Positions 1 to 41,110 of a DNA stretch of 41,110 bases are shown piece by piece. Source of the DNA: Ignavibacteriaceae bacterium (GTDB lineage Bacteria > Bacteroidota > Ignavibacteria > Ignavibacteriales > Ignavibacteriaceae). How positions within the stretch are numbered: the first letter of the stretch is position 1; every line of letters begins with the position of its first letter. Below the pieces are notes generated by a model. The model saw nothing but the letters and a program-made list of their open reading frames with translations. It had not been told where the DNA came from and did no database searches. Position numbers and translations under genes: made by a program. Location: the NCBI GenBank assembly GCA_014879635.1, contig JACSRR010000174.1, positions 1 through 41,110 on the forward strand, given 5' to 3'.

Positions 1-2
1 TT

Positions 3-3000
3 CCGTCAATTAAAGATGATGATTTTGACTGGATCAAATACTACGGTGAAATAACTTTAACAGGTGGAAAAAACAGGTTTATACAGTACTCTAAACCATT
101 AAGTAAACACTACGATGTAGAAGTTTTTTCTCCGGGTGAAATGTTGTTTGTTACAATTTTTTCTGATCACAGTGAAACAATAAAATCAGAAATGGAGATA
201 TTAGAACTTCGCCAAAAATTCGATTCCTTGTTTACGCAACTAGTGTTTGGTGTGGCTCTTGTAAATAAAAAATCTCATGAAATTCTTTCGTATAATACTC
301 AATTTGGTAAGCTATTAAATTTTAGTGGAAATAAAGAAGAGAAATCTAAATTCTATGAATTCATTTCGGAAACTGAAAAATCAGAACTTACCACTTTCTT
401 AGAATCAACAAGAGACGAAAATGTTAAGTTGCTTCATTTTGAGATAAATAATACTTCAATTAGTGATTCTCCTGAATTTGTAAAAATTACTATTTCGCCA
501 ATTTTGGGTGAAATCGATTTTTACTTCGTAATTGCCGAAGATATTTCCGAAATTAAAAAACAACAGCTTTTGCTTATTGAAAGCGAAACTCAATTTCGCA
601 AAATATTTGAGGTTGCTAAAGTCGGAATTTTACAATATAGTCCTGTTACAGGTAAAATACTTAGTTGCAATAATGAGTTATGCGAAATTACAGGATATTC
701 TTATAAAGAGTTATTAAATTTAAACTATATTGACCTCATTCATCCTAATGAAAGGGGAGAAGATTCTCTAAGAATAATCACTTTGTTTGATACGGAGAAA
801 AAATTTAATGACACTCAAAAATATGTTAAAAAAGATGGTTCAGAAATATGGGTTAGGGTTGATATTTCATTTATTCAAGATTTAAACGGTTCAGTTGAAA
901 AAGCTGTAGTGGTATGTCAAGACATAACAAAAGAAAAAATATTTAGCGAACACATTTTAGAAGAAGAAGAAAGATTTAGAATTTTGTTAAATTCTATTCC
1001 GATGTTAATATATGCTTTTGATGAAAACGGAAAGATAATTTATTGGAATAAAATGGCTGAGAAAGTAACGGGTTACTCAGAAGAATATATGATTGGTACA
1101 AAAAACTCATTTGAACTTCTTTTCACAAAAGACCAATACAAAAATTTTAAAAATTCAACTTCTAAAATAAACCATATTTCTAATGAGGTGGAAATTACGA
1201 CAAAGTCAGGCAAAGGCAAGAAAATTGTTTGTCATGACTTGTACAAACTTGTTTCAATTCCGGGTTGGGATTCATGGTCGGTGGCAGAAGATGTAACTGA
1301 AAAAAGAATTACTCAATCACAACTCGAAAAAACCGAGAAACTTTTCAAAGCACTAATTGAAAAGGCACCTATGGGTGTGGTAATGATTGATGCAGAAGAG
1401 AATTTTATTTATGTTAGTCCTACAGCAAAAAAAATGTTTGAGTATGATGATTTCGAGTCTCCTCATATAAAACCTTCTGAATTAACACATCCGGATGATT
1501 TACCCATTGTTCAAAAAACTCTTATGGAAATTATGTCTGAACCGGGTAAATCAGCTGTTTTACAATATAGATTTCTTAATAAATCGGGAATTTATAAATG
1601 GATAGAGAGCACATTTACAAATTTGCTTTCAGAACCTGCAGTTAACGGAATAGTAATAAATTTTGCCGATATTCAAGATAGAAAAGATGCTGAGAAAATT
1701 ATCAGCGAGAATGAAGAGAGACTCCGGTTATCTTTAGCCGCTGCATCGCAAGGGTTGTTTGATTTAGATATTAAGACAGGTGAAGCTATTGTAAATGACC
1801 AATACGCCAGAATGCTTGGTTTTGATCCTCTAACATTCAAAGAAACAAATTCATTTTGGGTTGAACGCCTTCACCCCGAAGACAGAGACCGGGTCTTTCA
1901 AGCCTATAAAGACTATATTGAAGGAAAAACGCAAGAATATTCTGTAGAATTTAGAAATAGAACAGCGAACAATAGCTGGAAATGGATTCTTTCTTCGGGA
2001 AGTATAGTAGAATGGGATAAAGATGGCAATCCTACAAGAATGTTGGGTACTCACATTGAAATTACCAAACAAAAAAGATCGGAGTTCATTAAAAGAATAC
2101 AATTAAATATTGCAAATTCTGTAATCACTTCAAATTCTATAGAAGAGCTTTATCAAACGATAAAAAATGAACTTTCAACTCTTTTAGACACTAAAAATTT
2201 GTATATGGCTAATTTTGATAAAAATACCGGCTTACTTTCAACAGTTATTAATGTTGACGAAAAAGACGAGATTACGGAATGGCCTGCTGATATTTCTCTT
2301 AGCGGGAAAGTTGTACTCACCGGTAAATCTTTGCTTGTTAACGGCGATGAAATTGAAGAAATGAGAAGTAGAGGAGAAATAGAATTTTTTGGTTCAAGGG
2401 CAGAAATTTGGTTAGGTGTGCCATTCTTTATTAAAAACGAGGTAGCAGGCTTAATTGCTGTTCAAAGTTATGAAGATAAGAACGCATTCACTCAAGAAGA
2501 TGTTGAAATTTTAGAAATTATTGCCGTCGAACTTAGTATATATTTAGAAAAGAAGAGCAAAGAGGCAGAATTAGTCAAACTATTTTTGGCTATTTCACAA
2601 AGCCCTACAACTGTTCAAATTATTGATAATAAAGGAATTATTGAGTATGTAAATCCGGCATTTGAAGAATCATCCGGATATTGTCCTGAAGAAGTAATTG
2701 GTAAAAATATTCAAGAGTTAAGAACCGGCTTTGATGATGATCAATTGTATGGCGAGTTATGGAGTACCGTTTATAAAGGTAATGTATGGCGTGGGGAATT
2801 AAAGAATAGAAAAAAGAATGGAGAAATTTATTGGGAAGATGTTTCAATTTCACCGGTATTTAACTACAAAGATGAAATTACAAATTTTGTAATCGTGAAA
2901 GAAGATATAACCGAAATTAAAGAAATGATAAACGAGTTAAAAGCGGCTAAAGAGAAAGCCGAAGAAATTAACAGGGTTAAATCTAATTTTTTTGCAAATA

Positions 3001-4091
3001 TGAGTCATGAACTTAGAACTCCGCTGATTGGGATTTTAGGTTATTCGGAAATATTAGAAGAGTACCTGGAAGATAGATCTGACTTAATTAAAATGGTACG
3101 AACAATCAATAAAAGTGGAAACAGACTTTTAGAAACTCTAAATTTAATTCTCACCTTCTCAAAATTAGAATCAGATAAGTTTGAGGTTAAAATTAAAACT
3201 GTGGATATTATACCGGTTATTAACGAAACTTTTGATCTTTTTATAAATGTTGCGGCAAAGAAAGAGCTTCAATATGTATTTAATACATCTCAACAGGAGA
3301 TTTTTGCCGAAATTGATACAGGTTTTTTACAGAGTATTTTAAATAATTTGATCAACAATGCAATTAAGTTCACATATTCCGGTTATGTAAAAGTTTCAGC
3401 TTCTGTAAATGATAAGACTTTAATAATCAGAGTTGAAGACTCCGGCATTGGTATTAGTGATGATGACCAAGTAAATATTTGGGAGGACTTTAGACAAGCT
3501 AGCGAAGGTTTAAGCAGGCGATTTGAAGGGACGGGTTTAGGCCTAGCAATTGTAAAAAGATACACAAATTTAATGGGAGGAGAGATTTCAGTGGAAAGCG
3601 AAGAAGGAAAAGGCTCAACATTTACTTTAAAATTTCCCGTTACCAAAAAAAATGAAACGGAAAGTATAGAGAAAAGTGAGGATGTACTTTCAGAAGAAAC
3701 TCCGGTTCTGAAAAGTAAGCCTAATATTTTATATGTTGAAGATGATGAAGTTGCTTTAAATTTGGTTCAAAAGTTTTTAGAGAGTGATTTTATAATAGAC
3801 TCTGCAATAAATTCTCAAGAGGCTCTCTCAAAAGTGAATTTAATTAGCTATGACGGTATTTTAATGGATATAAACCTTAAAAAAGGTTTGAGCGGTGTTG
3901 AATTAACAAAAATTATTAGAGAACTTCCGGGTTATTCGGAAATTCCGATTATTGCTATCACCTCATTTGCTTTTGAAAAAGATAGAATAGAATTTTTAAA
4001 CAGCGGTATGGATCATTATATAGCAAAACCATTTAGAAAAATTGATTTGGTTAATTTGATGCATCAAATATTTTCCGGGTTTGATGAGTAA
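3..4091 (+). CDS. Multi-PAS/GAF hybrid histidine kinase with C-terminal receiver (5'-truncated by window edge)
   Basis: The reading frame is open to the left edge. The 46 codons before the first ATG (141) encode the end of a PAS fold (GEITLTG... then ...YDVEVFSPGEM), so the real start lies outside the window. Residues are counted from base 3. In order: partial PAS (1-58), five further PAS domains starting near 70, 193, 322, 445 and 570, a GAF domain (about 695-850), a seventh PAS (about 858-975), a HisKA dimerisation domain with SHELRTP (phospho-His codon 3006-3008), a HATPase_c domain with N box LNNLINNAIKFT, G1 VEDSGIGI and G2 GTGLGLAI, and a receiver with acidic pair EDD, phospho-Asp in GILMDINL (codon 3867-3869), Thr in AITSF and Lys in AKPF. 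All catalytic residues are intact. No membrane segment is visible in this part, so it is probably a cytosolic multi-signal sensor. The ligand is unknown and no partner response regulator lies beside it. Confidence 0.93.
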   Translation, partial: PSIKDDDFDWIKYYGEITLTGGKNRFIQYSKPLSKHYDVEVFSPGEMLFVTIFSDHSETIKSEMEILELRQKFDSLFTQLVFGVALVNKKSHEILSYNTQFGKLLNFSGNKEEKSKFYEFISETEKSELTTFLESTRDENVKLLHFEINNTSISDSPEFVKITISPILGEIDFYFVIAEDISEIKKQQLLLIESETQFRKIFEVAKVGILQYSPVTGKILSCNNELCEITGYSYKELLNLNYIDLIHPNERGEDSLRIITLFDTEKKFNDTQKYVKKDGSEIWVRVDISFIQDLNGSVEKAVVVCQDITKEKIFSEHILEEEERFRILLNSIPMLIYAFDENGKIIYWNKMAEKVTGYSEEYMIGTKNSFELLFTKDQYKNFKNSTSKINHISNEVEITTKSGKGKKIVCHDLYKLVSIPGWDSWSVAEDVTEKRITQSQLEKTEKLFKALIEKAPMGVVMIDAEENFIYVSPTAKKMFEYDDFESPHIKPSELTHPDDLPIVQKTLMEIMSEPGKSAVLQYRFLNKSGIYKWIESTFTNLLSEPAVNGIVINFADIQDRKDAEKIISENEERLRLSLAAASQGLFDLDIKTGEAIVNDQYARMLGFDPLTFKETNSFWVERLHPEDRDRVFQAYKDYIEGKTQEYSVEFRNRTANNSWKWILSSGSIVEWDKDGNPTRMLGTHIEITKQKRSEFIKRIQLNIANSVITSNSIEELYQTIKNELSTLLDTKNLYMANFDKNTGLLSTVINVDEKDEITEWPADISLSGKVVLTGKSLLVNGDEIEEMRSRGEIEFFGSRAEIWLGVPFFIKNEVAGLIAVQSYEDKNAFTQEDVEILEIIAVELSIYLEKKSKEAELVKLFLAISQSPTTVQIIDNKGIIEYVNPAFEESSGYCPEEVIGKNIQELRTGFDDDQLYGELWSTVYKGNVWRGELKNRKKNGEIYWEDVSISPVFNYKDEITNFVIVKEDITEIKEMINELKAAKEKAEEINRVKSNFFANMSHELRTPLIGILGYSEILEEYLEDRSDLIKMVRTINKSGNRLLETLNLILTFSKLESDKFEVKIKTVDIIPVINETFDLFINVAAKKELQYVFNTSQQEIFAEIDTGFLQSILNNLINNAIKFTYSGYVKVSASVNDKTLIIRVEDSGIGISDDDQVNIWEDFRQASEGLSRRFEGTGLGLAIVKRYTNLMGGEISVESEEGKGSTFTLKFPVTKKNETESIEKSEDVLSEETPVLKSKPNILYVEDDEVALNLVQKFLESDFIIDSAINSQEALSKVNLISYDGILMDINLKKGLSGVELTKIIRELPGYSEIPIIAITSFAFEKDRIEFLNSGMDHYIAKPFRKIDLVNLMHQIFSGFDE

Positions 4092-4144
4092 AAAATGATT
4101 AATAAAAGCATTTTTGTCGAAACAATCTTTAAAAGATAACCTGA

Positions 4145-5611
4145 TTGAAACTCAATATATTATTAACAGGTGCCAACGGATATATCGGAAAAAGGATATT
4201 ACCCGTACTTACGGAAGAAGGGCATTCTGTTGTTTGTTGTGTTAGAAACAAAAAGAGACTTCCGGACTCCGGGATATACAAGGATGAGAAGGTTCAGATT
4301 TTTGAAATTGATTTTCTCGATGATTCATTACCTAAAATAGAAAACATTCACGATATTGATGTTGCTTACTATTTCCTTCACTCAATGAGCTCAGAAGATA
4401 AAGAATTTGCTCAATTGGAGGAAAAAACCGCCAAAAACTTCATTAAACTTGCCACCATTTTAAAAGTTAAACAGATTATCTACTTAAGCGGAATTGTGAA
4501 TGAATCCGAACTCTCTTCTCATTTAAAATCTAGGAAAAGAGTAGAAGATGTTCTTAAAAGCGGCGAAATACCTGTTACCGTACTAAGGGCAGGAATAATT
4601 GTGGGTTCCGGTAGTGCCTCTTTTGAAATAATACGGGATTTGGTTGAGAAACTTCCCGTAATGATAACACCAAAGTGGTTAAATACGAGACATCAACCTA
4701 TTGCAATTAGAGATGTGATTAAATTTTTAACAGGTGTAATTCTTAAAACTGAAACATACGGTAAAAGTTATGATATCGGTGGACCGGATATTCTAACCTA
4801 TAAAGAAATGCTTTTAATTTTTTCTAATGTTAGAGGATTAAAAAGATTAATACTTACAGTTCCGGTGATGACACCAAAATTGTCTTCCTATTGGTTATTT
4901 TTTGTAACTTCAACATCCTACAGGTTAGCACAAAATTTGGTTGATAGTATGAAAATACCTGTAATTTGTAGAAATAATGACTTGGGTGAGCTGTTAAAAA
5001 TTGAAACGGTTTCATACAGAAGGGCTGTTGAGTTTGCATTTGAAAAAATTGAACAGAATATGGTAATTTCGAGTTGGAAAGATTCACTTGTTTCAAGCGT
5101 CAAAGACCCGGGGTTGTTAAAACATATAAATGTTCCAAAATTCGGTTGTTTTGTTGACAATAGAAGGGCTGAAATTAGTAGTGAACCGGATCAAGTACTT
5201 GAGAATGTTTGGTCAATTGGCGGGGATAGAGGATGGTATTATGCAAACTTTTTATGGTCAATTAGGGGTATTTTAGATAAAATTGTGGGGGGTGTTGGAT
5301 TAAGGCGAGGTAGAACTCACCCTTCTAAGATTAATGCAGGCGACACACTAGATTTTTGGCGCGTTTTAATATCTGACTTGAGTGAAAAAAGATTATTACT
5401 TTTTGCCGAAATGAAATTACCGGGTGATGCATGGTTAGAGTTTAAAATTGAAGAAAAAGAAGGAAAGATTTATCTAATTCAAACCGCAACCTTCAGACCC
5501 AAAGGAATTAAAGGTCGGTTATATTGGTACTCTGTACTTCCATTTCACCACTTTATTTTTAACGGTATGGTAAGAAATATAATAAACTTCAGACCTGCTA
5601 ATAAAGATTAA
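4145..5611 (+). CDS. YbjT-like NAD(P)-binding SDR-family protein with C-terminal DUF2867
   Basis: The 488-residue protein starts with a Rossmann fold: TGANGYIGKR at residues 8-17 gives the GxxGxxG dinucleotide-binding loop of atypical/extended SDRs. The beta strand YLSGIV and the segment TVLRAGIIVGSGS follow, as in the NAD-dependent epimerase/NmrA-like group. From about residue 335 the sequence matches the layout of DUF2867 (GDRGWYYANFLW, TLDFWRV, LPGDAWLEFKI). The SDR plus DUF2867 architecture and the length match E. coli YbjT (about 476 aa); the substrate is unknown. The start is TTG at 4145. No ATG or GTG lies upstream that would keep the fold intact, and the Rossmann strand begins at residue 3, so this start is credible. 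It lies 53 bases after the kinase and may share its transcript. Confidence 0.85.
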   Translation: MKLNILLTGANGYIGKRILPVLTEEGHSVVCCVRNKKRLPDSGIYKDEKVQIFEIDFLDDSLPKIENIHDIDVAYYFLHSMSSEDKEFAQLEEKTAKNFIKLATILKVKQIIYLSGIVNESELSSHLKSRKRVEDVLKSGEIPVTVLRAGIIVGSGSASFEIIRDLVEKLPVMITPKWLNTRHQPIAIRDVIKFLTGVILKTETYGKSYDIGGPDILTYKEMLLIFSNVRGLKRLILTVPVMTPKLSSYWLFFVTSTSYRLAQNLVDSMKIPVICRNNDLGELLKIETVSYRRAVEFAFEKIEQNMVISSWKDSLVSSVKDPGLLKHINVPKFGCFVDNRRAEISSEPDQVLENVWSIGGDRGWYYANFLWSIRGILDKIVGGVGLRRGRTHPSKINAGDTLDFWRVLISDLSEKRLLLFAEMKLPGDAWLEFKIEEKEGKIYLIQTATFRPKGIKGRLYWYSVLPFHHFIFNGMVRNIINFRPANKD

Positions 5612-5662
5612 TTAATTTGTGTTAAAGTTAATATTTTTGAATTTTTAGGAAATTAGGTGAGT

Positions 5663-5682
5663 GTAAATAGAGCACTATTTAC
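5663..5682. repeat. Perfect 8-bp inverted repeat with 4-nt loop
   Basis: GTAAATAG and CTATTTAC flank an AGCA loop 50 bases after the SDR gene, followed by ACTTTTC. It could be a weak terminator for the upstream gene, but the stem has only two G-C pairs and the T tract is short, so function is uncertain. The rest of the stretch 5612-5783 holds nothing else recognisable. Confidence 0.35.
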
Positions 5683-5783
5683 TTTTCAAAATAGACAGCA
5701 ACAAAATTTGATTCATTACTAATTACCTTCTGAAATATCTAACAACCGTATAAAAGAGAAAAGAGTAAATTAATCAAAGTTGT

Positions 5784-5814
5784 TTTGTAAATCTACAAAT
5801 ACTTTGTAAATTTG
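5784..5814 (+). promoter_or_regulatory. Bacteroidetes-type promoter for tRNA-Ser (TTTG-N19-TAAATTTG)
   Basis: TTTG at 5784-5787 is followed after 19 bases by TAAATTTG at 5807-5814, a full match to the -33 TTTG / -7 TAnnTTTG consensus described for Bacteroidetes sigma-A promoters. Transcription would start near 5820, a few bases before the mature tRNA 5' end at 5829. Confidence 0.5.
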
Positions 5815-5828
5815 GAATCTTGTTTTAC

Positions 5829-5917
5829 GGAAAGGTGCCGGAGTGGTTGAACGGGCTCGCCTGGAAAGCGAGTGTACTGCGAAAGTGGTACCGAGGGTTC
5901 GAATCCCTCCTTTTCCG
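5829..5917 (+). tRNA. tRNA-Ser (anticodon GGA)
   Basis: A full class II cloverleaf can be folded. Acceptor stem: GGAAAGG (5829-5835) with CTTTTCC (5910-5916), one G-U pair, discriminator G at 5917. Anticodon stem: CTCGC (5856-5860) with GCGAG (5868-5872) around loop CTGGAAA, giving anticodon GGA (5863-5865). The long variable arm 5873-5892 is typical of tRNA-Ser. T arm: GAGGG/CCCTC around TTCGAAT. No CCA is encoded (CTT follows). It decodes UCC and UCU. Confidence 0.95.
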
Positions 5918-5969
5918 CTTCATATCAACCTTATAAGAGAAAAATTATCTCGCCTTTAAATCGCAAATT

Positions 5970-7313
5970 ATGACTTCCAAAAGTTACAAACGCCACGCAA
6001 TTGAAACCCTTCAACTCGCTTACCCGATCATGATTGGTCAGTTCGGTTATACTTTGATGGGCTTAGTTGATAGTATGATGGTCGGTAGGGTCGGTGCCGA
6101 TGAATTAGCAGCTTCATCTGTTGGTCTCAGCGTCTTTTTTATCATACTCGTTTTTGGATTAGGCGTAAGTTTTGCAATCTCTCCTTTAACAGCCATTGCA
6201 GAAGGATCAAATAATAAATCTGAATCATCTTCAATTTTTTCAAACGGACTGTATATAAATGTAGTTGCCGGAATAATTCTTGGTCTATTAACATATTTTG
6301 CAGCAGATGTGATTCGATTTTTAAATCAACCACCAAGAGTTACTGAACTTGCAATTGAATACACCAAAATTCTTGCAATTTCAATTATTCCTATAATGTT
6401 TTTCCAAAGTTATAAACAATTTGTTGACGGGCTTTCTGAAACAAGACCGGCAATGATAGTAGTAATTTTGGCAAATGTTGTTAATATAATAGTTAATTGG
6501 TTTTTGATATTCGGCAACTGGGGTTTTCCGGAGCTCGGTTTGAACGGAGCAGGGTACGCAACATTTTTTTCAAGAATTTTTATGGCATTCGGATTTTATT
6601 TGTTTGTAACAAGAAGCAACAGATTCAAAGATTATACACTTAAAATATTCCCGGTTGTCATTGACAAAATTATTTCAAAAAAAATATTAAAAGTTGGGAT
6701 TCCTGCAGGTTTTCAGCACTTATTTGAAGTCGGAGCATTTTCATTTGCTTCAATTATGGTAGGCTGGTTAGGAACATATCCTTTGGCGGCTCATCATATA
6801 GCATTAAACATTGCAGGTGTTACTTATATGATTGTATGGGGTATTTCGGCATCCGGTTCAATAAGGGTAGGTAACGAGTTGGGTGCAAATAATATACCCG
6901 GTATCAGAAAGGCGGGATTTGTGGCAATTGTGCTCTCATTTCTAATTATGCTTTTATTCGGAATAATAATGATCTTTACCAAAAATATTATACCGTACTT
7001 TTATATAGATGAAATTCATGTGGTTGAAATAGCTTCGGGACTTTTATTGATTGCGGCTTTTTTCCAGATATTTGACGGAACGCAAGCCACCGCTATCGGA
7101 ATATTGCGAGGTTTAACTGATTTGAAAATACCGACTCTCATTACATTTGTGGCATATTGGATAATTGCGCTTCCCGGTGCGTATTTATTAGGGTTCATAT
7201 TTGAATGGGGGGTTGAAGGAGTTTGGATAGCTCTTTTACTAAGTTTGGTCTTTTCTGCAATTGCACTAACATTAAGATTTCAAATTAAGAGTAAAAGACC
7301 TGTAAGTATATAG
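5970..7313 (+). CDS. MATE-family multidrug/Na+ (or H+) antiporter
   Basis: This 447-residue, strongly hydrophobic protein fits the length and 12-helix layout of the MATE family (NorM/DinF/DNA-damage-inducible type). The N-terminal segment LAYPIMIGQFGYTLMGLVD followed by MMVGRVGADELAA is a clear MatE signature, and the same pattern recurs after the middle (VGIPAGFQHLFEVGAFSFAS...), reflecting the two-repeat fold. It sits in the inner membrane and exports cationic compounds using an ion gradient; substrates cannot be told from sequence. The ATG at 5970 begins just before helix 1. It lies 52 bases downstream of the tRNA with no good Shine-Dalgarno, so it may be read from the tRNA promoter or a weak promoter of its own. 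Confidence 0.92.
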   Translation: MTSKSYKRHAIETLQLAYPIMIGQFGYTLMGLVDSMMVGRVGADELAASSVGLSVFFIILVFGLGVSFAISPLTAIAEGSNNKSESSSIFSNGLYINVVAGIILGLLTYFAADVIRFLNQPPRVTELAIEYTKILAISIIPIMFFQSYKQFVDGLSETRPAMIVVILANVVNIIVNWFLIFGNWGFPELGLNGAGYATFFSRIFMAFGFYLFVTRSNRFKDYTLKIFPVVIDKIISKKILKVGIPAGFQHLFEVGAFSFASIMVGWLGTYPLAAHHIALNIAGVTYMIVWGISASGSIRVGNELGANNIPGIRKAGFVAIVLSFLIMLLFGIIMIFTKNIIPYFYIDEIHVVEIASGLLLIAAFFQIFDGTQATAIGILRGLTDLKIPTLITFVAYWIIALPGAYLLGFIFEWGVEGVWIALLLSLVFSAIALTLRFQIKSKRPVSI

Positions 7314-7412
7314 AATTAACTCCGTTAATTTCATAATATTACCGCCTGTCCATATTTGTGAGTTAAGAACTTGTTTTAGCTTAAATTTACCCATAAAAAA
7401 AAAGGTGTTAAA

Positions 7413-7832
7413 ATGAACAAGCGAGTTTACAGGTCAAAAAGTCAAAAAATCATTGCCGGTGTGTGCGGGGGTCTTGCAGAGTATTTTCATACTGACCCTG
7501 TATTTGTAAGGTTGGCAGTAGTACTACTTACATTGATGCACGGAATCGGAATAGTCCTTTATATTGCCGCTATTTTCATTATCCCGGAAGAGCCTTTTAA
7601 TTTTCAGACTCCTCCTACAATTGAAGAGGCAGATGAGATAAAACAAAATAACAAAATAGAAAAAAAGAGAGTATTTGGTATAATATTAGTGCTGATTGGC
7701 GGTTTTTTCTTTTTACAGAATTTTTTCCCCGCATTAGAACTTTCACACATTGTGCCGTTAGCACTTATGTTTGCGGGCGGAATGTTAATCTATTATTCCA
7801 AAAAAACTAAAAGCGTTGAGGAACTACAATGA
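7413..7832 (+). CDS. PspC-domain membrane protein
   Basis: The first 60 residues of this 139-residue protein form a PspC domain: basic start RVYRSKSQKIIAGVCGGLAE, then YFHTDPVFVRLAVVLL and a helix ending IIPEEP. After a charged linker (about 68-85) come two more membrane helices (IILVLIGGFFFLQ and HIVPLALMFAGGMLIYY) that resemble the LiaI/LiaF-like membrane module. PspC-type proteins sense or relay envelope stress. The start is well supported by AAAAGGTG just upstream of the ATG. It overlaps the next gene by four bases (ATGA at 7829-7832), so the two are translationally coupled and probably act together. Confidence 0.88.
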   Translation: MNKRVYRSKSQKIIAGVCGGLAEYFHTDPVFVRLAVVLLTLMHGIGIVLYIAAIFIIPEEPFNFQTPPTIEEADEIKQNNKIEKKRVFGIILVLIGGFFFLQNFFPALELSHIVPLALMFAGGMLIYYSKKTKSVEELQ

Positions 7833-8761
7833 AACAGAGTCAAATTTTCTGGGGTGTTTTGTTTGTATCGTTAGGAATTATGATTTTATTATTCCAGATT
7901 TTCGATTTCAGTTTGCCATTTAGCAATATCATCGGATATTTCTGGCCACTTGCAATAATTCTAATCGGAGCCGGTTTCTTGATTAAGTCAAATTTTGTTA
8001 AACTACTATTTAGTGGTTTTGCGGGTCTTGGCATCGGTATTGTACTGTTTGGGATTTTTTCAGGAATTATGAATTTTGATTTCCGTTTTTTGAAATACAA
8101 AAACACAAAATCATCAAGTGGTACACTAAATAGTTCTTTTCACAGTTCGCCGGTTGATTCATCTGTAAAATCGGTTAAGTTGCACTTTAGCGGAGGAGCC
8201 GGTTCATATAGAGTATATGGTATAACTGACAATCTATATCTCTTAAAATCTGACGGTTCTTCAAGAACTTTTGAGGTTGAATCAAAAAATATAGACGGTA
8301 CTGTTAATCTTGACATTTCTATGCAAGAATTTAATTTTGATTCAGGAGAAGGGGAATTATCAGGCGCTGTTTCTTTAGGACTTCAACAAAACATTCCTTT
8401 CGATCTAAATTTTGAATTAGGGGCGTCAAAAGGCGAGATTGACTTAAAAGGATTCCTGATTTCTAAACTCAATTTAGAAGCGGGAGCAAGTTCTATTAAA
8501 ATATTTCTGCCTAATCCTTCTGAAAAAGATGTTCCGGTTTCAATTACATCGGGTGCAGGAAAAATTACGGTTTATATTCCCGAGAACAGTGGAGCTAAAA
8601 TAGAAACCGATGTTAATTTGAGCAGTACAAATTTTGATGACTTCACTTCCGCTAACGGAATATTGGCTAACAAAGGATACATTAACAGTCAAGAATCTTA
8701 CAAAATCATGTTTGAAGGCGGAGTATCTAATTTTACTGTTAAGACTTATAAGCCTGAATAA
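7829..8761 (+). CDS. LiaF-like membrane protein with C-terminal beta-helix-like domain
   Basis: In this 310-residue protein, residues 1-95 hold three to four hydrophobic segments with the paired pattern ILLFQIF...FWPLAIILIGAGFLI typical of the LiaI-LiaF-like transmembrane region. From about residue 115 a soluble beta-rich domain follows with short repeating motifs (FSGGAGSYRV, LELGASKGEID, LEAGASSIKIFLP, TSGAGKITVYIP, FEGGVSNFTV). These are the stacked 'G-A-G/S-x-I/V' turns of LiaF/DUF2154-like and related toast-rack or single-stranded beta-helix domains. It is coupled by ATGA overlap to the PspC-domain gene, which supports a shared role in envelope-stress sensing. The exact role in this lineage is inferred. 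Confidence 0.8.
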   Translation: MKQSQIFWGVLFVSLGIMILLFQIFDFSLPFSNIIGYFWPLAIILIGAGFLIKSNFVKLLFSGFAGLGIGIVLFGIFSGIMNFDFRFLKYKNTKSSSGTLNSSFHSSPVDSSVKSVKLHFSGGAGSYRVYGITDNLYLLKSDGSSRTFEVESKNIDGTVNLDISMQEFNFDSGEGELSGAVSLGLQQNIPFDLNFELGASKGEIDLKGFLISKLNLEAGASSIKIFLPNPSEKDVPVSITSGAGKITVYIPENSGAKIETDVNLSSTNFDDFTSANGILANKGYINSQESYKIMFEGGVSNFTVKTYKPE

Positions 8762-8833
8762 AAAAAGACTTGAATTTAATCACATTTTATTTTTTAAGTG
8801 ATTTAGAAATACAATTAAAATAGATTTTTAGTT

Positions 8834-8841
8834 TATCTTTG
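8834..8841 (+). promoter_or_regulatory. Candidate -7 box TATCTTTG upstream of the cysteine-motif gene
   Basis: TATCTTTG matches TAnnTTTG exactly and ends 27 bases before the ATG at 8869, a suitable distance. No TTTG is seen 19 bases upstream, so only half of the Bacteroidetes-type promoter is recognisable. Confidence 0.35.
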
Positions 8842-8868
8842 TTTTTAGTTCGACAATAATTATTACGA

Positions 8869-9582
8869 ATGGAAAACTTAGATAAACTAAATTTCATTTA
8901 CGAGTTTAAATTTAGTAACGGAGAGAAAAAAACTATCACCGTTGCTTTAGATAGAGCCACTCTTAATGTAATAAGAGACGAAGCCCATAAACCAAATGAT
9001 TGGGCTTTATTAGAGAATTTCAAATGTCCGCACTGCCCTTTAAATCCCGAAGAAAATAAATATTGCCCCGTTGCTCTGAATTTAAGCGAAGTTATCTATA
9101 ATTTTCAAGATGAAGTTTCATTCGAAGAAATTGAAGTTTACGCTACCACACCACAAAGACAAGTTGTTAAAAAAACATCGCTTCAAGCCGGCGTGAGCAG
9201 CCTTTTGGGTATTTTAATGGTATCTTCAGGTTGCCCTATAATGGCAAAACTTAAGCCAATGTTATATTTTCACCTCCCGTTTTCTAATCTTGAAGAAACA
9301 CAGATAAGAGCCCTCTCAATGTACTTGTTAAGTCAATATGTAAAATACAAGAAAGGTGGGGAACCTGATTGGGAAATGACTGGTTTGATTAAAATATATG
9401 AAGAGATTCAAATATTAAATAAAAATGTATCAAAAAAAATAGTTGATCTTGAGCATAAAGATGCAAGTATCAACTCTCTGATTATTCTTAATAATTTTGC
9501 AGATTATGTTACATTTACATTGGATGAAAAAATGTTAGACGAAATCGATTTTTTTGTTAAATATTTCGGTAAAATTGATTGA
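8869..9582 (+). CDS. Conserved protein of unknown function with CPxCP...CP cysteine cluster (DUF6901-like)
   Basis: I cannot assign a function. The 237-residue protein has a beta-rich N-terminus (NFIYEFKFSNGEKKTITV) typed like a small ligand or sensor fold. A cysteine/proline cluster follows, CPHCPLNPEENKYCPVALNL (about residues 54-73). A second motif, VSSGCPIMAKLKPM (about 118-131), comes next, then a helical region with HLPFSNLEETQIRALSMYLL. The four cysteines, each followed by or near Pro, suggest metal or cluster binding, which is inference. From memory this resembles the uncharacterised family DUF6901; a profile search would settle that. Its TGA overlaps the TTG start of the next gene (TTGA at 9579-9582), so it is coupled to a queuosine-precursor transporter. 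Confidence 0.75.
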   Translation: MENLDKLNFIYEFKFSNGEKKTITVALDRATLNVIRDEAHKPNDWALLENFKCPHCPLNPEENKYCPVALNLSEVIYNFQDEVSFEEIEVYATTPQRQVVKKTSLQAGVSSLLGILMVSSGCPIMAKLKPMLYFHLPFSNLEETQIRALSMYLLSQYVKYKKGGEPDWEMTGLIKIYEEIQILNKNVSKKIVDLEHKDASINSLIILNNFADYVTFTLDEKMLDEIDFFVKYFGKID

Positions 9583-10343
9583 TTTTCGATAAAAAAAGAA
9601 CTTTATTCCTCGTTTTAGCTTCGTTTTTTGTAGCAAACGCAATTTTAGCTGAGTTTATCGGCGTAAAAATATTTTCTCTCGAATCAACTTTGGGGCTACC
9701 CGATGCAAATATCTCACTACTGGGGATTGAAAACCTATCATTTAACCTTACAGCAGGCGTGTTATTATGGCCAATAGTTTTTATATTTACTGATATCATC
9801 AATGAATATTACGGAAGAAAAGGTGTAAAATTCCTCTCTTTCTTAACAGCCGGCTTAATTGCTTATGCTTTTATAATGGTGTTCATTTCTATAGAATTAT
9901 CTCCTTCAAGCTTTTGGGTTGAAAGGGAAACCTCCGGTGGTGTAATTAACATGGATTTAGCGTTCAACAGTATTTTTGGACAAGGTCTGTGGATAATAAT
10001 TGGTTCGTTAGTGGCATTTTTGATAGGCCAGTTGGTGGATGTAACAGTTTTTCATTTTCTTAGAAAGAAGACAGGAAGTTCTAAGATATGGTTAAGAGCA
10101 ACCGGTTCAACATTAGTTTCTCAGTTAATTGACAGCTTTGTGGTGCTGTTTATAGCATTTTATATAGGTGCTGGTTGGGAATTCAGTTTAGTTATTGCAA
10201 TTGGAATAGTCAATTACATTTATAAATTCTCAATTGCCATATTTCTCACCCCAATATTATATGCCATTCATTTTATTATCGACAAATTTCTTGGTGAAGA
10301 TCTTGCCAAATCAATGACTGACGAAGCAGCCAAGAATAGTTAA
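9579..10343 (+). CDS. Queuosine precursor transporter (YhhQ/DUF165 family)
   Basis: This 254-residue membrane protein has about six helices. The family features are the N-terminal helix with ANAILAEFIGVKIF, the loop FTDIINEYYGRKGVKF after helix 2, and the later helix with GQLVDVTVFHFLRKKTG and TLVSQLIDSFVV. The DUF165/QPTR family imports queuosine precursors such as preQ0/preQ1 across the inner membrane for tRNA modification. The start is TTG at 9579, inside the stop region of the previous gene. There is no ATG or GTG until well into helix 3, so reinitiation through the 4-base TTGA overlap is the best explanation. No other queuosine gene is in the window. Confidence 0.87.
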   Translation: MIFDKKRTLFLVLASFFVANAILAEFIGVKIFSLESTLGLPDANISLLGIENLSFNLTAGVLLWPIVFIFTDIINEYYGRKGVKFLSFLTAGLIAYAFIMVFISIELSPSSFWVERETSGGVINMDLAFNSIFGQGLWIIIGSLVAFLIGQLVDVTVFHFLRKKTGSSKIWLRATGSTLVSQLIDSFVVLFIAFYIGAGWEFSLVIAIGIVNYIYKFSIAIFLTPILYAIHFIIDKFLGEDLAKSMTDEAAKNS

Positions 10344-10431
10344 TACTCAGCTTATCCGCCTACTTTATTATATTTAAAAACTGTATTTTAAAATTTAAGA
10401 GTTTTCAAGTAACTATACTTTAAAGGACGAA

Positions 10432-10797
10432 ATGGCAAAAAAGCAAAAAGCAGCAAATTATCAAAAGTTTGTTATACCGGGTCTATTATTAATAATAGTT
10501 GGAATTGTGATTGTTACATATTTTTTACCGGGCAGGGATTTAGGTACTTTCGATAATATTGATCCAAACGCACATTTGAACAAAGAGGTGAGAGTGGTGT
10601 TAGATAAATCATTCCCTTTTGACACAAACTCACAACCGGGTAAAACTATTTTTAGAGTTATTGATAGAAAGGGAAACAAAGTTATGGTAGCCGTTGAGGG
10701 TGTTCCGCCTGCCGGAATGACTCAAGCAGAAACTATTGTAGTTATAGGTCATTTTCATCATAAAATATTTGATGCAATTGAGGTTAAATTAGATTAA
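10432..10797 (+). CDS. Membrane-anchored CcmE-like OB-fold protein lacking the haem histidine
   Basis: The 121-residue protein has one N-terminal membrane helix (about 14-30, VIPGLLLIIVGIVIVTYFL). A small beta-barrel follows (KEVRVVLDKSF, TIFRVIDRKGNKVMVAVEGVPPAGM, ETIVVIGHFHHKIFDAIEVKLD). The 'V.V.G.pP.g...e..vviG....+.f.A.ev' pattern is that of CcmE, the periplasmic haem chaperone for cytochrome c maturation. CcmE carries the haem-binding His in an HDENY-type motif directly after this strand, whereas this protein stops at KLD, just before that motif. So it is either a CcmE-fold relative with another job or a degenerate copy. AAAGGA 5 bases before the ATG supports the start. No other ccm gene is nearby. 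Confidence 0.6.
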   Translation: MAKKQKAANYQKFVIPGLLLIIVGIVIVTYFLPGRDLGTFDNIDPNAHLNKEVRVVLDKSFPFDTNSQPGKTIFRVIDRKGNKVMVAVEGVPPAGMTQAETIVVIGHFHHKIFDAIEVKLD

Positions 10798-10817
10798 TTC
10801 AAATAAAGGATATTCTT

Positions 10818-12956
10818 ATGAAACTCAGGTTTCTTATTTTATTTTTATTAACTTTTGTTATTTTTGTTGAAGCACAGGAAAAAATGAATATTCATATTAA
10901 AACAGAAAGGGATTTTGTAAATGCCCCTTCTGTTAAAAAAATACCGTCCGAATTTGTTGAATACCGCAATAAACGAGTAGATAACTATTTTTGGTTGAAA
11001 GAAAAAAACAATCCTGAAGTAATTGCTTATTTGGAAGCTGAAAATCAATATACAGAAACTGTTCTATCCCACACCGCCGAACTCCAAGCTAAAATATTTG
11101 ATGAATTAAAATCAAGAATTAAAGAAGACGATATTTCTGTTCCATACTTTGATAACGGGTATTTTTATCAAACAAAAAATGAGAAAGGAAAAGATTACCC
11201 TATATTCGTTAGAAAAAAGGGGAGCCTGAATGCAGAGGAAGAAGTTGTATTTGATGTAAATAAATTGGCTGAAAACCAACCTGCTTTTTTGTTTAGAAAT
11301 TTTAGTTTTAGTAAAAATAATAAATTAGTTGCTTACGCATTTAATACAAATGGTTCATACGCCGAATTCACTCTTAAAGTAAAAGATATTGAATCGGGAA
11401 ATAACTTGGATGTGAATATTGAAAAAATAAGCTCTTTTGTGTGGTCAAATGACGACAAGACAATTTATTATACTACAAGCAACGAGGCTTTAAGACCATT
11501 TAGAGTTTATAAATATGAAATTGGGTCGCAAAAACCTGCTGAATTATTGTTTGAAGAGAAAGACGAACTTTTTAATTTAAGACTGAGTAAAGATAAAAGT
11601 AATCAGTATATTTTTATGATCTCTTCCAGTTTTACGAGTTCTGAATACAGATTAATAGATGCTAACCAACCGGCTAAAGAAGCTACAGTTTTTTTAGAGA
11701 GACAGCCGGGTTTTGAATACTACCTTTACCCATACCAAAACGACTTTTACATATTAGTTAAGAATGATGACTATTTTAACTATAAGGTTTATAAAACAAG
11801 TAAAGATAATACTGACAAAAAAAACTGGACTACTTTTATTGAGCATGATGAAAATGTTAAAATTGAATCAATAGAGTTATTTAAAGACAAATTTGTCTAT
11901 ATGATTAGAAAAAATGGCTTAAGAGAAATTAAGATATTTGATTTTAATTCAGGTGAAACAAGTGAAGTATTATTTCCGGAGCCTGTGTACGCCGTATCAA
12001 TGGGTTACACGCCGGAATTTAATTCAGAATCTCTAAGGTACATTTATAGATCGTTGAATAGACCCGCAACAACATTTGAATATAATATGAATACGGGTAA
12101 ATCAGAAATTCTTAAGGTTCAAGAAATACCGGGCGGATTTAATCCCGATGATTATTGTGTTGAAAGATTATGGGCACCGGCTAAAGATGGTAAAAAAGTA
12201 CCTATGGCTGTGATTTATAAAAAAGGGTTAAAGAAAGATGGCTCAAACCCTGCTTTACTTTATGCTTACGGTTCTTACGGTGCTACTACCGAAGCCAATT
12301 TTAATTCTAATGTATTTAGTTTAATTGATAGGGGATTTGTTTACGGAATTGCCCAAATTAGAGGCGGAAGCGAACTTGGTGAAAAATGGTATGACGACGG
12401 AAAATTAAAAAATAAGATGAATACTTTTACCGATTTTATTTCTTGCTCAGAATATTTAATTGAACAAGGTTTTACCAAACCTGAAAAATTATCAATTATG
12501 GGTGGCAGTGCCGGTGGTTTACTTATGGGAGTTGTTGTAAACTTAAGACCTGATCTATTTGGTGCTGTAATTGCAGCGGTGCCATTTGTTGATGTTATCA
12601 ACACAATGCTGGATGCTTCTTTACCCCTAACAACTCAAGAATACGAACAGTGGGGTAATCCAAATATCGAAGAAGATTATAAATATATTTTAAGCTATTC
12701 CCCTTATGATAATATTACCGAACAAATTTATCCGAATATTCTTGCTACCGGTGGATTACACGATTCGCAGGTTCTCTATCATGAGCCGGCAAAATGGGTT
12801 GCAAAATTAAGAGACTTTAAATTGGGTGACAATCTTATTTTGCTCAAAACAAATATGGAGTCAGGTCACGGGGGTGCAACAGGAAGATTTACAAGATTAA
12901 AAGAAGTTGCCTTTGAGTATGCATTTATTCTTGACAGGTTCGGAATTCTTAAATAA
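10818..12956 (+). CDS. Exported prolyl-oligopeptidase family (S9A) peptidase, oligopeptidase B-like
   Basis: This 712-residue protein begins with a signal peptide (MKLRFLILFLLTFVIFVEAQ, likely cut after VEA). The mature part starts with the S9A signature (FVEYRNKRVDNYFWL...NPEVIAYLEAEN), followed by a beta-propeller (about 110-440) and an alpha/beta-hydrolase domain. The catalytic triad is visible: Ser564 in GGSAGG, Asp649 in GGLHDSQV, His684 in ESGHGG. The segment LTTQEYEQWGNP (Glu608, Glu610) is the oligopeptidase B signature that binds Arg/Lys at P1, so cleavage after basic residues of short peptides is likely. Family members in E. coli are cytosolic and lack a signal peptide, so the export signal is notable. 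AAAGGA precedes the ATG by a normal distance. Confidence 0.9.
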   Translation: MKLRFLILFLLTFVIFVEAQEKMNIHIKTERDFVNAPSVKKIPSEFVEYRNKRVDNYFWLKEKNNPEVIAYLEAENQYTETVLSHTAELQAKIFDELKSRIKEDDISVPYFDNGYFYQTKNEKGKDYPIFVRKKGSLNAEEEVVFDVNKLAENQPAFLFRNFSFSKNNKLVAYAFNTNGSYAEFTLKVKDIESGNNLDVNIEKISSFVWSNDDKTIYYTTSNEALRPFRVYKYEIGSQKPAELLFEEKDELFNLRLSKDKSNQYIFMISSSFTSSEYRLIDANQPAKEATVFLERQPGFEYYLYPYQNDFYILVKNDDYFNYKVYKTSKDNTDKKNWTTFIEHDENVKIESIELFKDKFVYMIRKNGLREIKIFDFNSGETSEVLFPEPVYAVSMGYTPEFNSESLRYIYRSLNRPATTFEYNMNTGKSEILKVQEIPGGFNPDDYCVERLWAPAKDGKKVPMAVIYKKGLKKDGSNPALLYAYGSYGATTEANFNSNVFSLIDRGFVYGIAQIRGGSELGEKWYDDGKLKNKMNTFTDFISCSEYLIEQGFTKPEKLSIMGGSAGGLLMGVVVNLRPDLFGAVIAAVPFVDVINTMLDASLPLTTQEYEQWGNPNIEEDYKYILSYSPYDNITEQIYPNILATGGLHDSQVLYHEPAKWVAKLRDFKLGDNLILLKTNMESGHGGATGRFTRLKEVAFEYAFILDRFGILK

Positions 12957-12973
12957 TTATTGTGAAGAATTTT

Positions 12974-13005
12974 AAAAAAGACAAGTTAACAACTTGTCTT
13001 TTTTT
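12974..13005. terminator. Bidirectional intrinsic terminator between convergent genes
   Basis: The core GACAAGTT-AAC-AACTTGTC (12980-12998) is extended by A-T pairs to a 14-bp stem (12974-12987 with 12991-13004). A T run follows on the plus strand, and the A run on the left gives a T run on the minus strand. It lies between the stop of the peptidase (12956) and the stop of the convergent kinase (13041), so it can serve both. Confidence 0.85.
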
Positions 13006-13040
13006 ATTTTAAGACCTAAGGGCTGAATTAAATAATTAAC

Positions 13041-16000
13041 TTATACCCCACTTTCATCAGTTTTATTACCATTAACATGTACTTTGTATATTGGTAAACT
13101 CACATAGAAAATTGTTCCGGAATTCTCTTTGCTTTCTGCCCAAATTCTTCCGCCATTCTTTTCAACCATATCTTTGGCTAAAATTAAACCAACTCCTGTG
13201 CCTTTCTCATTATTTGTACCGGGACGCGAGTGATGATTTTGAACATCAAAAAGTTTACTTAGTATTAACGGTGACATACCAACTCCTTCATCCCTGATTG
13301 ATAACTCAATATCATTTTCTCTAATGGTTGAATTTATAGTAATTTTATCACCTGTATGGCTGAATTTGATTGCATTCCCGATAATATTTTGTAAAACAGA
13401 AACAATCATATTATGATCGGCAAAAACAATTGTTGAAGATGATACAAAAAGTTCAACTGTTAATTTTTTTTGAAGCAGATTCTGTTTTAGAATTGTTAAA
13501 ACTTCATTGAGTGTATCATAAATTGAAAAACCGGTGGGCGAGAACTCAATTCGACCGGAAGTTAGTCGTGCCCAATGAAGAAATTTTTCAATTAATTTGT
13601 TGAGATTAGTACTAGATTCATTTATATTTATCAAGATTTCTTTAAACTCGTTTTCTTTGAGAGTTTGGTATTCTTGAATTAATATATCCGAATAAACAGA
13701 AATTGCGAAAATTGGATTTTTTAGGTCGTGTGATACAATTGTTAAGAAAAGGTCTTTATTTTTATTCAATTCGATCAACTGTTTTTCAGAAGTTTCTAGT
13801 ACAATATTCACATTACTTAATTCAACATTAATTGCTTCCAACTCAGATTTATGTTGCTCCAGTTCATAAGTTTTTGCCTCAAGCGCCCGGTTTGATAATT
13901 TGAGTTCATTTGTTCTGAGTTGAACCAAGTTTTCTAATTTTTCTTTCTCTTGTTGAATTGCATCAAGTCTTGCCCTGTACACAAATGCAATAATAAAAAG
14001 AATGAAAATTGCCGAAATTAGCTGAAACCACCAAGTTTTGTAAAAAGGGGGTAAAATATTTATAATTAGTGACGCCTCAACAAACTCATTCTTATTTGAT
14101 ACAAATGCCCTGACAAAGAACTCATATTTACCGGGTTCCAAGTTAGTATAAGAAGCAAAATTATTTAATCCTGACTCTTTCCATTCGGTGTCAAAGCCGT
14201 CCAATTTATAAATAAATCTTATTTGCGAAGAGTTTGAAAACAAAATTGCCGAATAATTAACGGTTACTCTTTTTGTTGACGGTGATAATTCAATAAATTT
14301 ATTTTCATCGTAAAAAATCCCTTCGTCTGTTGAAATTGAGACAATATTCATGTTTTGAACCCTCAAATTTTGAGGAATCAACGCCGGGTCAACAAATACA
14401 ACGCCATTAAGAGAAGGAAATGCAAGTCTTCCATCTTTTAATTTCAAACCTGAAGAAGTAAATCCGCCGTTAAACTCGTTGCTTAATAAGCCGTCATTTC
14501 TATTAAAACTAATTGAGGTAACAAAATCAGTTGACCCTGCAAAAAAACTTTTTAATTCGTTTTCATTAATGTAAAATAAGCCGTTATTGCATGTCATCCA
14601 GAGTCTTCCAAAATTATCCGGAATAATTGAAGAGATAATGTTGTCAAATAATCCGTTTTTTGTTGTTAGATTTTTGAATGAATTTCCGTCATAATAGAAT
14701 AAACCGTAACCATAAGTCCCTATCAAGTAAGTATTATCCTTAAACTCATGAATAGCTCTAACAATTTTAACATTAGTATTTTCATAAGAAAGGGGAATCA
14801 GGCTCATATCGGAGAGAATAAATTCAAATAAACCGGAAGCAGTTAAAACTAAGCATCTGTTTTTAGAATCAATAAAAAATCCTGCAACCGGGTTATCTAA
14901 ACCTGAATTTCCGGAAGTAATATTTTTAACGACTCCGTCTTTATAAATGCTCAAACCTCGAAGTGAACCAATTAGTAATTCTCCGCCGGGTAACTCTTGA
15001 AGGGATAAAATATCATTAGAAATTAACCCGTCTTTATTATCTATAGTTTTAATTACTTTGCCCGTAGGATCTAAAAATTTTAGCCCTACTCCCAAAGTTC
15101 CCAGATAAATTATTCCGGACTTGGAGTTTGCCAAAGCCCATTGGCAATGAATTTGAATATCTGATCCAAATTTACTAACTCGGTTACCGGTAATTTTTAG
15201 CAAATTGAAGCAACTAAATCCGGCGAGAACTGAGCCGTCAGCCAATTCCAGTAATGGATTAACTGTTGAATTAGTAGCGGTATTTAATCCGGTTACAACC
15301 TTAAATAGTTTTTTCGTGAACTTTTGAACGCCTGCGTTTGAGGTCCCTGTCCACATTATTCCTTCTTTGTCCATCAAAATTTTCAAAATATGAGTTGAAA
15401 GTAATCCATGTTCTGAACTTATTTTTAACGGAGCTTCAATATTTTTCTTGAATATAAACAAACCTTCTTCTGTAGAAACCCACAAGCTACTATCTTTATC
15501 AGATGAGATTGAATAAGCACGAGATTTTACATATTTAGTTGAACCATGAGGATATAATGAGCCATTCTTAAGAATATGTAACCCTTTATCCGTTTGAAGA
15601 TAGTCAACATTTCCTATTTGTGTGTGAAATTCAAAATTAAAATCAGTGTCAACTTTTTTTGTAATAGAATAATTTTTATCGAAAAATATTAATTGGTTCT
15701 TATTCTTGTTTTTGATTAGAATAAAAAACTCACCGGCAGATGTTATTGAGAAAGATAAAATTTGAGTATTATTGTCAGATCTATAAATTGTGTCAATCTG
15801 CTTATAATTTTCAATTTTGGATATAACGATACCTAAAGAAGGCACAAACATACATAAGTTATTATAGGAATCAAGAAGTATTCTACCTATAAACAACGAA
15901 TTATCAATTTGAGGAACGGAATAAAATCTATGATTTTTAAAGTAGAGAAGTTTACCGAACTCGGTTACTATCCAAATTCGACCATCATCACCAGCTACTA

Positions 16001-16316
16001 ATTGAGCGATTCTGTTTGAACCTAACTCAGGATAATCAATACTCTTAAAGATTTCGAATTTAATACCGTCAAACCTAACCAAGCCATCAGATGTGGCCAT
16101 CCAAATAAACCCGTCATCAGTTTGAACAAGATCACGAACAGTATTTTGAGGCAGGCCATTTTCAGAATTCCAATATGTAATAACATATTCAACATCAGAT
16201 TGAAGTGATTTTTCTGAAGTACTTTGAAAACTGTAATTAACAACAGATTGAGAGAGGGTGGTAGAAACGATTAAAAAAAAGATGAAAAAAAACTTATTGT
16301 AAATTGCGTACATCAT
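13041..16316 (-). CDS. Membrane sensor histidine kinase with Reg_prop propeller and Y_Y_Y domain
   Basis: The protein has about 1091 residues. A signal peptide or anchor (IYNKFFFIFFLIVSTTLSQ) leads into a periplasmic beta-propeller (about 45-645) of two-component-regulator propeller repeats such as GLPQNTVRDLVQTDDGFIW, GLLSTHILKILMDKEG and GLFDNIISSIIPDNFGRLW. A Y_Y_Y domain (about 690-755) follows, then one membrane helix (764-782), a coiled coil (785-850), HisKA with phospho-His in IVSHDLKNP (about residue 863) and HATPase_c with NIIGNAIKF, DEGVGM and GTGVGLILAK. Unlike the Bacteroides hybrid systems it has neither receiver nor AraC output domain. The longest frame would start at TTG 16319, but ATG codons follow at 16316 and 16313; I use 16316. 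The start lies inside the end of the upstream AAA+ gene (about 20-base overlap), so the two are coupled. Confidence 0.92.
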   Translation of the reverse strand: MMYAIYNKFFFIFFLIVSTTLSQSVVNYSFQSTSEKSLQSDVEYVITYWNSENGLPQNTVRDLVQTDDGFIWMATSDGLVRFDGIKFEIFKSIDYPELGSNRIAQLVAGDDGRIWIVTEFGKLLYFKNHRFYSVPQIDNSLFIGRILLDSYNNLCMFVPSLGIVISKIENYKQIDTIYRSDNNTQILSFSITSAGEFFILIKNKNKNQLIFFDKNYSITKKVDTDFNFEFHTQIGNVDYLQTDKGLHILKNGSLYPHGSTKYVKSRAYSISSDKDSSLWVSTEEGLFIFKKNIEAPLKISSEHGLLSTHILKILMDKEGIMWTGTSNAGVQKFTKKLFKVVTGLNTATNSTVNPLLELADGSVLAGFSCFNLLKITGNRVSKFGSDIQIHCQWALANSKSGIIYLGTLGVGLKFLDPTGKVIKTIDNKDGLISNDILSLQELPGGELLIGSLRGLSIYKDGVVKNITSGNSGLDNPVAGFFIDSKNRCLVLTASGLFEFILSDMSLIPLSYENTNVKIVRAIHEFKDNTYLIGTYGYGLFYYDGNSFKNLTTKNGLFDNIISSIIPDNFGRLWMTCNNGLFYINENELKSFFAGSTDFVTSISFNRNDGLLSNEFNGGFTSSGLKLKDGRLAFPSLNGVVFVDPALIPQNLRVQNMNIVSISTDEGIFYDENKFIELSPSTKRVTVNYSAILFSNSSQIRFIYKLDGFDTEWKESGLNNFASYTNLEPGKYEFFVRAFVSNKNEFVEASLIINILPPFYKTWWFQLISAIFILFIIAFVYRARLDAIQQEKEKLENLVQLRTNELKLSNRALEAKTYELEQHKSELEAINVELSNVNIVLETSEKQLIELNKNKDLFLTIVSHDLKNPIFAISVYSDILIQEYQTLKENEFKEILININESSTNLNKLIEKFLHWARLTSGRIEFSPTGFSIYDTLNEVLTILKQNLLQKKLTVELFVSSSTIVFADHNMIVSVLQNIIGNAIKFSHTGDKITINSTIRENDIELSIRDEGVGMSPLILSKLFDVQNHHSRPGTNNEKGTGVGLILAKDMVEKNGGRIWAESKENSGTIFYVSLPIYKVHVNGNKTDESGV

Positions 16317-19300
16317 CAACGGTAATTTTGATTAAGTCTTCATCTTTCAGATCAGATAAACTTAAAATCCGCTCTTCTTGGTTACTGATCGCCTTAAATA
16401 ATATATTTCTAACCGTTCTTGCATTACCAAAATTAATATCTCTGTTTTCGTAAAGATTTGTGAAAACATTAACCAATTCTTCAACAGCCGAATCATCAAC
16501 TTTGTAACCGCTTTTTTCTGCGATTACATTAGAAATTTCTAACATTTGTTCAGGTGTGTAATCTTCAAACATAAAGAAATTGGTGAAGCGGGAAGAAAGC
16601 CCGGGATTTGATTCAAGGAAATTTTGCATTTCGTTGGGGTACCCGGCAACAATTACAACTAAGTCATCTTTGAAATCTTCCATTCTTTTTAGCAGAGTAT
16701 CGATAGCCTCTTGACCAAAATCGTTTCCTCCGCGAGAAAGAGTATAAGCTTCATCGATAAAAAGAGTGCCCCCGAGAGCCTTTTGAATTATTTCATCAGT
16801 TTTTTGAGCAGTCTGTCCCTGATAACCTGCTACCAAGCCGGATCTATCTGTTTCAACAAGATGACCTTTACTTATCACTCCTAATTCTTTATAAACACTG
16901 CTAATTAACCGGGCAACCGTTGTTTTACCTGTTCCGGGGTTTCCGAGAAATACGGAATGAAGGCTTTTTCTAATAACCGTTAAACCTCTCTCTTCTCTGA
17001 GTTTAGCAATTTTGAGAGAACTAATCAGTTTTTCAACCGATTTTTTAACCTCGTCAAGTCCGGTTAACCGGTTTAATTCTTCTAAATGAGCATCGAGAAG
17101 ATTTTTGTCACCCTGAGTAATAGACGATTTTTTTGTAGCTTCTTTAGGAGCAATTTCCGGAATATCGGCAGGAATCACAATCTTTGCGTTATCGCTCAAT
17201 CTTTCATCAGCCGGAAGATCAACCAATCTTAAAAGGTGGTTTCTTGCTGCAGTTTCAACAATATTTCTAACAAAACGGGCGTTACTAAAAGTTTTATCGC
17301 GACCCCTGTATTTTTCATTATAATAGACGGTAAGTTTGGCTTTTGTATCTTCACCGAGAATAAGTTTTTTTTCTGTAAGCAAGTTTTCGGTAATTTGCAT
17401 TAATTCGGCAGGGGTGTAATCTTCAAAAAGAATAAACTTAGTAAAACGCGATTGAAGACCGGCGTTCGATTCTAAAAATCTTTCCATATCTTCAGTGTAC
17501 CCGGCGGCAATTACAATAAATTTACCTCTGTCATCTTCCATTCTTTTTAATAAAGTATCAATAGCTTCTTTACCAAAATCTGAACCGCCTGAATCACCCG
17601 ATTTCACCAAAGAGTAAGCTTCATCAATAAAGAGAGTACCACCAATTGCACTGTTAACTACTTCGGTAGTCTTTTCGGCAGTTTTACCGACAAAACTTGC
17701 TACTAAATTTTGCCTGTCCGTTTCAACCAAATGCCCTTTAGGAAGCAACCCAAGCGAGGCATAAATTTCACCCATAATTCTTGCAACTGTTGTTTTACCT
17801 GTTCCGGGACCACCGAGGAAAACGACATGGTCAGTAAATTTATTTTGAATATCTTGACCGGTTTCTGCATAGAACTTAGCAATTTTAACGAGTTCGTTGA
17901 TCTCTTTTTTAACAGTGCTCAATCCCATCAGAGAGTTGAGTCTTTTTAATGCTGAGTTCAGTTTATCTTCATCTATACCTGATCTGAACTTTTTGACTTC
18001 TTCTTGAGCAAAAACCTCTTGAATATCTTCAAAAGTAATTGTTGTAAGCATTATCTGGTTTCTTTGCGAGACAGGAAGCTTAAGGTACCTTTTACTTAAA
18101 GACATTTTAGCATCATCAAACAAATTTCTCACTAACCTGGCATTTCCAAAGGTTTTATCCCTCTTACGGTATAAAACGGTAAATTCTTTTTTCAAAAGCT
18201 CAGCTGCTTTTTCTTCCAACTTGTAATCTTCTTTTTCTGCCATACCCGTAAAAATTACGAGCATTTCATCAGGGGTATAATCTTCAAAATTAAAAGTGTG
18301 AGTGAATCTTGATTTCATACCCGGATTAGATTCTAAGAAATCGTTCATTTCATCGGGATAACCGGCAACAATAACAGCAAATTCACCCGATTTATCTTCC
18401 ATTCTTTTCATTAAGGTGTCAATAGCTTCTTGACCGAAGTCATTAGCTTGTCCTTTTTTAACAAGTGTATATGCTTCGTCAATAAAAAGCAATCCACCCA
18501 TTGCGTCTTCAATAAGTTTTTCGGTTTTTTGAGCGGTTTCACCCACATACTGCCCAACCATGGCTGAACGGTCGCACTCAATTATATGTCCACCCGAAAG
18601 GACACCCATACCTTTAAATATACTCCCGAGTACACGGGCAACTGAAGTTTTACCTGTTCCGGGATTTCCGAGAAATACTGAGTTAACTGAAAGGTTATCT
18701 TTAGTTTTAAGACCTAATTTTTTTCTTTCGGCAATAAAATTCAAATAGTCAACAAAGTCACGCATAGTTTGTTTTACTGAGTTCAAACCAGTAAAACTGT
18801 CAAGTTCTTTGAATATTTCGTCAACCGATGCTTTATCAGCCATTTGGCTTTCAGAACTAAGGATATTTTCTATATCAGTTATATCAAAGTCTTCCAAATC
18901 ATAAATAACAGATCTTCCTATTAAAAACCATTTTGTGCAGACTAATTCGCTAAACAAATAAATTTCGACTCTAGCCTGAGAGGCAAACCAGAATCCCGGC
19001 TGATTAGTACCCCAACTTTGAAAAATGGTAACAAATTTATTATCGGGAGAAAAATTTTCTTCTATATCGTATCTACCTGCTTCAATATCATTTTGATACC
19101 AAATTGCATATCCCTCTACAACCGAGAAGTTTTTGCCGAAAAACGGGTTTAACACAATAATTTCAACACCGATAAATGTAGCGGATTGCTCGCTAAATTG
19201 GTGAATATAGAGTTTTCTTCCACCTCCGGAATTTTCTTTAAGGTCAAAGGTACGGGCATTAAAAACTCTAAATTTACTTGCCTTAACTGCTTCAAAATCG

Positions 19301-20307
19301 GTTCTTCTTGAAGTTGTTTTAGAAAAAGAATCTAATGAAGCAACTCCTTGTGCAGGGGAAGCAGGTTTTTCAGTTACAACGGGAAAGCTATTATTTGATT
19401 CGGTTTCAGAATCATCATCAAATGCGCTTAAGTCAATTTTTTGAAAAGGAGATTTACTGATGCCTGAAATTGGAGCACCCCCATCATTAGGTTTAGAAAC
19501 AGGGGAGTTTTCAGGTGAAGTTGATCCGCTATTTAATTTTTTTAATTCGGAATATAATTCAATAAATCTAAGGTCATCTTTGAAAATATCTTCGATATAA
19601 TTTGCAAGCAGGAGCGCCTTCCGGTAATTAAATTGCCCCTTTAACGCAAAAACTTTCAATAATTTAGCTTCGTTATGCTGATCTGATTTACTGCTATCGG
19701 CTATAATTTTATCACATGCACATTGAATATACCAGTACTCTTTATAAGTTAGGGCTTCCTTAGCCTTCTCTAATAGATTAACTTCTGATGTGATCAACTT
19801 ATTTAAGAATGTGCTCTTTTGAACAGTGAGAGACTTTATTAACTCTCTCAGCCGGTTTCGTTCCTTATTAAGATTATTATCAATTTTGAGGGCGGATTCC
19901 AAACACTTATTAGCTTCGGGAATATTATTATTCACCGTAAAACACTTGGCTTTAAGTTCAAAGGCGGTGTGTAGGTTATCGGCGCAATTTGTAAGAATAA
20001 AATCAATATCAATTAATGCGCTTGCAATCAATCCTGTAGAAAAAAGGATTTGAGCTCTATTAAGCCGGTTTAATGATGAGTATTCATTAACTTTTATTGC
20101 AATATCTGCATATTCAAGAGCCAATTCGGGTTTACCGGAAGCTAGCAAAACAGAGGAATATAACCTCAATATTTTTTCATCATTCAGCTGAGAATCAATT
20201 ATTTTCTCCAATAATTCAGCGGCTTCATGGCTATTGCCTGCCGAGAATAATTGAGTTGCCTGTGAAAAAGTTTCTTGAATATTTAACTTAACCGGATTTC
20301 CTGACAT
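16294..20307 (-). CDS. TPR protein with beta-sandwich domain and three tandem CbbX-type AAA+ ATPase modules
   Basis: This is a cytosolic 1337-residue protein. Residues 1-255 are TPR-like helices (ALEYADIAIKVNEYSSLNRLNRAQ). A Ser/Pro-rich linker (258-335) precedes a beta-rich domain (about 345-470, with QSWGTNQPGFWFASQARVEI). Three AAA+ modules of the CbxX/CfxQ/SpoVK type follow, each preceded by the 'L..LtGL..VK' lead-in. Walker A: GNPGTGKTS (547-555), GGPGTGKTT (832-840), GNPGTGKTT (1122-1130). Walker B FIDEAY is in each (near 608, 893, 1183). Arg finger SRF: R667, R954, R1240. Sensor-2 NAR.VRN is in each. All three look active. Single-module relatives remodel Rubisco (CbbX) or serve ESX secretion (EccA, also TPR plus AAA). 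It follows groEL after a terminator and overlaps the sensor kinase gene downstream. The substrate is unknown. Confidence 0.9.
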   Translation of the reverse strand: MSGNPVKLNIQETFSQATQLFSAGNSHEAAELLEKIIDSQLNDEKILRLYSSVLLASGKPELALEYADIAIKVNEYSSLNRLNRAQILFSTGLIASALIDIDFILTNCADNLHTAFELKAKCFTVNNNIPEANKCLESALKIDNNLNKERNRLRELIKSLTVQKSTFLNKLITSEVNLLEKAKEALTYKEYWYIQCACDKIIADSSKSDQHNEAKLLKVFALKGQFNYRKALLLANYIEDIFKDDLRFIELYSELKKLNSGSTSPENSPVSKPNDGGAPISGISKSPFQKIDLSAFDDDSETESNNSFPVVTEKPASPAQGVASLDSFSKTTSRRTDFEAVKASKFRVFNARTFDLKENSGGGRKLYIHQFSEQSATFIGVEIIVLNPFFGKNFSVVEGYAIWYQNDIEAGRYDIEENFSPDNKFVTIFQSWGTNQPGFWFASQARVEIYLFSELVCTKWFLIGRSVIYDLEDFDITDIENILSSESQMADKASVDEIFKELDSFTGLNSVKQTMRDFVDYLNFIAERKKLGLKTKDNLSVNSVFLGNPGTGKTSVARVLGSIFKGMGVLSGGHIIECDRSAMVGQYVGETAQKTEKLIEDAMGGLLFIDEAYTLVKKGQANDFGQEAIDTLMKRMEDKSGEFAVIVAGYPDEMNDFLESNPGMKSRFTHTFNFEDYTPDEMLVIFTGMAEKEDYKLEEKAAELLKKEFTVLYRKRDKTFGNARLVRNLFDDAKMSLSKRYLKLPVSQRNQIMLTTITFEDIQEVFAQEEVKKFRSGIDEDKLNSALKRLNSLMGLSTVKKEINELVKIAKFYAETGQDIQNKFTDHVVFLGGPGTGKTTVARIMGEIYASLGLLPKGHLVETDRQNLVASFVGKTAEKTTEVVNSAIGGTLFIDEAYSLVKSGDSGGSDFGKEAIDTLLKRMEDDRGKFIVIAAGYTEDMERFLESNAGLQSRFTKFILFEDYTPAELMQITENLLTEKKLILGEDTKAKLTVYYNEKYRGRDKTFSNARFVRNIVETAARNHLLRLVDLPADERLSDNAKIVIPADIPEIAPKEATKKSSITQGDKNLLDAHLEELNRLTGLDEVKKSVEKLISSLKIAKLREERGLTVIRKSLHSVFLGNPGTGKTTVARLISSVYKELGVISKGHLVETDRSGLVAGYQGQTAQKTDEIIQKALGGTLFIDEAYTLSRGGNDFGQEAIDTLLKRMEDFKDDLVVIVAGYPNEMQNFLESNPGLSSRFTNFFMFEDYTPEQMLEISNVIAEKSGYKVDDSAVEELVNVFTNLYENRDINFGNARTVRNILFKAISNQEERILSLSDLKDEDLIKITVDDVRNLQ

Positions 20308-20364
20308 AATTCTTTTAACCGATAATTAAAGTATATTAAATTGAAATATAAATGTATTTACCTT

Positions 20365-20397
20365 AAAAAAAAAGCGATGTTCAATGAACATCGCTTT
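20365..20397 (-). terminator. Intrinsic terminator after groEL
   Basis: A 12-bp stem, AAAGCGATGTTC (20371-20382) with GAACATCGCTTT (20386-20397), closes on a 3-base loop. Read on the minus strand it is followed by a run of nine T (20373-20365). It ends the groESL transcript 25 bases after the groEL stop and separates it from the AAA+ gene. Confidence 0.9.
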
Positions 20398-20421
20398 AAT
20401 TTTCTCAAGAGAAATCGAATT

Positions 20422-22068
<1,647 letters not shown>

Positions 22069-22073
22069 TTAAA

Positions 22074-22373
22074 TTATTTATTAATAATAGCGAAAATATC
22101 GCTTTCACGCATGATCAAATACTCTGTTCCGTCAACGGTAACTTCAGTTCCTGAATATTTACCATAAAGAACTTTATCGCCAACTTTAACGGTCATTGAT
22201 ACAGTTTTACCGTCATCGGTTGATTTACCGGGACCTGCAGCAACAACAGTACCTTCAATTGGTTTTTCTTTTGCGGTATCGGGTAAGAAAAGACCGCTTT
22301 TTGTTTTTTCCTGAGCTTCCTCAGGTTTTACGATTATTCTATCACTTAATGGTGACAAATTAATTTGAGACAT
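22074..22373 (-). CDS. groES: Co-chaperonin GroES (Hsp10)
   Basis: The 99-residue length is standard. It begins with the conserved [19 protein letters not shown], followed by the mobile loop [14 protein letters not shown], the roof [10 protein letters not shown] and [12 protein letters not shown] near the C-terminus. It caps the GroEL ring during substrate folding. It is the first gene of the groESL operon; the start is supported by AACGGAGGATATA directly upstream and the CIRCE element just beyond it. Confidence 0.99.
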
Positions 22374-22410
22374 TATATCCTCCGTTTTATTTAATCAATT
22401 TTTACTATTG

Positions 22411-22437
22411 TTAGCACTCAAAAATTGCGAGTGCTAA
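22411..22437 (-). promoter_or_regulatory. CIRCE operator (HrcA binding site) upstream of groESL
   Basis: TTAGCACTC (22411-22419), a 9-base spacer and GAGTGCTAA (22429-22437) form an exact copy of the CIRCE consensus. It lies 38 bases before the groES ATG, in the 5' leader. HrcA bound here represses groESL until heat shock; hrcA itself is not in the window. Confidence 0.97.
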
Positions 22438-22464
22438 TTTAAATGTTTTTTTTCAACTATGCAA
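22436..22464 (-). promoter_or_regulatory. Candidate groESL promoter (TTGCAT-N17-TAAATT)
   Basis: On the minus strand TTGCAT (22464-22459), a 17-base spacer and TAAATT (22441-22436) run directly into the CIRCE element, placing the start site inside the operator. The -35 match is only partial, so this is a proposal supported mainly by position. Confidence 0.4.
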
Positions 22465-22616
22465 GTTTTTTGCAGTATTAATGATTTTTTAACATTAAAA
22501 TATCATACCTGATTGGCTTATTGATTTTACTGATAAGACTTTGTCTTGTACTAAATATGGTTGTCACCAATCTGGAAAGAATTTTCTAAGTGGATAAAAG
22601 TAGCAAATTCAATATT

Positions 22617-22640
22617 TGACTCCGGAGGTGTCACATATTA
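22617..22640 (+). repeat. Hairpin repeat, copy 1 (single)
   Basis: TGACTCCGGAGGTGTCACAT: arms TGAC.C and G.GTCA flank the CCGGAGG-type core, followed by ATATTA. This is the lone copy of a five-member family in this intergenic region; one arm position is mismatched (T opposite T). Confidence 0.7.
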
Positions 22641-22650
22641 ATTAAGATTT

Positions 22651-22800
22651 TAACCACCGAGCACACCGAGCACGCAGAGAGGAAAAGTTCTTGGATCGTA
22701 GTCCCGACCTGGTCGGAATTTCTACTCAATACCCACTGCAAGCGTAGCGAACTACCCACTAACTTTATTCACCACTAAGAGCACACAGAGGGGAAATGTG
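22651..22800 (+). repeat. 'gcacacagagg'-type dispersed repeat tracts (two direct copies) with embedded palindrome
   Basis: TTAACCACCGAGCACACCGA with GCACGCAGAGAGGAAAAG (22651-22686) and TCACCACTAAGAGCACACAG with AGGGGAAA (22769-22797) are related low-complexity tracts. Between them lie the palindrome CCGACC-T-GGTCGG (22704-22716) and GCGTAGCGAACTACCCACTA. The same elements recur inverted at 23111-23245. No coding content is seen. Confidence 0.6.
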
Positions 22801-22819
22801 AAAAATACATTTTACTTTT

Positions 22820-22900
22820 TGATGCCGGAGGTGTCATATATTTGTAGAAAAAAAGAAAATTAGATTTGTTCGACCCCGGAGGCGGTCGCATATAATTGGA
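22820..22900 (+). repeat. Paired hairpin repeat unit, copies 2 and 3
   Basis: Hairpin TGATGC-CGGAG-GTGTCA (22820-22836) is followed by TATATTTGTAGAAAA. About 50 bases later comes hairpin CGACC...GGTCG (22871-22888), then CATATAATTGG. Both hairpins carry the core CCGGAGG. The whole two-hairpin unit is matched by the unit at 22969-23045, including the linker pattern TGTAGAAAA-GAAaAT-GATTT-CGAC. Confidence 0.75.
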
Positions 22901-22968
22901 AAAATTATTTAGTGAGTAGACAAATTTAGTGTGTTGTGGAAGATTTAGTGGATAGAAAATTCAAATTA

Positions 22969-23045
22969 TGACGCTGAAGGCGTCAAATGTTTGTAGAAAA
23001 TAGAATAATCTGATTTATGCGACACTGAAGGAGGTCGCATGTTAA
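22969..23045 (+). repeat. Paired hairpin repeat unit, copies 4 and 5
   Basis: Hairpin TGACGC-TGAAG-GCGTCA (22969-22985) is a perfect 6-bp stem, followed by AATGTTTGTAGAAAA. Hairpin TGCGAC...GTCGCA (23018-23039) follows, also a perfect 6-bp stem. Both carry the core CTGAAGG instead of CCGGAGG. The unit is a direct repeat of 22820-22896 with the same spacing. Confidence 0.75.
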
Positions 23046-23110
23046 ATTTATTCAAATTGATATAAATCTTAAGAATAATTTACTGTCCGGTCATTACGAT
23101 TTAACCTAAT

Positions 23111-23245
23111 CCCGACCGGGTCGGGGCTAAGCACAATTTTTTAACCTAGAACACCCGCACCCCGAACCCCCAAACTTTCTCCTCTGCGTTCTCTGTTGGC
23201 TCTGCGGTTAGTAGATTAGTGGGTGAAGCGAAACGCATTTGACAA
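23111..23245 (-). repeat. Inverted counterpart of the 22651-22800 tracts, with CCCGACC-G-GGTCGGG palindrome
   Basis: CCCGACC-G-GGTCGGG (23111-23125) is a perfect 7-bp palindrome. TTCTCCTCTGCGTTCTCTGT followed by TGGCTCTGCGGTTAGTAGA (about 23178-23214) and TTAGTGGGTGAAGCG are the reverse complement of the tract type at 22651-22800. A third, degraded palindrome CCCGTTCGGGTCGG lies at 23315-23328. Confidence 0.6.
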
Positions 23246-23485
23246 AAATGCAGGGTTGAGCTTGTGTGTTGCTCCAAAAGTATAGCGAGAATATAAATAA
23301 CTTTGAATTCCGCTCCCGTTCGGGTCGGAATCAAACCCCGAAACCCAAACATTTTATGTCGCTGATAAATCCAGTAATCTAATGTAGTAGCTTAAGCAGT
23401 AAACCTAAAGATAATAAGCCTCTTTAATATTAGACTAATTTCCACTATATTTATCTTTCAACTTTTTAAAAATAGGAATTTATTA

Positions 23486-24889
23486 ATGGCAATAAATTAT
23501 GATATAGCCGTTTTAGGTGGAGGACCGGGCGGGTATGTTGCTGCAATAAGAGCAGGTCAATTAGGATTTAAAACAGTAGTTATTGATAAAGATAATTTAG
23601 GTGGTGTTTGCCTTAATTGGGGTTGTATTCCCACAAAATCACTTTTAAAGAATGTTGAAATTTATGACAATTTAAAAAATCACTCTCAAGAATTTGGAAT
23701 TTCTTATACAGATTTAAGTATAGATTTTACTAAAGTGATTAAAAGAAGTAGGGATATTTCAGACAAAATCACAAAAAATGTTGAAATGCTTGTCAAGAAA
23801 AATAAAATTGACAGAATAAGGGGCACCGGTAAATTAAACAAGGAAAAAGAAATTGAAATTACCGATAAAGACGGTAAAAAATTAGAAAATATAAAAGCAA
23901 CACATATTATTATAGCCACAGGTGCAAGACCACGCATTGTTCCGGCAATTCCGGTAGATTATAAGAATATAATAACAAGTACGGAAGCAATGTCGCTAAG
24001 CGAACTTCCTTCAAGCATGGTAATAATAGGAGCAGGTGCAATAGGGATAGAATTTGCATATTTCTACTCTGTTCTTGGTACTAAAGTAACTGTTGTGGAA
24101 ATGTTGGATAGAATTCTACCTGTTGAAGATAAAGAAATTTCGTTAACTTTGGAAAAGAGCCTTAAAAAAAGAGGCATTGATATTTTAACCGGGGCACAAG
24201 TACTTTCTGCCGAAAATCAGAAGAAAAATGTTAAAGTTAAAATTAAAATTGGCGAGGAAGTTAAAGAAATTACAGCCGACAAAGTTTTAAGTGCTATCGG
24301 TGTAACCGGAAATATTGAAAACATAGGGCTTGAAGAAACAGGAGTTAAAACAGAAAGGGGGCATATTGTAGTTGATAAGTCAACTTACAAAACAAATGTT
24401 CCCGGAATTTACGCAATCGGAGATGTAATAGGAGCTCCTTGGTTAGCACATGTTGCTTCTGCTGAAGGGATTCACTGCGTTGAAAAAATAAAGGGTTTAC
24501 CGGTTCACAATGTTGATTATGATAATATACCGGGTTGTACTTACTGCCAGCCTCAAGTTGCAAGTATAGGTCTGACCGAAGAAAAGGCAAAAGAAGCCGG
24601 TTATGAATTAAAAATTGGAAAATTCCCGTTTATGGCAAGCGGAAAAGCATTTGCAATTGGAGAAAGAGAAGGATTTGTTAAACTTATTTTCGACAATAAG
24701 TATGGTGAGTTGCTGGGCGCTCACATTATCGGTTCCGAAGCAACTGAGATGATTGCAGAGTTAGGAATTGCACGAGCTCTTGAGGCAACTTACGAAACAA
24801 TTATTAAAACGGTGCACGCTCACCCTACGCTTTCAGAATCTGTTATGGAAGCTGCTGCTCAATCAAACGGCGAGGCTATTCATATCTAA
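23486..24889 (+). CDS. lpdA: Dihydrolipoyl dehydrogenase (E3)
   Basis: This 467-residue FAD-dependent class I disulfide oxidoreductase has the FAD-binding loop GGGPGGYVAA (residues 11-20) and the redox-active disulfide Cys42/Cys47 in GGVCLNWGCIPTK. The NAD-binding motif is IGAGAIGIEFA, the second FAD contact YAIGDV, and the C-terminal catalytic His-Glu pair lies in VHAHPTLSE. It reoxidises the dihydrolipoyl groups of E2 and passes electrons to NAD+. It is the first gene of an operon with lipB, E1, E2 and lipA, so it is the E3 of this complex; it may also serve other lipoyl enzymes. AATAGGAA lies upstream of the ATG. Confidence 0.97.
   Translation: MAINYDIAVLGGGPGGYVAAIRAGQLGFKTVVIDKDNLGGVCLNWGCIPTKSLLKNVEIYDNLKNHSQEFGISYTDLSIDFTKVIKRSRDISDKITKNVEMLVKKNKIDRIRGTGKLNKEKEIEITDKDGKKLENIKATHIIIATGARPRIVPAIPVDYKNIITSTEAMSLSELPSSMVIIGAGAIGIEFAYFYSVLGTKVTVVEMLDRILPVEDKEISLTLEKSLKKRGIDILTGAQVLSAENQKKNVKVKIKIGEEVKEITADKVLSAIGVTGNIENIGLEETGVKTERGHIVVDKSTYKTNVPGIYAIGDVIGAPWLAHVASAEGIHCVEKIKGLPVHNVDYDNIPGCTYCQPQVASIGLTEEKAKEAGYELKIGKFPFMASGKAFAIGEREGFVKLIFDNKYGELLGAHIIGSEATEMIAELGIARALEATYETIIKTVHAHPTLSESVMEAAAQSNGEAIHI
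24869..24884 (+). promoter_or_regulatory. Possible ribosome site and ATA start for lipB
   Basis: GGCGAGG (24869-24875), six bases, then ATA (24882-24884) in the lipB frame, five bases before the end of lpdA. This is the only purine-rich, correctly spaced site near the conserved LipB N-terminus. Confidence 0.35.
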
Positions 24890-25532
24890 GCAGCTGAATT
24901 TTATTGATAGCGGAGTTGTTGAGTACGGAAAAGCTTGGCAGCTTCAAAAAAATATATATAATGATGTTCTTGAAGGGAGATCTCTTGATACCCTTATTTT
25001 TTTAGAGCATCCCCATACATATACTATGGGTAAAACAACCGATAAAAGTAATTTGACCGGAAGTGAAGAATTTCTAAAAAATAATAACATTGCAATATTT
25101 GAAATTGACAGGGGGGGTGATATAACTTATCACGGACCGGGTCAATTAGTTGGTTATCCTATCCTTAATTTAACGGGCTGGCTTGAAGATGCCCACAAGT
25201 ATTTAAGAAATCTTGAAGAGGTTTTGATTAAAACTTGCGTGGATTACGGTCTCACGGCAGGAAGAATTAAAGGGCTTACCGGTGTATGGATTGAAGATAG
25301 AAAAATTGCAGCAATAGGAATAAAAATTAGCAGGTGGGTAACAATGCATGGTTTTGCTTTTAATATTAATACTGATTTAAGTTTATTTGATGGTATCATT
25401 CCTTGCGGAATTAAAGATAAAAAAGTGACTTCTTTATCCGCAGAACTTAGAAAACAGGTCAATTTAATTGAGGTTAAAGAAAGAGTTTTAGAAAATTTCT
25501 TAACTATTTTCGAATATACTAATAAAAAATAG
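24882..25532 (+). CDS. lipB: Octanoyl-[acyl carrier protein]:protein N-octanoyltransferase LipB, non-canonical start
   Basis: Family features are clear: LEHPHTYTMGK, DRGGDITYHGPGQLVGYPIL, the catalytic Lys in DRKIAAIGIK, MHGFAFNIN, and the catalytic Cys in IIPCGI. It moves octanoate from acyl carrier protein to lipoyl domains, here those of the E2 encoded two genes on; LipA then inserts sulfur. Homology begins at about 24894 (LNFIDSG). No ATG, GTG or TTG lies near it in frame: the nearest are TTG at 24768 and 24780, more than 100 bases inside lpdA, and the residues they would add are an off-frame reading of the lpdA end. I mark ATA at 24882, which overlaps the lpdA stop and follows GGCGAGG by 6 bases. 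CTG at 24894 is the alternative. The gene body is certain; the start is not. Confidence 0.85.
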   Translation: MSKQLNFIDSGVVEYGKAWQLQKNIYNDVLEGRSLDTLIFLEHPHTYTMGKTTDKSNLTGSEEFLKNNNIAIFEIDRGGDITYHGPGQLVGYPILNLTGWLEDAHKYLRNLEEVLIKTCVDYGLTAGRIKGLTGVWIEDRKIAAIGIKISRWVTMHGFAFNINTDLSLFDGIIPCGIKDKKVTSLSAELRKQVNLIEVKERVLENFLTIFEYTNKK

Positions 25533-25560
25533 TTAATTTAAACTTAATAAAAAGGTTAGA

Positions 25561-27660
25561 ATGGCAAAAGGTAAAATAGCCGAAAAAGAGTTGAAAAAGA
25601 ATGTTTCGACAAAAAATAGTTCGAATAATTCTAACAACGGCACAAGAAATAATTTTGATAAAGATTTTTTGAAAAATGTTTTATACTTTATGCAGCTTGC
25701 ACGAAGTATTGACAATAAGGCTATGAATCTTCTTAGACAGGGCAAATCCTTTTTTCATATAGCGGGTAGCGGGCATGAGGCTATTCAAGTTGCAGTTGCA
25801 TCACAATTAAACCCCAAAGTTGATTGGCTATTCCCTTATTATAGAGATTTAGCATTAGTTTTATACTCCGGGGTTACGGCAAAAGACTTTTTCTTACAAT
25901 GTTTTGGTAAGGCTGATGACCCGGCATGCGGTGGAAGACAACTTCCTTGCCACTTCGGAACAAGAAATCATATAAATATTCCTGCTCAATCATCACCAAC
26001 CGGAACGCAATTTTTACAAGCAACGGGTACTGCCTTAGCTTCCGTTAAACAAGGTATTAATTCCATCTCTTATGTCAGTTCCGGTGAGGGTACTACTTCT
26101 CAAGGTGAGTTTCATGAAGCCGTGAATTGGGCAAGTAGAGAAAAATTACCTGTACTCTTTGTAATTCAAAACAATAAATTTGCTATTTCGGTACCTGTTT
26201 CACAGCAGAGCGGCGGTGAAGGGCATTCAATTGCAAGCATGATGTCAGGATATGCTAACTTATTAAGAGTTAGAGTTGACGGAACTGATTTTTTTGAATC
26301 TTACACGGTAGTTGCAGAAGCGATAGAGTATATTAAATCTGGTAAAGGTCCTGTTTTGATTGAAGCTGAAACAGTTAGACTACTTTCTCACTCCTCTTCA
26401 GATGACCAGAAGAAATACAGGGATGAAGCAGAACTCAAAAGAGAAGCAGATCAAGACCCTATTCGTAAATTTTTAAATCATATTAAATTAAACGGTATTT
26501 TTACTCAAGAAGAGATTGAAGAAATTACCGACGGTATTTTTGACGAAATATCAGCTGCAGCAGACGAAGCAGAAAAAGCTGAAAACCCGAAAGCAGAAAC
26601 CGCTAGCCGTTATAATTTTGACGAAAGCGGACTTAAAGAAACCTTTGAATACGAAAAAAATCAACCGCAAGGTAAGTCGATCGTTATGGTTGATGCAATT
26701 AACCACGCTTTGAGTGAAGAGATGGAAAAAAACGAAAAGATTTATGTTTTCGGCGAAGATATTGCAGACGGAAAAGGAGGAGTATTCACTGCTACTAAAG
26801 GTTTATCTACTAAATATGGTGAAGCAAGAGTTTTTAATTCACCGTTAGCCGAAGCGAGTATCGTTGGAGTTGCAACCGGTATGGCTTTAGCCGGATTAAG
26901 GCCTGTTGTCGAAATTCAGTTTGGTGATTACATTTGGCCCGCATTTATGCAATATAAAGATGAATTGGCAACAATTAGATACAGGTCAAATAACGAGTGG
27001 TTTGCTCCCGTTGTTTCAAGAGTAGCAGTAGGCGGATACATTCACGGAGGTTTATATCACAGCCAAAATGTTGAGTCAATTTTCGCTCATGTGCCCGGTA
27101 TTTATATTGTTTATCCTTCAAATGCAGCAGATGCTAAAGGACTTCTCAAAACCGCAATGCGAATAAATGATCCCGTACTATTTTGCGAGCACAAAGGTTT
27201 GTACAGACAATCATTTGCTACAACTCCGGAACCCGATTCAGAATATATGATCCCTTTTGGTAAAGCAAAAATAGTTAGAGAGGGGAAAGATATTTCTGTA
27301 ATTTCTTACGGTGCTACAATGTGGGAAGCTGTTTTTGCCTCCCGTAGATTAGAAGACGAAGGCTTTTCGGTTGAAGTTATCGATATTAGAACAATTGTAC
27401 CGTTAGATGAAGAAACAATATATAATTCCGTAAAGAAAACAGGCAAGGCAATTGTCATTCATGAAGATACTTTGACTGCCGGGTTCGGAGCAGAAATTGC
27501 CGCAAGAATTTCAGAAAACTGTTTCAGATTTTTAGACGGACCAATAAAACGGTACGCCGCAAAAGATTCACATATTCCCTATGCTCCTGTTTTGGAAGCA
27601 GCTGTTCTGCCCACAAGGGAAGGAACATATTTAGCAATTAAAGAATTACTCAATTACTAA
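25561..27660 (+). CDS. 2-oxoacid dehydrogenase E1, alpha and beta subunits fused (pyruvate or branched-chain type)
   Basis: The 699-residue protein joins an alpha-type half (about 35-350) to a beta-type half (about 372-695). In the alpha half, FPYYRDLALVL and GGRQLPCHFG precede the thiamine-diphosphate motif GEGTTSQGE...IQNN (Gly175 to Asn205), followed by the phosphorylation-loop-like LLSHSSSDDQKKYR. The beta half has VFGEDIADGKGGVF, NSPLAEASIVGVATGMALAG and QFGDYIWPAF. The first 30 residues are Lys/Asn/Ser-rich and probably flexible. It decarboxylates a 2-oxo acid and acylates the lipoyl group of E2. Heterotetrameric relatives encode the two halves separately; the fusion is known in Bacteroidota-type lineages. 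Pyruvate and branched-chain substrates cannot be separated by eye. AAAAAGG precedes the ATG. Confidence 0.93.
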   Translation: MAKGKIAEKELKKNVSTKNSSNNSNNGTRNNFDKDFLKNVLYFMQLARSIDNKAMNLLRQGKSFFHIAGSGHEAIQVAVASQLNPKVDWLFPYYRDLALVLYSGVTAKDFFLQCFGKADDPACGGRQLPCHFGTRNHINIPAQSSPTGTQFLQATGTALASVKQGINSISYVSSGEGTTSQGEFHEAVNWASREKLPVLFVIQNNKFAISVPVSQQSGGEGHSIASMMSGYANLLRVRVDGTDFFESYTVVAEAIEYIKSGKGPVLIEAETVRLLSHSSSDDQKKYRDEAELKREADQDPIRKFLNHIKLNGIFTQEEIEEITDGIFDEISAAADEAEKAENPKAETASRYNFDESGLKETFEYEKNQPQGKSIVMVDAINHALSEEMEKNEKIYVFGEDIADGKGGVFTATKGLSTKYGEARVFNSPLAEASIVGVATGMALAGLRPVVEIQFGDYIWPAFMQYKDELATIRYRSNNEWFAPVVSRVAVGGYIHGGLYHSQNVESIFAHVPGIYIVYPSNAADAKGLLKTAMRINDPVLFCEHKGLYRQSFATTPEPDSEYMIPFGKAKIVREGKDISVISYGATMWEAVFASRRLEDEGFSVEVIDIRTIVPLDEETIYNSVKKTGKAIVIHEDTLTAGFGAEIAARISENCFRFLDGPIKRYAAKDSHIPYAPVLEAAVLPTREGTYLAIKELLNY

Positions 27661-27681
27661 ACAGAATTTTAAGGTAAAATA

Positions 27682-29400
27682 ATGAAAATTAACATACCTA
27701 TGCCCAAAATGGGAGAGAGTGTTACAGAAGGTACAATTATTAAATGGCACAAAAAACCGGGTGACACCGTAAAAAAAGATGAAATAATCTTTGAGATCAG
27801 CACAGATAAAGTTGACACAGAAATTCCTTCACCGGATGCAGGTGTTATCATTGAAATTTTGAGAAATGAGGGTGACACTGTTCCGGTGGGTGAATTTGTT
27901 GCCGTACTTGCCACTGCCGGCGAGATTGCCGTTGAAGCTCCGGAGCATGTATCTGTGAATTTACCTGTAACAAATACAGCTCCCGCTGAAAATATACCTC
28001 ATGTGTCAGTTCCTGTTACAACTGAAAAAGCTGAACAAGGTTCTTTAATTGATGTTGTTATGCCTAAAATGGGTGAAAGCGTTATGGAAGGAACCGTTAT
28101 CAAGTGGCATAAGAAAATTGGTGATAAAATTAAAAAAGAAGAAACTATCTTTGAAGTAAGCACCGATAAAGTAGATACTGAAGTGCCTTCGCATACTGCC
28201 GGGGTTTTAGCAGAAATACTAGTTCAAGAGCAAGAAACAGTTCCTGTTGGTGCTGTTGTTTGCAGGATTAACTCATCAGATTCTATTCCCGCTACCGCAA
28301 ATCAAGTTGTTGAAACAGCTGTAAAAGAAGTTAGTATGCACGATATAATTGGTAAACAAACAACAATATCAGAACCTGTTCATGCCGTAAAAACCGCGAT
28401 TGAATCAGATAAATTTTATTCTCCTCTTGTATTAAGCATTGCAGAAAAAGAGGGAGTAACTTTTAAGGAATTAAATACAATTACCGGTACCGGTTTAGAG
28501 GGTAGAGTTTCTAAGAAAGATATACTTGACTATGTTAAAAGAAGAGGCTCATCGCCGGCTTTACATGCTCCCAAACCTGCTCCAGAACCTGTAAGACAAA
28601 CTGCTGCACCTGTTCAGCAATATCAACCACCGGTTGAACAGAAAATACAACAAAATTACACAGCCCCTGCTCCCGTTTATTTTTCTGACGGTTCAACTGA
28701 AGTAATCCCTATGGATAATATCAGAAAAAAAATAATGTCGCACATGATAAATAGCCGTGACACTTCTGTACATGTTACAGAAGTCTCGGAAGTTGATATG
28801 TCAAATGTTTCAAAGTTTTTATCTGTAAATAAGGATAGAATTCTTTCAGAACAGGGTGTTAAGTTAACTTACATGGCTTTTATTTCTCATGCCGTTATCA
28901 AATCATTAAAGCAGTATCCTTTGGTAAATTCATCTATTGATGGCTCATCGATAATTCAGAAAAAATATGTAAACCTTGGAATAGCCGTATCTTTAGACCC
29001 AAACGGATTGATTGTTCCGAACATCAAAAATGCCCAAGATTTAAATCTTACAGGATTGGCTAGATCTGTAAATGATTTAGCTTTGAGAGCCCGTAATAAA
29101 AAACTGAGTCCTGATGAAATTTCAGGCGGTACATTTTCAATTACAAATTACGGCGTTTTCGGTACACTTTTAGGAACCCCTATAATAAATCAACCGGAAG
29201 TTGCAATACTCGGAGTGGGAGCGGTTGTTAAGAGACCGGTGGTTGTTGAAATAAACGGTACAGATCTAATAGCTATCAAACCTATGATGTATTTAACTTT
29301 AGCGCATGACCACAGGTTAGTTGACGGAATGCTTGGCGGATTATTCTTAAAAACGGTTAAAGAACATTTAGAGAATTTCGATTTTAACTCTGCTTTATAG
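27682..29400 (+). CDS. 2-oxoacid dehydrogenase E2, dihydrolipoyl acyltransferase with two lipoyl domains
   Basis: This 572-residue protein has two lipoyl domains (1-78 and about 121-197) with lipoylated Lys43 and Lys163 in matching STDKVDTE motifs. A peripheral-subunit-binding domain (about 246-288, SPLVLSIAEKEGV...GTGLEGRVSKKDIL) and a Pro/Ala/Gln-rich linker (290-330) follow. The catalytic domain ends with HRLVDG (His544, Asp548), the acyltransferase active site. It forms the core of the complex, takes the acyl group from E1 and transfers it to CoA. It lies 21 bases after E1 and 11 bases before lipA. AAGGTAAAATA precedes the ATG. Confidence 0.96.
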   Translation: MKINIPMPKMGESVTEGTIIKWHKKPGDTVKKDEIIFEISTDKVDTEIPSPDAGVIIEILRNEGDTVPVGEFVAVLATAGEIAVEAPEHVSVNLPVTNTAPAENIPHVSVPVTTEKAEQGSLIDVVMPKMGESVMEGTVIKWHKKIGDKIKKEETIFEVSTDKVDTEVPSHTAGVLAEILVQEQETVPVGAVVCRINSSDSIPATANQVVETAVKEVSMHDIIGKQTTISEPVHAVKTAIESDKFYSPLVLSIAEKEGVTFKELNTITGTGLEGRVSKKDILDYVKRRGSSPALHAPKPAPEPVRQTAAPVQQYQPPVEQKIQQNYTAPAPVYFSDGSTEVIPMDNIRKKIMSHMINSRDTSVHVTEVSEVDMSNVSKFLSVNKDRILSEQGVKLTYMAFISHAVIKSLKQYPLVNSSIDGSSIIQKKYVNLGIAVSLDPNGLIVPNIKNAQDLNLTGLARSVNDLALRARNKKLSPDEISGGTFSITNYGVFGTLLGTPIINQPEVAILGVGAVVKRPVVVEINGTDLIAIKPMMYLTLAHDHRLVDGMLGGLFLKTVKEHLENFDFNSAL

Positions 29401-29411
29401 ATAAGGAATAT

Positions 29412-30326
29412 ATGATTAATAAGCACCAGACTGGATTTAAGGAAAAGATTGAAAAAGAAAGAGGTGATATAGGAAAAAGACCCGAGTGGCTGAAAGTTAA
29501 ACTGCCTGTCGGTGAAAATTACACCGATGTAAAGAAATTAATGCGTGAAAGCAAGTTAAACACAGTTTGCGAAGAGGCAAAATGCCCTAATATTGCCGAG
29601 TGTTGGAACCATAGAACTGCAACTTTTATGATATTAGGTGATACCTGCACAAGAAGTTGTGGATTCTGCAATGTAAAAGTTGGTATTCCGAATGAGTTGG
29701 ATTTGGATGAACCGAGAAGAGTATCAGAAGCCGTTCTTGAACTAAAATTGCGTCATGTTGTTATAACATCCGTAAACAGAGATGAATTAAAGGATGGTGG
29801 TTCAACTATTTTTAGAGATACAATTGCAGCTATTAGGGAAAAACTACCGTCTTGTACAATTGAAATTCTGATTCCTGACTTCAAAGGTGATGTTGGTGCG
29901 TTTGAAAAAATAATGCAAAACCCACCGGATATTTTAAATCATAATCTTGAAACTGTACCAAGACTTTATCATGCCGTAAGACCCCAGGCAAAATATTCTA
30001 GAAGCTTGGAACTTATTAAATGGTTTCATTCAAAGGGTCTAAAAACTAAATCCGGAATTATGGTAGGAATCGGAGAAAAAACAGATGAAGTACTTGAATT
30101 GATGCAAGACTTAGTTAATCATAATTGCGATATTTTAACGGTAGGTCAATACCTTCAACCAACTGCAAAACATTTGCCCGTGCACAGGTATGTTAGTCCG
30201 GAAGAATTTTTTATGTACAAAGAAGAAGGGCTTAAAATGGGCTTTAAGATTGTTGAATCAGGACCATTGGTAAGGTCATCATATCATGCTGATGAACAAG
30301 CTCGAAAAATATTTATCAATAATTAA
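29412..30326 (+). CDS. lipA: Lipoyl synthase LipA (radical SAM)
   Basis: The 304-residue length is typical. The auxiliary iron-sulfur cluster is bound by Cys53, Cys58 and Cys64 (CEEAKCPNIAECW), and the radical-SAM cluster by Cys79, Cys83 and Cys86 (CTRSCGFC). The C-terminal SSYHADE supplies the conserved serine ligand. Motifs TSVNRDELKDGG and NHNLETVPRLY are also as expected. It inserts two sulfur atoms into the octanoyl group placed by LipB on lipoyl lysines. It closes the operon directly after E2, so the complex, its E3 and both lipoylation enzymes are co-expressed. Confidence 0.98.
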   Translation: MINKHQTGFKEKIEKERGDIGKRPEWLKVKLPVGENYTDVKKLMRESKLNTVCEEAKCPNIAECWNHRTATFMILGDTCTRSCGFCNVKVGIPNELDLDEPRRVSEAVLELKLRHVVITSVNRDELKDGGSTIFRDTIAAIREKLPSCTIEILIPDFKGDVGAFEKIMQNPPDILNHNLETVPRLYHAVRPQAKYSRSLELIKWFHSKGLKTKSGIMVGIGEKTDEVLELMQDLVNHNCDILTVGQYLQPTAKHLPVHRYVSPEEFFMYKEEGLKMGFKIVESGPLVRSSYHADEQARKIFINN

Positions 30327-30349
30327 CAGTAACTTAACCAGATTTGTAT

Positions 30350-30357
30350 TACTTTTG
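30350..30357 (+). promoter_or_regulatory. Candidate -7 box TACTTTTG upstream of the surface operon
   Basis: TACTTTTG matches TAnnTTTG and ends 30 bases before the ATG at 30388. No TTTG is seen at the -33 position, so it is only a half-match, but it lies in the only non-coding gap (61 bases) between lipA and the surface genes. Confidence 0.4.
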
Positions 30358-30387
30358 GTAATTACATTGCTACAAAATTAATATTAT

Positions 30388-32469
30388 ATGAATCAAAATA
30401 GAATTCGAATTCTGCTATTTGTTTTTGTTTTAGGCGCAAATTTGATTTTTGCCCAGACAAATAGACTCTCAAAATCATTAAAAGACGATAATACTAAATT
30501 CACGAATGTTGGTAATATCGGTATAACAATTACCAATTTCGGTACTTACGGTCATGGATTCACAAGATGGCCTCAACAACCTTCGGCAGAATACCCCAAA
30601 GGTAGCGGTATTGAACACTTGTTTGACGGTGGTCTTTGGATTGGTGCCTATAAAGCAAATGATTCACTCGGTAACGGAAGAACCGGTCCTTATGTTACCA
30701 CCGGTGCAGTTGATGCTGCTTCTGTTTCTGCAAGAGGTGGCGGTGGTTTTGAGTGGACAAATAAGATGGAATCAGGTGTTATTGAAAGATCTTCTTTGTT
30801 ATCTTCAAAATTTTATTCACCCTTAGCTATTTCACACCAAGATTTATTATCTGATTTTACTGATACAAATATTGTTTACGATAACGGTGAAGTAATTGTT
30901 GAGCATATACCTATAGGGGTTGTTGTAAGACAAGAATCTTATGCGTGGAATTATCCTTTTGCTGATTACTTTGTGATTATGAACTATTGGATAAAAAATG
31001 TTTCCGATAAATATCTTGACAGTGTATATGTGGGTTTATGGACAGATGCCGTTATTAGAAATACAAAAATTACACCTCCCGGAGGATCTGCATTTTTTAA
31101 TAAAGGCGGTAACGGTTTTATCCCGGGATTAAGAATGGGATATGAATTTGACTCAAACGGTGACCCCGGTTTTACAAATAGTTACCTTGGAGTTCAAATA
31201 TTAGGCGCATCAGAAAAATTTGACAGCAGTAATTATGTAACTTGGCAATTCAGAAATGCTTCTGACCCAATATTTTTTGCTCCTCAAAATGATTTTGAAA
31301 GATACAGTAAAATGCAAGGATACTTTGGAGGTACATTCCGCTTTAATGACGGAATTAATCCCCAGTCGTTAAAAGCTCCATCAAATCGCTCATTTATGGT
31401 TTCAGCCGGTGCGTTCAGAAACATTCCTCCCGGAGATTCAATAAATGTTGTTTTTGCAATTGTTTGCGCTAAGAAATTTGGTGAAGAACCGATGTCATTA
31501 GATTCTGACGAACAAAAATTAAATTTAGTTCAAAACGCAGATTGGGCATTAAGAGCTTATTTTGGCGAAGACAGAAACAGAAACGGAATTTTAGATCCGG
31601 GTGAAGATATTGACGGAAACGGTGAAATTACCAGATATATTCTGCCAGGACCACCGGTATCACCTAAAGTCAAAATTGTTACAGAATCGAATAAAGTAAC
31701 GCTATTTTGGGATAGAAGTTCAGAGAATTCAATAGACCCAATTTCCGGTGAAGCTGATTTTGAAGGGTATAGAATTTATAAAACAAATGCAGGTGCAGAT
31801 CTTGATTTAACTCAAAATTTGTTGGCATCGTTAGTAAAAGTAGCTGAATTTGATAGCTCAAACAACAATTTGTTTTTTAATACCGGTTTTGATTATGTCA
31901 AATTAGACGAACCTGTTAAATTTACCGGCGATACTGTTACATATCACTACAAATTTGAAATTGACAACCTCTTAAATGGATGGCAATACTTATTTAATGT
32001 TACAGCGTTTGATAGAGGAGACCCCGTTAATAGAATTGAAAGTCTTGAATCAAGTCAAATTTTTAACATTAAACGAATCATTCCGGGAACGCCTGCAGTT
32101 TCGGATGAGGATAATATAGAAATTGGTGTATATCCAAATCCCTATTATGGTGAAGCTTATTGGGACGGTAGAAATGAGCGCCTCAGAAAACTCTACTTTT
32201 ATAATCTCCCAAAAGAGTGTGATATTTATATTTATACACTTGCGGGTGATATTGTTAAAAAAATTGAACATGACCAAACCACAAACAGTTCTTCATTAAG
32301 ATGGTTTGAACAATATTCAGACGGTACGCAACAATTTGCAGGGGGAGAAGCTGCTTGGGATTTAATAAGCGATAGCGACCAAGCAATTGCTTCAGGTTTA
32401 TATTTATTTTCCGTAAAAAATAAAGCAACCGGTAAAATAAAAACCGGTAAGTTTTTGATAATTAAATAA
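30388..32469 (+). CDS. Large exported surface protein with C-terminal sorting-like domain, function unknown
   Basis: This 693-residue protein has an N-terminal signal peptide (IRILLFVFVLGANLIFAQ). The N-terminal half (about 35-400, with NIGITITNFGTYGHGF and GSGIEHLFDGGLWIGAY) is a beta-rich region I know only as a recurring uncharacterised domain of exported proteins in this group. Near 410 there is a calcium-loop-like stretch (DRNRNGILDPGEDIDGNGE). A fibronectin type III-like segment follows (about 430-560, VTLFWDRSSE...FEGYRIYKT). The last 110 residues (VYPNPYYGEAYWDG ... ASGLYLFSVKNKATGKIKTGKFLIIK) have the strand pattern of FlgD-like/T9SS C-terminal domains, ending in a lysine as these often do. 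It is the first gene of the surface operon; likely exported and surface-bound. Confidence 0.82.
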   Translation: MNQNRIRILLFVFVLGANLIFAQTNRLSKSLKDDNTKFTNVGNIGITITNFGTYGHGFTRWPQQPSAEYPKGSGIEHLFDGGLWIGAYKANDSLGNGRTGPYVTTGAVDAASVSARGGGGFEWTNKMESGVIERSSLLSSKFYSPLAISHQDLLSDFTDTNIVYDNGEVIVEHIPIGVVVRQESYAWNYPFADYFVIMNYWIKNVSDKYLDSVYVGLWTDAVIRNTKITPPGGSAFFNKGGNGFIPGLRMGYEFDSNGDPGFTNSYLGVQILGASEKFDSSNYVTWQFRNASDPIFFAPQNDFERYSKMQGYFGGTFRFNDGINPQSLKAPSNRSFMVSAGAFRNIPPGDSINVVFAIVCAKKFGEEPMSLDSDEQKLNLVQNADWALRAYFGEDRNRNGILDPGEDIDGNGEITRYILPGPPVSPKVKIVTESNKVTLFWDRSSENSIDPISGEADFEGYRIYKTNAGADLDLTQNLLASLVKVAEFDSSNNNLFFNTGFDYVKLDEPVKFTGDTVTYHYKFEIDNLLNGWQYLFNVTAFDRGDPVNRIESLESSQIFNIKRIIPGTPAVSDEDNIEIGVYPNPYYGEAYWDGRNERLRKLYFYNLPKECDIYIYTLAGDIVKKIEHDQTTNSSSLRWFEQYSDGTQQFAGGEAAWDLISDSDQAIASGLYLFSVKNKATGKIKTGKFLIIK

Positions 32470-32483
32470 TTAAAAGGTACGAA

Positions 32484-34574
32484 ATGAAGTTTCACTTTAT
32501 TGCATTATTTGTGTTAATTCTGACTTTTTCGGCATTTTCACAAGAATATCCGCTTGTAACTATACAGGATATTCAAAAACATCCTGACTCACTTACAGCA
32601 GACCCACCATCATTGATTAATGGTGATACGGTTAGAGTGAGAGGAGTTGTTATGGTTAGTCCTGTTGTAAACCCCTCATTAGATAGAAGACCAATTGCTT
32701 GGGCAGGAGCCAGGTGGGTTACCTACATTCAGACTGAAGACGGGCAACTTTGGGGCGGAGTAAATATTGTTCAACAAGATACAACCGCAGCAAACCAAGG
32801 AACATTTTTTGATTTAATTGATACTGCTCAAGTGGTTGAATTTACCGCTGTTGTCACAGAATTTAGTACAACTACACAGTTAAATATTCTTTTAAATCCT
32901 ATTAGTCCTGTTCAAGTAATTTCATCTCTACCTAAAAGACCTGACCCAATTGAAGTTACTATTTCGGAATTTAGAAACAATAATACCTATCAATATACCG
33001 GTGAAAAATATGAGGGTATGTATGTAGTCATTAGAAATGTGATAACAAGTAATAGAAACAACAGTACCGGTGTTTTCACATTTACCGATGCAGAAGGCAA
33101 TACAATGAGAATGACAGACCAATCAGGGTATTTCACAAAAAGAGGTCACAGATTAACCGGATTAACGGATTATGATGCACCTTTAGACGGAACAGTTTTA
33201 GAATACATCAGAGGGTTTGTTCAATCACGAAATGACGGTTATTACTACATTGTTCCGATGTACCCAGGTGATATGCAAACTGGTGCAACTCCTCCTTCAA
33301 TTACCAATTTAAGCAGAACAAACGGTTGGGTTGAACCAAATACTCCAAATACTATTTCATCAAGAATTGTTGACCTTGACGGCACAGTTATTGACGCTAA
33401 AGTATTTTATAGAATTAATAAAGGTTCATACATTGAAGTGCCTTTAGTTCGTGGTGTTGCAGATACAAATTCATTTTCAGCAACCATTCCCGGAGTAAAT
33501 CTTGATTCTGCGATAGTTGATTATTTTTACTATGCAAGAGATAATGAAGGCAGAGTTTCTATAAACCCAATTGATACCGCAAGAAACAGATATGCTTATC
33601 CGGTTTTGAACAGACCGCTTACTATACAAGATGTTCAGTACAGCCCGTTTGGAAGCGGATTTAGTAATGTAAACGGTTATAGAGTAACTGTTTCAGGAGT
33701 TGTTACCGCAGATACTTCGGATATTCCCGGATTTGGTTCTTCTGCACCTCAAAGAGTTTATATTCAAAACGGAACAGGTCCCTGGTCTGGTATTTGGATT
33801 TCAGGGCTTCAAACACTCCCACTTTTAAGAGGAGATCATGTAACTGTTTCCGGAAAAGTTTCTGAAAACTTTAATGTTACAAGACTTGATAGTCTAACTT
33901 CTTTAATAATTAATTCAACCAATAACCCTCTTCCTGATCCGGTTGATTTAACTACCGGCTCAATTGGAGCATCTGCAGACGGATCTCTGTTTGCCGAGAG
34001 TTATGAGAGCGTATTAATTAGATATAATAATCCGATTATAACTGCTTTGAGTGCAGACGGTACTGCAAATTTTGGTGAAATTAATATTGATGACGGTACA
34101 GGAAATACAAGAGTTGAGCTACAAGACGGTAATAATAGCTACAACAATAATTGGGAACCGGGACTTCCGGGTACTCAGGTTGAATTAGGTGCTGTGTTCC
34201 AATCTTTAACCGGTGTACTTTATTTCTCATTCTCTAATTACAAATTAGTACCGAGAAAAGATTCTGACTTTGTTGGTTATACCACTTCAATTCATGAGGG
34301 TGTTTCTCCACATCAATTTGAATTAAGCCAAAATTATCCTAATCCTTTTAATCCGGCAACTTCTATTAATTATTCAATTAAAGAAGCCGGTAATGTTAAA
34401 ATGGAAATTTACAATCTGCTTGGTGAAAAAGTTAAAACAATAGTTGACCAGTATCAAGAAGCAGGAACATTTAAAGTAATTTTTGACGCTTCCGAACTCA
34501 ATTCAGGAGTGTATTTCTACAAACTTACTTCAGGTTCACAAAATATCATTAAAAAAATGATGTTGGTGAAATAA
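32484..34574 (+). CDS. T9SS-exported surface protein with OB-fold-like repeats
   Basis: This 696-residue protein starts with a signal peptide (FIALFVLILTFSAFSQ). Two or more OB-fold-like beta-barrels are suggested by NGDTVRVRGVVMVSP and VNGYRVTVSGVVTADT, and by RGDHVTVSGKVSENF followed by TRLDSL. The same layout occurs in secreted nuclease-associated OB domains, though no nuclease active site is present. The C-terminal 85 residues are a textbook T9SS type A sorting domain: FELSQNYPNPFNPATSINYS, then MEIYNLLGEKVKTI, then GVYFYKLTSG and final MMLVK. The protein should be exported by T9SS and anchored at the surface. It lies 14 bases after the previous gene, with AAAAGG before the ATG. Confidence 0.88.
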   Translation: MKFHFIALFVLILTFSAFSQEYPLVTIQDIQKHPDSLTADPPSLINGDTVRVRGVVMVSPVVNPSLDRRPIAWAGARWVTYIQTEDGQLWGGVNIVQQDTTAANQGTFFDLIDTAQVVEFTAVVTEFSTTTQLNILLNPISPVQVISSLPKRPDPIEVTISEFRNNNTYQYTGEKYEGMYVVIRNVITSNRNNSTGVFTFTDAEGNTMRMTDQSGYFTKRGHRLTGLTDYDAPLDGTVLEYIRGFVQSRNDGYYYIVPMYPGDMQTGATPPSITNLSRTNGWVEPNTPNTISSRIVDLDGTVIDAKVFYRINKGSYIEVPLVRGVADTNSFSATIPGVNLDSAIVDYFYYARDNEGRVSINPIDTARNRYAYPVLNRPLTIQDVQYSPFGSGFSNVNGYRVTVSGVVTADTSDIPGFGSSAPQRVYIQNGTGPWSGIWISGLQTLPLLRGDHVTVSGKVSENFNVTRLDSLTSLIINSTNNPLPDPVDLTTGSIGASADGSLFAESYESVLIRYNNPIITALSADGTANFGEINIDDGTGNTRVELQDGNNSYNNNWEPGLPGTQVELGAVFQSLTGVLYFSFSNYKLVPRKDSDFVGYTTSIHEGVSPHQFELSQNYPNPFNPATSINYSIKEAGNVKMEIYNLLGEKVKTIVDQYQEAGTFKVIFDASELNSGVYFYKLTSGSQNIIKKMMLVK

Positions 34575-34584
34575 GATTAATTCA

Positions 34585-34614
34585 GGGGCTGTTGATTGCA
34601 GCCCCCAAATTTTT
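34585..34614 (+). terminator. Hairpin with T run inside the surface operon (possible attenuator)
   Basis: GGGGCTG (34585-34591) pairs with CAGCCCC (34599-34605) around a 7-base loop, followed by CAAATTTTT. It lies in the 48-base gap between the T9SS protein and the lipoprotein gene. The stem is strong but the T run is short and offset by four bases, so partial termination or RNA processing seems more likely than full stop. Confidence 0.55.
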
Positions 34615-34622
34615 AAAGAGAT

Positions 34623-36167
34623 ATGATAAAAAAGATTCTACCGCTTTTGATTGTAATATTACTGGTATTTATTTCAGGTTGTTCTGAAACTCCTACCGGT
34701 GTTGCTAAATCGAATTTGCCTCCAACTACAAAGCTATTTTTGTATCCTGATTCAACAGTTAGCCAACAACCAAGTCGTCTAAAAGTTTATTGGTGGGGTG
34801 ATGATCCTGATGGTTTAGTTGTGGGTTTCTATTTTACTTGGGATGATATTAACTGGACATTCACTACAAAAAATGACAGTTTGTTTGCATTGCAAATTGG
34901 TGCGGCAGATACCAATTATATTTTCAAAGTTGCGGCAGCCGATAACGGCGGTAACGGTGTTTATGATAATCAAGTTGTTCAAAACGGAATAAATTTTGGT
35001 CCGGAACCATTTATTGATGCAAACGGTAATGGCAAATGGGATGTTGGTGAAAAATTTTACGATATTGGTTTAATTGACCCGAATCCGGCTTCTATACTGA
35101 TACCAATTAAGAATACAGAACCTGAAATTTATTGGGATTCTCTTTCGGTTCTTCCGGCAGAAACTTTTCCTGTTATATCGGTTCGTTGGTTTGCTTCTGA
35201 TTTAGACGGGGATGAAACAATTCAAAAAATTGAAATAGTATTAAATGATACTACAAATACAAGCAATTATGTTGCACTAAGAGGCTCAGTTAGGCTAGTT
35301 ACTTTGAGGGTGCGTGATTTTACTTCTCCAAATCCGGATACTGAAATTTTAATAGATGGAGCTGAATTTAACATTAATCCGGAGCGGTTAAAAGGCATAA
35401 GGTTAAATGATACAAATAGAATTTTTGTTAGGGCTGTTGACCTTTCGGGAGCAACAACACCTTTTATTTCGCTTCCCGGCGCAAATCAATCTTGGTTTGT
35501 AAAAAAGCCCAAAGGAAATTTCCTTTTGGTTGATGATTACGCTACAAATGACGGCTCTGATCAATTTTATGTTAGCAAATTAGACAGCGTAAATGGTGGT
35601 GTTCTTAACGGTAAGTATGATATACTCAGAATCTCTGGTCCAAAAAGAACTTTTTTCACTTATGATTTTATTTTAACGCTTAAATTGTTCAGATATGTGC
35701 TTTGGTACACCGATGGTAATCCTTCAATTACTTATGCTCAAGGATATATAAATCAGTACTTAAATTTTGGCGGAAAAGTCTTTTTAGCTATGATGTTACC
35801 AAGAACTCCTCCCCCGGAGGCAATTGTTTTACAAGACTTTTTACCAATAGATTCACTATCAAATTTGGTGCCTTCTATCCCTAATTCAACTGAATTGATA
35901 CCAGATGTATCAAATCCGGGAAGTTCAAGTTATCCCGTCTTAAAAGCGAGTATAAGTGTTTTCAGTATGTTTGGAATGTACACTTCTTCATCTGCTTTAA
36001 ATATTTACAGAACAGGAAATAACACGGTGCCCGGAAGCGTAGGATTTTTTAACTCTACAAAAACATTGTTTTATTTGGGAGTGCCCTTACACCGTTTCGA
36101 TGCAAATAATAATGCTATCGAATTTTTGAGGAAAGTTATTTTCGAAGATTTTGCTTACACACCGTGA
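34623..36167 (+). CDS. Surface lipoprotein with C-terminal GATase-like (flavodoxin-like) domain
   Basis: This 514-residue protein has a lipobox: FISGC with lipidated Cys20 after a hydrophobic stretch. The mature N-terminal part carries Ig/FN3-like beta segments (SRLKVYWWGDDPDGLVVGF, ISVRWFASDLDGDET) and a short Ca-loop-like DANGNGKWDVGE. From about residue 300 a different domain starts: GNFLLVDDYATND, later KYDILRI, LFRYVLWYTDG and INQYLNFGGKVFLAM. This alternation resembles the glutamine-amidotransferase-like/DUF4350 fold, without an obvious catalytic Cys. It is anchored in the outer membrane or inner membrane outer leaflet. It overlaps nothing; the next ATG is 7 bases after its stop. Confidence 0.8.
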   Translation: MIKKILPLLIVILLVFISGCSETPTGVAKSNLPPTTKLFLYPDSTVSQQPSRLKVYWWGDDPDGLVVGFYFTWDDINWTFTTKNDSLFALQIGAADTNYIFKVAAADNGGNGVYDNQVVQNGINFGPEPFIDANGNGKWDVGEKFYDIGLIDPNPASILIPIKNTEPEIYWDSLSVLPAETFPVISVRWFASDLDGDETIQKIEIVLNDTTNTSNYVALRGSVRLVTLRVRDFTSPNPDTEILIDGAEFNINPERLKGIRLNDTNRIFVRAVDLSGATTPFISLPGANQSWFVKKPKGNFLLVDDYATNDGSDQFYVSKLDSVNGGVLNGKYDILRISGPKRTFFTYDFILTLKLFRYVLWYTDGNPSITYAQGYINQYLNFGGKVFLAMMLPRTPPPEAIVLQDFLPIDSLSNLVPSIPNSTELIPDVSNPGSSSYPVLKASISVFSMFGMYTSSSALNIYRTGNNTVPGSVGFFNSTKTLFYLGVPLHRFDANNNAIEFLRKVIFEDFAYTP

Positions 36168-36174
36168 GAAAAGA

Positions 36175-38991
36175 ATGACAATTGTTAAAAAAATACTGAT
36201 TCTGATAATTTCTGTTTTAACCATTCAGGTTTATTCTCAAACCGGTTCAATATCAGGAAAAATAATAGACGCTGTAAACAACGAAACTTTACCGGGCGTT
36301 AATGTGATTCTGAAAGGAACTTATTACGGTTCTGCTACCGATATTAACGGTGCTTACAGAATTGCCGGAATTTCTGCAGGTACTTACACTGTTGAAGTTT
36401 CATTTATCGGGTATAAAACGGTACAATACACCGGTATAAAAATTAATGCCGGCGAGAATTTAGTTATTGATGTTAAACTTGAAGAATCTGTTCTTACTTT
36501 AGGACAAGATGTGGTTGTTGTAGGCGATAAACCTTTAATTGATGTTGAAGAAACACAAAGTAAAAAATCAGTTTCCAGAGAAGATATTGATGTTTTAATT
36601 GTTGAAAATATCGGAGATATCATTAGTCAGCAAGCAGGTGTGGTTAAAGATGATAATTCGCTGCATATTAGAGGTGGTAGAGCTTATGAAAATGCTTTTC
36701 TATTAGACGGTGTTTCTGTTCAAGATCCACTTGCAGGTACAGGATTTGGTCTTCAATTGAGTGCCAATGCTCTTGAAGAAGTTGAGGTGATAACTGGCGG
36801 ATTTAACGCAGAGTATGGACAAGCTACATCCGGTATTGTTAACGCAAGAACAAGGGAAGGGAATGTAAATAAATTTTCAGGGCAAATATCGTACAAAACT
36901 GATAATATTTTACCGTCAACTTCCTTTCACAATTTTAATATAGATATTTTCGAAGCCAATTTAAGTGGACCGGAACCTTTAACAATGATCTTACTTCCGG
37001 CATTGGGACTTAAAATTCCGGGTGAGTTATCTTTTTTCGGTAATATTTTTGTCGGGTTATCAGATGGTATTATTCAAGGTTATTATAAGCCGGAAAAAAG
37101 AAGTATATACTCAAGTACTTTTGGGGGCACAAGGTTTTCGCCTAAATTCGAGAATAGCTGGTTTTGGTTAGGTAAACTTACTTACAAACCTGAACCCACA
37201 TTTAAAATTGGTTATTCATATAATCAATCGGTTAATGTTAATCAAAATTCTCAATCTCTGCAATCAAATTTGGAATATATTGAGCCAAGTCCGGGATATC
37301 AGTACGAGTTTCAAAATATTCTGAATCAAGCAAATGTATTTACTCATCAAAGTATCTATCACTCTATAGCCATTACTCACACTCTGAACACAAAAACTTT
37401 CTACGAACTAAAGTTTAACACTTTCTTTACGAATCTGCGTTCTGATGCAAACGGGCTTCCTTGGAATGAGTATAGACAACCAAAAGATTTCCCTAATTTT
37501 CCTGTAGAATATTATAACACAAACAGGGATACTGTAGGTATTATCCCCGGTGATGGTTTTTGGGATGTAGGTAACCCTTACACTTGGCACGATCATTACC
37601 TTCAAGAATTTTCAATAATTGGCGACATTACAAGTTTCTTTGACGAGAAAAATAAATTTAAAGCGGGCTTTAAATTCCAATTTCAGGAAATGCAAGTTGT
37701 TGATATTTATCAACCATGGGTAGGAACTCTCGGTTTGAACAATGACATCTATAAAGTATATCCTGCATTAGGAGCATTTTATCTGCAAGATAACATCAAT
37801 TTTGGAGGAATGATTCTTAATTTTGGATTAAGGTACGATTTTTGGTTTCCCGGCAAATATGTTGATGATGCCATTGATAATCCCGATGTTGTTACAATTC
37901 CGGATGAAAATCGAAGTAGATATAAAGAAGAAAGTTTTAAGTGGTTTGATAACAGATATTTCAAAGCCAGATTAAGTCCAAGATTGGGTATTTCACACCC
38001 CATCACAGATAATCAGACATTATTTTTCTCTTATGGGCATTTTAGTAAATGGCCAAAGCCACAATTTGTTTACGCAAAGTTAGACCCTTACAATGCACAA
38101 TCATCATTTCAAAGGTTCGGAAACCCAAATTTAAAGCCTGAAACAACAGTGGCTTATGAAATTGGTGTTAAAACACAATTTTCGGAAAATGATGTTTTAA
38201 CAATTACTGCGTACTACAAGGATATATTTGACTATGTGAATACTCGCTCTGCAAGAATTTCTAGTGCCAGATTTGCCACACAAAGATTTATCACTTATGT
38301 GAATAGCGATTATGCCCGTTCAAGAGGTATTGAATTTGAGTACCGGAAGCGAATCGGGAAATGGTTTAACGCCTCTGCTTATATTTCATTTTCTGAAGTA
38401 ACCGGAAAAAGCTCAAGTGCAGATGAGGGTGTTTTAATTGCAGCCGGAACGCTTGATGAATCTATCAGAGAACAATATGTGCCTTGGGATAGACCAATTC
38501 AGGCAAACCTCTTCGCAAATTTTTATGTTGCACCAAATGAGGCATTATTTGGATTTGCAAAGGGTATTTTAGATGATTATAATCTCAGTATTAGAGCTTT
38601 TTTTCAATCGGGTAAAAGATATACACCTGCCAATTTCACAGGAAATTTTGAAGTTGACGGCAGACCGGAGTATGAAACATCACGAACAGAAAGAAACTCG
38701 CAATTAGCAGACCCATGGTTTTATGTCGATTTAAATTTTGAAAAATATATTAAAATTGGCGGTATGCGTTTCAGTGTATTTGTAGAAATAAACAATGTAT
38801 TTGACCGTCAAAATTCAGCTATAATAAATCCGGCAACCGGAAGGGCTTATGAGTATGGTGACCCTACACCAAATTCATGGAACGACCCACTGTACCCGGA
38901 TTTACAAGCACCGTTAAATCCTTATCCGTTTAACCCTGCAAGATATCTTTCACGCAGGAATATTAAAGTTGGTTTGAGTTTCAGGTTTTAA
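36175..38991 (+). CDS. TonB-dependent receptor with N-terminal carboxypeptidase-regulatory-like domain
   Basis: The protein has about 938 residues from the ATG at 36175. A longer frame from TTG 36151 would overlap the lipoprotein gene and push the signal peptide inward, so I reject it. Signal peptide: IVKKILILIISVLTIQVYSQ. Residues 24-105 form the CarboxypepD_reg-like/CNA-B domain (GSISGKIIDAVNNETLPGVNV, GAYRIAGISAGTYTVEV). The plug domain has VKDDNSLHIRGGRAYENAFL and DGVSVQDPL, followed by a long beta-barrel and a C-terminal strand ending in Phe (GLSFRF), the outer-membrane insertion signal. No SusD partner is adjacent. The substrate is unknown; it may import or serve as a secretion-linked receptor for the neighbouring surface proteins. 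Confidence 0.92.
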   Translation: MTIVKKILILIISVLTIQVYSQTGSISGKIIDAVNNETLPGVNVILKGTYYGSATDINGAYRIAGISAGTYTVEVSFIGYKTVQYTGIKINAGENLVIDVKLEESVLTLGQDVVVVGDKPLIDVEETQSKKSVSREDIDVLIVENIGDIISQQAGVVKDDNSLHIRGGRAYENAFLLDGVSVQDPLAGTGFGLQLSANALEEVEVITGGFNAEYGQATSGIVNARTREGNVNKFSGQISYKTDNILPSTSFHNFNIDIFEANLSGPEPLTMILLPALGLKIPGELSFFGNIFVGLSDGIIQGYYKPEKRSIYSSTFGGTRFSPKFENSWFWLGKLTYKPEPTFKIGYSYNQSVNVNQNSQSLQSNLEYIEPSPGYQYEFQNILNQANVFTHQSIYHSIAITHTLNTKTFYELKFNTFFTNLRSDANGLPWNEYRQPKDFPNFPVEYYNTNRDTVGIIPGDGFWDVGNPYTWHDHYLQEFSIIGDITSFFDEKNKFKAGFKFQFQEMQVVDIYQPWVGTLGLNNDIYKVYPALGAFYLQDNINFGGMILNFGLRYDFWFPGKYVDDAIDNPDVVTIPDENRSRYKEESFKWFDNRYFKARLSPRLGISHPITDNQTLFFSYGHFSKWPKPQFVYAKLDPYNAQSSFQRFGNPNLKPETTVAYEIGVKTQFSENDVLTITAYYKDIFDYVNTRSARISSARFATQRFITYVNSDYARSRGIEFEYRKRIGKWFNASAYISFSEVTGKSSSADEGVLIAAGTLDESIREQYVPWDRPIQANLFANFYVAPNEALFGFAKGILDDYNLSIRAFFQSGKRYTPANFTGNFEVDGRPEYETSRTERNSQLADPWFYVDLNFEKYIKIGGMRFSVFVEINNVFDRQNSAIINPATGRAYEYGDPTPNSWNDPLYPDLQAPLNPYPFNPARYLSRRNIKVGLSFRF

Positions 38992-39002
38992 AGAATACGA
39001 AT

Positions 39003-39989
39003 ATGCTTAAAAAATTACTAATACTTTTAATATTTTCATCGGTTTCTTACGCTCAACTTTTCCCGGTATTAGGTGAACAGAGAGCCGGAATATCAGCAGC
39101 ACAGTTTTTAAAGATTGGTGTAGGCAGTAGAGCTGCTGCGCTTGGTGAGTCATTTGTTGCAATGTCAGATGATGCATCTGCTTTATATTGGAATCCTGCT
39201 GCATTGGTTCAATTTGATAAAAATCAGTTAATGTTTTCGCATAACGAATGGTTGGTTGACATAAAACATCAATTTGTGGGCGGTGTTTATCATCTAACGG
39301 ATGTTGATGCAGTTGGTATTGCCGTTACGATGCTTAGAGTTGGCGATATGAAAGTTACAACTGAATTTGCTCCGTTTGGAACGGGTGAATATTTTACTTT
39401 TTCGGATTTTGCAATAGCAGTTACTTATTCCAGAAAAATGACCGATAAATTTAGTTTTGGAGGAACAGTAAGATATATTGAGGAAACACTCGATAAACTA
39501 AAGATGAGAGGAATTTTACTTGATATAGGTACATATTACTGGACAGGTTTAGGATCTACCAGGTTTGCAGTGGCATTTACAAACTTCGGAAACCAACTTT
39601 CACCTGAAGGAGAAGTTATGCTAGCCGGAAACCGTAAAAAATCTGATTGGCAGGAGTTTTCACCTCCAACAATGTTCAGGTTAGGCTTTGCATTTGAGCC
39701 ATTTGAATCTGAGAATCAAAAATTGACTACAAGTATTCAGCTTAATCATCCAAATGATAACAGTGAAAATTTAGGATTGGGTGCCGAATACACTTACAAA
39801 TTTCCGGAATTAGGTGCATCATTTATGCTAAGAGGCGGATATAAATTTAATGTTGACGAACAAGATGTAAGTTTGGGTGCAGGTGTGAAAGTTCCTATTT
39901 CGATTTCTGAATTTACCTTTGATTATGCCTTTGTCAATTTTGGCAGATTAGGTTCAGTTCACCGTATTTCTTTAATTCTCGGACTATAA
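39003..39989 (+). CDS. PorV/PorQ-family outer-membrane beta-barrel protein
   Basis: This 328-residue protein has a signal peptide cut after SYA (residue 17). The start of the mature part, AAQFLKIGVGSRAAALGESFVAMSDDASALYWNPAAL, is the hallmark of the PorV/PorQ (FadL-like, UPF0164-type) family, followed by paired amphipathic strands to the C-terminus. PorV is the shuttle of the type IX system that carries sorting-domain proteins to the surface attachment complex; other members are of unknown function. Its position next to a T9SS-sorted protein fits such a role. It lies 11 bases after the receptor gene and 3 bases before the next. Confidence 0.88.
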   Translation: MLKKLLILLIFSSVSYAQLFPVLGEQRAGISAAQFLKIGVGSRAAALGESFVAMSDDASALYWNPAALVQFDKNQLMFSHNEWLVDIKHQFVGGVYHLTDVDAVGIAVTMLRVGDMKVTTEFAPFGTGEYFTFSDFAIAVTYSRKMTDKFSFGGTVRYIEETLDKLKMRGILLDIGTYYWTGLGSTRFAVAFTNFGNQLSPEGEVMLAGNRKKSDWQEFSPPTMFRLGFAFEPFESENQKLTTSIQLNHPNDNSENLGLGAEYTYKFPELGASFMLRGGYKFNVDEQDVSLGAGVKVPISISEFTFDYAFVNFGRLGSVHRISLILGL

Positions 39990-39992
39990 AAG

Positions 39993-41081
39993 ATGAAAAA
40001 GAGTTTTTATTTAGTTATCCTGTTTTTATTAATATTATTCTCCGGGTGTGGTGAGAAATTAGATTTATCTGTATTTCAAGACGATAAACAAGGCTCAAAT
40101 ATAACAGGTGATACCGTTTACATAAAATTAACTCCTGATTGGGAAGGTTTTAATCAGCCGGAAGATATTTTAGTAGGCAAAGATATTTTTATATATGTTG
40201 CCGATAAAGGAAATGACAGAGTTGTAATGTTAAATTTGAACGGTGATGTTTTAGGAAATTTACCTTTTAAACAACCTGTTGAATTGGCTCAAGATTACAG
40301 ACTCAACCTCCTTGTTTGTGCAAAATTTGACACATTGGTTAACAATGTTCCGGTTTCTGTAAGTGCTGTGTATAAAGTTAATATGACAGGTGCAAACCAT
40401 AATATTGCTTCTGCATCAGTAACCCGTTTATTACCAAAACCCGGTGCAGGTATAACGGAAATGGATAGAAGAATAGAATATACAGGTTTAGCCGTATTCT
40501 ACAACAACTCGTTTTATGTTTCAAGAAGAGGACCAAATAACGGTAGTTTTGTTGACCCCGATAACTCAATTTTAATTTTTCTTCCTAAAGAATCGCCGGC
40601 AGGGGAGAGAATTGATACTCTAATAGGTAGAGTTCCGCTTTTAGAACCAACCGGTACCGGAATTCTTTCTGCAAACAGAATTAGTTCCTTGACGGCATTT
40701 AATGCCCGTAACATAGATTTTATTATGACTTTACAGGGTGAGAATGCCTTTAAAACTCAAGTTCTGACTTATGTAATATCTCAACAAGGCGAACAATACG
40801 AAATAAAAATTAGACCCGGCTCTGGTGAAGAATTGATGAAAGCCGGTAAGTTTTTAATGCCTGAAGATGTTACTTTAGACCGTTCAGGCAATATTTATGT
40901 AGCAGACAGTCAAAAGGATTCAATTTATGTATTTAATTCATTCGGTGATGAGTTAAATTCATTCGGCGGACTTTCCTTTTTTAGAGAGCCTTCGGCTGTA
41001 GCTCACTTTGACCGTACGCTTTATGTTGCAGATAGACAACTGAATAAAATATTTAGATTTACACTCTCTACAGAATTATAA
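39993..41081 (+). CDS. Lipoprotein with NHL-repeat-like beta-propeller
   Basis: This 362-residue protein has a lipobox ILFSGC with lipidated Cys19. The mature part contains propeller blades of the NHL type: PEDILVGKDIFIYVADKGNDRVVMLNLNG, and near the end PEDVTLDRSGNIYVADSQKDSIYVF and PSAVAHFDRTLYVADRQLNKIFRF. The 'iyVaD..n.ri.vf' pattern is diagnostic of the fold but not of a ligand. It is the last gene of the surface operon seen here. The ATG follows AAAAG at 3 bases after the PorV-like stop, so translation is probably coupled. The window ends 29 bases after its stop. Confidence 0.85.
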   Translation: MKKSFYLVILFLLILFSGCGEKLDLSVFQDDKQGSNITGDTVYIKLTPDWEGFNQPEDILVGKDIFIYVADKGNDRVVMLNLNGDVLGNLPFKQPVELAQDYRLNLLVCAKFDTLVNNVPVSVSAVYKVNMTGANHNIASASVTRLLPKPGAGITEMDRRIEYTGLAVFYNNSFYVSRRGPNNGSFVDPDNSILIFLPKESPAGERIDTLIGRVPLLEPTGTGILSANRISSLTAFNARNIDFIMTLQGENAFKTQVLTYVISQQGEQYEIKIRPGSGEELMKAGKFLMPEDVTLDRSGNIYVADSQKDSIYVFNSFGDELNSFGGLSFFREPSAVAHFDRTLYVADRQLNKIFRFTLSTEL

Positions 41082-41110
41082 AAAATAGCCGGACTTTCAC
41101 CGAACCGGTA

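Follow-up and report, generated by a model that had tools for sequence, protein, structure and literature searches.

A DUF6901 protein with a conserved four-cysteine signature is encoded directly upstream of a predicted queuosine-precursor transporter in Ignavibacteriaceae

The window, meaning the whole 41,110-nucleotide stretch of Ignavibacteriaceae DNA that was analysed, carries two overlapping genes on the forward strand. The first (positions 8869–9582) starts with ATG, ends with a TGA stop at 9580–9582 and encodes a 237-residue protein of the DUF6901 family (PF21842); the second (9579–10343) starts with TTG at 9579 and encodes a 254-residue queuosine-precursor transporter (QPT; TIGR00697, Vut_1 PF02592). 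Stop and start share the four forward-strand nucleotides TTGA (9579–9582), and the TTG start is backed by homologues, which have their N-termini at nearly the same position, shortly before the first hydrophobic segment. The DUF6901 protein matched PF21842 with 262 bits (E = 4.7e-78; residues 9–226 aligned to positions 1–217 of 222) against a gathering cut-off of 27 bits, and its gene is present in a single copy in the window's genome. The transporter scored 128.2 bits against TIGR00697, for which the equivalog cut-off is 50.95, and 157 bits against PF02592. Its score against PRK11212, the equivalog model of the E. coli-type preQ0/preQ1 transporter, was 51.1 bits, under the cut-off of 252 bits. 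A preliminary description of this DNA had named a TTGA overlap, a DUF6901-like first gene and a queuosine-precursor transporter as the second gene, and all three readings were borne out by these coordinates and scores.

Upstream, on the same strand, lie a gene which we take to encode a MATE-type transporter (5970–7313), a gene for a PspC-domain protein (7413–7832) and a gene for a LiaF-like protein (7829–8761), the last being a weak match under curated cut-offs. A homologue of the MATE-type gene recurs upstream in a conserved block, of which the PspC gene forms an upstream part, and the LiaF-like gene adjoins the 5′ side of DUF6901 in 14 family genomes. The PspC-domain and LiaF-like genes also share a 4-nt overlap (7829–7832). 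A tRNA gene (5829–5917) lies just upstream of the MATE-type gene, and in several relatives tRNA genes likewise lie a few kb or less from this block. Downstream of QPT, again on the forward strand, are a small CcmE-like gene (weak match, under the cut-off) and, beyond it, a large ORF (10818–12956). A TAnnTTTG-type −7-like element, TATCTTTG (8834–8841, forward strand), is located 35 nt upstream of DUF6901; it is a suggestive pattern match only, and because such a match was present in only 7 of the 22 relatives inspected, it was not counted as evidence.

The cysteines of the DUF6901 protein fall into two stretches. The codons from C53-P-H-C56-P to Y-C66-P (9025–9069, forward strand) hold the first three cysteines of a presumed metal or cluster site, and those from S-S-G-C122-P through H135-L-P-F (9226–9282, forward strand) hold the fourth together with an invariant histidine. 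In an alignment of 52 non-identical relatives (51 full-length and one shortened by a contig end), C53, C56, C66 and C122 were kept in all 51 full-length sequences, in a few of which the second cysteine had moved by two residues (CX4C). The step from the third to the fourth cysteine was a constant 56 positions, with 55 residues between them (51/51 full-length), and the site pattern is CX2-4C-X(5-9)-C-X55-C with a nearby invariant histidine. H135, P137, F138, N184 and D198 were invariant in the alignment, as were W45, R97 and G114 among the full-length relatives, and in many members these four are the only cysteines. Such conservation of the motifs lies well outside what chance would give. The invariant ligand set expected of a metal- or Fe-S-binding protein is present (four cysteines and a histidine, 51/51); the four-cysteine pattern would suit a single metal or Fe-S site, and from the sequences we infer that DUF6901 binds a metal or a cluster. 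The conserved Cys/His/Asn/Asp set could, judging from the alignment, also be a catalytic site. The preliminary description had picked out the CPHCP...YCP and SSGCP motifs as resembling a metal or cluster site, a likeness that the conservation of all four cysteines supports well.

An AlphaFold2 model built from ten sequences (mean pLDDT 78.9, pTM 0.74) has an N-terminal half with strands and a helical C-terminal half. Foldseek searches with this model against the PDB and a viral structure library gave no match at E ≤ 0.001, and no PDB sequence was retrieved by a profile search. The model resembles no solved fold in these searches, in agreement with the earlier remark that the protein has no known enzyme fold. 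Weak matches to CcmH and CorA were taken as noise.

DUF6901 was found above the cut-off in 29 of 396 genomes of the phylum, and relatives were also present in records titled Calditrichota, Hahellaceae and Verrucomicrobiales. At the sensitivity used, none was detected in phage, plasmid or viral contigs, and no PADLOC anti-phage defence model matched DUF6901; on these two grounds a role in anti-phage defence was rejected. None of the papers searched names DUF6901 or PF21842.

Among 80 genomes of the window's family, read as Ignavibacteriaceae from contigs of this family seen again with NCBI titles, DUF6901 was present in 24, QPT in 47 and both in 20. In 14 of the 24 DUF6901 genomes, drawn from nine genera, QPT is the next gene after DUF6901 on the same strand; the intergenic distance is −4 to 43 nt in 13 of these pairs and 278 nt in one. 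A fifteenth case, G460, has one opposite-strand ORF between the two genes; this genome also carries two tandem DUF6901 copies (L135, region 4661–5722) and is the sole QueH carrier among the 80, with QueG not matched. Both genes are present but apart in five family genomes, three of which have a different QPT subfamily, and four family genomes have DUF6901 without any QPT found. At the genome level, DUF6901 occurs in 20 of the 47 genomes with QPT versus 4 of the 33 without it (Fisher p = 0.006, ignoring relatedness), a modest co-occurrence. A second, distant QPT type (27–31% identical) was seen in G152, G401, G455 and G156, in none of which does it adjoin DUF6901.

The pair was found in two gene orders, PspC-LiaF-DUF6901-QPT in 11 of the 14 paired genomes and DUF6600-DUF6901-QPT in three (G403, G436 and G452). 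Most of the inspected QPT genes that lack DUF6901 stand between DUF6600 and malic enzyme (DUF6600-QPT-malic enzyme). Where a DUF6600 gene was found in the PspC-LiaF genomes searched, no QPT adjoined it, so the pair takes up only one of the two places. Since 77 of 80 family genomes carry the LiaF-like gene, the pair has entered, or departed from, a pre-existing locus. Genes 3′ of QPT vary from genus to genus; synteny thus decays while the pair stays. For the DUF6901 tree, the three DUF6600-context copies as one lineage gave an AU p of 0.08, and G436 fell with the other members of its genus at low support (29/24). The history may be one ancestral pair with losses or more than one joining, and the trees of both proteins fit either. 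The location after PspC-LiaF, seen for DUF6901 in 14 genomes, three of them without QPT seen afterwards (G455, G458 and G440, the contig of G440 ending there), would also suit an envelope-stress module in which DUF6901 partners the PspC/LiaF-like proteins and QPT is a passenger. The near-universal LiaF-like gene, however, far outnumbers DUF6901 with its 24 genomes, and outside the family DUF6901 does not adjoin PspC or LiaF, and we regard such a module as very improbable.

Outside the family, the pair was present in none of the 22 genomes with DUF6901. All 14 DUF6901 genomes of the sister family, which is probably Melioribacteraceae, are without a QPT above the cut-off (there were two sub-threshold matches), and the neighbours of DUF6901 there encode a nitronate monooxygenase, DXR and an RseP-type peptidase. 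Six of the other eight genomes have QPT, in five of them on another contig; in G291, QPT lies about 4.4 kb from DUF6901 on the other strand. In the remaining families, the neighbours are response-regulator/kinase genes, HerA, a sigma-54 activator or an amino-acid permease, and no partner gene common to several families was seen among the neighbourhoods compared. Because the pair is absent from these 22 genomes outside the window's family, a role specific to queuosine precursors is not the core function of the DUF6901 family. The preliminary description had left the choice between coupling and chance adjacency to a neighbourhood survey, with rarity next to queuosine genes as the point against coupling. 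Inside the family the adjacency recurs and is not chance-like (14 of 24 genomes, nine genera, two contexts), so that part stood; outside it, rarity is what we found (0 of 22).

These counts bear on the account that the pair is an old gene-order accident of one family, preserved because operons are economical, with DUF6901 unrelated to queuosine precursors. The same gene order within one family can come from shared descent alone, and the account is favoured by the absence of the pair from the 22 genomes of other families and of QPT above the cut-off from the sister-family genomes, by G437 and G439, which carry both genes without adjacency, and by the frequency of QPT without DUF6901 (27 of 47 QPT-bearing family genomes). 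It fits less well with the pair standing in two distinct neighbourhoods in the same order and with tight spacing, for which joint relocation or repeated joining would be needed. We rate such an accident as a serious possibility that falls short of probable.

A more specific proposal is that DUF6901 binds, converts or senses the preQ0, preQ1 or queuine brought by QPT. The tight linkage in 14 genomes and the modest co-occurrence fit this proposal, as would a catalytic Cys/His/Asn/Asp set. Against it, DUF6901 is widespread without QPT, no Rfam element, including the preQ1 riboswitch, was found near the pair, and steps of the pathway are already filled in nearly all family genomes: QueC was matched in 77 of 80 (70 above the cut-off), TGT in 74 and QueG in 75, including 22 of the 24 with DUF6901, and QueH in one. 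As QueC, TGT and QueG are near-universal with or without DUF6901, it fills no gap at these steps, and the organisms served by QPT have genes for precursor synthesis as well. DUF6901 as a substitute for QueG or QueH, or in place of QueC or TGT, was rejected, those enzymes being present anyway. A protein dedicated to queuosine precursors seems quite unlikely to us.

The window's genome also holds a divergent second TGT on contig C94 (L153, 3–2622; about 310 bits versus about 513 for the canonical one), in an operon-like row with tetrapyrrole-methylase/RsmI-like and FmrO-type 16S rRNA methyltransferase genes. Comparable divergent-TGT rows were seen at L156 (5369–8882) and L157 (5353–8885), and of 198 genomes of the phylum just two, the window's genome and G184, have FmrO above the cut-off. 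The divergent TGT beside FmrO may be a TGT-like enzyme whose target is rRNA close to the decoding site; none of the papers searched mentions FmrO together with 'tRNA-guanine transglycosylase'. A third TGT-like gene is present on contig C230 (L152, 5638–6747), whose gene content looks foreign, an impression from the protein sequences, and which is possibly a contaminant from another phylum.

We favour the reading in which DUF6901 is a general metal or cluster protein that was recruited next to QPT in Ignavibacteriaceae, and give it an even chance; it ranks ahead of the gene-order accident, which ranks ahead of the dedicated queuosine-precursor protein, with the envelope-stress partner last. DUF6901 would be a small soluble protein with a single metal- or Fe-S-binding site and a general core role untied to queuosine. 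The most likely kind of role would be that of a sensor or regulatory partner, which is proposed from the variety of its neighbours. In Ignavibacteriaceae, DUF6901 would have come to stand immediately upstream of a standard QPT, the two forming a co-expressed unit, so that QPT supply would track the signal, or the expression level, of the cysteine protein. The two genes are presumably co-transcribed, and the sensing or regulatory role, with any effect on transport, is putative. A lineage-specific functional link between DUF6901 and QPT in Ignavibacteriaceae is possible. A bolder version, which we consider unlikely, makes DUF6901, with a fold unseen in solved structures, a cytoplasmic partner, responsive to redox state or metal, that would gate or tune queuosine-precursor uptake in this family through the adjacent QPT and so link metal or redox state to tRNA queuosine; if true, a link to transport would tie that state to the supply of a tRNA modification.

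The DUF6901-QPT pairing recurs in one bacterial family and does not characterise the DUF6901 protein family; the QPT neighbourhood alone gives no ground for annotating that protein family as queuosine-related. The window's protein adds a new member to this uncharacterised family and bears its strong cysteine signature. The DUF6901 family gains a firm four-cysteine signature, and Ignavibacteriaceae are a lineage that offers a concrete, testable partner gene.

Among known systems, YhhQ of the queuosine-precursor transporter family COG1738 is described in PMC5372724 as transporting preQ0 in E. coli. The window's QPT is like YhhQ/TIGR00697 in scoring 128 bits over a 51-bit cut-off, and differs from YhhQ in reaching just 51 bits against PRK11212 (cut-off 252), its substrate being predicted. 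The DUF6901 protein is a full member of PF21842, a family without an assigned function. QueG and QueH, the epoxyqueuosine reductases of queuosine synthesis, carry conserved cysteines or clusters; DUF6901, with no sequence match to either, likewise carries conserved cysteines.
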